The notes under the pieces: model-generated | Seen by the model: the letters and a program-made list of their open reading frames with translations, nothing else | Told to the model about the DNA's origin: nothing | Database searches by the model: none | Program-made: the position numbers and the translations under genes | NCBI RefSeq assembly: GCF_001506165.1 | Contig: NZ_CP011427.1 | Location: forward strand, 2,418,001-2,482,000 | Direction: 5' to 3' | DNA length: 64,000 nucleotides | DNA from: Pantoea vagans | Lineage (GTDB): Bacteria; Pseudomonadota; Gammaproteobacteria; Enterobacterales; Enterobacteriaceae | In this document: piece by piece, positions 1-64,000 of the stretch | Layout of the letters: the number at the start of each line of letters is the position of its first letter | How positions within the stretch are numbered: the stretch's first letter is position 1

Positions 1-559
1 GCACGACTTCAGGCTGCGGTTGCTGTTTGTGCAACCAAGACAGACTTTGCACTTCTTCCGGCGGGGACAAATGCCACGTCATGCAGCGACTGCGCAATGT
101 TGCCAGTAAGCGCGACGGCTCACGCACGCTGAGGAAGAACCAACAGTTTGCCGGAGGCTCTTCCAGTGTTTTCAGCAGGGCGTTTGCCGCGGCTTCGGTC
201 AGTTGTGCGGCATCAGGCAGCCAGACAATCTTGGCACCACCCTGTTGGGCGAAATGGTAGAGCTTTTCAGTCACATCGCGCACGGCATCGATCCCCAGCG
301 ACGACTTGCCCTTTTCAGCCTCTAGCCGATACCAGTCTGGATGGGTGTGCGCCTGCATCAAGTGGCAACCGTGGCAGTGACCACAGCTTTTTAACCCTTC
401 CGGCTGCTGGCACATTAGCCAGCGGCTTACGCCCCAAACCAGCGCATCATCCCCCATTCCTTCGATGGCCTGGATCAATAAAGCATGATGCGCCTGACCG
501 GCTTGATGTCGGGCAATAATCTGCCGATAAGGCTGGTTCAGCCATGGATACCAGTTCAT
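1..559 (-). CDS. holB: DNA polymerase III delta-prime subunit (partial, C-terminus beyond left edge)
   Basis: Clamp-loader subunit that helps open and load the beta sliding clamp. My translation from the ATG at 559-557 begins [19 protein letters not shown], like E. coli HolB; 186 residues are in the window. It has the modified nucleotide loop of delta-prime (GMGDDAL), the zinc module CGHCHGC, and the AAA+ motifs LLKTLEEPP and LRSRC (SRC finger). The start overlaps the tmk stop in an ATGA arrangement, so it is translationally coupled to tmk. The gene continues past base 1. Recognition is by motif and gene order and is strong. Confidence 0.95.
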
Positions 560-1191
560 GCCGCCTGACCTGCCAGCCAGTTGCGCAGCGCCTGCTGAAG
601 TGACGATGTCACGTCTGCAATATTCTGCGTCGCGTCAATCGTGGTGATGGTAGGATCTGCGGCTGCCAGGGCCAGATAACGTTCACGTGTGCGCTCGAAA
701 AAGCGCAGCGATTCCTGTTCAATACGATCCAGCTCACCGCGTGCACGCGCACGCTGCAGACCCATTTCTGGCGTGACATCAAGATAGAGCGTCAAATCAG
801 GACGGAAATCACCCAGCACCGCATCGCGTAACGTGGTCATCAACTGCGTATCCAACCCACGACCTCCGCCTTGATAGGCCTGTGAAGACAAATCATGACG
901 GTCGCCGATAACCCAGGCACCGCGCGCCAGAGCGGGCTTGATGACGTTTTCCACCAGTTGCACGCGTGCGGCATACAGCATCAGCAACTCGGCTTTATCC
1001 GTGACTTGCTCACCCTCGATGCCTTGCTTCACCAGCACACGAAGCTGCTCAGCCAGTGGCGTACCGCCGGGCTCACGGGTGAAAACCACGTCAGTGATCC
1101 CCTGCTCATGCAATACCGCGACGATGGCATCACGGGCGGTTGTTTTGCCTGCGCCTTCCAGACCCTCGATGACGATAAACTTACTTTTCAT
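556..1191 (-). CDS. tmk: Thymidylate kinase (dTMP kinase)
   Basis: Phosphorylates dTMP to dTDP in the cytosol, the step common to de novo and salvage dTTP synthesis. The 211-residue product has the P-loop GLEGAGKT (residues 10-17), the DRH motif (97-99) that positions dTMP, and an Arg-rich LID stretch [10 protein letters not shown] typical of enterobacterial enzymes. Length matches the family. It overlaps the end of mltG by 11 bp and holB by 4 bp, so mltG-tmk-holB read as one transcription unit, as in E. coli. Confidence 0.97.
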
Positions 1192-2200
1192 TTTTTTCCT
1201 TCATGGCCAGCCGGTAAACCTGTACCGCTTTATTGTGGCTGGCGAGGTTGGTGGTAAAGGTGTGACCGCCTTTACCATCCGCGACGAAATAGAGGTAATT
1301 GGTTTTTTCCGGATGCGCTGCCGCTTCCAGTGATGCCCTACCCGGCATGGCAATTGGCCCTGGCGGCATACCACTGATGGTATAGGTATTGTAATCGGTT
1401 GGCGTTTCCAGGTCTTTACGCGTCAGCGTGCCCGTGTAACTGTCACCCATACCGTAGATCACCGTGGGATCGGTTTGCAGTTTCATGCCGGTACGCAGTC
1501 GGTTTATAAACACCGATGCCACACGCGCGCGCTCTTCGCTGACGCCCGTTTCTTTTTCGATGATGGAGGCCATGGTCACCAAATCCTGCTCTTTCTTATA
1601 AGGCAGATTGTCCATGCGGCCTTGCCAAATCTCATCGACCAGTTTGTTCATGCGCGCGTGCGCACGCTCCAGTAGCGCCACATCGCTGGTATTGGCGGTG
1701 TAGAGATAAGTGTCAGGATAGAAAGCGCCTTCGAGCTGGCTGGCATCCAGTTTAAGGGCTGCTGCCACGGTGGCAAACTCATCATCCGTCAGGGTGTGTT
1801 TGAGATAAGGCGCTTTGCGCAGTTCTGCCAACCACTCTTTCAAACGTGAGCCTTCAACAAAGCGCACCGGGAACTGTGCCTCTTTACCGCTGGCCAACAG
1901 CTCAAGCAACTGGCGCACCGTCATATTGCTTTCCAGCCGATAAGTACCCGCCTTGAATTTGGCTAATTCCGGTTCCAGTTTCAATAACGGGCCAAACCAG
2001 ATGCTGGCAGGAATAATATGCTGACTTTCCAGCTGTGCTTCCAGTACCACGCGACCGCTGCCTGCTGGCAGGGTATAAAGGGTTTCCTGGCTGATCGTCA
2101 AAGGTGTATCGGCTAAACGTTCGATTTGCCAATAACTAAAGGCGGCCGCGAGGCCGGCAATCGCCACGGCGCTGGCGACGATTTTTTTCATTCGGGTCAT
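1181..2200 (-). CDS. mltG: Endolytic murein transglycosylase MltG
   Basis: Inner-membrane YceG/MltG family lytic transglycosylase, thought to cut nascent glycan strands and so release them from synthesis. From the ATG at 2200 (339 aa) there is an N-terminal membrane segment (about residues 6-25), then a periplasmic domain with the signature SIIEKETG; by position the catalytic glutamate is E217 (E218 in E. coli). I chose this start because it overlaps the pabC stop as ATGA and leaves the E. coli-like MKK just inside. An in-frame upstream ATG at 2221 would lie inside pabC. Confidence 0.95.
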
Positions 2201-3009
2201 GTTGCTTCCATTGTCTGGCAACTGTCCTGCAGTTGCTGGTACAGCGTGCGCGCGGAGAACGAAACATCGTCAATTTTCCGCACAGGTAAAACCGGCATCA
2301 GGGCGTTACAAATCACCACTTCATCGGCGTTCAACACATCGTCCCTGCTACCGTCAATCAATTGACAAGACTGGCCTGCCATCGCCATTTGCGCCATCAG
2401 ATAACGGCACATAATGCCATTCACACCCGCTTGTTCCAGGCGCGGCGTATAGATGCGTTCGCCTTTGCGCCAGAATAAATTGGCCGCACAGCATTCCACC
2501 ACCGTCCCTGCAGTGTCAAGCACCAGCGCTTCGTCAGCGTCGGTCTGATCAAGATGTCGACGGATCAGCACTTGTTCAAGTCTGTTCAAATGCTTTAGCC
2601 CAGCCAGTAAAGGATTTCTTGCCAACCGAACCGGACTGGTGACGAGGGTTGCACCTTGCTGCTGCAAACGGGCGTAATGATTCGGCCAGGGTGCCAGCGA
2701 AAGAATGCGAGTCGGCGTCTCGCAGCCGGCTCTGCTGTAGCCTCTGCCTCCTGCACCGGGCGTCAGAATGACTTTTAATACGGCCTGAGCCTGACCGCTG
2801 GCCAGCTGCTGCATCTCTGCCGACAATCGGGCGAGATCAGGGAGCGGTATAAACAGGCGTTCACAGCTCTCTTTCAGCCGTTGCAGATGGGCATCCAGCA
2901 ACTGAATTCTGCCGCCAACCACCGCGGCAGTGGTAAAGCAGCCGTCGCCAAACTGCACCGCGCGATCGCTTGCGGAGAGCACGTTCTGCTCTATGCCGTT
3001 TATCAACAT
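2197..3009 (-). CDS. pabC: Aminodeoxychorismate lyase
   Basis: PLP fold-type IV enzyme that splits 4-amino-4-deoxychorismate into p-aminobenzoate and pyruvate for folate synthesis. The product (270 aa) starts [19 protein letters not shown] and contains FGDGCFTT and [10 protein letters not shown], in which K139 is the expected PLP lysine. The ATG at 3009 is preceded by AAGGGG at good spacing; an ATG two codons upstream (3015) sits too close to that site. It follows fabF after a terminator and is coupled to mltG. Confidence 0.95.
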
Positions 3010-3081
3010 ACCCATCCCCTTGGCTACTGTGCCTGTTTACATACCATCGACGAACGTAAGATTCCACGCCACTGCGTGTCA

Positions 3082-3116
3082 AAATATAAAAAAGGCCCGC
3101 ATTGCGGGCCTTTTAT
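3082..3116 (-). terminator. Rho-independent terminator of the fab cluster
   Basis: A 7-bp GC stem (GGCCCGC/GCGGGCC, loop ATT) at 3094-3110 is flanked by A/T runs. Read on the minus strand it is followed by a T-rich tract, directly after the fabF stop at 3132. It separates the fab cluster from pabC-mltG-tmk-holB. Confidence 0.85.
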
Positions 3117-3131
3117 TGGGCGGGGTATGAA

Positions 3132-4373
3132 TTATACCTTGCGGAAGATAAGCGAACCGTTGGTGCCGCCAAATCCGAAGGAGTTACACAAAGCATACTC
3201 CAGACCGCTCACCTGGCGCGCCGTATGCGGCACGAAATCCAGGTCGCAACCTTCATCTGGGTTATCCAGGTTGATGGTTGGCGGAATGGCCTGGTCACGC
3301 AGTGCCAGAATCGAATAAATCGATTCTACGGCCCCTGCCGCACCGAGCAAGTGTCCGGTCATGGATTTGGTAGAGCTGACCATCACACTGCGGGCCGCTG
3401 CACCAAATACTGACTTCACTGCCTGCGCTTCAGCTTTGTCACCGGCTGGCGTCGAGGTGCCATGCGCGTTAACGTAGCCAATCTGCTCCGCATTCAGCTG
3501 CGCATCACGCAATGCATTGACCATTGCCGCTGCTGCACCTGAACCATCTTCCGGAGGAGAGGTCATGTGGTAAGCATCGCTGCTCATGCCGAAACCGATA
3601 ATTTCAGCATAGATTTTAGCACCGCGCTTCTTCGCATGTTCGTACTCTTCCAGCACCACAATGCCTGCACCGTCACCCAGCACAAAGCCATCACGATCTT
3701 TATCCCACGGACGGCTTGCCGCCTGCGGGTTCTCGTTATTTGTGGAGAGCGCACGTGCAGCACCGAAGCCACCGACACCCAGTGGGGTACTGGCTTTTTC
3801 AGCACCACCAGCCAGCATAACGTCAGCATCGTTGTACGCGATGATACGCGCAGCATGACCAATGTTATGCACGCCTGAAGTACAAGCCGTTGCAATCGAA
3901 ATGCTTGGTCCTTTGAGACCGTACATGATGGTCAGATGACCGGCTACCATGTTAACGATGGTCGAAGGAACAAAGAATGGGCTGATTTTGCGCGGGCCGC
4001 CGTTGACCAGAGAACTGTGGTTATCTTCAATTAAACCCAGTCCGCCGATGCCGGAACCAATTGCCGCACCGATGCGACCGGCATTCTCATCAGTTACAAC
4101 CAGACCGGAGTCTGCCATAGCCTGAATGCCGGCAACAATGCCGTATTGGATGAAGTCATCCATCTTGCGCTGATCTTTGCGCGAGATGAATTCATCGCAA
4201 TTAAAATCTCTTACTAAGCCCGCAAAGCGTGTTGCGTAGGCACTAGTATCAAAATGGTCGATCAGGTTAATGCCGCTCTGACCGGCAAGGAGAGCACTCC
4301 AGGTAGACTCTACGGTATTGCCGACAGGAGACAACATGCCAAGACCAGTCACAACTACACGACGCTTAGACAC
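3132..4373 (-). CDS. fabF: 3-oxoacyl-ACP synthase II (KAS II)
   Basis: Condenses malonyl-ACP with long acyl-ACP in fatty acid elongation; in enterobacteria it governs temperature-dependent cis-vaccenate formation. The 413-residue thiolase-fold protein has the Cys-His-His set: C164 in ATACTSG, H304 in [11 protein letters not shown] and H341 in [13 protein letters not shown], with the oxyanion-associated K336. It is last in the fab cluster, 86 bp after acpP, and is followed by a strong terminator. Full length, nothing unusual. Confidence 0.98.
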
Positions 4374-4459
4374 GTACGTCCTCCAGGGAGGGAAAAAATA
4401 ACGCTATGTGGGGCAAACATAAAACTCAGGCGGTCGAGGTGACCGCCTGAAGATATTCA

Positions 4460-4696
4460 TTAGCCTTGATGGCTATTGATGTAATCGATCGCTGCCTGAA
4501 CGGTAGTGATTTTCTCAGCTTCTTCGTCTGGAATTTCAGTATCAAACTCTTCTTCCAGAGCCATTACCAGCTCAACGGTGTCAAGAGAATCTGCACCCAG
4601 GTCTTCAACGAAAGAAGCAGTGTTAATCACTTCGTCTTCTTTAACACCCAGCTGCTCAGCTACGATTTTCTTAACGCGTTGTTCGATATCGCTCAT
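4460..4696 (-). CDS. acpP: Acyl carrier protein
   Basis: Carries growing acyl chains on a 4'-phosphopantetheine arm for the Fab enzymes, PlsX and lipid A synthesis. The 78-residue acidic protein has the modification motif [11 protein letters not shown] with the attachment serine at S37 (counting Met). It lies between fabG and fabF with 153 bp upstream, enough room for its own promoter. Virtually identical in layout to E. coli AcpP. The separate carrier proteins expected for the aryl polyene pathway are not in this window. Confidence 0.98.
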
Positions 4697-4849
4697 ACTA
4701 TTTAATTTCCTATCAAAACTCGCTTTCGCGATGGTTTTCGTAGTGTATAAAATGTTGAAAAAGATGCAACAAAATCCCGGCTGGTCGAACCACGATTTTG
4801 CGCTATTCTGCGGTGTTTACCGCAGATAATGCAAATGATTTCGTGATTA

Positions 4850-5584
4850 TCAGACCATGTACATGCCGCCATTGACGTGCAGCGTCTCACCCGTGATGTA
4901 AGAGGCTTCGTCAGAGGCTAAGAATGCAACAGCATTGGCAATCTCCTGCGGGTCGCCTAAACGACCTGCCGGCACTTCTGCCAAAATGCCCGAGCGCTGA
5001 TCTTCGTTCAGTGCACGCGTCATGTCCGTCTCAATAAAGCCCGGAGCCACGACGTTTACGGTAATGCCACGTGACGCGACTTCTCGCGCCAGTGATTTGC
5101 TAAAGCCAATCAAACCTGCTTTTGCTGCCGCGTAGTTTGTTTGGCCCGCGTTACCCATGGTTCCAACTACAGAACCGATGGTAATGATACGGCCCACGCG
5201 TTTTTTCATCATGGCACGCATAACCGCCTTAGAAAGACGGAAGACCGATGTCAGGTTGGTATCGAGGATATCCGCCCATTCATCGTCTTTCATGCGCATC
5301 AACAGATTGTCACGCGTAATGCCTGCATTATTGACTAAAATGTCCACTTCGCCAAATTCAGCGCGAACTTTCTCGAGCACGCTCTCAATAGAGGCGGCAT
5401 CGGTCACGTTCAGCAGCAGACCTTTACCTTTATCGCCGAGGTAAGCACTGATTGCTTCCGCACCGCTTTCACTGGTAGCCGTTCCCACCACTTTCGCACC
5501 GCGTGCAACCAGCGTTTCCGCGATCGCACGGCCAATGCCGCGGCTTGCGCCAGTCACCAGCGCTACTTTACCTTCAAAGCTCAT
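4850..5584 (-). CDS. fabG: 3-oxoacyl-ACP reductase
   Basis: NADPH-dependent short-chain dehydrogenase reducing 3-oxoacyl-ACP in each elongation round. The product (244 aa) has the TGASRGIG nucleotide loop (11-18), NNAG (85-88) and the triad S138, Y151, K155 (YAAAK). It lies between fabD and acpP in the same orientation with short gaps. A diverged paralogue, apeQ, sits at 55450-56181 in the pigment cluster. Confidence 0.98.
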   Translation of the reverse strand: MSFEGKVALVTGASRGIGRAIAETLVARGAKVVGTATSESGAEAISAYLGDKGKGLLLNVTDAASIESVLEKVRAEFGEVDILVNNAGITRDNLLMRMKDDEWADILDTNLTSVFRLSKAVMRAMMKKRVGRIITIGSVVGTMGNAGQTNYAAAKAGLIGFSKSLAREVASRGITVNVVAPGFIETDMTRALNEDQRSGILAEVPAGRLGDPQEIANAVAFLASDEASYITGETLHVNGGMYMV

Positions 5585-5594
5585 GTTTTTCCTC

Positions 5595-6527
5595 TTATTC
5601 CTGTGTAAACGCAGCGTTTAGTGAAGCAGAATCGTTCACTGCAGCAGCGGTCAGGCTATCTACAATACGTTTGGTCAGACCGGTCAGGACTTTACCTGGA
5701 CCGATCTCCAGCAACTGGTCAACACCTTGGGTCGCGATAAACTCAACCGCTTCCGTCCAGCGAACGGGGCTGTACAGCTGGCGTACCAGGGCGCTGCGAA
5801 TCGCCGCGGCCTCAGTTTCGCACTTCACATCCACGTTGTTAACCACCGGTACGGCTGGGGCGTTGAACGTAATGTTCTCCAGCGCAACGGCCAGTTTCTC
5901 TGCGGCGGGCTTCATTAACGCACAGTGCGACGGTACGCTGACAGGTAACGGCAACGCACGTTTTGCACCTGCTGCTTTACAGGCTGCTCCAGCACGCTCT
6001 ACCGCTTCTTTATCGCCCGCGATAACCACCTGGCCAGGCGAGTTGAAGTTGACCGGTGAAACCACCTGACCTTGCGCGCTTTCTTCGCAGGCTTTACGGA
6101 TGGATTCATCATCAAGACCAATAATTGCCTGCATGGCGCCCGTGCCTTCTGGCACCGCTTCTTGCATCAATTTGCCGCGCAGCTCAACCAGCTTAATCGC
6201 ATCGGCGAAATTCAGTACACCAGCACAAACCAGCGCAGAATATTCACCCAAGCTGTGGCCCGCCATTAACATCGGCTGTGAGCCATTTTTGCTCTGCCAG
6301 ACACGGTAAATGGCCACTGAAGCCGCCAGCAGGGCTGGTTGGGTCTGCCAGGTTTTGTTCAACTCTTCAGCGGGGCCTTGTTGCACCAGCTGCCATAAGT
6401 CGTAACCCAGTGCATCTGAAGCTTCACGGAATGTGGCTTCAACCTGCGGATTTTCTGCAGCCAGGTCGGCCAACATGCCAACGGTCTGCGATCCCTGTCC
6501 CGGGAAAACAAAAGCAAATTGTGTCAT
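5595..6527 (-). CDS. fabD: Malonyl-CoA:ACP transacylase
   Basis: Transfers malonyl from CoA to AcpP, supplying the extender unit for fatty acids. The 310-residue alpha/beta-hydrolase-like protein contains GHSLGEYSA with the nucleophile S92 and H201 in VPSHCALM. It is 16 bp downstream of fabH and 10 bp upstream of fabG, in the same operon. Full length compared with E. coli FabD. Confidence 0.98.
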   Translation of the reverse strand: MTQFAFVFPGQGSQTVGMLADLAAENPQVEATFREASDALGYDLWQLVQQGPAEELNKTWQTQPALLAASVAIYRVWQSKNGSQPMLMAGHSLGEYSALVCAGVLNFADAIKLVELRGKLMQEAVPEGTGAMQAIIGLDDESIRKACEESAQGQVVSPVNFNSPGQVVIAGDKEAVERAGAACKAAGAKRALPLPVSVPSHCALMKPAAEKLAVALENITFNAPAVPVVNNVDVKCETEAAAIRSALVRQLYSPVRWTEAVEFIATQGVDQLLEIGPGKVLTGLTKRIVDSLTAAAVNDSASLNAAFTQE

Positions 6528-6543
6528 CTTTCGTTCCTGTCAA

Positions 6544-7497
6544 TCAAAAGCGAACCAGCGCCGAACCCCAGGTAAAACCGCCACCAAAGGCTTCGAGCAA
6601 AATCAGTTGTCCTGGCTTGATACGGCCATCACGCACGGCTTCATCGAGTGCACTTGGCACTGAGGCAGCGGAAGTATTGCCGTGGCGATCCAGCGTGACC
6701 ACAACCTTGTCCATGCCCATGCCGAGTTTTTTGGCGGTGGCGCTGATAATGCGCAAGTTGGCCTGGTGTGGTACCAGCCAGTCGAGCATTTCGCGGTCAA
6801 GGTTATTGGCCTGTAACGTCTCGTCAACGATGTGGGCGAGTTCAGTTACTGCCACTTTGAAGACTTCATTACCTGCCATGGTGAGGTAAGCTGGCTCATC
6901 CTGATGCGCACGGTCCTGATACGGCAGCGTCAACAGTTTGCCGTAGCGGCCATCAGCGTGAAGATGTGTCGACAGAATGCCCGGCTCTTCGCTTTGACCC
7001 AGTACCACCGCACCGGCGCCATCACCGAACAGGATTATGGTGCCGCGATCTTCAGGATCCAGTGTCCGCGCCAAAACGTCCGCACCAATCACCAGCGCGT
7101 GTTTAACCACGCCATTTTTGATGTATTGATCGGCAACGCTTAATGCGTAGGTAAAACCTGCACAAGCGGCGGCCAAATCAAATGCCGCGCAGTCGTTAAT
7201 CTCCAGCATTTGCTGGATCATACACGCTGAACTTGGGAAGGCGTGGCTGGAAGAGGTGGTTGCCACAATAATCAGACCGACATCGCTGGCAGCGACGCCA
7301 GCCATTTCCAGCGCACGTTGCGCGGCGGTAAAGCCCATGGTGGCCACGGTTTCATCTGGCGCAGCAATGCGGCGCTCACGGATGCCGGTACGGGTGACAA
7401 TCCACTCGTCCGAAGTTTCCACCAGTTTTTCAAGATCCGCATTGGTGCGAACCTGCTCAGGCAAATAGCTGCCCGTACCGATAATTTTGGTAAACAT
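6544..7497 (-). CDS. fabH: 3-oxoacyl-ACP synthase III (KAS III)
   Basis: Starts fatty acid synthesis by condensing acetyl-CoA with malonyl-ACP. The 317-residue protein has the catalytic triad C112 ([11 protein letters not shown]), H244 (VPHQANLRI) and N274 (DRHGNTSAA) at exactly the E. coli positions. The start codon directly follows the plsX stop with no gap, so the two are tightly coupled. Confidence 0.98.
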
Positions 7498-8538
7498 CTA
7501 CGCTTTGTCACTCCTGGCTAATACAGCGTCAAGGCGCGCAGCAATCCTCTCTGGGACTTGCCTTCGCACCGCCTGCTCTGCCTGCTCTATCGCCACGGCA
7601 AACGCACGTTGATTCGCCGCACCGTGGCTTTTGATCACTGTCCCGCGCAATCCTAACAGACAAGCGCCATTGTACTGGTCGGGGTTGAGATGACCGAAAC
7701 GTTTAGCCAGGCGCTTTTGAATCCAGCGCCCGACCAGTTTCAACCACCAAGCCCGTTTTTTCCCATCCTCTGACGACTTGAGCAGAGAAAGAAACATTCT
7801 TACCACGCCTTCCATGGTTTTCAGCGTGACGTTACCCACGAAGCCATCACAGACCAGCACATCCGTCTTGCCGGTGAGGAGATCGTTCCCCTCAAGATAT
7901 CCAATATAGTTGATTTGCGGTGTGTCTCGTAGAACCGCAGATGCTGCGCGAATCGTTTCCAGCCCTTTGGTCTCTTCCTGACCAATGTTCAAGAGTGCAA
8001 CGCGCGGCTTGGCAATTTCCAGCACTTCTTCTGCCATGACGGCGCCCATCACCGCAAACTGCACCAGCATGTCGCTGTCTGAATCGACGTTTGCGCCTAA
8101 ATCCAGCACCACCGTTTTGCCATGCTGCTGATGCGGCAAGACGGTCATCAACGCCGGACGCTCAATCCCATCCAGCGGCTTTAATAACATTTTTGCCAGA
8201 CCCATCAATGCGCCGGTATTCCCCGCACTGATACAAGCCTGTGCTCTCCCCTCTTTCACCTGTTCTAACGCCACGCGCATGGAACTGCCGCGACTGTTAC
8301 GAATAGCTTGTGAAGGTTTGGCATCACTTGCAATAACCGATTCGGCAGGGATCACCTGCACACGCCCCAGTAACGAGGAATCCGCTTTGGCAAGAAATGA
8401 CGAGATGATGTCGGGATCACCGACCAGAAGAAGAACCAGATGCGTATGAGAGGCCAGTGCCTGCAAGGATGCAGGCACTGTCACGCAGGGACCGAAATCC
8501 CCGCCCATGGCATCAACTGCCAGGGTCAAACGTGTCAA
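7498..8538 (-). CDS. plsX: Phosphate acyltransferase PlsX
   Basis: Converts acyl-ACP to acyl-phosphate for glycerol-3-phosphate acylation, linking fatty acid and phospholipid synthesis. The product (346 aa) starts [17 protein letters not shown] and keeps family motifs such as SAGNTGALM and [10 protein letters not shown]. It lies downstream of rpmF (27-bp gap), the ribosomal-protein/lipid operon order conserved in enterobacteria. Confidence 0.97.
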
Positions 8539-8565
8539 GGTATCGCCTTGCGTAACCGCAAAGAA

Positions 8566-8736
8566 TTACTTGGTGATAACCTTGCGACCGCGGTAGTAAC
8601 CATCCGCAGTGATATGGTGACGCAGATGAGTTTCACCAGAAACTTTATCTACTGACAGAGCTGCGGTGGTCAGCGCATCGTGTGAACGACGCATACCACG
8701 CTTAGAACGGGTTGGTTTATTCTGTTGTACGGCCAT
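8566..8736 (-). CDS. rpmF: 50S ribosomal protein L32
   Basis: Translating the minus strand from the ATG at 8736 gives a 56-residue basic protein starting [19 protein letters not shown] and ending in GRKVITK, matching enterobacterial L32. It is a component of the large ribosomal subunit. It lies 14 bp after yceD and 27 bp before plsX, the usual yceD-rpmF-plsX order. Confidence 0.97.
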
Positions 8737-8750
8737 GGACCTTACTCCTA

Positions 8751-9272
8751 TTACTTACGCTTTAAACTGGCTAATACGGCAAACGGATTTGGTTTTTCTG
8801 CCTCTTCAGGCAGCTTCCCAAATACCATGTCCGCGTCGGACACTTCACAGTGTTCAGAATCATGCACCGGAACGACAGGCAGCGCGAGGATGAGTTCATC
8901 TTCGATGACTGCCAGCAAGTCGATTTCGCCGAAATCATTGATATCAACTGGCTCGTACGCTTCCGGCAGTGCCTCGGCCTGCTCATCAGAAGAGACAGGA
9001 CTGAAGCAATAGCTTACGTGAACATGATGCGGAAACGACTGGTTGCAGCGTTGACAAGACAGAGTCACCTGCGTTTCAGCTGTTCCCTCAAGAACCGCTA
9101 AGCGCTGGTTGTCAATCGCAAACGACATGGTGCATTCCACATCACTGTCCACACTCACGACCGTTTCAGCCAAACGCGCCACCAATTCAGGTGCATACAC
9201 ACCTTGGTAATCAAGGCGTTTTTGCGCGGCACGGGCCACATCGATCGTCAGGGGTAATTTTACCTTTTGCAT
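8751..9272 (-). CDS. yceD: 23S rRNA accumulation protein YceD (DUF177)
   Basis: Small acidic DUF177 protein; in E. coli and plants the family has been linked to 23S rRNA accumulation, with mechanism unclear. The product is 173 aa, starting [19 protein letters not shown]. It contains CQRCNQ in mid-protein, a possible half zinc site, and a Glu/Asp-rich C-terminal half. It is first in the yceD-rpmF-plsX-fab transcription unit; the 140-bp gap to the divergent yceF must hold the promoters of both. Confidence 0.93.
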
Positions 9273-9412
9273 AGGGCGCGCATATTAACTTTGTAACGTC
9301 ATAGAGTCAAAGAAAAAGGCCGGTTTACAGCATCTTTCACCCGTTAGTCGCATCCAGTGCGGCGCATAGTTTAAAATGACTGTCATCTTTACGCTATCTA
9401 TTCTGAAAAAAA

Positions 9413-9997
9413 ATGATGACTCCGTTAATTTTGGCCTCGACCTCCCCTTTCCGTCAGACCTTGCTGGCCAAGCTTGGCCTGCCGTTCATGGCCGCCGCCC
9501 CAGATTGTGACGAAACCCCACGGCCCGATGAATCCGCGCAAGAGTTGGTACAACGCCTGGCGTTAGCCAAAGCGCAAGCATTGGCGGAAGATTACCCTAA
9601 CCACTGGATCATTGGCTCTGATCAGGTTTGCGTGCTGGATGGTGTGATTACGGGAAAACCTCATACCGTTGCCAATGCCTGCCAGCAACTTTCGGCTGCC
9701 AGCGGTAAGGTGATCACTTTTTACACCGGGTTGGCGTTGATACAACCACAAAGTCAGCAACAGCACGTGATTGTTGAACCCTTTAACGTGCATTTCCGCA
9801 CCTTAAATGATGAAGAAATTCGCCTCTACGTAGAAAAGGAACAACCGTTGCACTGTGCAGGCAGTTTTAAAAGTGAAGGGATGGGAATTTGTCTGTTTGA
9901 ACGGCTTGAGGGACGCGATCCCAATACATTAATTGGTCTACCGCTGATTGCGCTAAATGAAATGCTCATAAAAGTGGGCATCAACGCGTTAGGTTGA
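9413..9997 (+). CDS. yceF: Maf-family nucleotide pyrophosphatase (7-methyl-GTP type)
   Basis: House-cleaning enzyme of the Maf family; the E. coli YceF branch prefers 7-methyl-GTP. The 194-residue product has the N-terminal [10 protein letters not shown] phosphate-binding motif, then [14 protein letters not shown] and [10 protein letters not shown], which is the YceF-type rather than YhdE-type sequence. Two consecutive ATGs (9413, 9416) could start it. Convergent with rluC, with only 11 bp between stop codons. Confidence 0.94.
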
Positions 9998-10002
9998 TGC
10001 CC
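9976..10002. terminator. Hairpin between convergent yceF and rluC
   Basis: GGGCATCAAC pairs with GTTGATGCCC (10 bp, 7-nt loop) across the yceF stop codon, in the short space between two convergent genes. It lacks a clear T-tract on either side, so a role as a shared terminator is inference. Confidence 0.4.
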
Positions 10003-10008
10003 GTTGCA

Positions 10009-10965
10009 TCACGCTTTTTTCTGACGTAACTGTGCAAGGCAATGCTTAAGCGCATTATCCAGCGGCGCTTCCATCCGCAACACTTCCCCGGTATTAGGGT
10101 GTGTGAAGGTCAACGCTGCCGCGTGCAAGAACAAGCGAGCCAAACCTGTTGAGGCAAGTTGGCGGTCAAATTCACGATCGCCATAACGATCGTCAAACGC
10201 AATCGGATGTCCACCATGCAGCGTGTGCACGCGAATCTGATGCGTACGACCGGTGACCGGGCTCGCTTTTACTAACGTCGCAAAGCCAAAACGCTCTTCC
10301 ACTTTAAAGCGCGTCTCTGAAGGCTTTCCTTCCGCACTCACGCGCACAACACGCTCACCACTTTGCAAAATGTTTTTCAGTAAGGGAGCCTGCACAACTT
10401 TCAAATGTGATGGCCAGTCACCGCGCACCAGTGCCAGGTAATCTTTCTGCATGCCTTTTTCGCGCAACTGCTCATGCAACGAACGCAGAGCCGAGCGTTT
10501 TTTAGCAACCAGCAGAATGCCTGAGGTATCACGATCAAGGCGATGAACCAATTCAAGGAAACGCGCTTCCGGGCGCAGTGCGCGCAGACCTTCAATAACC
10601 CCAAAGCTCAGGCCGCTTCCGCCATGAACTGCTGTGCCTGCCGGTTTGTTCAACACCAGTAAATGATCGTCTTCGTACAGGATGGCATGCGCCAACGCCG
10701 CGACTTTATCAAGTTTCGGCGACACAGCCTGCTCTTCTCGCTCAGCAACCCGCACTGGAGGAATTCGGACTTCGTCGCCCTCTTCCAGTTTATATTCCGG
10801 TTTGACGCGACCTTTATTCACGCGCACCTCGCCTTTACGCAAGATGCGATAAATCATGCTTTTCGGCACGCCCTTGAGCTGGGTGCGCAAAAAGTTATCA
10901 ATTCGTTGTCCGGCATTTTCAGCCGAAATGGCGACATACTGTACGCCGGGATTCTCTGTTTTCAT
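10009..10965 (-). CDS. rluC: 23S rRNA pseudouridine(955/2504/2580) synthase
   Basis: Makes three pseudouridines in 23S rRNA. The 318-residue protein has an N-terminal S4 RNA-binding domain (about residues 18-80; [16 protein letters not shown]) and a RluA-type catalytic domain with HRLDRDTSG, in which D144 is the nucleophilic aspartate. It is divergent from rne, the conserved enterobacterial arrangement. Confidence 0.96.
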
Positions 10966-11539
10966 GGCGGCGATTCTAAATAGTGTCCCTGGATAGCGCC
11001 ACCCCTTTTTCTGTGCTTAACTCTCTCTTTATCGCGTTGGGAAAAGGTCTTAATGATGACTTTTTCATCAAAGCGAGGTTAAGCCCTGCAAATGAACAGG
11101 TTAAGGATGCACAAACTTCACAGCTCGGCAAAAGTCGCCTTGCTATATGTTGGTGAGCAATGGAATAATGCAGGGGTTTCTGTCCTGGAAAGAGTCAGGC
11201 AGGAAAAAGAGCGAAATTAAGGTATTTTGCCGGATGAAACTGACACGCAGCAATGGCGTAAGACGTGATGTTTAATCAGGCACTTAGCGGGCTGCGGGTT
11301 GCGGCCTGGACGACAGACTAGGATGTGTGGATTTCTGAATACTCTGTAGCAATTCCACCTTCAGGCGCTGGTTTTCCTTATGAAAAACAGGCCACCGACA
11401 AGATTTGCGCCTCTTTAGCCGACGACAACCGTGAGGTTGACGTCAGTGCATTAAGACACGAGGCCATCGGTTGATTCTCGTCCATGGGTAACGATGCCCG
11501 CAGCTTTATCACTCATGTGAGAATAACGAGTAAGTCACG
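10966..11539 (+). promoter_or_regulatory. Long untranslated leader / promoter region of rne
   Basis: 574 bp with no credible ORF (stops in all + frames) separate rluC and rne. In E. coli the rne mRNA has a 361-nt structured leader through which RNase E autoregulates its own decay, so the same is inferred here. Visible pairing includes the local stem TTGCT/AGCAA (about 11139-11160) and a long-range CCCTGCA/TGCAGGG match. The bases just before the ATG lack a strong ribosome site. Confidence 0.65.
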
Positions 11540-14500
11540 ATGAAAAGAATGTTAATTAACGCAACTCAGCAGGAGGAGTTGCGCGTTGCCCTTGTTGATG
11601 GACAACGTCTGTACGATCTGGATATCGAAAGCCCCGGACACGAGCAGAAAAAAGCCAATATCTACAAAGGTAAAATCACCCGTGTTGAACCAAGCCTCGA
11701 AGCTGCATTTGTAGACTACGGTGCTGAACGCCACGGTTTTCTCCCTCTTAAAGAAATTTCCCGCGAATATTTCCCTGCCAATTACAACGCACATGGTCGT
11801 CCTAACATCAAAGATGTGCTGCGTGAAGGTCAGGAAGTTATCGTTCAAATTGATAAAGAGGAGCGCGGTAATAAAGGTGCTGCATTAACCACCTTTATTT
11901 CACTGGCCGGTAGCTATCTGGTACTGATGCCGAACAACCCGCGTGCCGGTGGCATTTCCCGTCGCATCGAAGGTGATGACCGTACCGAACTGAAAGAAGC
12001 ACTCTCCGCGTTGGAACTGCCAGACGGTATGGGCTTAATCGTTCGTACTGCAGGCGTGGGCAAATCTGCCGAATCACTGCAGTGGGATCTCAGCTTCCGA
12101 CTGAAACACTGGGAAGCGATTAAAAAAGCCGCCGATAGCCGCCCTGCACCTTTCCTGATCCATCAGGAAAGTAATGTCATTGTGCGCGCCTTCCGCGACT
12201 ACCTGCGTCAGGATATCGGTGAAATTCTTATCGATAACCCGAAAGTACTGGAACTGGCTCGTCAGCATATCGCTGCGTTGGGTCGCCCCGACTTCAGCAG
12301 CAAAATCAAACTGTACACCGGTGAAATACCGCTGTTCAGTCATTATCAGATCGAGTCGCAGATCGAATCCGCCTTCCAGCGTGAAGTGCGTCTGCCTTCC
12401 GGTGGTTCGATTGTTATCGACAGCACTGAAGCGTTGACCGCTATCGACATCAACTCCGCACGTGCCACGCGCGGTGGTGATATCGAAGAAACGGCGTTCA
12501 ATACGAACCTGGAAGCCGCTGATGAAATCGCGCGCCAACTGCGCTTGCGTGACCTTGGTGGCCTGATCGTTATCGACTTCATCGATATGACACCAGTCCG
12601 TCACCAGCGTGCGGTTGAGAACCGTCTGCGCGAAGCCGTCCGTCAGGACCGCGCACGCATTCAGATCAGCCACATTTCGCGTTTCGGTTTACTGGAAATG
12701 TCGCGTCAGCGCCTCAGCCCTTCATTGGGCGAGTCCAGCCACCACGTGTGCCCACGTTGTAGCGGTACCGGCACCATTCGTGATAACGAATCGCTCTCCT
12801 TGTCTATTTTGCGTTTGATTGAAGAAGAAGCGCTGAAAGACAACACCAAAGAAGTGCATGCGATTGTACCTGTGCCGGTAGCCTCTTACCTGCTGAACGA
12901 AAAACGTGATGCAGTCAGCGCTATCGAGAAGCGCCAGGGTGGCGTCCGTGCCATTATCGTGCCGAACGATCAGATGGAAACGCCACACTACTCCGTGCTG
13001 CGCGTGCGTAAAGGTGAAGAGACGCAGACCCTCTCTTATCACCTGCCGAAGTTACATGAGGCGGAGATGGCGTTGCCTTCGGAAGAAGAGCATGCTGAGC
13101 GTCGTCGTCCTGAGCAGCCGGCACTTGCCGCGTTCGTGATGCCGGATGCACCACCTGCGCCGGTTGAAGCTGAACAAACCAGCCAGCCTGTGGCGAAAGC
13201 CGCCGCTAAACCGGCCGCAGCTGCTGCACCTGCCGTTGCCAGCACCGGCTTTGTTGCTCGCCTTCTGAGTGGCTTGAAAAAACTGTTCGCGGGTGATGCA
13301 CCTGCAGCAACTCCAGCAGAAGTTAAGCCAGAAGAGAAAGCCGCTGAAGGTGAGAACAATCAACAGCGTGGCGAACGTCGTAACAACCGTCGCAGCAACA
13401 ATCGTCGTGAGCGCACACCGCGTAATGGCGACAATGCGCAGGGCCGTGAAGCTCGCGAACCGCGTGAAGCACGTGAACCTCGCGAGTCGCGTGAACCGCG
13501 TGAAGCACGTGAGCCTCGTGATAACCAAGACAATCGCCGTAATAAGCGTCAGAACGAGCCACGTGGCGAGCGCCCTGCACTGACTGAAGAGCAGTTGCAG
13601 CAGCGTGATGAGCAGCAACAACAGCGCCGTGAACAGCGTGCTGAGCGTCAGCGTCGTCGTCAGGAAGAAAAACGCACTCAGCAGCAGGATCAGAAAGCCG
13701 CTGATGCCGTTCAGACTGATATCGTTGACGAAAACGTTGCTCAGGAAGAAGAACGCGTTCAAGTCATGCCGCGTCGTAAACCGCGCCAGCTGAATCAGCG
13801 TGTCCGCGTGGGTGATACCACTGAAGTGACCGCCGCGATTCCAACCCCAGCCGTTTCAGAAGCTGCGGTTGAAACAGCACAGCGCGCTCAGTTCAATGAA
13901 CAACCTGAAGCAACCCATGATGAGCAAGATGACAACGAAAACCGTGATAGCGCGAATATGCCGCGCCGCTCACGTCGTTCTCCTCGTCACTTGCGCGTGA
14001 GTGGTCAACGCCGTCGTCGCTATCGTGACGAGCGCTACCCAACGCAGTCTGCGATGCCGCTGGAATCAGCCTCTGCTTCACCAGAAATGGCGTCAGGCAA
14101 AGTCTGGATTACCTATCCGGTTGCTCAGACGCACGAGCAGTTCTCTTCTCCGGAAGCGTTGAACGAAATGCCAGATTACAGCTATCAGCATACTGGTGAG
14201 CCGGATACTCAGCTTGTGGCAGTGGAAGCGGCATCAACTGAAGTCGCGCAGCCTGAAACACAAGAGATCGTTCATCACGCTGAACCGCAGGCACACACTG
14301 AAGTGCCAGTGGTGAATACGGATGATCTGGCACCTGTTGCCGCTCCGGTCAACGAAGAACCTGCCGTGATCCCGGCTGCTGATGAGCAGATTGCGCAACA
14401 AACGGCGGCAGAAGCGGTCCCGGCCATCACCGCTGATGAGCCTGTTGTTGAAGCCGTCGCAGATGTTGAACCTGTGGCAGAAGTTGAGCCTGTAGCGGAA

Positions 14501-14863
14501 GTCGTGCGTGAAGCCGTAGTCGTCGCTGAACAAGCCCCAGCAGATGTCGCGCCGGCGGTTGAATCGCAAGTGGAAGACGTGCTGAGTGCACCGGTTGCTG
14601 CTGAAGCGCCTGTTGCAGCTGTCGCGGAACCCCATGCGCCTGTTGCAGCGCGTGACACTGCTGTAAACAACGCTGAAACCCGCTGGAAGCATCACGCCAC
14701 TGCGCCGATGACCAAAGCACCGGCGCCGGCATGGGAACCTGCAGCGGTTCGTCACAGCGACTGGGTTCGCCCACCGTTCGACTTTGACGGTCGTGGTTCT
14801 GCAGGTGGCCACAGCGCCACTCACCAGGCGACAGCACCGGCTACACGTCCTGAAAGCGTTTAA
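11540..14863 (+). CDS. rne: Ribonuclease E, degradosome scaffold
   Basis: Essential endoribonuclease for mRNA decay and for rRNA and tRNA processing, and the core of the degradosome. The 1107-aa product (E. coli 1061) has an S1 domain (about 39-119), the metal-binding catalytic aspartates D303 and D346, and the zinc-link CPRC with C404 and C407. The disordered C-terminal half shows a membrane-targeting amphipathic segment ([14 protein letters not shown]), Arg-rich RNA-binding blocks, an 18-nt-period Arg/Glu/Pro repeat (about residues 636-660), a Glu/Pro/Ala/Val-rich tract, and the conserved PNPase-binding tail [16 protein letters not shown]. The extra length lies in the scaffold half. Confidence 0.98.
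13444..13521 (+). repeat. 18-bp-period coding repeat in rne
   Basis: About four copies of an 18-bp unit encode repeated Arg-Glu-Pro-Arg-Glu-Ala hexapeptides in the scaffold half of RNase E. Synonymous differences between copies show it is not a very recent expansion. Confidence 0.8.
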
Positions 14864-14885
14864 GCTTAAGCCGTAAAGCGATAAC

Positions 14886-14913
14886 AAAACCCCGACTGGT
14901 TCGGGGTTTTTTA
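14886..14913 (+). terminator. Rho-independent terminator of rne
   Basis: AAAACCCCGA/TCGGGGTTTT stem with a 5-nt loop followed by a T run, 22 bp after the rne stop. Confidence 0.88.
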
Positions 14914-14942
14914 TTGCCAGTAAGAAGCGCGATAGATTGCGC

Positions 14943-14977
14943 AAAAAAAATCCCACGGCCTCGAAAGGCGGTGGGAG
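14943..14977 (-). terminator. Rho-independent terminator of flgKL
   Basis: Ten-position stem (TCCCACCGCC/GGCCGTGGGA, one mismatch) at 14951-14976. On the minus strand it is followed by eight T, about 50 bp after the flgL stop. Confidence 0.85.
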
Positions 14978-15026
14978 AAACTAAGCGCGCCCGGTTTAAG
15001 CACGCTCAAATTTTCAGTTCAGTTAT

Positions 15027-15989
15027 TTAAGAGTTGAGCTGGAATAGCGACATCTTAGACATATCAGTGAAGGTCTTATAAGACGCCTGCAGTGCCGTTT
15101 GTTGCATGGTGTAGCTGGAGATCGCAGAGGTGTAATCGACATCCACCAGGTTGCTCATCTGTGTGGCCATAATGGTGTCATTGGTATCACCTTGTGCATC
15201 AAGGGTATCCACTTCATCCATTTTGATCCCGACATCAGAACGCACGGCCAACACATTGTTGAGGGAGTTGCTCAAACCACGGTTGGTCTTGTCCATTGCG
15301 TCCTGGAACGTCTGCTTAGTCGCATCATCGGCATCATCCTGTGGCACCTTCAATGCAGCAATTGCGGTATCCAGCATGGTGAATAGATTGGTTTCGCTGT
15401 CAGTACCATCCGGTTCGGCTTTGGCATTGCTGGTGATAGACATGAACACTGAGTCGCCGGTATTGCCGACGGTCATCGTGCGGCTGTCGCTGATCTTCTG
15501 ACTGATCGCATCGTCGCTGCCAACATAGGTGACGCCTGTGCCTGTGTCGCTGAATGGTGCCGATTCGGTTTTATAACCGGCAAAAATATAGCGGCCACTG
15601 GCATCCTGGCTATTAGCCAGACCCAACAACTGATCGCGCAAACCTTGTAACTGAGTAGCCAGAGATGCACGGTCATCGTCACTCAATGTACCAGTGGAGG
15701 CATTGACGATAGTGGTCTGCGCTGACTGAATGGCTGAGGTCACGCCCTGTAATGTATTTTCTTCAAGCGACAAACTTTGATTCGCAAAAGTGCGCGCAGT
15801 GGCGTACTGGCTGCTCTTTGCTTGTGACTGCGCCAAAATGACCGAGCTTGCCGCTGCGATCGGGTCATCAGACGGATTATTAACGCGCAGACCACTAGAA
15901 AGCTGTTCGCCTACTTTTAACCATGAAGATTGGGAACCAGTGATACCGCGTACCTGCTGGTCAAAAATCATATTCGTGCTTAAACGCAT
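15027..15989 (-). CDS. flgL: Flagellar hook-filament junction protein FlgL (HAP3)
   Basis: Second junction protein between hook and filament, exported through the flagellar type III apparatus. The 320-residue product starts MRLSTNMIFDQQ, has a flagellin-like N-terminal helical domain (LSSGLRVNNPSDDP, as in flagellins) and a matching C-terminal helix ending MSLFQLNS. It is 21 bp after flgK and presumably shares its sigma-28 promoter. Confidence 0.96.
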   Translation of the reverse strand: MRLSTNMIFDQQVRGITGSQSSWLKVGEQLSSGLRVNNPSDDPIAAASSVILAQSQAKSSQYATARTFANQSLSLEENTLQGVTSAIQSAQTTIVNASTGTLSDDDRASLATQLQGLRDQLLGLANSQDASGRYIFAGYKTESAPFSDTGTGVTYVGSDDAISQKISDSRTMTVGNTGDSVFMSITSNAKAEPDGTDSETNLFTMLDTAIAALKVPQDDADDATKQTFQDAMDKTNRGLSNSLNNVLAVRSDVGIKMDEVDTLDAQGDTNDTIMATQMSNLVDVDYTSAISSYTMQQTALQASYKTFTDMSKMSLFQLNS

Positions 15990-16010
15990 GGGTTTTTATC
16001 CTCTGTTGAC

Positions 16011-17657
16011 TTAGCCGCGGATATCCATCAGCGCATTGAAAATGGTGCTGGCGGTTTGCAATACCTGCGCATTCGCCATGTAAAACTGCTGATACTTGGT
16101 CAGGTTGGCGTACTCTTCATCGAGGTTGACACCCGAAACTGATTGCTGACGATCGGTTAACTGAGTCACTACGCTCTCTTGGGTCGTGCTTGCCGTCTCC
16201 AGTGAGCTGGTTTTGTTACCCACGGTGCTGACGATCGTGGCATAGGCTTGTGCCAGGGTGGCATTGCCATTTACCAGTTTTGAGTTCTGCAGGTCGAGCA
16301 TTTTCTGCGCGTTGGTGTTATCACTTTCACCGCTGGTCGCAGAGGATGCGGCGGCGATCTGTGATTCATCCGTTATCGCGACTGACATTCCACCGATGAC
16401 GTCCTGCACCGGCTTCACCAGGAAACTGTCTTTGGCTTGCGCGTCACCAGTGACCGTCAGGTTAAGACCATCAAAACTTAACGTGGTGTTGCCGTCAGTG
16501 TCTGTGCCCGGCGTGGCGTTAACTTTGACGTTGTCTGACATACGCGTGACCGACCAATTAGTACCGTCATAACTCACGGTATAATTTGAAGCTTTCAGCG
16601 CACTGCTGTCCGACCATGCTGCGGTGACCTCTGCGGTGCCGGTGTTTTTGGTATTGCTCACCACCGTTGGGCTGCCGATGGTAAAGAAGTTTGTGCCCTG
16701 ATCGCCGTTGCTGTCGTAACCGGCGGTTTGAACCGCGTTAAAGCTGGTGGTGAAAGCGGCCGCCAGCTGGCCCAATTGATTTTGTGCAGTGTCGAGATCC
16801 TGAGTTCGGAAAGCCAGTAACCCGCCTAATGAACCGGTGGTCAGGGTTTTTTCTGGAATCTCGACATTGCCCGCAGACTTATCAACATAACCTACAGTGG
16901 TGCGCGATGGATCGCTGCTGGATGGCATTGCGACCAGTTGCGTGGTGTTTTTACCGTTGACCAACGTGGTACTACCCATAGAAACGATGTAGCTGCCATC
17001 CTGCTGAGCGACGGTGACGCCGACCACGTTATTGAGGTTATTCACCAGTTGATCACGTTGGTCCAACAGGTCATTAGGCGCCGAACCATCTGATGTGGTG
17101 AGTTTGGCAATTTGCGCGTTGAGATCGGCAATCTGACCGGTGTAAGTGTTGATCTGATCAACACTGGATGAAATATCCGTGTTGACGCTGCTTTGCATGT
17201 TGGTCAGATATTGCGACGTGGTCTGGAACTGATTCACCAACCCTTGCGCATAGCTCAGCATCGATTGACGCGCTGAAGGATCGTTAGCATTACTGACCAC
17301 GTTTGACACGTTGGTAAAGAAGCTTTGAATAGATGTCGACAGGCTGGTGGTCGAGGTTGAAAGCAGATCGTCGATATTAGAGATCTGAGAATATTGGGTG
17401 TTCACCGCACTATAGTTGGCGCTGGAACCGCGTAACTGGGCGGTAATGAACTGATCATATTCACGCTGCACGCCAGTGACGTTCACGCCATTGCCGTAAT
17501 AACTGTTGCCCGATAACGTGCTGTTTGCCTGATTTAACAGGATAATCTGACGTGAGTAGCCCGCTACCGTGTAGTTACTGATGTTATTACTGGTGGTGCT
17601 TAATGCGGCCTGTGCGGCGCTCAGCCCACTCATCGCTGAGTTAATTATGCTGGACAT
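16011..17657 (-). CDS. flgK: Flagellar hook-associated protein FlgK (HAP1)
   Basis: First junction protein after the hook. The 548-residue product has the FlgK N-terminal signature MSSIINSAMSGLSAAQAALS with NNISNYTVAGYSRQ, and a C-terminal LDEEYANLTKYQQFYMANAQ helix. Preceded by a sigma-28-type promoter (17740-17766), fitting its late (class 3) expression. Followed by flgL. Confidence 0.97.
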   Translation of the reverse strand: MSSIINSAMSGLSAAQAALSTTSNNISNYTVAGYSRQIILLNQANSTLSGNSYYGNGVNVTGVQREYDQFITAQLRGSSANYSAVNTQYSQISNIDDLLSTSTTSLSTSIQSFFTNVSNVVSNANDPSARQSMLSYAQGLVNQFQTTSQYLTNMQSSVNTDISSSVDQINTYTGQIADLNAQIAKLTTSDGSAPNDLLDQRDQLVNNLNNVVGVTVAQQDGSYIVSMGSTTLVNGKNTTQLVAMPSSSDPSRTTVGYVDKSAGNVEIPEKTLTTGSLGGLLAFRTQDLDTAQNQLGQLAAAFTTSFNAVQTAGYDSNGDQGTNFFTIGSPTVVSNTKNTGTAEVTAAWSDSSALKASNYTVSYDGTNWSVTRMSDNVKVNATPGTDTDGNTTLSFDGLNLTVTGDAQAKDSFLVKPVQDVIGGMSVAITDESQIAAASSATSGESDNTNAQKMLDLQNSKLVNGNATLAQAYATIVSTVGNKTSSLETASTTQESVVTQLTDRQQSVSGVNLDEEYANLTKYQQFYMANAQVLQTASTIFNALMDIRG

Positions 17658-17739
17658 CTCGGTTCCTTAATTTCCCGTTAACCGGGCTGGCAGTCATCAG
17701 TGCGATTGTGCGGGCCATAACGCCCGCAGCTTATGTTGG

Positions 17740-17766
17740 TTATCGGCGTGCTTAAGTGAAACTTGA
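17740..17766 (-). promoter_or_regulatory. Sigma-28 (FliA) promoter of flgKL
   Basis: On the minus strand TCAA, 15 nt, GCCGATAA: exact -10 element and spacing for sigma-28, with one change in the -35 TAAA. It lies in the 118-bp flgJ-flgK gap. A GCGGGC/GCCCGC hairpin (17710-17727) falls in the resulting leader. Confidence 0.85.
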
Positions 17767-17775
17767 GGCAAAAAA

Positions 17776-18717
17776 TCAGAACAAATCGGTGATATCCTGG
17801 CTGTACGCCTTTACCACTTTTTCGCCCATGTTTTTGAATTGTTGGATCATTCCCACCAGCTTTTGCGCATACTTCGGATCGGTAGCGTAACCTGCCTCTT
17901 GCAGGGCGCGTGCACCCTGCTCCGGCGTAGCGGCGTTGGCCACCGCGGCATAACGTGGGTTATTGGAGAGCAGTTTGACGTAGTCACTCAGCGCCTCCAT
18001 ATAGGAGCCGTAGACGCGGAAGGTGGCCCGGACTTTGTGTGCCACGCCGCCCTCATATTCCGTGGTCATGATATCGGTGGTGGCGCCTTTCCAGTCGCCA
18101 CCGGCTTTGATGCCAAACACGTTGTAGCTTGGCTTGCCATCACGCGTCAGAATCTGACGTTGCCCCCAACCCGACTCCAGCGCGGCCTGCGCCAGAATCA
18201 AGTGATGAGGGATGCCACTCTGCTGACTGGCGACCTGCGCCGGTTGCGCCAGCTGCGAGATAAAATCGCTGCTGTCCGCAGGCAAACTGGAAGGTGAAAC
18301 CGGCAAGCGTGGTACCGCCTTGCGTACCATCTGCTCTAACTGGTTCGAAGGCAGATTGCTGTAGATGAAGCTGTTATCCAGCTTCATCGGCACTGTCCCT
18401 GCGGTTTCATCCGGTTCCTGCGCTGGCTGCATCTGCTTGACGATAAGGTCCGCCATACCCAAACCACGTTTTCCAATTTCCTGTGCAATCTGCTGATCGT
18501 ACATTGAGGTATACATGCGTGTGGAATCGCTGCTGAAGATGCCATCTTTCGGCAAGGCTTCACGCATGCTCTTCAACATCATCTGTACGAACATCCCCTC
18601 AACCTGTTTCGCCACCTGCAGCGCCTTTCCTTTTGGATCGGTGGCAGCTTCACGTTTCAGATCATTGAGTGAGCGGCTGTCAAACGCCGCATTCATCATC
18701 GATTGCGTATCAGTCAT
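17776..18717 (-). CDS. flgJ: Flagellar rod-cap protein / peptidoglycan hydrolase FlgJ
   Basis: N-terminal half caps rod assembly; C-terminal half is a glucosaminidase that opens a hole in murein for the rod. The 313-residue product has the rod-capping helix region (about 30-100) and a muramidase domain from about 160, with LILAQAALESGWGQR in which E181 is the likely catalytic acid. The start shares one base with the flgI stop (TGATG). Confidence 0.96.
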   Translation of the reverse strand: MTDTQSMMNAAFDSRSLNDLKREAATDPKGKALQVAKQVEGMFVQMMLKSMREALPKDGIFSSDSTRMYTSMYDQQIAQEIGKRGLGMADLIVKQMQPAQEPDETAGTVPMKLDNSFIYSNLPSNQLEQMVRKAVPRLPVSPSSLPADSSDFISQLAQPAQVASQQSGIPHHLILAQAALESGWGQRQILTRDGKPSYNVFGIKAGGDWKGATTDIMTTEYEGGVAHKVRATFRVYGSYMEALSDYVKLLSNNPRYAAVANAATPEQGARALQEAGYATDPKYAQKLVGMIQQFKNMGEKVVKAYSQDITDLF

Positions 18718-19826
18718 CAGATGATTTCCAGTTTGGCGCGCAGACAGCCTGCACTTTCCATCGATTGCAGAATCGACATCAGCTCAATCGGTGTGGCACC
18801 CAAGGCATTCAGCGCACGCACCACGTTGTTGAGGTTGGCGCTGGAATTCACGCGCTGCAGTGCCCCGCCACTCTGACGCACATCGATCTGCGTATTGTTG
18901 GTGGTTACGGTCTGTCCACCGGCGAACGGCGTGTTCGGCTGGCTGACGTTCTGCTGCTGGTTCACGGTGACGGACAGGTTACCCTGCGCAACGGCACAGG
19001 TGTTCAGCGTCACTTCGCGGTTCATCACGACAGAACCGGTACGGGAGTTGATGATCACCTTGGCATCTTCCAGCGGCACAGAAACGTCAATGTTCTGGAT
19101 TTCAGAGAGCAAACGAACCTGCGAGCTGTTGTTTGGCGATACGCGAATCTGCACCGTGCGCGCATCCAGAGGTTGTGCTGACCCCATGCCACGGCTGTTA
19201 ATGGCATCGGCGATGCGCTGCGCCATGGTGAAATCTTCATTATTCAGCTGCAGGTTAATGGTGTTTTGGCTGCCAAAGTTGCTCTGCAACTCACGTTCTA
19301 CCGTCGCCCCGCCGGTGATACGCCCACCGTTCAACTGGTTGACCTGCACACTGCTGCCGCCTGCTGATGCGCCCGCACCACCGACCAGGATGTTACCTTG
19401 TGCTAAGGCGTAAACCTGGTTATCGACGCCTTTCATCGGCGTCATCAACAGTGTACCGCCGCGTAAGCTTTTGGCGTTACCCAGTGAAGAGACCACCACA
19501 TCGATGTTTTGTCCCTGGCGCGCGAAAGAAGGCAGTTTGGCCGTCACCATTACCGCAGCCACGTTTTTCAACTGCATATTGGTGCCGGTGGGTACGGTGA
19601 TACCTAACTGCGACAGCATGTTGCTGACAGTTTGTGTGGTGAATGGGGTTTGCGTGGTCTGGTCACCGGTTCCGTCCAGACCAACCACTAAGCCGTAACC
19701 GATCAGCTGGTTATCGCGCACGCCCTGCACGGAAGTCAGATCGCGGATGCGGTCAGCATGAGCAACCAGGCTGATGCCAAGCAGTAAGCTCAGGCCCAGA
19801 CGCAGCAGAGTGTTTATTTTCATCAT
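18717..19826 (-). CDS. flgI: Flagellar P-ring protein FlgI
   Basis: Periplasmic P-ring subunit around the rod. The 369-aa precursor has a Sec signal peptide (hydrophobic residues about 6-22, cleavage near AHA-DR) and the family opening [20 protein letters not shown]. It sits 8 bp after flgH and overlaps flgJ by one base. Two adjacent ATGs at 19826 and 19823 are possible starts. Confidence 0.97.
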
Positions 19827-19834
19827 TACCTCGA

Positions 19835-20545
19835 TTACATCGGCGAGACGTTCAGGAAGAAACGCTGGAACCAGCCCATGGTCTGCGCCTCATTGATATA
19901 GCCATTTCCGACGTACTCAATACGTGCATCGGCCACCTGCGTTGACAACACGGCGTTGCTGGCGCTGATGGTGCGTGGGTTAACCACACCAGAGAAGCGA
20001 ATAAATTCGGTGCCCTGGTTGATTTCGATCTGTTTTTCACCGACGACGCGCAGGTTGCCGTTCGACAACACCTGATTAACCGTGACGGTGATGGTGCCGG
20101 TAAAGGTGTTATTGGCGGTTGCGCCACCTTTGCCAGCGAAGTCATTTTTGCCGGTTGCATCGACGCCCACTTTCTCGCCGCTGGCACCGACCAGTCCATT
20201 CAGCCCCGTCGGCACGCCGGTCACGCCAAAGCTGTTGCTGCCATCGCGGCTGGCGTTGGCGGAAGAACTTTTGCTGGCGCTGACATTTTCTTGCAGCGTG
20301 ATGGTCAGGGTATCGCCAATGTTGCGAGGACGACGATCCTCAAACAGTGGCTGGTAGCCGTAGTTCAGCGGCGCCACGCCCTGGAAAATAGAACCGTTAA
20401 CCACCGGTGGTGCAGACGGCGTCGGTTCCGCCGTGGTCGCGCCTTGTACCAGTGGCGTGCGCGGTACCAGCGCACAACCGTTAAGTGTCAGTAGCAGCGT
20501 GGCTACTAACCAATGCCCAGGCTTGAGAATCACTTGCTTCGCCAC
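19835..20545 (-). CDS. flgH: Flagellar L-ring lipoprotein FlgH
   Basis: Outer-membrane L-ring subunit. The 236-aa precursor has a signal peptide ending in the lipobox LNGC (cleavage before C24), then [17 protein letters not shown] and the C-terminal [18 protein letters not shown]. Placed between flgG and flgI as usual. Confidence 0.97.
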
Positions 20546-20606
20546 GGAGTTCTGACCTTATTCATGTTCTTAATCGGGCCAGCTAAGCTGGCCCAAAGAC
20601 ACCAGA

Positions 20607-21389
20607 TTAGATCTGGGTTAATTTCTGCAGCATCTGATCAGAAGTTGTGATCGCTTTGCTGTTGATTTCATAAGCGCGCTGCGTCTGGATCATCGTCACC
20701 AACTCTTCCGCCACGTTGACGTTTGAGGTTTCGACATAACCCTGATACAGCAAGCCCGCGCCGTTCTGGCCCGGCGTACTTTGTGTGGCCGCACCGGATG
20801 CCTGAGTTTCCTGGTAAAGGTTTTCCCCCAGGCTATCCAGACCGGCATCGTTCATAAAGGTGCTCAGCGTCAGCTGACCCACCTGTGCCGGGTTCGTCTG
20901 CCCCTGCTGCGTCACGCTCACCACACCGTCACGCGAGATGGTGATGCTGGTGGCGTTAGCAGGAATGGTAATCCCTGGCTGCACCGGATAACCGGCGTTG
21001 GTCACCAACTGGCCATTCTGATCGACCTGGAATGAGCCGTCGCGGGTGTAAGAAGAGGTGCCATCTGGCATCTGCACTTCGAAATAACCCTGACCGTTGA
21101 TCGCCACATCTTTCGAGTTGCTGGTCTGCGACAGGTTGCCCTGGGTATGCAGGCGTTCGGTGGTCACGGGACGTACACCGGTACCAATCTGCAAACCCGA
21201 TGGCAGCGTTGTTTGTTCAGAGGACTGAGTACCCGGCTGACGCAGCGTTTGGTACATCAGATCTTCAAACACCGCACGTGAACGTTTAAACCCGTTGGTC
21301 GACACGTTGGCGAGGTTGTTCGAGATGACGTCCATATTGGTTTGCTGGGCATCAAGACCGGTTTTCGCGATCCACAAAGAACGAATCAT
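20607..21389 (-). CDS. flgG: Flagellar distal rod protein FlgG
   Basis: Forms the distal rod (260 aa, the family length). It carries the rod/hook N-terminal motif [18 protein letters not shown] and the C-terminal [20 protein letters not shown], which with the N-terminus forms the coiled-coil core. Transcribed 17 bp after flgF. Confidence 0.98.
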
Positions 21390-21406
21390 GCTGTTTTCCT
21401 TACGCC

Positions 21407-22165
21407 TTAGCTGCTCATGTTGAGCAGTTGATTGGCTTTCTGTTCGTTTTCATCGACGTTAGTGATGACTTTCATCTGCATCTCAAAACGTCGGGCGTTG
21501 GCGATCATATCGACCATGGTTTCCACCGGCTTGACGTTGCTGCCCTCCAGCACGCCCGGCATCACGGCAACAGTCGCATCATTGGCCAGTGCCGCACCGC
21601 GTGTAGCCTGCGTGGCTTGGGTCGGACGGAACATGCCGTCGTCGCCACGCTGCAGCTCTTTCCCCGTGGCGCGAACCAACTTCAGCTTGCCGATTTGTAC
21701 CGTGGCATTTGGCGCATCACCCGCATTACGCGAAGTGATGGTACCGTCAGCGGCGATAGTCAGTTCGGAGCCTTGTGGAATAGCGATTGGACCGCCATCG
21801 CCCATCACGGGATTGCCTTGAATGGTCAAAATACCGGTCGAGCTGATCTGCATGTTGCCGTTGCGGGTATAAGCTTCTGAGCCGTCAGCAGTACGCACCG
21901 CCAGCCAGCCATCTTGCTGTACCGCCACATCCAGCGGGCGCCCGGTGTTGTCCATCGCGCCGGGCGTCATGTCCGCGCCCGGCGTGGAAGCCGCCACCAG
22001 AGTACGCGTTGGCAGCGACCAGCCATTCACCGGCACCGCGCGCAACGCGTTGAGCTGGGCACGAAAACCCGGCGTTGAGGCGTTGGCGAGGTTGCTGGCG
22101 GTCACCGACTGCTGTTCCATCGTCTGACTGGCCGCGCCCATCGCGGTATATATTGCGTGATCCAT
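21407..22165 (-). CDS. flgF: Flagellar proximal rod protein FlgF
   Basis: Proximal rod subunit, 252 aa. It starts [20 protein letters not shown] and has [13 protein letters not shown] plus a C-terminal rod motif ([20 protein letters not shown]). It lies between flgE and flgG with gaps of about 20 bp. Confidence 0.97.
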
Positions 22166-22185
22166 AGTGCAATCCCGTTAGCGTA

Positions 22186-23436
22186 TTAACGTAAGTTGAT
22201 CAGAGTGTTGAGGATCTGATCCTGCGTTTTGATGGTCTGGCTGTTCGCCTGATAGTTACGCTGCGCAACGATCATGTTGACCAGTTCTTTACTCAGATCA
22301 ACGTTGGAAGCTTCCAGAGCGCCTGAGGTCAGTGAACCGTAAGTGCCGGTGTTCGCCAGACCAATCGCTGCCTGACCTGAAGAGTTGGTTGCCGACCAGA
22401 CGTTATCGCCCTCTGACTGCAAGCCTTCTGGGTTAGAGAAGCTGGCCAGCACGATTTGACCCAGTAACTGCGTTTTCTGGTTGGAGTAGGTACCGGTGAT
22501 GGTGCCGTCATCGTTGATGGCATAGCTGGTCAAATCGCCTGGTGCATAACCATCCTGAGTCGGGTTACCGAATGAGGTGGTGCCGGTGTTCTGCTGCGCA
22601 CTGCCCAACAGGCTCAGGCTGATCACCTGGTTAGCAGCCGCGCCGTTGGCGGCAGTCGCTGTTGCTGATGGGTTCAGCGTCAGTGAAACGGTGCTGGCGG
22701 TGCTGGCACCGCTGCTGTCTGTCACACTGGTCAACTGGCCGTTGGTGCTGAACTGCATATTGAAGCTGCCCAGGTCATCGCCAGTGGTAGAGTCAAGCGC
22801 ATGTACGGTCCAGCTGTTGCTCGCAGAGTCTTTGACGTAGTACAAATCCAGCGAGTGGTCGTTACCCTGTGAGTCATACACAGTTACAGTACTTTTCGCG
22901 TTATAGCTATCCACGTCAGACGCACTGAAGGTGGTTACGGTTGGCACGGTATCAGTCGAGTTCAGGTTTGAGACCAGGCCTGCCGTGGTGGTGGCGCGCG
23001 CGGCCATCTGCGTGGTCGGGACGCTCAATGCCACTGGGTTAGCACCGGTTTGAATGGTTGGCGGCGTACCGGTTGCCGGGTAGCCTGTCACGCTCATACC
23101 TTGGGTGTTTACCAGATTACGGTTTTCGTCCAAAGTGAACTGGCCATTACGTGAGTAATACACGCTGCCCGCTGCATCGGTCATACGGAAGAAACCGTTG
23201 CCGCTCAGTGCCACATCCAGACCACGGCTGGTTGAGGTGGTGGTACCGTCGTTGAAGTTCTGGATTACCGCAGCCACTTTAGTACCCATACCGATGTCAG
23301 AACCCGCGAACATATCGGCAAAGGAGATGGTGCTGGATTTGAAACCTGCAGTGGCGGAGTTGGCGATGTTGTTACCGATGACATCCAGGTTACTGGAGGC
23401 CGCATTCATACCACTTACAGCTTGAGAAAAAGACAT
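22186..23436 (-). CDS. flgE: Flagellar hook protein FlgE
   Basis: Main subunit of the hook (416 aa). N-terminal AVSGMNAASSNLDVIGNNIA and C-terminal EASNVDLSKELVNMIVAQRN are the conserved D0 helices. The central surface domains are Thr/Ser/Ala-rich, as is typical. Follows flgD by 24 bp. Confidence 0.98.
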   Translation of the reverse strand: MSFSQAVSGMNAASSNLDVIGNNIANSATAGFKSSTISFADMFAGSDIGMGTKVAAVIQNFNDGTTTSTSRGLDVALSGNGFFRMTDAAGSVYYSRNGQFTLDENRNLVNTQGMSVTGYPATGTPPTIQTGANPVALSVPTTQMAARATTTAGLVSNLNSTDTVPTVTTFSASDVDSYNAKSTVTVYDSQGNDHSLDLYYVKDSASNSWTVHALDSTTGDDLGSFNMQFSTNGQLTSVTDSSGASTASTVSLTLNPSATATAANGAAANQVISLSLLGSAQQNTGTTSFGNPTQDGYAPGDLTSYAINDDGTITGTYSNQKTQLLGQIVLASFSNPEGLQSEGDNVWSATNSSGQAAIGLANTGTYGSLTSGALEASNVDLSKELVNMIVAQRNYQANSQTIKTQDQILNTLINLR

Positions 23437-23460
23437 AGCGTGTCTCCTGCTTAAATTGAG

Positions 23461-24135
23461 TTAGAGAATCTGACGAACTTCATCAAGAGTGGCGGAGCCC
23501 ATGGTGCCGAGATCCAGTTTTGCGGTGTCATCGACCGTACTCACGCCATTGACGTAGGCATAGTTGAGCGGCTGGGCCACCAGTTGTGTGCTGCCGTTAC
23601 TGGCGGCGATCGAAACAGAATATTTGCCGTCGGCCACGGTTGCGCCATTGGCATCAGTGCCATCCCACGAGAAGGCATGCACACCTGACGTCAGTGCGCC
23701 CAAATCGATGGTGCGAACCACTGTTCCGTTGGCATCTTTGATGGTGGCCGTAGTCGCAGTGGAAGCGGTGGTCAGTTCCACACCGAATGGTGTGGTGGTG
23801 CCGCTTCCAACCAAAATCTGGCTGCCATCGATCATCACGCCATGACCAATCAGCGTGGTGCTTTGCAAGGACTGGCTGGTGGTCAACTGACCGGAAATGG
23901 AGCCCAGGGTGGTATTCAACTTCTCAATACCACTCAGGGTATTGATCTGTGCCAGCTGGGTGGTGAGCTGGCTGTTATCCATCGGATTGGTTGGGTCCTG
24001 GTTCTGCAACTGCGTTACCAGCATGGTCAGGAACTGGTTCTGCAGGTCCTGTGCACTGTTGCCGGTATCGGTAGAACTGGAAGAACTGAGGACCGTTGGG
24101 TCAAGATTGGCGTTAACGCCTACTGCTACACTCAT
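23461..24135 (-). CDS. flgD: Flagellar hook-capping protein FlgD
   Basis: Hook scaffold cap, discarded when the hook is complete. The product (224 aa) has the conserved FLTMLVTQLQNQDPTNPMDN stretch near residue 36 and a C-terminal domain with WDGTDANGATVADGKYS, an Ig-like FlgD motif. Located between flgC and flgE. Confidence 0.97.
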   Translation of the reverse strand: MSVAVGVNANLDPTVLSSSSSTDTGNSAQDLQNQFLTMLVTQLQNQDPTNPMDNSQLTTQLAQINTLSGIEKLNTTLGSISGQLTTSQSLQSTTLIGHGVMIDGSQILVGSGTTTPFGVELTTASTATTATIKDANGTVVRTIDLGALTSGVHAFSWDGTDANGATVADGKYSVSIAASNGSTQLVAQPLNYAYVNGVSTVDDTAKLDLGTMGSATLDEVRQIL

Positions 24136-24147
24136 GATCGTGCTCCG

Positions 24148-24552
24148 TTATTGACCCATGGTCAGGGTTTTCATCATCATTGACTTCACCGTGTTCAGCA
24201 CTTCGACGTTGGCCTGATAGCTGCGCGACGCTGACATGGTGTTAACGGTTTCTGAGACAACATCCACGTTTGGCATCTTGACGTAGCCCTTCTCATCCGC
24301 CATCGGATTGCCCGGGTCATACACCAATTTGGCGGGGGTTGGGTCGTTGACCACGCCAGCCACTTTGACACCGCCCGTTGCCGCACCCGGTGCCGCATCG
24401 GTCTGGAAAATCACCTGCTTCGCCACGTAAGGCTGGCCATCCGGTCCGGTGACGCTGTCGGCGTTGGCCAGGTTACTGGCGCTAACGTTGAGGCGCTGAG
24501 ACTGCGCCGTCATTGCAGAACCGGCGATATCAAAGATATTCAGCAATGCCAT
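24148..24552 (-). CDS. flgC: Flagellar proximal rod protein FlgC
   Basis: Proximal rod subunit, 134 aa, the family length. It starts [20 protein letters not shown], with [13 protein letters not shown] and C-terminal [19 protein letters not shown]. It follows flgB by 2 bp, indicating coupling. Confidence 0.97.
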
Positions 24553-24554
24553 GA

Positions 24555-24968
24555 TTATTGCCCCTGCAGTACGTTCATCATGCCTTTGATCTGGCTACTG
24601 ATGAGGGTGAGATCGGTTTGGTATTTCAGGCTGTTATCAGCAAACTGCGTACGTTCCCGATCCATATCCACGGTGTTGCCATCCGCGGCAGGTTGATCGG
24701 GTATGCGATACATCAGGTCCATTGACGGCTGAGAATTGGTCTCAGCCGCAATGTGACGAGAAGAGGTCACCTTCAGCGCCATGCTGCTGCCTTCGGCGCG
24801 ACCGTTCTCCATTACCTTGCTCAGTTGGCTGGCAAAGTCGATATCCCGCGCCTGGTAGCCCGGGGTATCGGCGTTGGCAATGTTTGACGCCAGGATTTCC
24901 TGACGCTGAGCACGCAGGTTTAACGCTTCTGTACCAAATCGCAGCGCGGCATCGAGTTTGTCGAGCAT
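24555..24968 (-). CDS. flgB: Flagellar proximal rod protein FlgB
   Basis: Rod subunit, 137 aa from the ATG at 24968, which is preceded by GGAGGAAGC and matches the E. coli start ([11 protein letters not shown]). An in-frame ATG at 25067 would add 33 non-conserved residues lying in the flgA-flgB promoter region, so I reject it. Motifs: [17 protein letters not shown] and C-terminal [16 protein letters not shown]. First gene of the flgBCDEFGHIJ operon; divergent from flgA. Confidence 0.96.
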
Positions 24969-25121
24969 GCTTCCTCCGCGAATGAGAATTTTGAGCTGAC
25001 AGCTTAAGTGGACAAAAGCAAGGGTGATCGTCTGAATAGCAGCAAAAATAACGGCTATTTTTGACATTGAATTTTTCGCGCGAAGAGTAGACTCAGGCCA
25101 TCTTCTCGACAGGAGGCGTTT

Positions 25122-25781
25122 ATGCGCAGATCTTCACCCTTGCTGGCCACCCTTTTGTTGGCCATCGCGCTGCCCGGCTATTCAGCGGATTTGACCGCTC
25201 AGTTAACCCAGTTTTTCAAAGCGCGCGATCCGCAGCACGCGGCGGGTATGACCGTAGTGATTCGCACGCCACAAGAACAGTGGCCGACGTGTGATACGCC
25301 GGAGCTGCAGCTCCCGGGCAACAGCCGCCAGTGGGGTAACCTCAGCATTTCAGCTAACTGTGCGCAGAATCGTCGCTTTTTGCAGGTGCAGGTGCAGGTC
25401 ACGGGGCAATATCTGGTGGCCAGTCGTCAGGTGATGCGCGGAACAACGCTCGACCCAAATGATTTCCGCATGGAAACTGGTCGTCTGGATGAATTGCCGC
25501 CACGCGCGCTGTTTGACCACAACAGCGTGGCCGATGCGATTGCGCTGCGCGATATCCCCCCTGGACAGGCGGTAACCGCTTCCATGTTGCGTCAGCCATG
25601 GCGTGTTAAAGCGGGTCAAAATGTGATGGTAGTGGCGAGTGGAAACGGGTTTAATGCCAGCAGCGAAGGACGTGCGCTGAACAACGCCAGCGCAGCTCAA
25701 ATGGTGCGTGTACGCATGGGAAATGGGCAGGTGGTCAGCGGTCGCGTCGACGCGGATGGGAATATTCTGATATCGCTATAA
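25122..25781 (+). CDS. flgA: Flagellar P-ring assembly chaperone FlgA
   Basis: Periplasmic chaperone for FlgI. The 219-aa precursor has a Sec signal peptide (about residues 1-21, ending GYSA) and a C-terminal SAF domain (about 95-219; [27 protein letters not shown] segment). Divergent from flgB across a 153-bp gap that must carry the class 2 (FlhDC-dependent) promoters; I could not pin an FlhDC box. Followed by flgMN. Confidence 0.95.
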
Positions 25782-25786
25782 AGCGT

Positions 25787-25813
25787 TAAAGAACCCTGCT
25801 GTTCTGCCGATAG
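25787..25813 (+). promoter_or_regulatory. Sigma-28 (FliA) promoter of flgMN
   Basis: TAAA (25787-25790), 15 nt, GCCGATAG (25806-25813): near-perfect sigma-28 consensus, about 75 bp before flgM and just after flgA. It gives class 3 expression of the sigma-28 antagonist itself, as known in Salmonella and E. coli. Confidence 0.88.
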
Positions 25814-25886
25814 AGATATCAACAAAGACATTACCCTATGCTGACTCAGTTGGCTGACCCCCAACTGACCTTACAGGAGCAAGACC

Positions 25887-26195
25887 ATGAGCATCGAAAG
25901 AACGCAACCATTAAATCCGGTGAGCACTGTACAGTCTCGCGACACCAACGACAACAGCAGCAAAGTGCGTCAAACCGCCACGTCTGCCACCACAACTACC
26001 ACCAGCGAAAGCGGTGCGGAAGTGAAGTTGAGTGCCGCTCAGGCGCAGCTGATGCAGCCTGGCAGTAAAGACATCAACACCGCACGTGTTGAACAACTGA
26101 AGACCGCCATTCGTAATGGTGAACTGAAAATGGATACCGGTAAGATCGCCGATGCGCTGATCGCCGATACCAAGGCGTATTTAGAGGGTAACTGA
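25887..26195 (+). CDS. flgM: Anti-sigma-28 factor FlgM
   Basis: Binds and blocks sigma-28 until it is exported through the finished hook-basal body. The 102-aa product starts [16 protein letters not shown] and has the C-terminal sigma-binding half ([19 protein letters not shown], then a helix ending in [10 protein letters not shown]). The N-terminal half is Ser/Thr/Asn-rich and probably disordered. RBS AGGAGC 9 bp upstream. Confidence 0.95.
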
Positions 26196-26200
26196 TCCCA

Positions 26201-26632
26201 ATGGACAATCTGCTGACCACCTTAGAAAAAATGCAGGATGTGCTGGCTTCACTCACTGTAGTGATGGATGAAGAGCAACAACAACTTTCTGCCGGCCAGG
26301 TTAATGGCAACCTGTTACAGCGCATATCAGAAGACAAAAGCGCGCTGCTGACCACGTTGAATTATCTGGACGAAATGCGCCGTAATACCGAAAAATCGCT
26401 CGGTACGCAGGCGCCTTATGGTGGTCACAGCGATCGTGAACGCCGCTGGCAGAGCATTCAGCAGCATACCCGCCGTTTGCGTGATACCAACACGCACAAT
26501 GGTATTCTGTTGCAACATCAAATCCGCTATACCCATGATGCGCTGGCGGTGCTTAAACCGCATCAGACGCAGGCGTTTTACGGCCCAGATGGATTAGGCA
26601 AGGGTCAGGCGACCTTGAGTCGCAAAGGGTAA
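26201..26632 (+). CDS. flgN: Flagellar export chaperone FlgN
   Basis: Cytosolic chaperone for FlgK and FlgL. The product (143 aa) is mostly alpha-helical with a long N-terminal amphipathic helix (MDNLLTTLEKMQDVLASLTV) and a C-terminal helix region (NTHNGILLQHQIRYTHDAL) expected to bind HAP C-termini. Five bp after flgM, same transcript, followed by a terminator. Confidence 0.95.
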   Translation: MDNLLTTLEKMQDVLASLTVVMDEEQQQLSAGQVNGNLLQRISEDKSALLTTLNYLDEMRRNTEKSLGTQAPYGGHSDRERRWQSIQQHTRRLRDTNTHNGILLQHQIRYTHDALAVLKPHQTQAFYGPDGLGKGQATLSRKG

Positions 26633-26635
26633 AAA

Positions 26636-26668
26636 GAAAAAATCCCGCCGAAGCGGGATTTTTTTTAT
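26636..26668. terminator. Shared terminator between flgN and murJ
   Basis: AATCCCGC/GCGGGATT stem with CGAA loop (26641-26660), followed on + by eight T and preceded by an A-rich run. Because murJ converges from the right and its stop lies in the T-tract, it probably serves both. Confidence 0.88.
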
Positions 26669-28203
26669 GCCAGCGTGCGGCGGGCAAAATCCTTGGGTCG
26701 GAAGCCGAGCAAGCCCAACATCACAAAGTAGGCGCCGCCACCGATGGCGCACACCGCCGCCAGACGCAGCAAACGCCACCACATCTGCCCCTCTTCCCAC
26801 GCCGGCATCACGTACAGAATGCCGAGCAGTGCAGCGGCCATCACCACCACCGCAATAAACAACCGCACAAGGAAGCTGAGCCAGCCAGGCTGCGGCTGGA
26901 AGATATCTTGCTTACGTAATTGCCAGTAAAGCAGCGCGGCATTAAGACAGGCCGCCAGACCAATCGATAATGACAGCCCAGCATGCTTAAGCGGGCCAAT
27001 AAAGGCCAGGTTCATCAGCTGTGTCATGATTAGCGTGACGATAGCAATTTTAACCGGCGTTTTGATGTCCTGACGGGAATAGAAACCGGGTGCCAGCACC
27101 TTCACCACAATCAGCCCCATCAAGCCCACCGAATACGCGACCAGCGCGCGTTGCGTCATGGCGGCATCAAACGCCGTGAACTTACCGTACTGGAACAAGG
27201 CCACTGTCAACGGCCCGGAAAGAATGCCCAATGCCACCGCGCTAGGCAGCGCCAGCAGGAAGCACAAACGCAAACCCCAATCCATTAAACGCGAATATTC
27301 GTCATGATTACCGCTGGCAAAACTCTTCGCCAGTGACGGCAACAAAATGGTGCCTAATGCCACACCCAGTACGCCGGAAGGGAATTCCATCAGTCGGTCC
27401 GCATAGTACATCCAGGATACCGAACCGGAGACGAGGAAGGAGGCAAAAATGGTGTTGATGATCAACGAAATCTGACTCACCGACACACCAAGAATGGCTG
27501 GCCCCATCTGACGCATCACACGCCATACGCCCGCATCACGCAGATTAACGCGAGGCAGCACCAGCATGCCAATTTTCTTCAGATGCGGCAGCTGGTAGAA
27601 GAGCTGCAGGACGCCCCCCACCACCACGGCCCATGCCAGTGCCATCACCGGCGGATGGAAGTGTGGCGCGGCAAACACGGCAAAACCAATCATGCTGATA
27701 TTCAGCAGCGTAGGGGCAAACGCGGGCACCGAAAAGCGATTCCAGGTATTCAGGATCGCCCCCGCCAGGGACGCGAGGGAGATCAGCAGAATATAAGGAA
27801 AGGTCACGCGTAACAGCGAACTGGTCAGGGCAAATTTATCCGCTGTATCGGCAAATCCTGGCGCCGTCACGATAATCACCCAAGGTGCGGCAATCATGCC
27901 CAGCACCGTCACCACCGCCAACACCAGCGTCAGCAAACCCGAGACATAGGCGACAAACACGCGCGTGGCGTCTTCACCCTGTTTACTCTTGTACTCAGCG
28001 AGAATGGGCACGAACGCCTGTGAAAATGCGCCTTCGGCAAAAATACGGCGCAACAGATTCGGCAGCTTGAAGGCAACGAAGAAGGCATCGGTGGCCATCC
28101 CGGCACCGAAAACCCGGGCCACAATGGCATCACGGGCAAAACCCAGCACGCGGGAAAACAGCGTCATCGAACTGACCGCAGCCAGCGATTTCAACAAATT
28201 CAT
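26665..28203 (-). CDS. murJ: Lipid II flippase MurJ
   Basis: Essential inner-membrane flippase for the peptidoglycan precursor lipid II (MOP superfamily, formerly MviN). The 512-residue product is hydrophobic throughout, with about 14 membrane segments, starting [20 protein letters not shown] and followed by [19 protein letters not shown]. It converges on flgMN, as in E. coli. Confidence 0.97.
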
Positions 28204-28324
28204 AGTGTGTGGCGCATCCTGAAAAGTTTCGGATAAATGAGCAACTTAGCGCGGACATCCTGTGATGTCCGGCGATAGTCTACTGCCACAGCGGGAAATG
28301 ACCAGCATTGAGTGTTACAAGGGG

Positions 28325-29245
28325 TTATTCCTGTTCAGCATCTCGCCACAGTTTTTCGACCCAACGCTGCGCCGCCAGCGCCTGTTCGCCACTGGTTTCA
28401 GGCATCGTCTGATTTTCTACACACTGGATAAAATGGTGTGCCGCACCGCTGAATCCACGCTGCGTCAGGTGGTCTTGCCAGGCTGGCGGCGCGCTGCGAT
28501 ACAAACCGCTGCTGTTCTCTTGCTGCCAGTCACGCATTTCGTTGATTTCGATATAGTCGCCGTCACAGATAGCACTGACCACTTCACGCTGAGTGCCGGC
28601 ACGCCGATGCATGCTGGTGGTGATTTGCAGCGCACCTGCCGAGAAGTGATGCTCCGCGTACAACATTGCACCCTCGTCATTAGTCTCAATGTGGCCTTGC
28701 TCGCGCGTCAGCTTGCCCCCCGCCAGCCACAGTGCGGTATCAACCACATGCAGATAATCATCCAGCAGGGTAAAACGCAGATCATGAGGGCCGACGCTAT
28801 CCGCACGATGTTTCTCAATGCGCAATGAGGCTGCACGCGGCATTTCACTTTTCAACTGCTGATAGCGTGGCGCAAAACGGCGATTGAACCCCACCATCAA
28901 TTTACGTTTCCGCTTCTCCGCCAACGCCACCAGGGTTTCAGCTTGCTGCAAGGTTTCGGCTAAGGGTTTATCGACACAGACATCTTTACCCGCCAGCAGC
29001 AGTGCTTGCACCACCTCAAAATGGCTGGCGGTACTGCTGTGCACAAATACCGCGTCACTGGCCGCGGCCAGTGCATCGAGCTGACTAAAATAAGGCATAC
29101 GGTAGCTGTCGCAGATCGGCTGCGCTTTTGCCTGATTGGGTGAAAAAGCCCCGGCTAACTGCCAGCCTGTTGCCTGAGACAACACCGGCAACCAGGCTTT
29201 CTGTGCGATGCCGCCTAGTCCCACCATGCCAATACGCAGCGTCAT
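28325..29245 (-). CDS. mviM: Gfo/Idh/MocA-family oxidoreductase MviM
   Basis: NAD(P)-dependent oxidoreductase family protein of unknown physiological substrate. The product (306 aa) has a Rossmann motif GLGGIAQKAWLPVL near the N-terminus and the family lysine motif CVDKPLAET (about residues 94-102). It starts one base after the yceH stop and lies 121 bp before murJ, the E. coli order. Confidence 0.93.
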   Translation of the reverse strand: MTLRIGMVGLGGIAQKAWLPVLSQATGWQLAGAFSPNQAKAQPICDSYRMPYFSQLDALAAASDAVFVHSSTASHFEVVQALLLAGKDVCVDKPLAETLQQAETLVALAEKRKRKLMVGFNRRFAPRYQQLKSEMPRAASLRIEKHRADSVGPHDLRFTLLDDYLHVVDTALWLAGGKLTREQGHIETNDEGAMLYAEHHFSAGALQITTSMHRRAGTQREVVSAICDGDYIEINEMRDWQQENSSGLYRSAPPAWQDHLTQRGFSGAAHHFIQCVENQTMPETSGEQALAAQRWVEKLWRDAEQE

Positions 29246-29246
29246 C

Positions 29247-29876
29247 TTAATGCTCCTGTTGCAGCAATTGTTCCAGCTGCGCCACGCGGGCTTCTAACTG
29301 TGCAACCCGTGTAGCAAGATCGTCGTGGTTAACTGCACTGACGTTTTCTGATGCCTCTTCCAGCACATCACCAGCGAAAAGGTGCATGTAGCGGCTTTCG
29401 CGTTTTCCCGGCTCACGTGCAAGGCGCACCACCATCGGGCCATCATCCCGCGTAATTAAGTCATTGAGCGTCTGCTCCACTTCGTTCATGTCGCTAAACT
29501 CATGCAGACGGCCACTGCGGGTACGCAGCTCGCCTGGCGTCTGCGCACCGCGCAAGAACAGCAAGGTCAATACCGCGACTTCGGCACTGCTGAGTTGCAG
29601 GTTGCCAAACGCCGAGTTGCAGAAGCGCTGCTCATATTTACTCACGCGCTGACCAAAACCGCTATTGGAGGTCACCAGATGCTTCTTCACCAGCTCATCA
29701 AGCTGTGACTGCACCTCCATTTCGCTGAGGTTCATCACCGGTTCGCGGTTGGATTTTTGATTGCAGGCGGTGACAACGCCATTGAGGGAGAGTGGATACT
29801 GTTCGGGCGTAGTGACCTGCTTTTCCAGTAGGCAGCCAATAACGCGCAGCGCCTGAGCAGAGAGTGCCATCTTCAT
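29247..29876 (-). CDS. yceH: DUF480 protein YceH
   Basis: Conserved winged-helix-like protein of unknown role. From the ATG at 29876 (209 aa), preceded by AAGGAC, it begins [19 protein letters not shown] and contains [14 protein letters not shown] and REPVMNLSE, matching E. coli YceH. A longer in-frame start at 29966 would overlap rimJ and adds non-conserved residues, so I reject it. The C-terminal 30 residues ([19 protein letters not shown]) are a heptad coiled coil. Confidence 0.92.
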
Positions 29877-29889
29877 TTTCAAGTCCTTA

Positions 29890-30486
29890 TTATTGTCCAC
29901 GACGATCCGGGGTCCAGTCGCGCCAGGTGAGCGCCGTGAGGACATGATCCTGCCAGCGTCCATCAATCAGCAAATAGTCTTTCGCATAACCCTCTTTCTC
30001 AAAACCGAGTCGTGCCAGCAGATCGCCACTGCGTTGATTATGCGGCATATAGTTGGCCATGATGCGATGGATACGTTGCTGGCGCTGCATATAGCGAATC
30101 GCCGACTGCAGCGCTTCAAACATCATGCCCTGCCCTTGCCACTTTTCGCCCAGCGAATAGCCGAGATAACAGGCGTGAAAGGAACCACGCAGCACATTAC
30201 TGAAATTCGCGACGCCGCGTATTTCATGCTCTTCCTGGTCCATCAACACAAAATAGTAGGCAGACCCCTGTTTATGCATATCAGCGATCAATCCTAAACG
30301 CGCCTGCCAGCCGGAGGGATAGCAGTGGCTTTCATCACGCACCGGCTCCCAGGGTTTGAGAAAAACGCGATTTTCGGCGTAATAATCCGCCAGTCGCCAG
30401 GCATCGCGTTCGTGCACTAAACGAACCACCAAACGGTCGGTCGTGAGGCGCACGCGTGGGCCAGCAGAACGATAGCCAAACATCAT
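29890..30486 (-). CDS. rimJ: Ribosomal protein S5 N-acetyltransferase RimJ
   Basis: GNAT-family acetyltransferase modifying the alanine N-terminus of ribosomal protein S5. The product (198 aa; 197 if the second ATG is used) starts [20 protein letters not shown], and has the acetyl-CoA loop region [18 protein letters not shown] and [20 protein letters not shown]. 13 bp before yceH. Confidence 0.96.
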
Positions 30487-30728
30487 GACTCCTGAAATCC
30501 ATAACTTTAAGAAAGATGTACGCCAGCGGCGATACTTCTCACTATAACCGCCACCTTGGCTGCGGTAAAACCCTTGCCATAGGGCAAAGTGATTCTTCCC
30601 GATTCAGGATTAATATTCCTGCTCATGCGATTAAAAAATATCATCCTGATAACCCTGTTTTTCCCCTGTTGGCAGGCGGAAAATAGACCAACTGGTCTCT
30701 TTCTCTTCTCTCTTGCTCAGGATAAAGC

Positions 30729-31931
30729 ATGTCTCGGGTAGCGCGGGCACGACGCCTCGGTAAAACATTTTTGTTAGTGGATAACATGCTGGTGGTGTTA
30801 GGGTTTTTCGTGGTATTCCCCCTGATTTCCATTCACTTTGTTGAGCAACTCGGCTGGGCGGCATTAATGGTCGGCATCGCGCTGGGTCTGCGTCAATTTG
30901 TGCAGCAAGGATTGGGCATTTTTGGCGGTGCTATTGCTGACCGCTTTGGTGCGCGTCCTTTGATTGTGACAGGCATGTTGATGCGCGCCGCCGGGTTTGC
31001 CTGCATGGCGCTGGCACACCAACCCTGGCTGCTGTGGCTGGCCTGCCTGCTCTCGGGGCTGGGAGGCACCTTGTTTGATCCCCCCCGCAGTGCCATGGTG
31101 GTTAAGCTGGTGCGTGCTCGCGAGCGCGGACGTTTTTTCTCCCTTCTGATGATGCAAGACAGTGCCGGTGCGGTATTGGGCGCGCTGGTCGGCAGTTGGC
31201 TGCTGGCGTGGGATTTCCGTCTGGTGTGCTGGGTGGGTGCAGCGGTGTTTGTCGCGGCAGCCATCTTTAATGCCGTATGGTTACCGGCATGGCGCATCTC
31301 AACCGAACGGATTGCCATGCGCGAAGGCATGCAGCGGGTCTGGCAAGATAAGCGTTTTCGCCTCTATGTGCTGACGCTGACAGGCTATTACATTCTGGCG
31401 GTGCAAGTGATGCTGATGCTGCCCGTGATGGTCAACCAGGTGGCTGGCGCGCCGGCTGCGGTGAAATGGATGTATGCCATCGAAGCCATGTTGTCATTGA
31501 GCCTGCTCTATCCGCTGGCACGCTGGAGCGAAAAACGTTTTCGTTTAGAAACGCGTCTGATGGCCGGTTTGTTCCTGATGACCTTCAGCCTGCTGCCAGT
31601 AGGCATGACCGATTCATTGCCCTCTCTGTTTATGCTCATTGGCGTGTTTTATCTCGGTTCCATTATTGCCGAACCGGCGCGAGAAACGCTTAGCGCTTCA
31701 TTGGCCAGTTCACGTGCTCGCGGAAGTTACATGGGCTTTAGCCGATTAGGGCTCGCCATTGGAGGGTTGATTGGCTACTCCGGTGGCGGCTGGATGTTTG
31801 ATGTTGGGCAGCAGATGGCACTGCCTGAACTGCCATGGATGTTATTGAGCAGCGTCGGCATGATCACGCTGTTGGCCTTGTGGTGGCAGTTCCAGCCACG
31901 CCCGGTGGCACCGGCCATCTTCAGCAGCTAG
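30729..31931 (+). CDS. mdtH: MFS multidrug efflux transporter MdtH
   Basis: Inner-membrane major facilitator; E. coli MdtH gives modest quinolone resistance when overproduced. The 400-residue product has about 12 membrane segments and the MFS loop motif [12 protein letters not shown] between TM2 and TM3. Divergent from rimJ across 242 bp. The start ATG at 30729 matches the E. coli N-terminus ([19 protein letters not shown]). Confidence 0.95.
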
Positions 31932-31977
31932 TTTGCCCCTGCTGATAATCTCTTCCATACTTCCCGCACGTCCGGAA

Positions 31978-32002
31978 AAAGGGTGACGCTTGTCACCCTT
32001 AT
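31978..32002 (+). terminator. Hairpin after mdtH
   Basis: AGGGTGAC/GTCACCCT stem with GCTT loop (31980-31999) lies 49 bp past the mdtH stop and just upstream of grxB. The following T-tract is weak, so it may be only a partial terminator. Confidence 0.5.
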
Positions 32003-32020
32003 CATCACAGGAGAAGCGGG

Positions 32021-32668
32021 ATGAAACTCTACATCTACGATCACTGCCCTTTCTGCGTCAAAGCGCGCATGATTTTTGGTTTAAAAAATCTGCCGGTCGA
32101 GCTGATCGTCATGCTCAATGACGACGAGCAGATGCCAAAGAAACTGATTGGTCAGAAGATGGCCCCGATACTGCAAAAGGCCGATGGCAGTGCGATGCCG
32201 GAAAGCATGGATATTGTGCGACTGGTGGATAAGCAAGACCGCGAGCCGCTGCTTAACGGCAAAAATAACCCGGCTATCAGTGACTGGCTGCGCCGCGTTA
32301 ATGGCTACATTAATAAACTTCTGATTCCCCGTATTGCTGACGCCGCCTTTGCCGAGTTTGCCACGCCTGAAGCGCGCAACTATTTCCGTGATAAAAAGCA
32401 AGCCAGCCTCGGTGACTTTGGCGAACTGCGCAAACACGCGCCGGGACTGATTAAAAATATCAGTGATGATTTGCGCCAGCTCGATAAGTTGATCGTCAAA
32501 CCCAATGCGGTCAATGGCGAACTGTCTGAAGACGACATCAATCTCTTCCCGCTGTTACGCTCCCTGACGCTGGTTGCCGGTATCGACTGGCCCAGCCGCG
32601 TCGCCGATTATCGTGACAACATGGCAAAGCAAACGCAGATTAACCTGCTCTCTTCTATCGCTGCATAA
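32021..32668 (+). CDS. grxB: Glutaredoxin 2
   Basis: GST-like glutaredoxin that reduces glutathione-mixed disulfides. The product (215 aa) has the active site CPFC at residues 9-12, then VELIVMLNDDEQMPKKLIG and PAISDWLRRVNGYINKL. RBS AGGAGAAG about 8 bp upstream. The two-domain length is normal for Grx2. Confidence 0.97.
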   Translation: MKLYIYDHCPFCVKARMIFGLKNLPVELIVMLNDDEQMPKKLIGQKMAPILQKADGSAMPESMDIVRLVDKQDREPLLNGKNNPAISDWLRRVNGYINKLLIPRIADAAFAEFATPEARNYFRDKKQASLGDFGELRKHAPGLIKNISDDLRQLDKLIVKPNAVNGELSEDDINLFPLLRSLTLVAGIDWPSRVADYRDNMAKQTQINLLSSIAA

Positions 32669-32678
32669 TCTGTGCTTT

Positions 32679-32704
32679 ACGAGAAACGCATCCGCGTTTC
32701 TCGT
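32679..32704 (+). other. Perfect 11-bp hairpin between grxB and yceB
   Basis: ACGAGAAACGC pairs perfectly with GCGTTTCTCGT around an ATCC loop. No T-tract follows, so it does not look like a simple terminator. It may stabilise the grxB 3' end or lie in the yceB leader. Confidence 0.6.
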
Positions 32705-32779
32705 ACCTCTCCTGGTGACTCCTGGCCCGCTTTCAGGCAGGCTATGCCGGGTTTGCCATATCATTCAGGAAGAGGAAAG

Positions 32780-33343
32780 ATGAAAAAGGCGATGTACGGG
32801 CTACTGGCCCTGTTTTTAGCCGTGCTATTGAGCGGCTGTAACCAATTGACGCAATACACCATCAGCGAACAAGAAGTGAATCAGGCGCTGCAAAAGCGCA
32901 ATAACTTCGAGAAAGACGTCGGCGTTTCCGGGCTGGTGAATGCGCATATTGTGCTAAGCGATCTGAATAGCCAGATTGGCCGCGAAGAACCGGGCAAGAT
33001 CACCCTTTCCGGTAAAGCCAACATCAATGTCAGCTCACTGTTTGGCCCACAGCAAGCAGAAATGCAGCTGAAGATGAAAGCACAACCGGTGTTCAATGCT
33101 CAGGAAGGGGCAATTTACCTGCATGACATGGAGATCGTCGATGCCCAGGTGCAGCCAGAAAAAATGGCCTCCATCATGAAGACCCTGACGCCCTACCTGA
33201 ATGAATCGCTTAAGCGCTATTTCAATGAAAAACCAGCGTATGTGCTGAGTGAAGATCGCAGTAAAGGTGAAGCTTTGGCGAAGAAATTTGCCAAAGGCAT
33301 TGAAGTAAAACCCGGACAACTGGTGATTCCGTTTACGGATTAA
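32780..33343 (+). CDS. yceB: Putative lipoprotein YceB (DUF1439)
   Basis: Outer-membrane-type lipoprotein of unknown function. The 187-aa precursor starts MKKAMYGLLALFLAVLLSGC with lipobox LLSGC (cysteine at 20); residue +2 is Asn, compatible with Lol export. The start at 32780 follows AGAGGAAAG; the reading frame extends upstream to 32672, but without a signal peptide at that end. E. coli YceB is 186 aa. Confidence 0.93.
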   Translation: MKKAMYGLLALFLAVLLSGCNQLTQYTISEQEVNQALQKRNNFEKDVGVSGLVNAHIVLSDLNSQIGREEPGKITLSGKANINVSSLFGPQQAEMQLKMKAQPVFNAQEGAIYLHDMEIVDAQVQPEKMASIMKTLTPYLNESLKRYFNEKPAYVLSEDRSKGEALAKKFAKGIEVKPGQLVIPFTD

Positions 33344-33350
33344 CCGACAC

Positions 33351-33376
33351 AACCGCACCATCTGGTGCGGTTTTTC
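33351..33376 (+). terminator. Rho-independent terminator of yceB
   Basis: AACCGCACCA/TGGTGCGGTT stem followed by five T, 8 bp after the yceB stop. Confidence 0.88.
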
Positions 33377-33395
33377 ATGGCGGCAACAAAATCCC

Positions 33396-33471
33396 GTGCA
33401 AACGGTTGCTCACACCCTTATGATTACTCCCCGGCCTAAACGTGCCCTTTCGTTTTTTTTCTTAGCCGGAG
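33396..33471 (+). promoter_or_regulatory. pyrC promoter, PurR box and CTP-sensitive leader hairpin
   Basis: GTGCAAACGGTTGCTC (33396-33411) matches the PurR operator and overlaps the probable -35. TATGAT (33419-33424) is the -10, and initiation is expected in the C/G run CCCCGG at about 33429-33434. CCGGCCTAA (33431-33439) can pair with TTAGCCGG (33462-33469) with one bulge, hiding the ribosome site GGAG (33468-33471). This reproduces the E. coli/Salmonella pyrC arrangement, in which CTP-started transcripts are translationally blocked and shorter GTP-started ones are not. Confidence 0.75.
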
Positions 33472-33479
33472 CCTTTTGA

Positions 33480-34526
33480 ATGACAGCCCAACCTCAGCAA
33501 ATCACCATTCGCCGCCCTGACGACTGGCACATCCATCTGCGCGATGGCGCGATGCTCAATGCAGTACTGCCTTATACCAGTGCGGTGAACGGTCGTGCGA
33601 TTGTCATGCCAAACCTGGTTCCGCCAGTCACCAGCGTTGAAGCCGCTGTTGCTTATCGCGAACGCATTCTTGCCGCGCTGCCAGCAGAACACGCTTTCAC
33701 GCCGCTGATGACCTGCTACCTCACGGATTCATTAGATCCGGATGAAATTGAACGCGGCTTCCGCAACGGCACGTTCACCGCCGCTAAGCTTTATCCCGCT
33801 CATGCCACCACGAACTCCAGCCATGGCGTCACCAATATTGATTCCATTGCCAAGGTGTTAGAGCGTATGCAGCAGCTCGGTATGCCGATGCTGGTTCATG
33901 GTGAAGTCACGGATTCCCATATCGATATTTTTGACCGCGAAGCACGCTTTATTGAAACCGTGCTGGAGCCGCTGCGTCAGCGCTTCCCGGCATTAAAAGT
34001 CGTCATGGAACACATTACGACCAAAGAAGCTGCGGAGTACCTCGCGGCAGGTAACGAATTGCTTGGTGCCACCATCACGCCTCAACACCTGATGTTCAAC
34101 CGGAACCACATGCTGGTGGGCGGCGTGCGCCCGCATCTTTATTGCCTGCCGATTCTAAAACGAAATATCCATCAGGAAGCGCTGCGTAAATTGGTCGCCA
34201 GTGGCAACCGTCGCGTGTTCCTTGGCACGGATACCGCACCACATTTGCGCCATTTGAAAGAAGCCAGCTGCGGCTGCGCGGGCGTGTTTAACGCACCGAC
34301 CTCTCTGCCGGCCTACGCCACGGTGTTTGAAGATTTGAATGCGCTGGAACACTTTGAGGCGTTCTGTTCAGAGAATGGTCCCAACTTCTATGGCTTGCCA
34401 CTCAACGAAGGCACCTTAACCCTGGTACGTGAAACCTGGATAGTGCAGGAAAGCGTTCAGGTCGCCGACGATACACTGGTCCCCTTCCTGGCCGGTGAGA
34501 CCCTCAACTGGCGCATAAAAGAATAA
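33480..34526 (+). CDS. pyrC: Dihydroorotase
   Basis: Zinc enzyme cyclising carbamoyl-aspartate to dihydroorotate in pyrimidine synthesis. The 348-residue TIM-barrel product has the metal ligands H17 and H19 ([10 protein letters not shown]), the carboxylated lysine K103 ([11 protein letters not shown]), H140, H178 (VMEHITT) and D251 (GTDTAPH). Preceded by a PurR box and a CTP-sensing leader (see that feature). Confidence 0.98.
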
Positions 34527-34555
34527 CGTTGCATCTGTTGCCTTCGGCATAATTA

Positions 34556-34575
34556 TACTGTACAAATAAACAGTA
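34556..34575 (+). promoter_or_regulatory. LexA operator (SOS box) of dinI
   Basis: TACTGTACAAATAAACAGTA: CTGT-N8-ACAG with the extended TA flanks of a strong SOS box, 20 bp before the dinI start. Predicts DNA-damage induction. Confidence 0.92.
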
Positions 34576-34594
34576 TATTATCCCGGAGGCTTTT

Positions 34595-34840
34595 ATGCGT
34601 GTTGAAATTACCGTTGCGAAAACTCAGCCCCTTCCCCCAGGCGCACTGGATGCACTCAGTGCAGAACTGACCCGCCGTATTTCTCGTGATTTCCCCGATG
34701 ACGATCACCATGTCAAAGTCCGCTATGCCGGCGGCAACCAGCTCAGCGTATTCGGCGGCGGCAAAGACACGCGGGAGCGTATTAGCGATATTTTACAAGA
34801 AACGTGGGAAAGTGCAGACGACTGGTTTATTACTGATTAA
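34595..34840 (+). CDS. dinI: DNA damage-inducible protein I
   Basis: Small SOS protein that modulates RecA filaments. The 81-residue product starts MRVEITVAKTQPLPPGALDA, has the acidic/hydrophobic stretch RISRDFPDDDHHVKVRY, and ends ESADDWFITD, all as in DinI. RBS CCCGGAGG. Controlled by the adjacent LexA box. Confidence 0.96.
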   Translation: MRVEITVAKTQPLPPGALDALSAELTRRISRDFPDDDHHVKVRYAGGNQLSVFGGGKDTRERISDILQETWESADDWFITD

Positions 34841-34858
34841 CTGCCGCAGTGCCGTTTT

Positions 34859-34885
34859 ACCGGGTTTCGCCACCCGGTTTTTTTG
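34859..34885 (+). terminator. Rho-independent terminator of dinI
   Basis: ACCGGGT/ACCCGGT stem with a 6-nt loop followed by a T run, 18 bp after dinI. Confidence 0.85.
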
Positions 34886-34982
34886 TTTTTATTTCCCCCT
34901 CGCCAGATAAACTCGCTGCATCTAGACTCTGATCAAACGATCCCCTATTCTTGCCTCGTCATGCTTACAGGAGGTGTTTTAC

Positions 34983-35252
34983 ATGACTACTGAAAAACCA
35001 GAAGAGGCGATGACCTTTGGTGAGTTGCTGGCTTTAATTGCCGAACAACAGCGCCGTTTAACCGTGCTGGAAAACGCATTCGCCAGTTTAACGTTCTGTC
35101 TCGACGATCGTGCCAGTCAGCTACTGGTGCACAATCTGTCGCTCGAAGCACAAAACCAGAACCATGACGCACAGTTACAGCAGCATTTTACCCGGTTAGC
35201 GGAAGAGATTCAGAAACGCAATGGCCAGTCGCCCACAGAACCTCACGCCTGA
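34983..35252 (+). CDS. Small uncharacterised protein, predicted helical
   Basis: I do not recognise this family. The ATG at 34983 follows an AGGAGG (34969-34974) at ideal spacing, giving 89 residues starting MTTEKPEEAMTFGELLALIA. The rest is Leu/Gln/Glu-rich and probably alpha-helical or coiled-coil (AEQQRRLTVLENAFASLTF; LQQHFTRLAEEIQKR), with one Cys and no membrane segment or signal peptide. It stands alone between the dinI terminator and bssS; the strong ribosome site supports it being real. Confidence 0.7.
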   Translation: MTTEKPEEAMTFGELLALIAEQQRRLTVLENAFASLTFCLDDRASQLLVHNLSLEAQNQNHDAQLQQHFTRLAEEIQKRNGQSPTEPHA

Positions 35253-35283
35253 GACCAGCACTTTCGCTCGTGTTGAGAGAACC

Positions 35284-35311
35284 TAAAGTTTCTGGTTAGG
35301 TTCGCCGATAA
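35284..35311 (+). promoter_or_regulatory. Sigma-28-like promoter upstream of bssS
   Basis: TAAAGTTT (35284-35291), 12 nt, GCCGATAA (35304-35311): both elements match the sigma-28 consensus exactly, with the spacer one base longer than usual. The predicted transcript begins about 220 bp before bssS and opens with a hairpin at 35338-35377. Confidence 0.6.
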
Positions 35312-35337
35312 TGCTGTTACTGATACGCGTTAGTTTA

Positions 35338-35377
35338 TCGAATAAATGCCCGTCTCACTGGGCATGCTATTATTCGA
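35338..35377 (+). ncRNA. Hairpin in the bssS leader or candidate small RNA
   Basis: TCGAATAA and ATGCCC pair with GGGCAT and TTATTCGA around an 8-nt loop, with a 4-nt bulge (14 bp in all). A second inverted pair TTCTAAA/TTTAGAA follows (35389-35422). Whether this is a separate RNA or the untranslated leader of bssS cannot be told from sequence; no classic terminator is visible. Confidence 0.4.
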
Positions 35378-35457
35378 CGAAAGTCGCATTCTAAACGCAA
35401 TTATTTTAGTTCAGATTTAGAACACCCCACTTTTTAACTATTGTACCGCCTGTTTCA

Positions 35458-35466
35458 TGTTATAAT
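35458..35466 (+). promoter_or_regulatory. Extended -10 promoter candidate for bssS
   Basis: TGTTATAAT is an extended -10 with a perfect TATAAT, about 75 bp before the bssS start. No good -35 at standard spacing, which extended -10 promoters tolerate. Confidence 0.45.
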
Positions 35467-35540
35467 TGTCCCGCTAGTGCAAGAAAAGCCGCATTGAACC
35501 TCAAGAAGCACTTCGTTTAACGAGTAATATGGAGGTTATA

Positions 35541-35795
35541 ATGGACAGAAATAAAGACGTCATTCAGACTCATCCGCTGGTAGGATGGGACATCAGTACT
35601 GTAGACAGTTATGACGCCATGATGATCCGCCTGCACTCGCTATCATCGCAGGATCAGAAAGAAGAAGAAGCTGACGTGGGACCCACCTACTGGCTGACTA
35701 CCGATGTAGCCAGACAGTTCATCTCGATACTCGAAGCTGGCATTGCAAAGATAGAGTCCACAGAGCAATACCTACGCGATAATCAAAAGCACTAA
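35541..35795 (+). CDS. bssS: Biofilm formation regulator BssS
   Basis: Small cytosolic protein (84 aa, as in E. coli) reported to affect biofilm formation and signal/indole responses; biochemical role unknown. It starts MDRNKDVIQTHPLVGWDIS and ends with the conserved WLTTDVARQFISILEAGIAK. I start at 35541 because GGAGG precedes it at proper spacing; an ATG four codons upstream (35529) abuts that site. The sigma-28-like element upstream suggests a link to flagellar timing. Confidence 0.93.
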   Translation: MDRNKDVIQTHPLVGWDISTVDSYDAMMIRLHSLSSQDQKEEEADVGPTYWLTTDVARQFISILEAGIAKIESTEQYLRDNQKH

Positions 35796-35812
35796 TTTCT
35801 TATCTTCGCGTG

Positions 35813-35840
35813 AAAGGGCACCCAACAGGGTGCCTTTTTC
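35813..35840 (+). terminator. Rho-independent terminator of bssS
   Basis: GGCACCC/GGGTGCC stem with AACA loop and five T, 18 bp after the stop. Confidence 0.88.
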
Positions 35841-35902
35841 ATGGGCGCTCTCTTTTGGTATGCTGTTGAAAATTTTCGCCGTTTTGCAGGAGTGATGGGG
35901 TT

Positions 35903-37018
35903 ATGGTTTATGATCTGATTGTGGTGGGCAGCGGATCGGTCGGGGCAGCCGCCGGTTTTTATGCCACGCAGGCTGGCTTATCTGTATTAATGATTGATAG
36001 TGCCCACCCGCCACACAACCAAGGCACGCACCATGGTGAAACCCGCTTGATCCGTCATGCGTATGGTGAAGGTGAACGTTATGTCCCTTTGGTGTTACGT
36101 GCGCAAACTCTGTGGGACGAGCTGGAACAGCAGAGCGGTGAACGCATTATGCATCGCAGCGGTATTCTTAACCTCGCGCCCATCACTTCTTCGTTTATCC
36201 AGAACGTCATCGACAGCGCAAAAGCGTTTCAACTGGACGTGAAAGTGTTGCAGGCTGATGAGGTGCGCAAGCGCTGGCCGCAGGTTAGCGTACCAGACGG
36301 ATACATTGGCGTATTTGAACCTCATTCCGGCTTCCTCAAATGTGAACAGGCCGTGCGCAGTTGGGTGCAATTGGCCGAGCAAGCGGGCTGTGCCCAGCTG
36401 TTTAACTGTCCAGTGAGTGAAATTGGCCGCGATGGTGATCTTCAGCAGGTCACGACGCGTGACGGCGTGTTTCGCGCACGTAAGCTGCTTATCAGCGCCG
36501 GAACCTGGGTCAGCCAGTTAGTAAAAGATTTACCGGTCACACCGGTGCGTAAAGTCTTCGCCTGGTATCAGGCTGACGGTCGTTACAGTGAGAATAACCA
36601 ATTCCCTGGTTTCACCGTAGAGATGCCAGACGGTACTCATTTTTATGGCTTCCCTGCGGATAACAACGCCTTAAAAGTGGGCCGCCATGATGGCGGACAG
36701 CCAATGCAAAAACCTGAGGACCGCAAGCCTTTTGGCAGCATCGCGGCTGATGGTAATGAAGCCTTTAGTTTCCTGCGCCAGTTCCTGCCCGGTGTGGGAG
36801 TTTGTTTACATGGTGAAGCGTGCAGCTATGACAACACGCCAGATGAAGACTTCATTATTGATACACTGCCGGGCGAACCCAATCGTTTGATCATCACCGG
36901 TTTGAGTGGGCACGGTTTTAAATTTGCCAGCGTGCTGGGTGAACTGGCCAGCGAATTTGCGCAGGAAAAACCGTTCTCTTTCGACGTTTCACCGTTCTCA
37001 CTGGCACGATTCGCATAA
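35903..37018 (+). CDS. solA: N-methyl-L-tryptophan oxidase
   Basis: FAD enzyme of the monomeric sarcosine oxidase family that demethylates N-methyl-tryptophan and related amines. The 371-residue product has the dinucleotide motif [11 protein letters not shown] (8-18), the family segment [15 protein letters not shown], and C307 (GEACSYD), the expected covalent flavin attachment site. C-terminal [19 protein letters not shown] closes the FAD domain. Confidence 0.94.
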
Positions 37019-37029
37019 AATTCCTTGGT

Positions 37030-37057
37030 GCTGGCGCAGTGATGCGCCAGCCTTATT
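37030..37057 (+). terminator. Probable terminator of solA
   Basis: Perfect 9-bp stem GCTGGCGCA/TGCGCCAGC with GTGA loop, followed by CTTATT, 12 bp after the solA stop. The T-tract is short. Confidence 0.65.
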
Positions 37058-37313
37058 GACATAAACTGACGTTAATTGTTATTTCATGAAACTTTACCGA
37101 CAGCGGTGACGCATTTGGTGTAGTAATTATGCCATTATTCATTTTTATCCCCACCGATAACACCCTGCATTCAATAATCCTGGTTAACTTTTAAATAATC
37201 ACTCATTTATTCCGAAAGTCTTTGCGGAAGTTATAGAAAAGTAAGCCTGATTGCTTTCACATTTCAAAATGTGGATGCTCATTGCTACTTATTTCCATCA
37301 CTGGTTCACAAAC

Positions 37314-37886
37314 ATGTGGCGTAATTCATCCCAACACTTCGGGCTCGTCTCCATTTTATTACACTGGCTCATGGCGCTGGCTATTTACGGCATGTTTGCA
37401 TTGGGTTTATGGATGGTGGGTTTGGGGTATTACGATAGCTGGTACCACAACGCCCCGGAAATCCATAAAGGCATCGGCATCCTGTTGTTCGCCGCACTCC
37501 TTCTGCGCCTGTGCTGGCGTGTAATCTCCCCTCCTCCTGCGCCGCTCAAACATTACTCGCCGCAGGTTCGCCGTGCAGCCAGCGCCGCGCACTGGCTGCT
37601 GTATGGGCTGTTGCTGGTTCTCTTATTGAGCGGCTATCTCATCTCTACAGCCGATGGCAAACCCATTTCTGTTTTTGGCTGGTTCAATGTCCCCGCCCTG
37701 TTCAGTGGAGCCGGCGTCCAGGCTGACCTGGCGGGGAATGTGCATCTATGGCTGGCATGGAGTTTGGTGCTGTTTTCCGTTCTGCATGCGCTGGCCGCGT
37801 TGAAACACCATTTTATCGATCGAGATGTGACCCTAAAAAGGATGCTGGGTTACCGCATCCCCTTAACCTCTGAAAAGGAAAAGTAA
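37314..37886 (+). CDS. yceJ: Cytochrome b561 family protein YceJ
   Basis: Di-haem b-type cytochrome of the inner membrane, probably passing quinol electrons; often paired with YceI. From the ATG at 37314 there are 190 residues, about four membrane segments, and His-bearing motifs [41 protein letters not shown] and [13 protein letters not shown]. In-frame ATGs at 37269 and 37275 (and a TTG at 37251) exist upstream without clear ribosome sites; 37314 best matches the E. coli length of 188 aa. A possible -35 TTGACA lies at 37056-37061. Confidence 0.9.
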
Positions 37887-37887
37887 C

Positions 37888-38463
37888 ATGTTAAAGAAAA
37901 CGATTTTGGCGTTGAGCGCCGCCGGTGTACTGAGCACCGGTTCTATGGCTAACGCTGCGGAGTATAAGTTTGATAAAGAAGGCCAGCATGCCTTTGTACA
38001 GTTCCGCATCCAGCATCTGGGTTACAGTTGGTTGTATGGCAGCTTTAAAGACTTTGACGGTACCTTTACCTTTGACGAGGCGAATCCGGCCGCAGATAAA
38101 GTTAACGTCACCCTCAATACTGCCAGCCTTGATACTAATCATGCTGAGCGTGACAAACATATCCGCAGTGCCGACTTCCTGAATACCGCAAAATTCCCGC
38201 AGGCCACTTTTGCCTCTACAGCGGTGAAAAAAGAGGGGCAGGATTATAAGATCACCGGCGATCTCACGCTGAATGGCGTGACGAAACCGATCACGCTGGA
38301 TGCCAAATTAATCGGCGAGGGCAAAGATCCATGGGGCGGTTATCGTGCAGGATTTGAAGCCAGCGGCAATGTCGTCCTGAAAGAGTTTAATATCAGTAAA
38401 GATCTCGGACCCGCATCGCAAACGGCAGAACTGATCATTTCGGTGGAAGGCGTGCGTCAGTAA
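37888..38463 (+). CDS. yceI: Periplasmic lipocalin-like protein YceI
   Basis: Secreted YceI-family beta-barrel that binds polyisoprenoid/quinone-like lipids in homologues; base- or stress-inducible in E. coli. The 191-aa precursor has a Sec signal peptide ending SMANAAE and family motifs [27 protein letters not shown] and [12 protein letters not shown]. Starts 1 bp after yceJ, so the two are co-transcribed. Confidence 0.95.
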
Positions 38464-38466
38464 CAT

Positions 38467-38622
38467 ATATATACCCTAAATACTTCGAGTCCCCTCATGG
38501 GGCCTACTCTTGGAGCAGGAAGGCGGCAACTGAACGAATCCCCGGGAGCATACACCAGTATGTGACTGGGGTGAGTGAAGGCAGCCAACGCACCTGCGGC
38601 TTGAAGTATGACGGGTATATAG
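38467..38622. repeat. ERIC element (long form)
   Basis: Enterobacterial repetitive intergenic consensus. Outer ends TATATACCC (38468-38476) and GGGTATATA (38613-38621) are inverted. The right half carries the known ERIC core GTGACTGGGGTGAGTGAAGG, then CAGCCAACGCACCTGCGGCT and TTGAAGTATGACGGGTAT. At about 155 bp it is longer than the usual 127 bp, fitting the described insertion variants. Lies between yceI and trhO, which converge on it. Confidence 0.92.
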
Positions 38623-38647
38623 CCTGAAGTCAGGTGACCTCAGGCTG
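38621..38647 (-). terminator. Possible trhO terminator hairpin
   Basis: AGCCTGA/TCAGGCT stem just past the trhO stop (38656), abutting the ERIC end. The T-tract on the minus strand is poor (TATATA). Confidence 0.4.
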
Positions 38648-38655
38648 TTAAGCGA

Positions 38656-39711
38656 TTACTTCTTCTCGGGTACAGGGATGGCCATGGTCATGTTCAGTAA
38701 TCCGCGAGATTTATTGAACACTTTATTGCCATTTTCCCGACCAGCACGGCGTGCGCGCTGCTCTTCAGGTTCCAGTTTTGACTCTTCCATGCAGATAGGG
38801 CTGCAGCAGTTATGGTACTTCTCTGCGCAGCTTGGGCACTGAATAAACAGCAGATGGCAGCCGTCATTGACGCAGTTAGTATGGCTATCGCAAGGCGCGC
38901 CACACTGGTGGCAGCTGGAAAGAATATCGTCGGAAATACGCTCACCCATACGCTCATCAAAGACAAAGTTTTTGCCTTTGAAACGTACCGGTAACCCCTG
39001 CTCACGGGCACGACGGGTATATTCAATAATGCCGCCCTCAATGTGGGACACATCGTTAAAGCCGTTGTGTTTCATCCACGCGCTGGCTTTTTCACAGCGA
39101 ATGCCGCCGGTACAGTACATGACAATTTTTTTGTCTTTCTGGTCCTGCAGCATATCCACTGCCATCGGCAGTTGATCGCGGAACGTATCAGCCGGAACTT
39201 CAATGGCATTATCGAAATGCCCTACTTCGAATTCGTAGTGGTTACGCATATCGACAAAAACCACTTCCGGGTCGTCGAGCAAGGCATTCACGTCCGCGGC
39301 TTTCAAATAGGCGCCGACATCGCTGGCATCAAAACTCGTGTCTTCTATCCCGTCCGCGACAATACGTTCGCGCACTTTAAGACGTAACACCCAGAATGAT
39401 TTACCGTCATCGTCTAACGCAATGTTCATACGCAGATTGTTGAACGCCGGGTCAAACGCATACAGCGCAGCCTTCATAGCTTCATACTGGCTGGCTGGCA
39501 CACTGATTTGCGCGTTGATCCCTTCGTGCGCCACGTACACGCGGCCAAACACCTTGAGCCTGGTCATCTCAACATAGAGGGCGTCACGGAATGCTTTAGG
39601 GTCGGCAATCTGGAAGTATTTATAAAAAGAGACTGTGGTACGTGGTTCGGTTTCCGCCAACATACGTTCTTTCAGCTCTTTATTGGAAACGAGGTTGTGT
39701 AACACTGGCAT
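38656..39711 (-). CDS. trhO: tRNA uridine(34) hydroxylase TrhO
   Basis: Rhodanese-family enzyme that hydroxylates wobble uridine 34 in an O2-dependent way (formerly YceA). The 351-aa product has an N-terminal acylphosphatase-like part, a rhodanese loop with the active cysteine ([15 protein letters not shown]) and a Cys-rich C-terminal region ([31 protein letters not shown]), probably zinc-binding. Divergent from lpxL across 267 bp. Confidence 0.95.
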
Positions 39712-39978
39712 GGTGTTCTTCCTGTTAGCAATCAGAGAAATTTAGCGCGCACATGATACCTGAATTCACCCTGAAGCAAAGCCCCAGGAAGGATTATCCT
39801 GATAGCCGTGATTACGGGCGCAGTTCTGCGCTGCCATTGCTATTTAATGCGCAAAGCTGCTGCCTTTCACCAACGTGCAAGCTATGCTTGATTTCAGTCA
39901 GCAAGAAAAAATGGCATAATCGCGGCAAATAACAGAAACCGGACTCTCTGGCACAAGACGCAGGATACTGACATTTCA

Positions 39979-40902
39979 ATGACTCAACTTCCCCAATTTA
40001 CTCGTGAGCTTCTTCATCCACGTTACTGGTTTACCTGGATTGGCATTGGTTTCCTCTACCTGTTGGTATTACTCCCCTATCCGGTTTTGCACGCGTTTGG
40101 CTGTGGTCTGGGTCGTGTAGCGATGCGTTTCATGAAACGGCGTGTTGAAGTAGCGCAACGTAACCTTGAACTCTGTTTCCCTGACATGCCCACCAACGAA
40201 CGTGAGGCGATGGTAAAGCATAATTTTGAATCGGTGGGTATGGGGCTGATTGAAACAGGTATGGCGTGGTTCTGGCCAGACTGGCGCATCCAGAAATGGG
40301 TGAAGACCACTGGGCTTGAGCATGTGGCTAATGCCTTGGCCGAGAAACGCGGCATTTTACTGATTGGCATGCATTTTCTCACCCTTGAACTGGGCGCGCG
40401 CGTATTTGGCATGCACAATCCGGGCATCGGTGTTTACCGCCCTAACGACAACAAGTTGATTGACTGGCTGCAGACGTGGGGAAGAATGCGCTCCAATAAA
40501 AGCATGCTTGATCGTAAGGATCTTAAAGGCATGATTCGCGCCATGAAGAACAATGACATCATCTGGTATGCACCCGACCATGATTATGGTCCACGCAGCA
40601 GCGTGTTTGCGCCGTTCTTCGCCGTGCAGGATGCCGCAACCACCACTGGCACGCATATGCTGATTCGCCTGGGCAATCCCAGCGTGGTGCCTTTTCTGGC
40701 GCGTCGCCTGCCCAATGGACGCGGCTATGAATTAAAGATGATGCCCGACATTCGTGCGAAGTTCTCACTGGAAAGCGAGCTTGATACAGCAGTTGTGATG
40801 AATAAAGTGGTGGAAGAGTCCGTTCTACTCGCACCAGAACAATACATGTGGCTGCATCGTCGTTTCAAAACCCGCCCCGAAGGTCAACCATCGCTGTATT
40901 AA
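39979..40902 (+). CDS. lpxL: Lipid A lauroyl acyltransferase LpxL
   Basis: Adds a secondary lauroyl chain from ACP to Kdo2-lipid IVA at the inner membrane. The 307-aa product has an N-terminal membrane anchor (about 19-40) and the LABLAT active site HFLTLE (H132, E137). RBS is weak, ACTGACATTTCA before the ATG. In E. coli mdtG follows in this neighbourhood; here that gene is absent. Confidence 0.96.
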
Positions 40903-40908
40903 TGTGAT

Positions 40909-40937
40909 GTGGAGCACACTTTGTGTTCCACTGTTTT
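40909..40937 (+). terminator. Rho-independent terminator of lpxL
   Basis: GTGGAGCACA/TGTGTTCCAC stem (one G-U), 3-nt loop, then TGTTTT, 6 bp after the stop. Confidence 0.75.
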
Positions 40938-41460
40938 CCGTGTGAATTTGCCTTATATCACGATGATATCCGCTCAATTTAGGTAAAACTGGACCAGTCG
41001 GAACTCAGGCTGAATGTTTCGTTGGTACCAGTTTTAACTTTATTCGATGTGATAAAGCATCAGTAGCGATGCAGAATCTTAATCTTTGTTAACAAAATGT
41101 GAACATCCAACCACGCAACTTATTGAAATTAGCTCTATCAGCATCAACGCCATTTACTGATTGAAATATGCTCGCACGGATCTGATTTTCATCAATTCCA
41201 GGCCTATTCCTATTTAATATTGCTGAATGCTTTGGCTCCGCTTATCAATGCAGTAAAATTAACTTACTTAACAAGGTATTGTCTTAGTGCCTGGTCACTA
41301 TATGCCACTTTCGTGTATTTAAAACTATCCTTATTCCATTCTGGAATTTGTCCGCGAAATCGATTCCAGTTAGTTTCAACCGTGACAGTTAGTTCAATAA
41401 CTGCCCTTCTAAAAATATAAAAAGATTACACACAGCAAATATATCGCAGGAACTTATAAT
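40938..41460. other. AT-rich gene-free stretch between lpxL and a small Cys-rich gene
   Basis: About 520 bp with no convincing gene; one 66-codon frame (41220-41420) lacks a ribosome site and family resemblance. It is clearly richer in A/T than the flanks. A 14-position inverted repeat, TAAAACTGG-ACCA (40982-40994) against TGGTACCAGTTTTA (41023-41036), could form a hairpin with a loop of about 28 nt. It occupies the position of mdtG in E. coli. Confidence 0.5.
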
Positions 41461-41727
41461 ATGAATAAAGGCATCTATTACTACGTAACGATCAGTACCG
41501 ATCAGGAGGGCTATCACCTTCTGCATCGGAAAGAGTGTAAACGTCTACCCGTAAAGGAGGATATGGTTTTTATCGGTACGCTCTATAATTTAAATCAGGC
41601 TTTATCGACCGCGAGAATTAATTTTAAAAAGGTGAAACCCTGTATTAAATGCTGCATCCGTTATTCTTCCCCAATTATTCGCGAGTCTGTGCGTCCTGTA
41701 CTGCACTTCCCGCAAAAGATGATATAA
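41461..41727 (+). CDS. Small Cys/His protein with Ada-type zinc-site pattern
   Basis: No family that I can name with certainty. The 88-residue product starts MNKGIYYYVTISTDQEGYHL and shows the order H-x3-C (HRKEC), an acidic/hydrophobic middle, then PCIKCC. This is the layout of small Ada-like/YHxxxC...PCxxC zinc-binding modules seen at the ends of nucleases and in stand-alone proteins. RBS AGGAACTT 8 bp upstream. Its A/T-rich codon use differs from neighbours, suggesting acquisition. Single-gene unit before msyB. Confidence 0.7.
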   Translation: MNKGIYYYVTISTDQEGYHLLHRKECKRLPVKEDMVFIGTLYNLNQALSTARINFKKVKPCIKCCIRYSSPIIRESVRPVLHFPQKMI

Positions 41728-41847
41728 ACGGTATGGGTGGTTGAATTTTCCTCAACCACCCACCGTTATTTTCTCGCCGCTCTGCACGCTGCCATTTTTT
41801 TGTCTATTCTTCTGTGAAATCCTCTTTCAAGCGACAAGGAGTTCACC

Positions 41848-42246
41848 ATGAACCTGTTTAGCACCCTCGAAGAAGCCATTGAAGCTGCACGTGAAGAGTT
41901 TCTTGCCAGCCAATCTGATATCACCGCAGACGATGCCAGTGTGAGTCAGTTCGCGCTGCAAAAGTATGTCATGCAAGATGGCGACACTATGTGGCAGGCC
42001 GAGTTTTTTGCCGACGAAGAAGGCCAGGGAGAATGCCTGCCCATCTGTAACGGCGATGCAGCACAGGCGGTGTTTGACGGTGATTTCGACGAGGTTGAAC
42101 TGCGACAGGAGTGGCAGTCAGAAAATACCTTGCACGAGTGGGATGAAGGCGAGTTCCAGCTTGAACCTCCGCGTGACCTCGAAGAAGGCGAGGCTGCAGC
42201 GGAAGAGTGGGAAGATGATGATAGCCCCTCAGACAACTGGGCCTAA
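41848..42246 (+). CDS. msyB: Acidic protein MsyB
   Basis: Very acidic cytosolic protein that suppresses secretion defects (secY/secA mutants) in E. coli when overproduced; mechanism unknown. The product (132 aa) starts MNLFSTLEEAIEAAREEF and has QKYVMQDGDTMWQAEFFADE and LHEWDEGEFQLEPP, near-identical to E. coli MsyB. RBS AAGGAG. Converges on yceK with a 3-bp gap. Confidence 0.95.
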   Translation: MNLFSTLEEAIEAAREEFLASQSDITADDASVSQFALQKYVMQDGDTMWQAEFFADEEGQGECLPICNGDAAQAVFDGDFDEVELRQEWQSENTLHEWDEGEFQLEPPRDLEEGEAAAEEWEDDDSPSDNWA

Positions 42247-42249
42247 AGC

Positions 42250-42489
42250 TTATTCGTACGGGCCATGATGGGCATCAACCGGTAATAGCAGGGTGTCCAT
42301 CACCAGCGACAGCGGCAAGTCTAATATGGTCAGTACGCGCCAGGGCCCGTCACGGACATCCCACTGTACGCCGGGATAATATTGGCTACCGTGCCCTTGG
42401 CCAGGAATGGTGCGGCTGATAATACTGCCGCAACCGCTCAACAGCAGAATGGCGGCACTGAGCGCGGTTATTTTCAGGAAATCTTTCAC
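42250..42489 (-). CDS. yceK: YceK/YidQ family lipoprotein (DUF1375)
   Basis: Short lipoprotein of unknown function. The 79-aa precursor has lipobox LLSGC (cysteine at 20) followed directly by GSIISRTIPGQGHGSQYYPG, matching E. coli YceK. The C-terminal half (ILDLPLSLVMDTLLLPVDAH) is hydrophobic and conserved in the family. Residue +2 is Gly, compatible with outer-membrane sorting. Confidence 0.93.
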   Translation of the reverse strand: MKDFLKITALSAAILLLSGCGSIISRTIPGQGHGSQYYPGVQWDVRDGPWRVLTILDLPLSLVMDTLLLPVDAHHGPYE

Positions 42490-42587
42490 AACATTTACTC
42501 ACAATGAACTGGCGTCAGTTTAACCGCCTGAGTAGGCAAATAACTACATCTCAATGCGTAAAGATTGCGTTAGTCAGAATCATGGCA

Positions 42588-42617
42588 AAAAAAAAGCGGC
42601 ATTTCTGCCGCTTTTTC
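42588..42617 (-). terminator. Rho-independent terminator of opgGH
   Basis: AGCGGCA/TGCCGCT stem with a short loop, with nine A on the + side giving a T run on the minus strand, 12 bp after the opgH stop. Confidence 0.87.
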
Positions 42618-42628
42618 GATTTCCCATC

Positions 42629-45178
42629 TTAACGCTGAGGCAATGCCTCAGGATTGAGTTTCAGCTTTTGATAGCTCTCCACCCACTGATGGTATTTATC
42701 CGCACTTTCCCACAAACGTGAATGCACGCGTGCCAGCACCACCGGATCACTGATTAACTGCAAGCGTTGCTCGCGGTTCAGTTTTTCTGGTGCATCGCTC
42801 AAGGCCTGATCGACGCGACGATCGCGTGCATGATCCAGCAAGGTACTTTGCTTATGACGTGAGGTCGCCATGGCTGTCGCCAGCGCGTTAAACGCCGGGT
42901 TAAACAGTGCATGCATAAAGCCATTCTTCAGCGCGCGCTGGCGGTTCACCTGTAAGTAGTGATCGGTATCGACCAGCTCTTTCGGCGGCTCATACTCTTC
43001 CGGAATCAGGAACAGCTTGGCGTTCTTACTTTTCTGCCCCACAGTGGCACGGCTCGACATCACCGAGACAAAGGGTGACAGAATCAGTGAGAACACAATC
43101 GGCGCCAGCCACCACAGGAAGTTGAGATCCAGCACGCCCATACCCACTGCCCAGACAATACCTAACAGCATTTGCGAACCATGGCGACGGAAAGCTTCAC
43201 CCCATGGCGTGGCATCGTCGTCACGCTGCGGTGAGTTCCAGACCACTTCCCAACCCAGGAAGGCGCTGACCACGAACACCGTGTGGAACAGCATACGCAC
43301 CGGCGCTAACAGCACCGAGAACAGCATTTCCAGTATCAGTGAGCAGAATAAGCGGATGGCGCCACCATAAGGTTTTGCCCCTTTACACCAGATCAGCACG
43401 ACACTGAGCAGTTTCGGCAGGAACAGTAGCACCAGAGTGGTAGAGAACAGCGCAATTGCCAGATCAGGACGCCACTGCGGCCACACCGGGAACAGCTGGC
43501 GCGGTTGCAGGAAGTAGGTCGGCTCCATGAGCGTATGCACCACCTGCAAAGCGGTGGACAAGGCGAGGAACATAAACCACAACGGCGCTGACAGGTAAGA
43601 CATCACCCCGGTCAGGAACACCGCACGGTGCACCGGGTGCATACCTTTCACCAGGAACAGGCGGAAGTTCATCAGGTTACCGTGACACCAGCGACGGTCA
43701 CGCTTCAGTTCATCCAGCAAGTTCGGCGGCAGCTCTTCATAAGAGCCAGGCAGATCATAGGCGATCCACACCCCCCAACCGGCACGACGCATTAAGGCCG
43801 CTTCAACGAAGTCATGCGACAGGATCGAGCCCGCGAAGGAACCTTCACCCGGTAGCGGTGCCAGCGCACAGTGTTCGATAAACGGCTGAACACGGATGAT
43901 GGCGTTATGGCCCCAGTAGTGCGACTCCCCTAACTGCCAGAAGTGCAGACCGGCCGTAAACAGCGGACCATATACACGCGTGGCAAACTGCTGACAGCGA
44001 GCATACAGGGTATCCATACCGGACGCTTTAGGTGACGACTGGATGATACCGGCGTTCGGGTTCGCTTCCATCATGCGCACCAGACCGCACAGGCACTCAC
44101 CGCTCATCACGCTATCGGCATCCAGCACCACCATGTAGCTGTAGTTGCTCCCCCAGCGACGGCAGAAGTCATCGATGTTGCCACTTTTACGCTTCACACG
44201 GCGACGGCGACGGCGGTAGAAAATCTTGCCTGCCCCACCGACATCACGCACCAGCTCCATCCACGCTTTCTGCTCGGCGATGGCAATATCGGCATCGTAG
44301 CTGTCGCTCAGGATATAAACATCGAAGTGCTCGGCATTACCGGTACGCTGCACCGATTCCCAGGTGGCACGCAGTCCGGCGAACACACGCTCAACATCCT
44401 CATTACAGATAGGCATGATCAACGCAGTACGGTGTTCAGGATTGAGTGGTTCATCACCGGTGGTGGAATAGGAGATGCTGTACTTATCGCGGCCAATCAG
44501 CAGTTGCAGGAACCCCATTAAGGCAGTCCAGAAACCGGCGGAGACCCAGCAGAACAGAATCGCAAACAGGAACAAGATCCCGGTTTGTAATATGTACGGC
44601 AGGATCAGCTCAACCGACTGCAACCAGTTCTGGTTAAACAACTCGATCGGATCGAGCAGTGTCCAGCCCTGATAAGGCAGAATGGTCTTCATGTACCAGG
44701 TGGCAACCACAGTCTGCAACAGCGTCAGGATCAGCAGCACATAACGACGCATAGAACCCACATGGCGCCATTTGTCTTCCGTCTTCTGTTCTTCTGCCGT
44801 GGCATAGCGCGGGGTGGATTTCTGACCACGCAGTGAATCCCAGGCGCGGGCAATCGGGTTAGTCCGCCAGATTTCCGGGAACATCAGCGATCGCTTCACT
44901 TTTGGCATCGCCTTCAGTGTGGTGCGGTCAAGATAATCCTTGCTGAGCTGTTGGCCATCTGCCAGCGAATCTGGCCAGGCCATTTGCACGCGGGATGACA
45001 CCGATTTGAGCGGCGCATCGTCCGGGCGCTCGCTGGCGGCGTTATCCTGCCCCAGCGACGTATGAATAGCGTGGAACGCCTGAGCATGCTGAAGCGAATC
45101 GCTCAGACGAGCCCGCCCTGCCGCATCTAGCGGCAGAGCTTCCACGTAAGATTGAGGTAGAAATATCGATTTATTCAT
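42629..45178 (-). CDS. opgH: Glucans biosynthesis glucosyltransferase OpgH
   Basis: Inner-membrane GT2 enzyme that makes and translocates the beta-1,2-glucan backbone of osmoregulated periplasmic glucans; it also links UDP-glucose to cell size through FtsZ in E. coli. The 849-aa product has about eight membrane segments, a cytosolic GT2 domain with LDADS and a terminal [10 protein letters not shown] motif (the RxxRW equivalent of QxxRW). It overlaps the end of opgG by 8 bp. Confidence 0.97.
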
Positions 45179-46736
45179 TGGCAGGTAACTGATAGCTCCA
45201 GGTTTCCGTCAATGTCTTGTCGCCGCTCACCAGCGCCGCACGCATTTCGGTCGGCTGCTTGTTATCTTTCACGCGCAGACGCAACACTAAACGCCAGCCT
45301 TTGGTTACCGGGTTGTAGCGTACGCTTTGCTCAACCACATCGGCGTTATTGCCCACGCTAACCTGCGGCGTAACTTGCGTATTGTCAGGCAGCTTGCTCA
45401 TCGCTTTACCGACGAAATCGATGGTAAAGGCGATGGAGCCATCTGGCTGACGCACCAGATTAGACTGTTTAACATCACCGGCTGAACGCAGCGTGTTTTT
45501 CACCCATGCCACATCATCTTGATGCAACAGGTTCTCATCACGCGTGAAGTGCAGGCGATACTGGAAGTTCATCTCTTTGCCTGGATCAGGCAGTTTTTCC
45601 GGCGTCCAGAACGCAACGATGTTGTCGTTGGTTTCATCGGCGGTCGGGATTTCAACCAGCTCAACACGGCCTTTGCCCCAGTCACCCATTGGCTCAACCC
45701 AGCCACTTGGGCGCAGGTCGTAGCGATCGTCGAGATCCTGATAGTGGCTGAAGTCACGACCACGTTGCAGCAGACCAAAACCTTTCGGATTTTCTATGGT
45801 GAAGGTGCTCACCGCTAAATGTTTCGGGTTATTCAGCGGACGCCAAATCCACTCACCGTTGCCCGCGTGAATCGACAGGCCATTGGAGTCATGCAATTCA
45901 TTACGGAAATTGGTGACTGGCGATGGCTGATTAGCGCCAAACAAGAACATACTGGTCAGCGGTGCTACACCCAGTTTGCCGACGTTGTCACGCAGGTAGA
46001 CTTTCGACTGCACATCAACCGTCGACTCTTTGCCCGGCTTGATGATAAAGCGATAGGCACCGGCGGCACGTGGTGAATCCAGCAGTGCATAGATCACCAG
46101 CTGTTTGTCTTGCGGTTTTGGACGTTCAATCCAGAACTCTTTAAAGCGCGGGAACTCTTCACCTGACGGCAACGCGGTATCAATGGCTAAACCACGCGCA
46201 GAAAGACCATAAACCTGGCCTTCACCAATAACACGGAAGTAGCTGGCGCCGAGGAAACTGGCAATCTCGTCGTCTTTACCCTTTTTGTTCAGCGGGTACA
46301 GTACCTTGAAACCGGCAAAGCCGAGATTTTTAACCGAATCAGCATCGTGCTTGACGTTGCCGAAGTTGAAATAGTCGGGGTTGTATTTGATTTCGCGAAC
46401 AGAAGACGCCGTGACTTCATTAATTTTCACTGGCGTATCGAAATACATGCCCTGATGATAAAACTCGAGCTTAAACGGCGTACGCAGTTTGCCCCAGTAT
46501 GCTTTGTCGTGGTTAAACTGGATTTGCTGATAATCCGCAAATTTCATATCACGAAACTGAGAGGGTAAATTGCTCTTCGGCGCTTCGTAACCTTTCCCTG
46601 CCAACGCCTTGGCTTGTTTTGCCACATCATCAATGTTGAACGCCCAGCTATTGTTGGCGTACAACGCCAGCAGGACTGCCGCGCCTACCCAGCGCATTTT
46701 TACCAGTCCCACTTTATTATTCACTTTATTTAGCAC
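45171..46736 (-). CDS. opgG: Glucans biosynthesis protein OpgG
   Basis: Periplasmic protein needed for glucan branching. The product (521 aa) has a signal peptide core [17 protein letters not shown], then [20 protein letters not shown] and C-terminal [13 protein letters not shown], as in E. coli OpgG (511 aa). The start shown is a GTG at 46736 after AAAGGGGGG; the ATG at 46697 (just before RWVGAAV) also gives a complete signal peptide and resembles the E. coli start, so the N-terminus is uncertain by 13 residues. Coupled to opgH. Confidence 0.95.
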
Positions 46737-46985
46737 ATCCCCCCCTTTCGTGCGCTCAAATCAAACCTGTTTATCTTAAAGGATTATTCGGTTTTCCGAC
46801 AGCATATGCATAAGATTGTTCCGCTGATTTGTAAGCTAAAAGCGTGCTTTTCGGATAATTAAACCCTTCAGGTTAAGATACAGAATCACCTGATAGTATA
46901 CGCTGTTTACAGGCGGTAGGATTTTCATCCAGCATAATCTGGTTTCAGGGCGAAACCGGCAAGTAAACTGACAAATTGGAAGCTT

Positions 46986-48110
46986 ATGAGTTCAGCAAAA
47001 CCCGAACGCGAATATTTTCTCGACTCCATCCGAGCATATTTGATGTTATTAGGCGTACCCTTTCACGTCTCTCTGATTTACTCCACTCAGCGCTGGGCTG
47101 TTAACAGCCAGGATGCCTCTATGTGGTTGACGGTGTTGAATGATTTTATTCACGCGTTCCGCATGCAGGTCTTCTTCGTTATATCCGGTTATTTTTCCTA
47201 CATGCTCTATCTGCGCTACAAGCCTCAACGCTGGTTGAAGGTGCGCATGGAGCGTGTTGGCATCCCCCTTTTGACAGCCATTCCGCTGATTACGTTGCCG
47301 CAGTTTTTTATGCTAAAAAACCTCACGGATAAGGTAGGGAATTGGGATAGCTTTTCGCTGTATGACAAGTACAACACCCTGGCCTGGGAACTGATTTCTC
47401 ACCTGTGGTTTTTGCTGGTACTGGTGATCCTGACAGCACTGGGTATGTTGACGTTCCGTTGGTTACGTACCCAGCAACGCCGCATTGATTATCAGCAGGT
47501 TGGCTGGGGGAAATTGACGCTGGCCTTTTTGGCTTATGCGCTGCTGTGGTGCCTGTTCCGCCGCGCCCTGTTTTACACCGTACCCGCGGTTTTCGCCGAC
47601 GGTTTGTTTAGCGTAGCCGTGATGCAAACTCTGACGTTCTTGCCGTTCTTTATGCTGGGTGCATTGGCCTGGAAGCATCAGGCACTGAAAGCGCTGTTTG
47701 TACGTTTCAACCCGGTGATGTGCTTTGGTGCTATCGCCGTGTTTATTGCTTACAGCTTGAATCAGCGCTACAGCAGCGGCGACGGTTGGTTATATGAAAT
47801 TGATGCCATTGTCTCGACTCTGATGGGCTTGTGCATGTTGAATGTCTGTTTTAGCTTTGGTCACAAGCTGCTGAACAGCCATTCACCGCGCATTATGTAT
47901 CTGGTCAATGCCTCGCTGTTTATCTACCTGGTGCACCATCCACTGACCATTTTGTACGGTATTTACGTTGTGCCGCACATCAGCAGCAACACGCTGGGCT
48001 TCTTTGTCGGTTTGGCTATGGTGTTTGGTATCGCCTTTACCCTGTATGAAATCCATCTTCGTATCCCGCTACTGCGCTTCCTGTTCTCGGGTAAACCGCA
48101 ACGTAAATAG
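46986..48110 (+). CDS. opgC: Glucans biosynthesis protein C (succinyltransferase)
   Basis: Acyltransferase-3 family membrane protein that adds succinyl groups to periplasmic glucans. The 374-aa product has about ten membrane segments and family motifs [19 protein letters not shown], in the first helix, and [12 protein letters not shown]. Divergent from opgGH across 249 bp, as in E. coli. A structured element follows. Confidence 0.95.
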
Positions 48111-48155
48111 TGACTTGGTGAGTTATATCACCCACTGCCCAGCCTGCTCATGAGC

Positions 48156-48412
48156 TTCAGTGCGAGTTGTAAAAAAGGGCACGTTGTCTGAGGCCATGAC
48201 GCCTCTACTGCCCCCTCAGGGCTATCCGCAGCGCTGAGACTTTTACGTTGGGCCAGGAGCCCCACGCGGGGAGGCGTGGGGCAGTTCGCGGCCGACCATG
48301 GATGGTCATCCGCGAACGGTCCGTCCGGCACGACGTGGAAGTCGAAGGTACCGCTTTAGCGGCGCGAGGACGGCCCAGAGGGGGCAGTAGTGGCGGCAGA
48401 GCCCGCACTGAA
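48156..48412. other. Multi-stem structured intergenic element
   Basis: GC-rich gene-free element between opgC and clsC. Outer pair TTCAGTGCG/CGCACTGAA (48156-48164 with 48404-48412). A second pair of 17 positions with one mismatch spans 48200-48216 and 48379-48395, extended inward by GGGC/GCCC. Inside are a perfect 9-bp hairpin (48259-48282), a GTTCGCGG/CCGCGAAC stem capped by GACCA/TGGTC (48284-48317), and CCGTCC/GGACGG (48321-48326 with 48368-48373) enclosing two 4-bp stems. The layout resembles a multibranch RNA or a palindromic miniature mobile element. Frames here have no family resemblance. Confidence 0.7.
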
Positions 48413-48499
48413 AACAAAGGCCACTTATTAATAAGCAGCCTGAGTGCTTAACTGACGAGCATTACGCACTACATGAGTGATGCGCAATAAATCGCGTCG

Positions 48500-49960
48500 C
48501 TACAGCAACCACTCCACCGGTAAGCGCCACACCAGTCGCACCAGCAGTCGTTGCATCAAGGTGCACTGCGGTTCGTGTTTATGCACCACTTCGCCTGACT
48601 CCCCCTCGTACTCCACCCAGTTCACGCGGCCCCAGCTATCCAGCCTTAATGTCCAGGCACGATCGCGCATCCCGGCAATAAAGCGCTGATGGGTTTGCTG
48701 CGCCAAGGTTTCACTTTCAATCACCAAGCCCATCTCGGTATTTAACACCGCCGATCGCGGATCAAAATTAAACGAGCCAATAAACACCTTTCGGTTATCC
48801 ACGGTGAACGTTTTGGCGTGCAAACTTGAACCTGAGTTACCGGTCAAACCGCGGTCGTGCGGCGCTTCGCTGGCATTGTCTTGAGGCTTCATCTCATACA
48901 GCGCAATGCCGTGGCGCAGTAATTTTTTGCGCCAGCGCGCATAACCGGCGTGGACGACCGAGACATCGTTTGCCGCCAGCGAGTTGGTCAGGACTGCAAT
49001 TTTTACACCACGCCTTTTTAAGGCGAGCAATTGAGCCACACCCGCGCGCGTCGGCACAAAATAGGCTGAAATAATGTCGAATTGCTGCTGTGGAGTGCCG
49101 ATCACCTCCAGCATACGCTGCGGTAGCAGGCTGGAGCGCTTGGCCTTACCTAACCCTTTGCGCGGGTCGTCGCTTAACAACCGCGATTCTGCCCAGGTCA
49201 TCTGCATAGAGCCCTGCTCCATCTGACTGACAAAAGATGAGTGTTCCAGCCTGGCAAGATAGCGCTGCACTGCCTCGCTCTGCTGCCATTCCGTCGGTAA
49301 ACGCACCGCTTGATGCGCATCGCCGGAGACATCGACCACGCTGCGCAATGGCGAAACCGCTTTACTGTTCCAGTACCGCTCAAAATCGTGCGCCACCTGT
49401 TGCACCACCGGCCCTATTGCCAGCACGTCCAGGTCAGTGAACAGCGGCTCGTCACCGGTACCAAAATATTCATCGCCGATATTGCGGCCCCCCACCAGCG
49501 TCACCGCGCCATCTACCGTCAGGCTCTTATTATGCATACGGCGATTAAGACGAGCGAAATCGGTTAAATAACCCAGCGCACGCAATGTGCGAAATGAAAA
49601 GGGGTTGAATAGCCGCACGGCAATATTGGGATGGCGATCGAGCTCGGCCAGCGTGTCATCGAGGCCTGGCGTGTTGTTATCATCCAGCAGCAAACGTACT
49701 TTAACGCCACGTTCAGCGGCATCCAACAATGCGCTAAACAGCAATCGACCCGACATATCGTTGTGCCAGATGTAGTACTGCACATCGATAGTGTGCTGCG
49801 CCATGCCCATCACCAGGTATCGCGCAGCAAACGCATCCAGCCCATCGTTGAGCGGATGAATACCGCTCATATCCGGATGCAGCGCACAGCGCGCATCAAT
49901 AATTTCTCGTAACCCCTCTCCTGCCGGCGATGGGTATTGCACAGGTGCTGCTTCACTCAT
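48500..49960 (-). CDS. clsC: Cardiolipin synthase C (phospholipase D superfamily)
   Basis: Makes cardiolipin from phosphatidylethanolamine and phosphatidylglycerol in E. coli, where it works with YmdB. The 486-aa product has two HxK(x)4D motifs, HNKSLTVD and HAKTFTVD, each followed by the usual Gly/Asn segment (GGRNIGDEYF; GSFNFDPRS). Convergent with opgC as in E. coli. The partner gene ymdB is not next to it here. Confidence 0.94.
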   Translation of the reverse strand: MSEAAPVQYPSPAGEGLREIIDARCALHPDMSGIHPLNDGLDAFAARYLVMGMAQHTIDVQYYIWHNDMSGRLLFSALLDAAERGVKVRLLLDDNNTPGLDDTLAELDRHPNIAVRLFNPFSFRTLRALGYLTDFARLNRRMHNKSLTVDGAVTLVGGRNIGDEYFGTGDEPLFTDLDVLAIGPVVQQVAHDFERYWNSKAVSPLRSVVDVSGDAHQAVRLPTEWQQSEAVQRYLARLEHSSFVSQMEQGSMQMTWAESRLLSDDPRKGLGKAKRSSLLPQRMLEVIGTPQQQFDIISAYFVPTRAGVAQLLALKRRGVKIAVLTNSLAANDVSVVHAGYARWRKKLLRHGIALYEMKPQDNASEAPHDRGLTGNSGSSLHAKTFTVDNRKVFIGSFNFDPRSAVLNTEMGLVIESETLAQQTHQRFIAGMRDRAWTLRLDSWGRVNWVEYEGESGEVVHKHEPQCTLMQRLLVRLVWRLPVEWLL

Positions 49961-50115
49961 ATCGAATCCCTGAATTCGCTGGATCTATTATTGTTGGTAT
50001 GACCGCGCCTCACGGCAATCAGAGGCTTCTGCATCCGCCCGCTAACGCGACATGCATTTAAAGTCTAGACTTAGGCTTGCGTTCTGCATCCGGCGTTTAC
50101 CGTGAGGAGAGGATT

Positions 50116-51264
50116 ATGACTCAGCAATCCCCGCGCCATCACCCGCAACTTTTCCGCAGTTTCTTCCAGGGAAGCTTCCCCTGCTCTACCGCCCGTCGCA
50201 GCGGCGGGCGCCGCATGGATATGGTGATCAGCAGCGGGCATGACATGCTACTGGAAAAAGATTACGCCTCGCTGGCACAGGAAGGTTTGCTCACCGCCCG
50301 TGACGGCGCGCGCTGGCACCTTATCGAAGCCACGCCCAATGAGTACGACTGGCGCAGTTTCTTGCCTATGGTTCACGCGGCGGCGCGCAATGATATACAG
50401 ATTATCTGGGAGCTGGCGCACTTTGGCTATCCCGACCATCTGGATATCTGGCGCGCCTCTTTCATCGACCACTTTGAGCGATTTGCGCGCGCGATGGCAC
50501 AACTGATGCGCGATGAGGGCGTACAGCACCCCTTTTTTACCCCCATCAACCAGATTTCCTTTTGGTCATGGGCGGGCGCGGACGTTTCCTGGCTCGATCC
50601 TTACGCCAGCGAGCGCGGGCGTGAACTTAAACGGCAACTGGTGCGCGCCTCGTTAGCGGCCATGCACGCCATCCGTGATGTCTATCCCGATGCACGTTTT
50701 GTGTTGACCGATCCGCTGGTACAGATCGCGACCGATCCTGAGAACCCTGACAGCAAACCTTACGCCGATGCACAGCATCAGGCGCAATTTGAAGCCTGGG
50801 ATTGGATCGCCGGACGGGATGCGCCGGAACTGGGCGGACGCGAGGATTTTCTCGATATCCTTGGGCTGAACTACTATCCCGACAATCACTGGTTCTTCTC
50901 AGGAGACACCATCCCGGCCGATCACAGCGCGTATCAGCCGCTGCATCGTTTGATGTTGCAATGCTGGCAACGCTACCAGCGGCCGATGCTGCTGGCAGAA
51001 ACCGGAGCGGAGGGCGATGCACGCGCATCCTGGCTGCGGCATGTCACAGAAGAGGCACGGTTAGCACTGGATGAAGGGGTCGCACTGGAAGGGATATCGC
51101 TCTATCCGGTGGTGGAGTATCCAGCATGGGCCGACGACCGTCGTTCACCGGGCGCCCTGTTTGGCTTGGGGGATCCGAATGGCAATCGCACGCTGCATGA
51201 AGCGCTGGCGCTGGAATTACGCAGTCAACAGATTAAATGGCAAAACCGGGAAAAGCAGCCTTAA
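50116..51264 (+). CDS. Clan GH-A (GH1-like) glycosidase-related protein
   Basis: TIM-barrel beta-glucosidase-like protein; substrate unknown. The 382-residue product starts at the ATG after AGGAGAGG (a 50077 start adds non-conserved residues). Motifs in order: WHLIEATPNEYDWRSFLPM, LAHFGYPDHLDIW, PINQISFWSW (barrel strand 4, where clan GH-A normally has Asn-Glu), LGLNYYPDNHWF, LLAETGAEGD (probable nucleophile Glu) and EGISLYPVVEYPAW. The Asn-Gln replaces the usual acid/base pair. No signal peptide. Divergent from clsC; its stop overlaps that of a convergent small membrane protein. Confidence 0.75.
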   Translation: MTQQSPRHHPQLFRSFFQGSFPCSTARRSGGRRMDMVISSGHDMLLEKDYASLAQEGLLTARDGARWHLIEATPNEYDWRSFLPMVHAAARNDIQIIWELAHFGYPDHLDIWRASFIDHFERFARAMAQLMRDEGVQHPFFTPINQISFWSWAGADVSWLDPYASERGRELKRQLVRASLAAMHAIRDVYPDARFVLTDPLVQIATDPENPDSKPYADAQHQAQFEAWDWIAGRDAPELGGREDFLDILGLNYYPDNHWFFSGDTIPADHSAYQPLHRLMLQCWQRYQRPMLLAETGAEGDARASWLRHVTEEARLALDEGVALEGISLYPVVEYPAWADDRRSPGALFGLGDPNGNRTLHEALALELRSQQIKWQNREKQP

Positions 51265-51434
51265 GAGTGTTGCGTTGGCACGGTCTTGGGCGGGCAGGTT
51301 TGCACATCGAGTGTGGGATCGGCGGGATGGCGAACATCAGTCAGCCAGGTCATGGTGAACAGGAATACCACGCCAATTAAACAGGCGGAAAGCAGGCCAA
51401 TTATGGCGATCAGTTTGTCATCTCGGGCTTCCAT
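51261..51434 (-). CDS. Small single-span membrane protein
   Basis: Unrecognised. The 57-residue product starts MEARDDKLIAIIGLLSACLI; AAGGAG lies six bases before the ATG at 51434. One membrane helix (about residues 8-30: LIAIIGLLSACLIGVVFLFT) follows a charged N-terminus, then a polar tail with one Cys (TLDVQTCPPKTVPTQHS). It follows another micro-membrane protein by 39 bp on the same strand, and its stop codon overlaps that of the convergent glycosidase-like gene. Confidence 0.65.
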   Translation of the reverse strand: MEARDDKLIAIIGLLSACLIGVVFLFTMTWLTDVRHPADPTLDVQTCPPKTVPTQHS

Positions 51435-51473
51435 CGACATCTCCTTGCAGGCTTCCATGAACCGTTGCTGACC

Positions 51474-51617
51474 TTAGCTCATCCATAACGTCACCATCAG
51501 GACGAAGATTATAAGGGTAACAGAGGTCACTGCAAGTACCACAATGGCGAAGTGTGCGTCGTCGAGCGACTGTCTTAACGGTTCATCGTGATCGTCAGGT
51601 GGCGCGGGTGAACTCAT
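51474..51617 (-). CDS. Micro-membrane protein, 47 residues
   Basis: Translating the minus strand from the ATG at 51617 gives a 47-residue protein: acidic N-terminus (MSSPAPPDDHDEPLRQSLDD) and one membrane helix (FAIVVLAVTSVTLIIFVLMV) ending WMS. No family recognised. The ribosome site is weak. Its pairing with the similar-sized membrane protein downstream, and the charge/hydrophobic pattern, argue that it is real; still tentative. Confidence 0.5.
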   Translation of the reverse strand: MSSPAPPDDHDEPLRQSLDDAHFAIVVLAVTSVTLIIFVLMVTLWMS

Positions 51618-51717
51618 GTTGACTCAATAACAAGAAGACGTTTTAAGCGCAGGATTGCCGCACTGAGTGTAATGAAATGCAGGATAAGGTACAGGATTAT
51701 TTCAGCATGAAATGACA

Positions 51718-51745
51718 ACGGGGCGCGATTGCGCCCCGTAAACAG
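51718..51745 (-). terminator. Terminator-like hairpin after the TonB receptor gene
   Basis: Perfect 9-bp stem ACGGGGCGC/GCGCCCCGT with GATT loop (51718-51739), abutting the receptor stop at 51750. On the minus strand the following sequence is TGTCATTT, a modest T-tract. Confidence 0.65.
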
Positions 51746-51749
51746 CAGA

Positions 51750-53954
51750 TTAGAAATCGTAGCTCATAGAGACTTTCAGGGTACGTGGTTCGCCCTGGAA
51801 GATGTAATAGCCATAGCTTTCTACGCTGGACCAGTATTTCTCATTGGTTACGTTATCCACACCGACGCGCCAGACCATGTCGTGATCGTTAAGCTTGGTA
51901 CGGTAACGCATGCCCAAATCCAGAGTGGTGTAGCTATCAAGCGACTTGGTGTTTTGTGAATCCGCATATTGTGAACCCGAGTGATTCACATACGCTGTTG
52001 CCGTCAGGCCATCCACCGGCTTGATATCGTATTCTGCACCCAGCACGAAGTAGTAACGCGGCACGCCAATCGCCTGTTTACCGTTCAAGCTACCGTTTGC
52101 TGACTCCGTGATCTGTGCGTCCAGCCAGGTCGCGCTGCCGTTAAGGCGGAAGCCCAAGACCGGCTCACCAAACAGGTTCAGCTCAACACCGCGATTGCGT
52201 TGCTCACCATTCAGCGCGTAGACGTTATCGCTGTTGGTGATGGCATTTGGCTTACGAATATCAAACAGTGACAGCGCACCACCTACGCGATCGAAATCGA
52301 CTTTTACGCCCACTTCATTCTGCTTAGAGTGCGCAATGCCGGTGGTTTTACCGTAGTTAGCTGCGGTGTTTGGCGCCGCGCTACCCGGTTGCAACGCTTC
52401 GGTATGGTTGGCATAGAAAGAGACTTCTTTCCACGGCTTATAGACCACACCATAGGTTGGCATCCAGCGACTGGCATCAAAGCGAGAATCCGTATCTTCG
52501 GCACCTGTGTCGTTATCGTAGCTGCGTACCACCACTTTCTGATGACGTGCGCCAGCAGTGAACAGCACGGTATCATCAAAGAAGCCTAAGGTATCGCTCA
52601 GCAGATAACCCTGAGTGCGTGTGCGGCCGGTGGTTAATGGATCATGATAATCACCGCTGCCGGAAGTAGTAACAGGTACCACTGTGGTTGGGGTGTCATA
52701 GATGTTGGTATCAACCGATCCTGCGCCGTAACGCCATGCCGTTTTGTCCGTTTTAGTGATGGCGGAATAACCAAAGTTAACTTTATGCGTCACGAAACCA
52801 GTGGTGAAATTGCCACGAATGCCGGTCATGCCGCTGAATCCATCGATAATACGATTGGTATCTAAACGAGCGTACTGCGCATCACCGCTGGCATCGGACA
52901 CCGCCGGGCTGGCGTAAAGGCCAATCTCATGTGAGTGCTGTGCGCCAAGAGCGCCGTACCACGTCCAGTTATCTGTGAGGTCATACTCTGCCTTCGCCAT
53001 ACCGAATTCGCTTTCGATATTGCTGTAGACCCAAGGCTGGCTGGTGTTATGTGTTGCGTCCGGCGCATCAGGGATAAAGTCCAGGCCACTGACGTTCACA
53101 CCGATACGACCACCGTGGAAAGTCTGCTTCTGGTAGCCGACATCCAGAGAGGTACGTAAACGGTCACCACGGTAATCCAGTCCCAGTGATGCTGCCGTAG
53201 TGCGGCGCTTTTCGCCATGAACCGCGGTATCGCCTTCACGATCCAACACATTCACGCGCACACCAAACTGGTTGTTATCGCCAAAGCGGCGACCGGCATC
53301 CATAGATCCGCCAACCTGAGAAGACGAGGTGTAATCCAGCCCAACGCGCGCCATCGGTGTATCTTCCGCGTGTTTTGGCTCAAGATTAATCATCCCGCCT
53401 ACGCCCGAAGTCGCCGCACCGTTAACCAGTGAGTTCGCCCCTTTAAACACTTCAACGCGGTCAATCAACTGCGTATCGATAACCTGACGCGGTACCACAC
53501 CTGGCAAACCGCCAAATGTCATGTCATCGCCATCCAGTTCAAAACCACGGATGCGATACGTCTCTGCGTAGTTACCGTAGCCCTGCACGTTCTGTACGCT
53601 TGCGTCATTCTTCACCACATCAGCAATGGTTTTAGCCTGCTGATCCTGAATCATCTTCGAGGTGAAACCGATGACGTTAAACGGCACGTCCATGGCATTT
53701 TGTTCACCCAGCATGCCTAAGCGACCACCGTGGGCAATCTGCCCATCAAGATAGGCAGGCACTAAATCATTGCCGCCTGGCTTGAAATCCGCTTGTGGTG
53801 TCGCCGTGACGGTGAGGGTCGGCTGATCTTTTTTCGCATCAGCCGTTGAGGTTGTGGTGTTGGTGGTGGCAGCCATCACTGGCAAACAACCGGCACTGAC
53901 CATAACAGCGAGCAGCGTCGGTTTCAGTCCGGGATTGAAAGGCGTCATGCGCAT
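51750..53954 (-). CDS. TonB-dependent siderophore receptor
   Basis: Outer-membrane gated barrel importing a ferric siderophore; the sequence resembles the FcuA/ferrichrome-type receptor group, but the ligand is not certain. The 734-aa precursor has a signal peptide ending MAA, a TonB-box-like stretch TLTVTATP, a plug domain (DVPFNVIGFTSKMIQDQQAK; FKGANSLVNG; GVGGMINLEPK) and a C-terminal barrel ending in Phe (KVSMSYDF). A Fur-box-like sequence lies upstream. No siderophore-utilisation genes adjoin it. Confidence 0.9.
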   Translation of the reverse strand: MRMTPFNPGLKPTLLAVMVSAGCLPVMAATTNTTTSTADAKKDQPTLTVTATPQADFKPGGNDLVPAYLDGQIAHGGRLGMLGEQNAMDVPFNVIGFTSKMIQDQQAKTIADVVKNDASVQNVQGYGNYAETYRIRGFELDGDDMTFGGLPGVVPRQVIDTQLIDRVEVFKGANSLVNGAATSGVGGMINLEPKHAEDTPMARVGLDYTSSSQVGGSMDAGRRFGDNNQFGVRVNVLDREGDTAVHGEKRRTTAASLGLDYRGDRLRTSLDVGYQKQTFHGGRIGVNVSGLDFIPDAPDATHNTSQPWVYSNIESEFGMAKAEYDLTDNWTWYGALGAQHSHEIGLYASPAVSDASGDAQYARLDTNRIIDGFSGMTGIRGNFTTGFVTHKVNFGYSAITKTDKTAWRYGAGSVDTNIYDTPTTVVPVTTSGSGDYHDPLTTGRTRTQGYLLSDTLGFFDDTVLFTAGARHQKVVVRSYDNDTGAEDTDSRFDASRWMPTYGVVYKPWKEVSFYANHTEALQPGSAAPNTAANYGKTTGIAHSKQNEVGVKVDFDRVGGALSLFDIRKPNAITNSDNVYALNGEQRNRGVELNLFGEPVLGFRLNGSATWLDAQITESANGSLNGKQAIGVPRYYFVLGAEYDIKPVDGLTATAYVNHSGSQYADSQNTKSLDSYTTLDLGMRYRTKLNDHDMVWRVGVDNVTNEKYWSSVESYGYYIFQGEPRTLKVSMSYDF

Positions 53955-53976
53955 GGAAAACCCCTGATAAGAAGTA

Positions 53977-53996
53977 AAGTGATAATCATTATTATT
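53977..53996 (-). promoter_or_regulatory. Fur box upstream of the TonB receptor gene
   Basis: GATAATCATTATTATTG on the + strand matches 12 of 13 positions of the right part of the Fur consensus, about 25 bp before the start codon. Predicts repression by iron. Confidence 0.65.
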
Positions 53997-54177
53997 GCGG
54001 TTTGCGATTATGCGTTCTGCTAATAAGAAAGCAAGAAAAATCGCTGAACTTTCTTAGTCAGGTGTGGTCTGGCAGGGAGAAGCGTTAAGAAAGGGTAAAG
54101 ATTGCGGAGATAGCGTATCAATTCAGCCATTTTCACGCATTTTAAGTAGGGATTTGAGGCCGGATAAAAATGAAATA

Positions 54178-54206
54178 GTCACGGCTTCGGTGAATGAAGC
54201 CGTGAC
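54178..54206 (-). terminator. Terminator of the aryl polyene operon
   Basis: Perfect 11-bp stem GTCACGGCTTC/GAAGCCGTGAC with a 7-nt loop, 12 bp past the apeR stop. On the minus strand it is followed by TATTTCATTTTTAT. Confidence 0.8.
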
Positions 54207-54217
54207 GCAAAGACGTG

Positions 54218-55453
54218 TCAGGCATCGCGCCAGCGTTTAAACACCAATGAGGTATTGATGCCGCCAAACGCGAAATTGTTGGACTGGATATAATCGGTTT
54301 CAAGATGACGCGGTTCGCCGATGATGTAATCCAGATCGCCGCACTCTGCAGCGGGCTGGGTCAAATTCAGCGTGGGTGCAAACCAGCCCTCGCGCATCAT
54401 CTCAATGCTCATCCAGGCTTCCAGCGCACCACAGGCGCCCAGGGTATGTCCAAAGTAGCTTTTCAATGACGAAATCTGCGTGCTGTTGCCGAAAATCGCT
54501 GCCGTTGCCTGGCTCTCAGCGATATCCCCGCGATCGGTAGCGGTACCGTGCGCGTTAATATAACCAATCTGATCCGCCGTCACGCCTGCGCTCTTCAATG
54601 CCCGCTCAATACAGATCTGCATGGTTTCACGCTGTGGTTGGGTGATATGTGCCGCATCGCAGTTGGTGTGGAAACCCACCAGCTCGGCATAAATCGTCGC
54701 ACCGCGCGCTTGCGCATGCTCCAGTGATTCGAGTATCAAGGTGCCCGCACCTTCACCAATCACTAAACCATCGCGCTGCTGGTCAAACGGCGCAGGAGAG
54801 GTCTGGGGAGCATCGTTGCGTTGGCTGGTGGCAAACAGCGTATCAAACACCGCAGCTTCAGATGGACACAGCTCTTCGGCGCCGCCCGCCACCATCACCG
54901 TCTGATAACCGTGACGAATCGCTTCCCATGCATAACCAATTGCCTGGCTACCTGACGTACAAGCGCTTGATGTGGGGATGACGCGGCCGCGCAGGCCAAA
55001 AAACAGTCCGGCATTGACGGCGGTGGTGTGTGGCATCATCTGCACATAGGTGGTGCCAGTAATGTTGTTGGTATGCTTTTCGGTCAACATGGTGGCGAAT
55101 TCGCTCACCGGTCCGGTACTGCCGGTTGACGAACCATAAGCAATGCCGGTTTCACCGTTGGTCAGCACTGGATGGTCTATCAATCCCGCGTGTTCTAACG
55201 CCAGTTCAGTGGCACGTGTGGCCATCAGTGACACACGGCCCATGGCGCGAATGCGTTTTCGCGTGTAGTGCGCAGGCAGCTCGAAGTTATCCACTGGTGC
55301 GCCGAGCAGTGTATGCAGCCCGTCATAAATCTGCCATTCAGGCATTTTACGCACTGCATTTTGCCCCTGTTTCAAACGAGCCGCCACGGCTGGCCAGTTT
55401 TCGCCGAAGGCGGTGACGCCCCCCATGCCGGTTACCACTACACGCTGAATCAA
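54218..55453 (-). CDS. apeR: Aryl polyene ketosynthase ApeR
   Basis: FabF-like 3-oxoacyl-ACP synthase of the APE pathway; in characterised clusters ApeR is a separate homodimeric ketosynthase alongside ApeO/ApeC. The 411-aa product has all catalytic residues: C165 (TSSACTSG), H302 (NAHGTATDRGD), K331 and H336 (SLKSYFGHTLGACGA). It overlaps apeQ by 4 bp (ATGA) and is last in the operon. Identity rests on motifs plus the apeH-R gene order. Confidence 0.88.
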   Translation of the reverse strand: MIQRVVVTGMGGVTAFGENWPAVAARLKQGQNAVRKMPEWQIYDGLHTLLGAPVDNFELPAHYTRKRIRAMGRVSLMATRATELALEHAGLIDHPVLTNGETGIAYGSSTGSTGPVSEFATMLTEKHTNNITGTTYVQMMPHTTAVNAGLFFGLRGRVIPTSSACTSGSQAIGYAWEAIRHGYQTVMVAGGAEELCPSEAAVFDTLFATSQRNDAPQTSPAPFDQQRDGLVIGEGAGTLILESLEHAQARGATIYAELVGFHTNCDAAHITQPQRETMQICIERALKSAGVTADQIGYINAHGTATDRGDIAESQATAAIFGNSTQISSLKSYFGHTLGACGALEAWMSIEMMREGWFAPTLNLTQPAAECGDLDYIIGEPRHLETDYIQSNNFAFGGINTSLVFKRWRDA

Positions 55454-56181
55454 AGCATACCTCCGTTGATTGAAATCACCTGGCGTGTCACATAGCCCGC
55501 GATATCTGACATCAGGTAGCTGGCGAGCCCGGCCACCTCTTCCGCTGCCCCCATTCGCTTCATCGGGATCATTTTCAGCGCTTCATCGATCACCAGCGGT
55601 TCAAGATCGGTCATGCCGGTATCGATCAAACCCGGCGCGATACAGTTCACGGTGATTTTGCGTTTTGCCAGTTCGATAGCCAGCGCCTTAGTGGCACCGA
55701 TAATACCTGCTTTTGCAGCACTGTAATTGACCTGCCCACGATTCCCCATCAGGCCAGACACCGATGACAAGGTTATGATGCGGCCGCCTTTGCGCAGGCC
55801 AATCATTGGCATCACGCACGGATGAATCACGTTATAGAAGCTGTCGAGGTTGGTGTGGATCACGCTGTCCCACTCATCTTCTGTTAACGCCGGGAAAGCG
55901 CCGTCACGCGTGATTCCCGCGTTATTGACCACGCCATAATAAGCGCCGTGAGCCTCGATATCCTGTTCGATGGCGGTTCGTGTGGCATCGCGTTGTGCGA
56001 CATCGAACTGCAGTTTACGCCCGCTGCCGCCTGCTGCGGCCATCAACGCCAGTGTCTGTTCTGCGCCCTGCTCATCACGATGATAGTGAACCACCACCTC
56101 AAATCCATCCTGCGCCAGACGCAGTGCGATGGCGCGGCCAATCCCTTTACTGGCACCGGTCACTAATACGCTGCGTGTCAT
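55450..56181 (-). CDS. apeQ: Aryl polyene 3-ketoacyl-ACP reductase ApeQ
   Basis: FabG-like short-chain dehydrogenase reducing the keto group during polyene elongation. The 243-aa product has TGASKGIG (8-15), NNAG (86-89) and the triad S140, Y153, K157 (NYSAAK). ATGA overlaps on both sides (apeP, apeR). Diverged from the housekeeping fabG at 4850-5584, so a dedicated copy rather than a duplicate in dosage. Confidence 0.9.
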   Translation of the reverse strand: MTRSVLVTGASKGIGRAIALRLAQDGFEVVVHYHRDEQGAEQTLALMAAAGGSGRKLQFDVAQRDATRTAIEQDIEAHGAYYGVVNNAGITRDGAFPALTEDEWDSVIHTNLDSFYNVIHPCVMPMIGLRKGGRIITLSSVSGLMGNRGQVNYSAAKAGIIGATKALAIELAKRKITVNCIAPGLIDTGMTDLEPLVIDEALKMIPMKRMGAAEEVAGLASYLMSDIAGYVTRQVISINGGML

Positions 56182-56654
56182 GGCTGAGTTCCTTGTTGTG
56201 CTAATTGGGTTAATTCTTGTTCATCCGGCTGATAGGTATTCAGACGGCCACTGGCGATCACTACGTCATTACAACGGATTTCGCCTTCAAAACTGCCGAG
56301 TTTGTCATCACGCATCAACAGGTGCATCTCAACACGTAAGGTGCTATTCGCTGCAAAACTCGGCGTCGTTGCACGATAACCGCGTCCACCCAGCAACATG
56401 CCGGGACGAATTTCCGTATCGCCGCGCTGGTGCGCATGAAATCCTGACCAGACGCCTACCGTTTGCGCCATGATTTCAACGCCAAACCACGCGGGTAATG
56501 CGCCTTGCGGGTTGAGAAACGGAGCCAGCACACCTGAGTGATTGAGGGTGACTTCACACACCACGCGGTCTTCGCTGACCTGAATCACGCGGTCCAGTAA
56601 CAGCATCGGTGCCCGGTGCGGCAGATAATGGCTCACCGGCAGAAAATCAGTCAT
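56178..56654 (-). CDS. apeP: Aryl polyene 3-hydroxyacyl-ACP dehydratase ApeP
   Basis: Hot-dog dehydratase; in characterised systems it pairs with ApeI to form the active dehydratase. The 158-aa product starts MTDFLPVSHYLPHRAPMLLL, the FabZ-like catalytic His region (H13), and has GVEIMAQTVG with the partner acidic residue. It overlaps apeO by 8 bp and apeQ by 4 bp. Confidence 0.87.
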   Translation of the reverse strand: MTDFLPVSHYLPHRAPMLLLDRVIQVSEDRVVCEVTLNHSGVLAPFLNPQGALPAWFGVEIMAQTVGVWSGFHAHQRGDTEIRPGMLLGGRGYRATTPSFAANSTLRVEMHLLMRDDKLGSFEGEIRCNDVVIASGRLNTYQPDEQELTQLAQQGTQP

Positions 56655-57804
56655 AAGGCCTTCCTACAATCAGGCAGGTATTGTTCCCACCAAAAGCGAA
56701 CGAGTTTGAGGCAATCATCGGACGCGCCAGCGGTTGTGGCGACGTCAGTACTCCACACGCAGGCAAGCTACTATCCAGTGTGGTCGCGCTAAAATCCTGC
56801 GCCGGTAACGGCAAGTTGTACTGCAAAATTAGCGCCGCCAGCGCCGCTTCTGTAGCACCCGCTGCGCCCAGAGTATGACCGGTAAGATGTTTGGTCGAAC
56901 TGCAGGGCACGCGATCGCCAAACAATCGATGTATCACCCCGGCCTCTACCTGATCGTTCAGCGGTGTCGCGGTGCCATGCAGATTAATGTAACCAATATC
57001 CTGCGGCTGCAATCCGGCCTGTTGCAACGCCATCTGCATCGCGCGCTCAGCGCCCACCCCTTCCGGATGAGGTGCTGACATATGCCAGGCATCCGATGAC
57101 TCTCCCGAACCGAGTAGCGCCAGCGGCTGGGGTTCACGCGTCAGCAATAACAGCGCAGCGGCTTCGCCTATCGAGATGCCGTCACGCTCGGCGCTGAACG
57201 GTGCACAGTGATGTTCCGATAACGAATCCAGACTGGCAAAGCCATTGATGGGCATACGGCTCAATGAATCCGCGCCGCCGACCAGCGCCACATCGGCCAG
57301 ACCGGCATCGATCAGACGTTGGCCGCTGATCAGCGCACGTGCGCTGGAGGAACAGGCGGTTGAAATGGTATAAGCCGGACCGTCCAGGTCGAGATAGTGC
57401 GCGAGAAAGCGTGAAGGATCGCCCAACTCCTGCATGCGATAGTCATAACCGGGTAAACCCGTATCTCGCTGACGATCGCCCTCATCCACGCCGGAGGTGC
57501 TGGTGCCGAGTACAATGGCAACCCGCTCACGGCCAAATTGCGCAATCGCCGCCTCCACCGCTGGGCGCATCTGATCCAGTGCCGCCAGCAACAGTTGGTT
57601 ATTGCGGGTGTTATGCGCCGCCAGTTCAGCGGGGATTGCTGGCAACGTGCCCTGCACTTCCCCCAGCCAGCAGCTTTTACCGTGCTGTAACCACCCTTCT
57701 CGCGGCTGCATGCCTGGCGCATACCCTGAGGTGAGCTGGGTAGCAATCTCCGCGAGGCTGTTGCCCAGCGCATTCATCATGCCGAACGCTGAAATGTACA
57801 TCAT
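56647..57804 (-). CDS. apeO: Aryl polyene ketosynthase ApeO
   Basis: Main elongating ketosynthase; elsewhere it works as a heterodimer with the chain-length-type subunit ApeC, which would lie upstream beyond this window. The 385-aa product keeps C151 (STACSSSA), H276 (NLHGTATPLND), K305 and H310 (STKHLTGHTLGAAGA), so it should be active. The ATGA overlap with apeN fixes the start. Confidence 0.88.
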   Translation of the reverse strand: MMYISAFGMMNALGNSLAEIATQLTSGYAPGMQPREGWLQHGKSCWLGEVQGTLPAIPAELAAHNTRNNQLLLAALDQMRPAVEAAIAQFGRERVAIVLGTSTSGVDEGDRQRDTGLPGYDYRMQELGDPSRFLAHYLDLDGPAYTISTACSSSARALISGQRLIDAGLADVALVGGADSLSRMPINGFASLDSLSEHHCAPFSAERDGISIGEAAALLLLTREPQPLALLGSGESSDAWHMSAPHPEGVGAERAMQMALQQAGLQPQDIGYINLHGTATPLNDQVEAGVIHRLFGDRVPCSSTKHLTGHTLGAAGATEAALAALILQYNLPLPAQDFSATTLDSSLPACGVLTSPQPLARPMIASNSFAFGGNNTCLIVGRPYD

Positions 57805-58376
57805 GAAGAAGCATCCAGATGCTGGATTTGGATTTGATAACCGAAGGCGCGTTGATCGATGCTAATCGGCTCGCGCACGTCCCCGCGTTGCAGATAACGA
57901 ATCAGTGTCACGATCTGGCCAGCAGGATCGCGCAGTTCGCGACGATCGCCGCTGTCCACCAGTTGCCAACCCGGCGGCAACTGCGTCTGCCAGGCACTGA
58001 TCGGCCAGTGGCTGAGCATCACATCCGCCAATACCTGGCTGGCGGGAGGCATTTCTGGCAGCGCCATCATCTGTTGCGTATGAATGCCGGTTTTATCATA
58101 GGTCACGCGGAACAGGCGAATACCCAGCGATGACAAACCCGCCAGGCTAATCTGCTGTGCATCCGCGTTCAACAACACCAGCAGAGACTGGGTTTTCCCT
58201 TTCGCGTGACCGGTCAACAATTGTTGCTGCTGAAAAGCCGGCGAAATCCCCGGAGCAGGCAAAGTGACACGCACCCCCGGTTTCAGCCATGCAGTGGGCC
58301 GGTTCGATTGGCTATCCTGTTGGGCACAGCCACTCAACAGCAGGCTGAACACCAGCAATAAGGCACTCGTTTTCAT
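57801..58376 (-). CDS. apeN: DUF3261 lipoprotein ApeN
   Basis: Outer-membrane-type lipoprotein of the APE export set, role undefined. From the ATG at 58376 (191 aa) there is a signal peptide with lipobox LLSGC (MKTSALLLVFSLLLSGC), then a Gln/Ser linker and a beta-rich domain. I chose this start because it overlaps the apeM stop as ATGA and begins a clean signal peptide; a longer frame from 58445 would not. Confidence 0.87.
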   Translation of the reverse strand: MKTSALLLVFSLLLSGCAQQDSQSNRPTAWLKPGVRVTLPAPGISPAFQQQQLLTGHAKGKTQSLLVLLNADAQQISLAGLSSLGIRLFRVTYDKTGIHTQQMMALPEMPPASQVLADVMLSHWPISAWQTQLPPGWQLVDSGDRRELRDPAGQIVTLIRYLQRGDVREPISIDQRAFGYQIQIQHLDASS

Positions 58377-60694
58377 CGTTGCTTCCTTTTGCCCGGAGCC
58401 AACGCCATCGGCGCCAGCAAAAATGCACAAAAAATCCCGCTGCACAGTACCGTACCAAAGCCACTGATTGCCGCCGTGCTACTGAACACCAGCATGCCCA
58501 ACGTGAGCAGCGTGGTCATCATCGCCAGCGTCACTGCCAGCATCGATGTCAGCGGCGTCCCGCGCGGATTACTGAAGAACAGCGTGTAATTAATCCCAAT
58601 CCCGAGCACAAGGATCAGCGCCAGCAGTGCAAACAAGTTCAGGCTGGCACCGATCCAGCCCAGCGTGGCCAGTGCCGCCGCCAGTGATAACCATGACGGC
58701 AAGGCACTGCGCAAACCCGCCTGCAAACCGAGACGCACGGTGTAACTGACCGTGATCAGTAACAGCGCCAGTGCCAGTAACCCACTTAACAAGGTGCGCC
58801 AGAAACGGAACAATTCATCATAGCTGGCCTTACGATCGACCCAACTCACACCGGGCTGCTGTGTCGCCAACTCTTGCAGCGCCAGACTGTTTTTCACCCC
58901 GTTCACCGGGACCAGTACGCTGCTGCGCCCATCGGGCAACGACAACCACAGTAAACGCCAGCCTTCACTGAGCGGGCTCGCCAACCAGTCACTGGCTTTT
59001 ACTGGCATAGCATTAAGATCAGCACTGGCTGCGGTGATCCCCGCCTGCTTTAAGCGTTCAAGAATAGTGGGGGCCGCCTGCTGCAACAGTTGCACATCTT
59101 GTTGTTGCTGCTTCAGGGAGTTCAGCGGCAAAACACGGTAGCCTGCTAACCAGCCCTGCTGCTGCGCCTGTTGTAATTTGGGCGCCAGCGTACTCAGGCG
59201 CTGCAGCGCTTGCTGCTCATTCTCCCCCCAGACGACAAACCAGGTTTGGTCCGCCTGCTGGCCGGTCAGTTGCGCCAGTTGGCGGTCCTGGGCCAGTAAA
59301 CGGGCGGGAGCACTCTGTAAATGGGCAATATCATCATCGATGCGTAGCTGGACCATGCCGCTAATGGCATAAACGGCCACCAGCAGCGGCAAACCAAATT
59401 TCAGTAAATTGTTACGACGCCACGCGGCTAACCAGCGCGCCAGCCACACCATGGCCGGGATCGGACGCACCGGTAGCCCTCGCACCAGCCAAGGATAGAA
59501 ACAGATCACCGTCAGGCAAGATGCGCTCAACCCACTGGCGGCGAACACCGCCAGCTGACGCAAGCCGGGGAATGGCGCTAATAACATCAACAACCACGCG
59601 ATGGCGGTGGTACCGAGCGCCAGCAATAGCGTCGCGCGGACTTTGTGCAAACTTTGCCACGGCGAAGATTGCTCACCATGCACCATCCGCTCCGTCAGGT
59701 AGTACAGCGTATAATCGGCAGAGATACCGACAATACTGAGGCTCATCACCAGCGTAGTGAGATGCAGCTCACCAAAACAGATTAAGGTCAGTACCGTTCC
59801 CGCCATGGCACCTATCGCCACCGACAGCGCACACAGCGCCAGCGGTCGCAGCGATCGAAACACCAGCCAAACCAGTACCAGTAAACCACCCAGCGTGACA
59901 CTGCCAAGGGTTTCCACATCGTGCTGGGCGCGTTGGCTGGCGTCATCACTGAACAACACCGTGCCGCGTGTTAACACTTGCGCATCTGGCCAGCGGGTTT
60001 TCAACTGCTGCTCTAACTGATTCAACGCCGTCACCAGCTGATGACTTTGCTGGATGCTAAAGGCGTTGCTGGACAGCTCACCGTGCAGGAAATACCAGCG
60101 GCGTGGCTCGGCGTCATTCACCGTTAACCAGCCGTTATGCAGCACCATTTTGCTGGCGTTTTGTTGCAGCGCCAGCTGCGCACCGCGCACCAGCAACAGG
60201 GGATCGTTGTGGATCTCTTTGCTGCCTACACCGGCAAAGGCCGAAAACAGCTGCGCCAAAATCCAGTCAGCTTGCGCACCACCGCCGTTTTGCAAGCGCG
60301 CACGGGTCAGGGGATCAATTAATCCATTGCGATGCTGAAACGCATACGTGCCCCAACGTTGCATCTGGTCATCATCCAGCGCACCGCTCACCTGCCTGAG
60401 CATCGGCAATCCCTGCAACTGGCTTTGCCACCATGCCGCCACTGCATCACCCTCTTGCTCTTTAGCACTGACCAGCCACACCAGTTGGCGGTCAAGGCGC
60501 TGCATAAAGCCCTGCTGAATCTCAGCCGGAGCCTGCCCGAGATTTTGCTGAGGCAACAAGGCCAGTACACTGCTGTTCAACTGGCTACGCGGTAACAGCA
60601 CCGCCAGTGCCACGGCGAGTGCCAGGCACACGCTCAGCCACAGTAGCGCGGAAATTTTTTCACTGCGCTGGGGCAAAACGCGCTCGCTCTTCAT
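58373..60694 (-). CDS. apeM: MMPL/RND-type exporter ApeM
   Basis: Large inner-membrane exporter thought to move the aryl polyene lipid. The 773-aa product has the two-fold RND layout: an N-terminal helix, a large periplasmic loop (about 40-250), a helix bundle with GISADYTLYYLTERM, a second loop, and a second bundle with GIGINYTLFFSNPRGTP. Its start lies 35 bp inside apeL, the longest overlap in the cluster; no closer ATG exists. Confidence 0.88.
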   Translation of the reverse strand: MKSERVLPQRSEKISALLWLSVCLALAVALAVLLPRSQLNSSVLALLPQQNLGQAPAEIQQGFMQRLDRQLVWLVSAKEQEGDAVAAWWQSQLQGLPMLRQVSGALDDDQMQRWGTYAFQHRNGLIDPLTRARLQNGGGAQADWILAQLFSAFAGVGSKEIHNDPLLLVRGAQLALQQNASKMVLHNGWLTVNDAEPRRWYFLHGELSSNAFSIQQSHQLVTALNQLEQQLKTRWPDAQVLTRGTVLFSDDASQRAQHDVETLGSVTLGGLLVLVWLVFRSLRPLALCALSVAIGAMAGTVLTLICFGELHLTTLVMSLSIVGISADYTLYYLTERMVHGEQSSPWQSLHKVRATLLLALGTTAIAWLLMLLAPFPGLRQLAVFAASGLSASCLTVICFYPWLVRGLPVRPIPAMVWLARWLAAWRRNNLLKFGLPLLVAVYAISGMVQLRIDDDIAHLQSAPARLLAQDRQLAQLTGQQADQTWFVVWGENEQQALQRLSTLAPKLQQAQQQGWLAGYRVLPLNSLKQQQQDVQLLQQAAPTILERLKQAGITAASADLNAMPVKASDWLASPLSEGWRLLWLSLPDGRSSVLVPVNGVKNSLALQELATQQPGVSWVDRKASYDELFRFWRTLLSGLLALALLLITVSYTVRLGLQAGLRSALPSWLSLAAALATLGWIGASLNLFALLALILVLGIGINYTLFFSNPRGTPLTSMLAVTLAMMTTLLTLGMLVFSSTAAISGFGTVLCSGIFCAFLLAPMALAPGKRKQR

Positions 60695-61271
60695 CAGTCA
60701 GTTGTTGCGGTTCGGTGCGGGTATCGCTCAGGGTTATGAGGGTTTTGTCGCCCTGCTTATCATCCAGCGTGATCCCATTGAGAAACGCCGCGCCCTGCAA
60801 ATCGATACGGTTGAAGATTTTATTCAGCGGCGCCGCTTTGGGTGTCAGGCTGAGCTGCCAGCTGTTGTTGCCACGGTCATGGAAATCGAGGTCAAAGTTT
60901 TCACGCAGCACTTTTTCATCCGCCTGGAACAGCGCGCGTAACAGGTGGTTGAACTGGAACATTTGTGGATTGCTGTCCGCCGTAATCACCTGTGGCGGCT
61001 GGCCACTCATGCTCTGCACCATACGTTTGTCATCCAGGATCAACGTCATGGCAAAGGGCGTGGCCTGATGCCACCACAATCCCTGTTGCTGGGCAATGAT
61101 CAACTGACCACGCGATACCAGCGGCTGGGACATGCCAGCAATGGTGCGCACCTGCTCAAAGTTGGCACGGATCACCGCCTGGCTGGCAAACCGCTGCTGA
61201 AGCTGATCGAGCGTCACCGCATGGGCACTGGCGGTGGTCAGGATCAATAACAGACAAAAAGCTCTGATCAC
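60660..61271 (-). CDS. apeL: LolA-like outer-membrane carrier protein ApeL
   Basis: Periplasmic LolA-fold protein, presumed to ferry the polyene lipid or a lipid intermediate from ApeM to the outer membrane. The 203-aa precursor has a signal peptide (MIRAFCLLLILTTASAHA) and LolA-type features: LQQRFASQAVIRANFEQVR, GQLIIAQQQGLWWHQATPF. ATGA overlap with apeK. Confidence 0.87.
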   Translation of the reverse strand: MIRAFCLLLILTTASAHAVTLDQLQQRFASQAVIRANFEQVRTIAGMSQPLVSRGQLIIAQQQGLWWHQATPFAMTLILDDKRMVQSMSGQPPQVITADSNPQMFQFNHLLRALFQADEKVLRENFDLDFHDRGNNSWQLSLTPKAAPLNKIFNRIDLQGAAFLNGITLDDKQGDKTLITLSDTRTEPQQLTDEERARFAPAQ

Positions 61272-61684
61272 GGCTTCACCCCCAGGCGCTCAAACAAAAT
61301 ATCCGGTGAAACAAAACTCATCTCCTGGCTCGCGGCATCCACCGCCACCTGCAAGGTATGCGCTTTGGTGGTGACCTGCCCGGCAGCGTTACGGATCACA
61401 TAATCGATGCGCAGGCGGTTTTCATATTCCGTGATGCTGGCTTCGACGCGGATGACCTCTTCACAACGCAGCGGTTGGCGATATTTCACCCGCGTATCCA
61501 CTACCGGCCAGACGAAACCGCTGGCGGTCATCTCGCCATAGCTGTAGTTGATGCTGCGCAGCAAGGCTTCCCGTGCCACTTCGAAGAAGCGGAAATAGTT
61601 GCCGTGCCACACCACGCCCATTGGGTCGCAATCATGGAACGACACGGTTAATGCCACTTCAGCGCGCCAGGTGCGTTCACTCAT
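61268..61684 (-). CDS. apeK: 4HBT-family thioesterase ApeK
   Basis: Hot-dog thioesterase; likely trims or proof-reads stalled acyl-ACP in the pathway. The 138-aa product has the 4-hydroxybenzoyl-CoA thioesterase signature HDCDPMGVVWHGNYFRFFE with the catalytic aspartate D20. Overlaps apeJ by 8 bp and apeL by 4 bp. Confidence 0.88.
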   Translation of the reverse strand: MSERTWRAEVALTVSFHDCDPMGVVWHGNYFRFFEVAREALLRSINYSYGEMTASGFVWPVVDTRVKYRQPLRCEEVIRVEASITEYENRLRIDYVIRNAAGQVTTKAHTLQVAVDAASQEMSFVSPDILFERLGVKP

Positions 61685-63371
61685 CGCGGCTCTCCTCCTC
61701 TGGTAAGGTCCAGAAATCGTAAAAGTTAAACCAGTCCAGCGGCGCCATCAGCGCATGCTGTTGTAATCGTTCGGCATAGCGATCCACCGCTGCCTGCAGT
61801 GCCTGCTGGCGCTGGGCGCGTGGCAGCACTAACGGATTGGCAAAGGGTTCACAGTGCACGCGCAAGGTCCCTTGCTCACGCAAGGCAAACATCAGCAACA
61901 CCGGGCAACGCAGTGCAGCAGCCAGAACAAACGGGCCTTGTGGAAACGGAGCCGGACGGCCCATAAACTCACTCCACACCACACGACGTTCTCCGCCGCG
62001 CTGGCGATGGACGGCCGTGCGGTCACCAACAATCGCCACCCACTCACCGGCATCCAACTTCTGTTGCAACAGGATCGCCGTGTCCGGGCCAATATCCGTC
62101 ACCGGCATCAAATTCACCCCCGCCTGAGGGGCAATGCTCTCCAGCACCTCGCGAAAACGCTGGGCGTTGTCGGTAAACACCAGCGCGTTAATCACCAGGC
62201 CACTGACTTGCTTAGCCATGGCGCGGCAGGCTTCGATATCACCAAGATGCGAGGCCAGAATCAAATGCCCCTGGCCGTCGGCTGCACGGATCACCGCTTC
62301 GGCACCCGGCGCAAAATCAATATCACGTCCCCATTGCACATCACCACGCCAGCTGGCGACTTTATCCAGCATGCTGTAACCAAAGCGCAAAAAGTGATGA
62401 TAGCTGGTGAGCGGTCCTGGCAAGGCGGTTTGCTGCCTGCTGGCTTCTGCTTGCACCTGTTTCAGCCATTGCTGGGATGCGGCGCGTGCTTTGCGACCGC
62501 TCAGCCAGTAAACCGCCACCACCGGCCACAGCAGCAGCACAAATGGCAGACGCCCGGCACGACGATACAGCCACAGCATAAAGCGCAGCCCATGTTGACC
62601 GCGACGTTCCGGCGTGGCAGACCAGTGTTGCGTTTGCTGACGGCGGCGCAGCAGCTGCGGGATGCGCGGTAACATGCCAAAAAACAGACGGGTGTGCATC
62701 CATGAGATGCGCAGATTGTCATGTAACGCGTCGAAGTGTGACAGGCCACTTTCTGGATAGGTTACGCGCGTGCTGATAAACCGACTTGGCGTACCTTGCC
62801 AGTACAATCGCACCATGATTTCAGTATCGAAATCCATGCGCTGCCCGATCGGATGGCGATCGCACAGCTTTAGCGAAGGCTGCAGCGGATACACGCGAAA
62901 GCCACACATGCTGTCTTTTAACGAAAACGACAGTGTCTCGACCCACACCCAAAAATGGGTGATATAGCGGCCATACAATCGCGATTTGGGGATGGAGGCA
63001 TCGTAAATCGGCTGGCCCGAAATCAGGCTGTCGGGATATTGCTGCGCTTCCGCCAGCATGCGAGGCGTATCTTCAACCTGATGCTGACCATCCGCATCGA
63101 GTTGCAGTGCATGGCTGTATCCTGCCGCTGCCGCTTTGCGCAGGCCGGCAATCACCGCCGCCCCTTTGCCCTGATTGGTCGGCAATGTGAGGATATCCAG
63201 GTGCGGTGCATTCAGGGCAGCGATCTGCTGTTTGGTCTGCACATCGCTGCCATCATCCACAATGATCACCGGCAGATTAAAAGGTGCGAGACGAGCCAGT
63301 ACCGATGCCAGCATGGCACCGTGGTTGTAGCAGGGAATCAGCACGCAGGGCATGAACGCAGCACTCAACAC
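61677..63371 (-). CDS. apeJ: Glycosyltransferase-acyltransferase fusion ApeJ
   Basis: Two-domain enzyme. The GT2 glycosyltransferase (about residues 8-220) has VLIPCYNHG, IVDDGSD and the metal-binding D92-x-D94 (LDADGQHQVED). The LpxL-like lysophospholipid acyltransferase (about 265-555) has HLGDIE (H375, E380). Proposed to build the lipid anchor or transfer the polyene to it. The start shown is GTG 63371, preceded by GGGAAG at good spacing and overlapping apeI; an ATG at 63353 would remove six residues. Confidence 0.87.
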   Translation of the reverse strand: MLSAAFMPCVLIPCYNHGAMLASVLARLAPFNLPVIIVDDGSDVQTKQQIAALNAPHLDILTLPTNQGKGAAVIAGLRKAAAAGYSHALQLDADGQHQVEDTPRMLAEAQQYPDSLISGQPIYDASIPKSRLYGRYITHFWVWVETLSFSLKDSMCGFRVYPLQPSLKLCDRHPIGQRMDFDTEIMVRLYWQGTPSRFISTRVTYPESGLSHFDALHDNLRISWMHTRLFFGMLPRIPQLLRRRQQTQHWSATPERRGQHGLRFMLWLYRRAGRLPFVLLLWPVVAVYWLSGRKARAASQQWLKQVQAEASRQQTALPGPLTSYHHFLRFGYSMLDKVASWRGDVQWGRDIDFAPGAEAVIRAADGQGHLILASHLGDIEACRAMAKQVSGLVINALVFTDNAQRFREVLESIAPQAGVNLMPVTDIGPDTAILLQQKLDAGEWVAIVGDRTAVHRQRGGERRVVWSEFMGRPAPFPQGPFVLAAALRCPVLLMFALREQGTLRVHCEPFANPLVLPRAQRQQALQAAVDRYAERLQQHALMAPLDWFNFYDFWTLPEEESRDE

Positions 63372-63712
63372 AGGCGAATCTTCCCACTGCTGGCGATGTC
63401 GGCACCATCCTGACGAATCAGGCTATAGCTGAAGCTGAGCAGTGATTTGTCTTCCTGCCAGTTGAGTTGTAATTCCAGTTCGGCATCCGGCGGCACCGGC
63501 TGTTGGAACTTGATGTTGTCAATTGAGGCAAAGGCTTTGCCAGGCGCCAATCGGGTTAAACCGTAGTGCAAAACCCAGTCGAGCTGCGCCACACCGGGCA
63601 AAATGGGTAACGTGGGAAAGTGGCCGCGGAACCAAAACAGATCCGCTTTAGCATGCAGGCGCAACGTCAGCATCGCACCCTGCTGCTGGGCGTTGAGTTC
63701 AACCGGCAACAT
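63365..63712 (-). CDS. apeI: Aryl polyene dehydratase subunit ApeI
   Basis: FabZ-like hot-dog protein that pairs with ApeP in known systems. From the ATG at 63712 (115 aa, GAGGAG upstream) it has WFRGHFPTLPILPGVAQLDW with H31 as the catalytic histidine. The frame also extends to 63742, but that would start inside apeH without a ribosome site. Overlaps apeH by 14 bp and apeJ by 7 bp. Confidence 0.87.
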   Translation of the reverse strand: MLPVELNAQQQGAMLTLRLHAKADLFWFRGHFPTLPILPGVAQLDWVLHYGLTRLAPGKAFASIDNIKFQQPVPPDAELELQLNWQEDKSLLSFSYSLIRQDGADIASSGKIRLC

Positions 63713-64000
63713 CAAACAACTCCTCAATTTGTGGCCACGCACGTTTGCTTTGTGCCGTCACCGGAATGGTGGTGACGACGCGCCAGTAGCGCGGCATGGC
63801 AACCGGCTCCAGCCAGGGTTGCAATTCGCTTCGCCACTGTTTTTTTCGCAGCGATAATGCCGTGGCATCCAGCGTTTCTGACAGTGCCAATACTACGCCA
63901 ATCGCATGGCGACCATGGCGATGAATCGCTAGCGCCGCTGCATCTGTTACCCCAGGCAACGCCAGCAAGCGGCGTTCAATTTCGCTCAGTGACACACGCT
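63699..64000 (-). CDS. apeH: AMP-dependent acyl/aryl ligase ApeH (C-terminal part only)
   Basis: The reading frame is open to the right edge; about 100 C-terminal residues are visible. They contain the hinge-following stretch RVSLSEIERRLLALPGVTDA and a late lysine (VTAQSKRAWPQIEEL), as in the mobile C-terminal lid of ANL adenylating enzymes, where it completes the active site. In APE clusters this enzyme activates the aromatic starter (4-hydroxybenzoate-type). The internal ATG/GTG candidates near 63995 are not the true start. Confidence 0.85.
   Translation of the reverse strand, partial: RVSLSEIERRLLALPGVTDAAALAIHRHGRHAIGVVLALSETLDATALSLRKKQWRSELQPWLEPVAMPRYWRVVTTIPVTAQSKRAWPQIEELFDVAG

Follow-up and report, generated by a model that had tools for sequence, protein, structure and literature searches.

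The folded stretch between opgC and a cardiolipin-synthase-like gene (positions 48156-48412 of the window, the 64,000-nucleotide stretch of Pantoea vagans DNA that was analysed) is, judged from sequence comparison, the remnant of a non-autonomous IS4-type element (MITE), of which the right half survives. That the element is an IS4-type MITE with a TwoAYGGAY cargo is almost certain. Our main reading, to which we assign a probability of roughly 0.55, is that an IS4-mobilised MITE seeds GGA-loop structures, which are possible CsrA sites, at gene ends. The features of the locus are as follows.

46986-48110, plus strand: opgC (mdoC), the upstream gene, which could read into the arm (open reading frame; NCBIfam MdoC, 528.8 bits).
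48138-48464, plus strand: right half of the IS4-type MITE, left end and left arm missing (from similarity to own-genome copies and alignment with nine fuller copies).
48205-48390, plus strand: folded arm, a TwoAYGGAY-like structured unit with a 13-bp outer stem (fold z -9.48; match to covariance model R1).
48254-48330, plus strand: match to Rfam RF01731, TwoAYGGAY, model positions 43-121 of 168 (47.7 bits, gathering score 43).
48259-48282, plus strand: hairpin A, a perfect 9-bp stem (48259-48267 with 48274-48282) and loop GGGGAG containing GGA (sequence, fold and helix covariation).
48284-48317, plus strand: hairpin B, an 8-bp stem (48284-48291 with 48310-48317), inner GACC/GGTC and loop ATGGAT containing GGA (sequence, fold and helix covariation).
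48351-48362, plus strand: short CCGC/GCGG hairpin of the model structure (alignment and model).
48418-48441, minus strand: terminator-like hairpin with a T-rich tail, pointing into the element (pattern scan; eight other Pantoea copies have right ends of similar sequence).
48447-48464, minus strand: right terminal inverted repeat, with the minus-strand reading TAATGCTCGTCAGTTAAG (pattern search, one mismatch).
48500-49960, minus strand: cardiolipin-synthase-like PLD gene, the convergent neighbour (open reading frame; Pfam PLDc_2).

The strong branched folding noted at 48156-48412 in the preliminary description proved to be non-random. The folding energy of positions 48140-48430 was -163.8 kcal/mol; shuffled sequences averaged -116.1 (sd 5.4), giving z -8.79, and none of 200 shuffles was as stable as the native sequence. 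The core alone (186 bases) is closed by the 13-bp outer stem, in which 48205-48217 pairs with 48378-48390. Nested outer stems and perfect 9-bp and 8-bp internal stems had been reported, and stems were recovered both in the sequence and in the fold. The CCGC/GCGG hairpin was invariant in all 14 rows of an arm alignment and had 99.5% of its cells paired in a larger, model-fitted one; it was absent from the minimum-energy fold of the window copy, where the region was paired otherwise. Since the minus strand of the same stretch folded almost equally well (z -8.03), stability alone cannot separate action as RNA from action as DNA.

A BLAST search of 48120-48440 against the own genome for dispersed copies returned 52 matches, and the sequence is therefore a repeat. 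Model R1, built from 14 arms of three genomes (the own genome, G146 and G098), gave 40 matches in the own genome, some of them partial. On the window arm it scored 149.3 bits at 48219-48378, this arm being one of the 14 source sequences of the model. The fuller copies possessed a second, inverted arm, about 68% alike. Ten pairs of own-genome R1 matches were less than 400 bases apart, all ten divergent and with a spacing of 95 bases in nine and 91 in one, and the other 20 matches were unpaired. Among 92 loci beyond the own-genome set, 53 of the 56 neighbouring hits closer than 400 bases were divergent, three were tandem and none was convergent, in a count that took in the 150 of 163 matches that were aligned. 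In one own-genome copy (L057, 480-2140) some 1.45 kb of inserted sequence separates the two parts; the insert has two ORFs on the minus strand (277 and 177 aa) with the look of a transposase pair. The parts of the L048 copy are about as far apart.

A structured RNA gene confined to the opgC-clsC locus would also have a strong branched fold. We rejected this candidate, which is extremely improbable given the 40 own-genome matches and the absence of the element from the same locus in related genomes. An OpgC search of 40 genomes of the genus matched 39, from which 30 loci were fetched, including the own locus. R1 matched only the window locus (1/30) and the element was missing from the opgC locus in all 29 others. 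The opgC-clsC gap was 393 bases long in the own genome. One of the other loci (L317) had no clsC in reach, leaving 28 measured gaps, of which 22 were 29-137 bases long and six were 176-299. The gaps of L315, L316 and L318-L321 contained a different repeat, with hairpin loops like CAGGGATG or CCAGGGATGG. Of the convergent opgC and clsC flanks first proposed for the feature, opgC and the convergence are upheld; the second gene can be called only a PLD-type, cardiolipin-synthase-like gene, its top NCBIfam model (ClsB, 106.9 bits) being below the cut-off of 281.

The fuller own-genome copies spanned about 548 bp between 18-bp inverted ends reading TAATGCTTGTCAGTTAAG or close to it. With up to three mismatches allowed, 50 end-like sites were found in the own genome, against one for a reversed control pattern, and terminal inverted repeats were also present in 14 aligned composites. 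A target duplication score of at least 8 (11-14 bp, no more than two mismatches) was reached by 18 of 43 end pairs and by 1.3% of 1806 mismatched pairings. In the remaining 25 pairs the duplication was weaker or not seen. The 43 pairs were drawn from own and other Pantoea/Erwinia loci, and three rows came from one locus, L047, with tandem left ends. In that locus (75-180) two extra 44-base copies of the end unit stood in tandem before the left end.

In the window copy, likeness to the other own-genome copies began at query base 19 (48138), inside the spacer between the arms, and stopped at the right terminal repeat (48464). As the left end and left arm are missing, the target duplication of this copy is unreadable. 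The extent first given, 48156-48412, does hold the fold, but the element continues to the terminal repeat and the window has only half of it. The reported lack of a T-tract needs amending, as the terminator-like hairpin with its T-rich tail lies just outside that stretch, at 48441-48418 on the minus strand. No transposase gene was found inside the window copy, the longest ORFs crossing it having 67-70 codons. The suggestion of a palindromic mini-transposon is thus borne out by dispersed copies, inverted ends, target duplications and the lack of an internal transposase gene. It had been set against a structured RNA; the MITE is well supported, and its cargo is a covarying fold which may act as RNA.

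The ends connect the MITE to IS4. Genes matching Nterm_IS4 were present in four of 30 genomes of the genus and none was found in the own assembly, which is one contig and may lack plasmids. In L261 a 459-aa IS4-family transposase (292.8 bits, cut-off 115) lies between TAATGCCGATCAGTTAAG and CTTAACTGACAAGCATTA, flanked on either side by CGCGATTTATCGCG, a 14-bp palindromic duplication. The right end of this Pantoea IS4 was identical to the MITE 18-mer. Its left end, which is common to the Pantoea IS4 and the annotated IS4 of E. coli 118UI, differed at three of 18 positions (15/18 as in the MITE). The same ends recur in a second locus (L264), with a 14-bp repeat to either side. The MITE further resembles IS4 in its palindromic target duplications (11-14 bp). 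Unlike IS4, it has no transposase gene, and it carries as cargo two structured arms in divergent orientation. Within the fetched stretches, an IS4-like end with at most three mismatches was detected in 24 of the 32 own loci, in 51 of the 79 from Pantoea/Erwinia and in none of the 64 from other genera (some overlapping). Among seven E. coli loci one had such an end, and this was IS4 itself. Since the fold was present in the other genera, it is more widely distributed than the MITE.

Target sites were reconstructed by joining the flanks minus the duplication, and were scored for likeness to a rho-independent terminator. In other Pantoea/Erwinia loci 21 of 28 targets were terminator-like, against 84 of 929 pieces drawn at random from those loci. 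These 28 sites are partly non-independent, as L178 and L210 are near identical and may be a single site sampled from two strains. Of the 16 own-genome targets only four were terminator-like, against 1 of 22 controls. As scored from the rejoined flanks, insertions of the MITE in other Pantoea/Erwinia are thus mostly at terminator-like sites. At its right end the element has a terminator-like hairpin of its own, facing inward, and similar sequence was found in eight other copies. A plain terminator was considered as the identity of the core and rejected, though this hairpin adjoins the core.

These targets, the hairpin that the element carries and the very stable arm adjoining the opgC stop would also suit a mobile 3'-end element that splits a terminator and brings its own hairpins and an inward terminator. 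Its main effect would then be on termination or mRNA stability, with no role for CsrA. We consider this rather unlikely, as it leaves the conserved GGA loops unexplained and the carried terminator faces one way only.

According to the preliminary description the fold matched no named family. This does not stand, as the scan with Rfam models gave a match above the cut-off to RF01731 (TwoAYGGAY), an Rfam family whose function is unknown. Twenty-five of 32 own-genome matches passed the cut-off, while RF01731 gave no matches in 14 control genomes. Like the family, the window copy has two hairpins with GGA-containing loops. The match is partial, however, and AYGGAY was not found in both terminal loops of the window copy, loop B reading ATGGAT and loop A GGGGAG. 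We therefore call the unit TwoAYGGAY-like, a match by score and not a strict sequence member. A further difference is that Rfam lists the family as cis-regulatory, whereas the unit found here is scattered through the genome as a MITE-borne repeat. TwoAYGGAY is listed for human gut, gamma-Proteobacteria and Clostridiales in the available excerpt of Weinberg et al. 2010 (PMC2864571). A description as a mobile repeat did not appear in the available portions of some published accounts of TwoAYGGAY, PMC2864571 and PMC4333381 among them.

In a MAFFT alignment of the 14 arms, both-side changes were found at 20 of 41 pairs. There were 67 doubly changed cells, whereas shuffling gave 20.4 on average and sliding the partners gave 9-17, the structure having been drawn by hand from folds of the same sequences. 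In the model-fitted alignment of 150 matches, 37 of 40 pairs changed on both sides (841 cells against 262). Thirteen shorter rows were left out of the loop counts. Among the 137 full-length rows GGA was present in loop A of all 137 and in loop B of 130, and it was present in both loops of 23 out of 23 sequences less than 80% alike, with varied neighbours and differing stems; in these counts the loop was read with its adjacent bases, and the search model itself holds GGA loops, so that its hits lean that way. Overall, GGA was barely more frequent per arm than in shuffled sequences (5.04 against 4.65). ANGGA occurred 1.65 times per arm, against 1.01 in shuffled sequences, and TCC 2.2 times. As a strand test, G-U cells were compared with A-C cells, giving 18 against 15 in the 23 dissimilar rows, 19 against 19 in the 14 rows of A2 and, over the full 137 rows, 176 against 43.

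A possible reading that we hold to be on the improbable side is a purely selfish MITE with no RNA role. Its fold would act as DNA during transposition or replication, forming cruciforms or hairpins in single strands, much as an oversized inverted REP pair would. This reading fits the folding of both strands, the inverted pairs of arms and the near equality of G-U and A-C cells in the less redundant sets, and no sigma-70-like promoter was seen in 47950-48700. However, one strand keeps GGA in both loops although the stems vary, and the fold is widespread without IS4 ends (0/64 loci of other genera, within the fetched stretch). We consider that the fold probably acts as RNA.

Whether such an RNA would be a ligand of CsrA is judged by analogy, and we place binding at slightly below even odds. 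The idea follows from the shape of the loops, the Rfam clan shared with CsrC, a published motif match and the presence of a CsrA gene. The window arm has the paired GGA-loop hairpins expected of a CsrA-binding RNA (loops GGGGAG and ATGGAT), which is also its likeness to CsrA decoys of the CsrB/CsrC/RsmX type, and clan CL00106 holds both RF01731 and CsrC. The motif match is that of TwoAYGGAY to the CsrA site, given in the available portion of PMC4333381. Unlike the decoys, the arms are multi-copy and mobile, and CsrA binding is here predicted from loop shape. Canonical CsrB or CsrC was rejected as a candidate, with no match in 38 loci scanned (E up to 0.1 or 0.05). Of RF00018 and RF00084, only CsrC gave a match in the window, scoring 13.6 bits where the cut-off is 61 (minus strand, 48412-48470).

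Under the main reading, that of an IS4-mobilised MITE which seeds GGA-loop structures at gene ends, an IS4-family transposase supplied in trans would move the MITE, and insertion into a terminator would weaken that terminator. Read-through from the preceding gene, here opgC, would then transcribe the sense arm as a 3' extension. The arm RNA would fold into two GGA-loop hairpins, the shape recognised by a CsrA/RsmA dimer, and each transcribed copy would become a tethered or free CsrA site. Whether mobile DNA carries the binding sites of a global RNA regulator to new places becomes directly testable.

When R1 was run across the GTDB family, with no more than 10 candidates scored in any one genome, it matched 82 of 295 genomes (46 of 154 genera). 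In an order-wide sample, which overlaps the GTDB-family set and in which weaker single hits were included as scored, matches came from 43 of 345 genomes (13 of 108 genera). All five R1-matching loci examined from one other family also matched RF01731 over the whole model length. A window-specific 27-mer had no match among named genomes. A looser conserved 27-base pattern, derived from the own arms and hence tilted towards Pantoea-like arms, matched 87 stretches; 79 of the 80 listed were from Pantoea/Erwinia and one from Enterobacter. All 41 matching plasmid records were from Pantoea. No match was found in the phage collection at E 1e-5.

The E. coli genomes were searched with two elements. The L151 element was found in 4119 of 5426 genomes, with a median of one place per genome and at least 80% of the query covered in 1903 genomes; the L145 element gave no match. 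The places inspected were tauA-mmuM, proX and yegH-asmA, with no annotated feature in the opened regions, and the copies were truncated in the K-12 record inspected. A scan of four E. coli loci reported no RF01731 match within E 0.05. In E. coli 118UI (L288, 2501-2820) an annotated IS4 begins about 100 bases past the fold at proX, and strain elppa9 has no IS4 there.

Many Enterobacterales genomes thus have, as a dispersed repeat, an Rfam family of unknown function, and in Pantoea/Erwinia one form of it is carried by an IS4-type MITE, mostly into terminator-like sites. This would account for a number of unannotated structured intergenic gaps. A wider proposal is that TwoAYGGAY-like units are mobile CsrA-binding elements across Enterobacterales, with relatives in E. 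coli, of which a Pantoea/Erwinia IS4-type MITE took up a divergent pair that it sows into terminators. The 3' ends of genes would then become CsrA sites, and copy number would be a heritable dial on the Csr system. This proposal is doubtful at present.

ERIC, BIME, REPIN and RSA are enterobacterial repeats. With these (BIME/REPIN together) and with the Coxiella QMITEs the element has in common, by description and not by sequence, that it is a short dispersed palindromic element. Three sRNAs are said, in the available part of PMC10969869, to derive from Coxiella QMITE2. Our literature search found no publication on an IS4-linked palindromic MITE in Erwinia or on IS4 targeting of terminator hairpins. 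For CsrA in connection with transposable elements or MITEs, one of the accounts found deals, in its available part, with the CsrA motif apart from MITEs.

In other genera, tandem minisatellites flank copies of the fold in L104 (G115), L157-L164 (G222) and L275-L284 (G020). Among these minisatellites are runs of TTTTGGG, TTGACCTTAAAGCCC units and a repeat about 48 bases long. Elsewhere in the window, 11176-11515 is an ordinary RNase E 5' UTR element, rne5 (RF00040, 196.6 bits).
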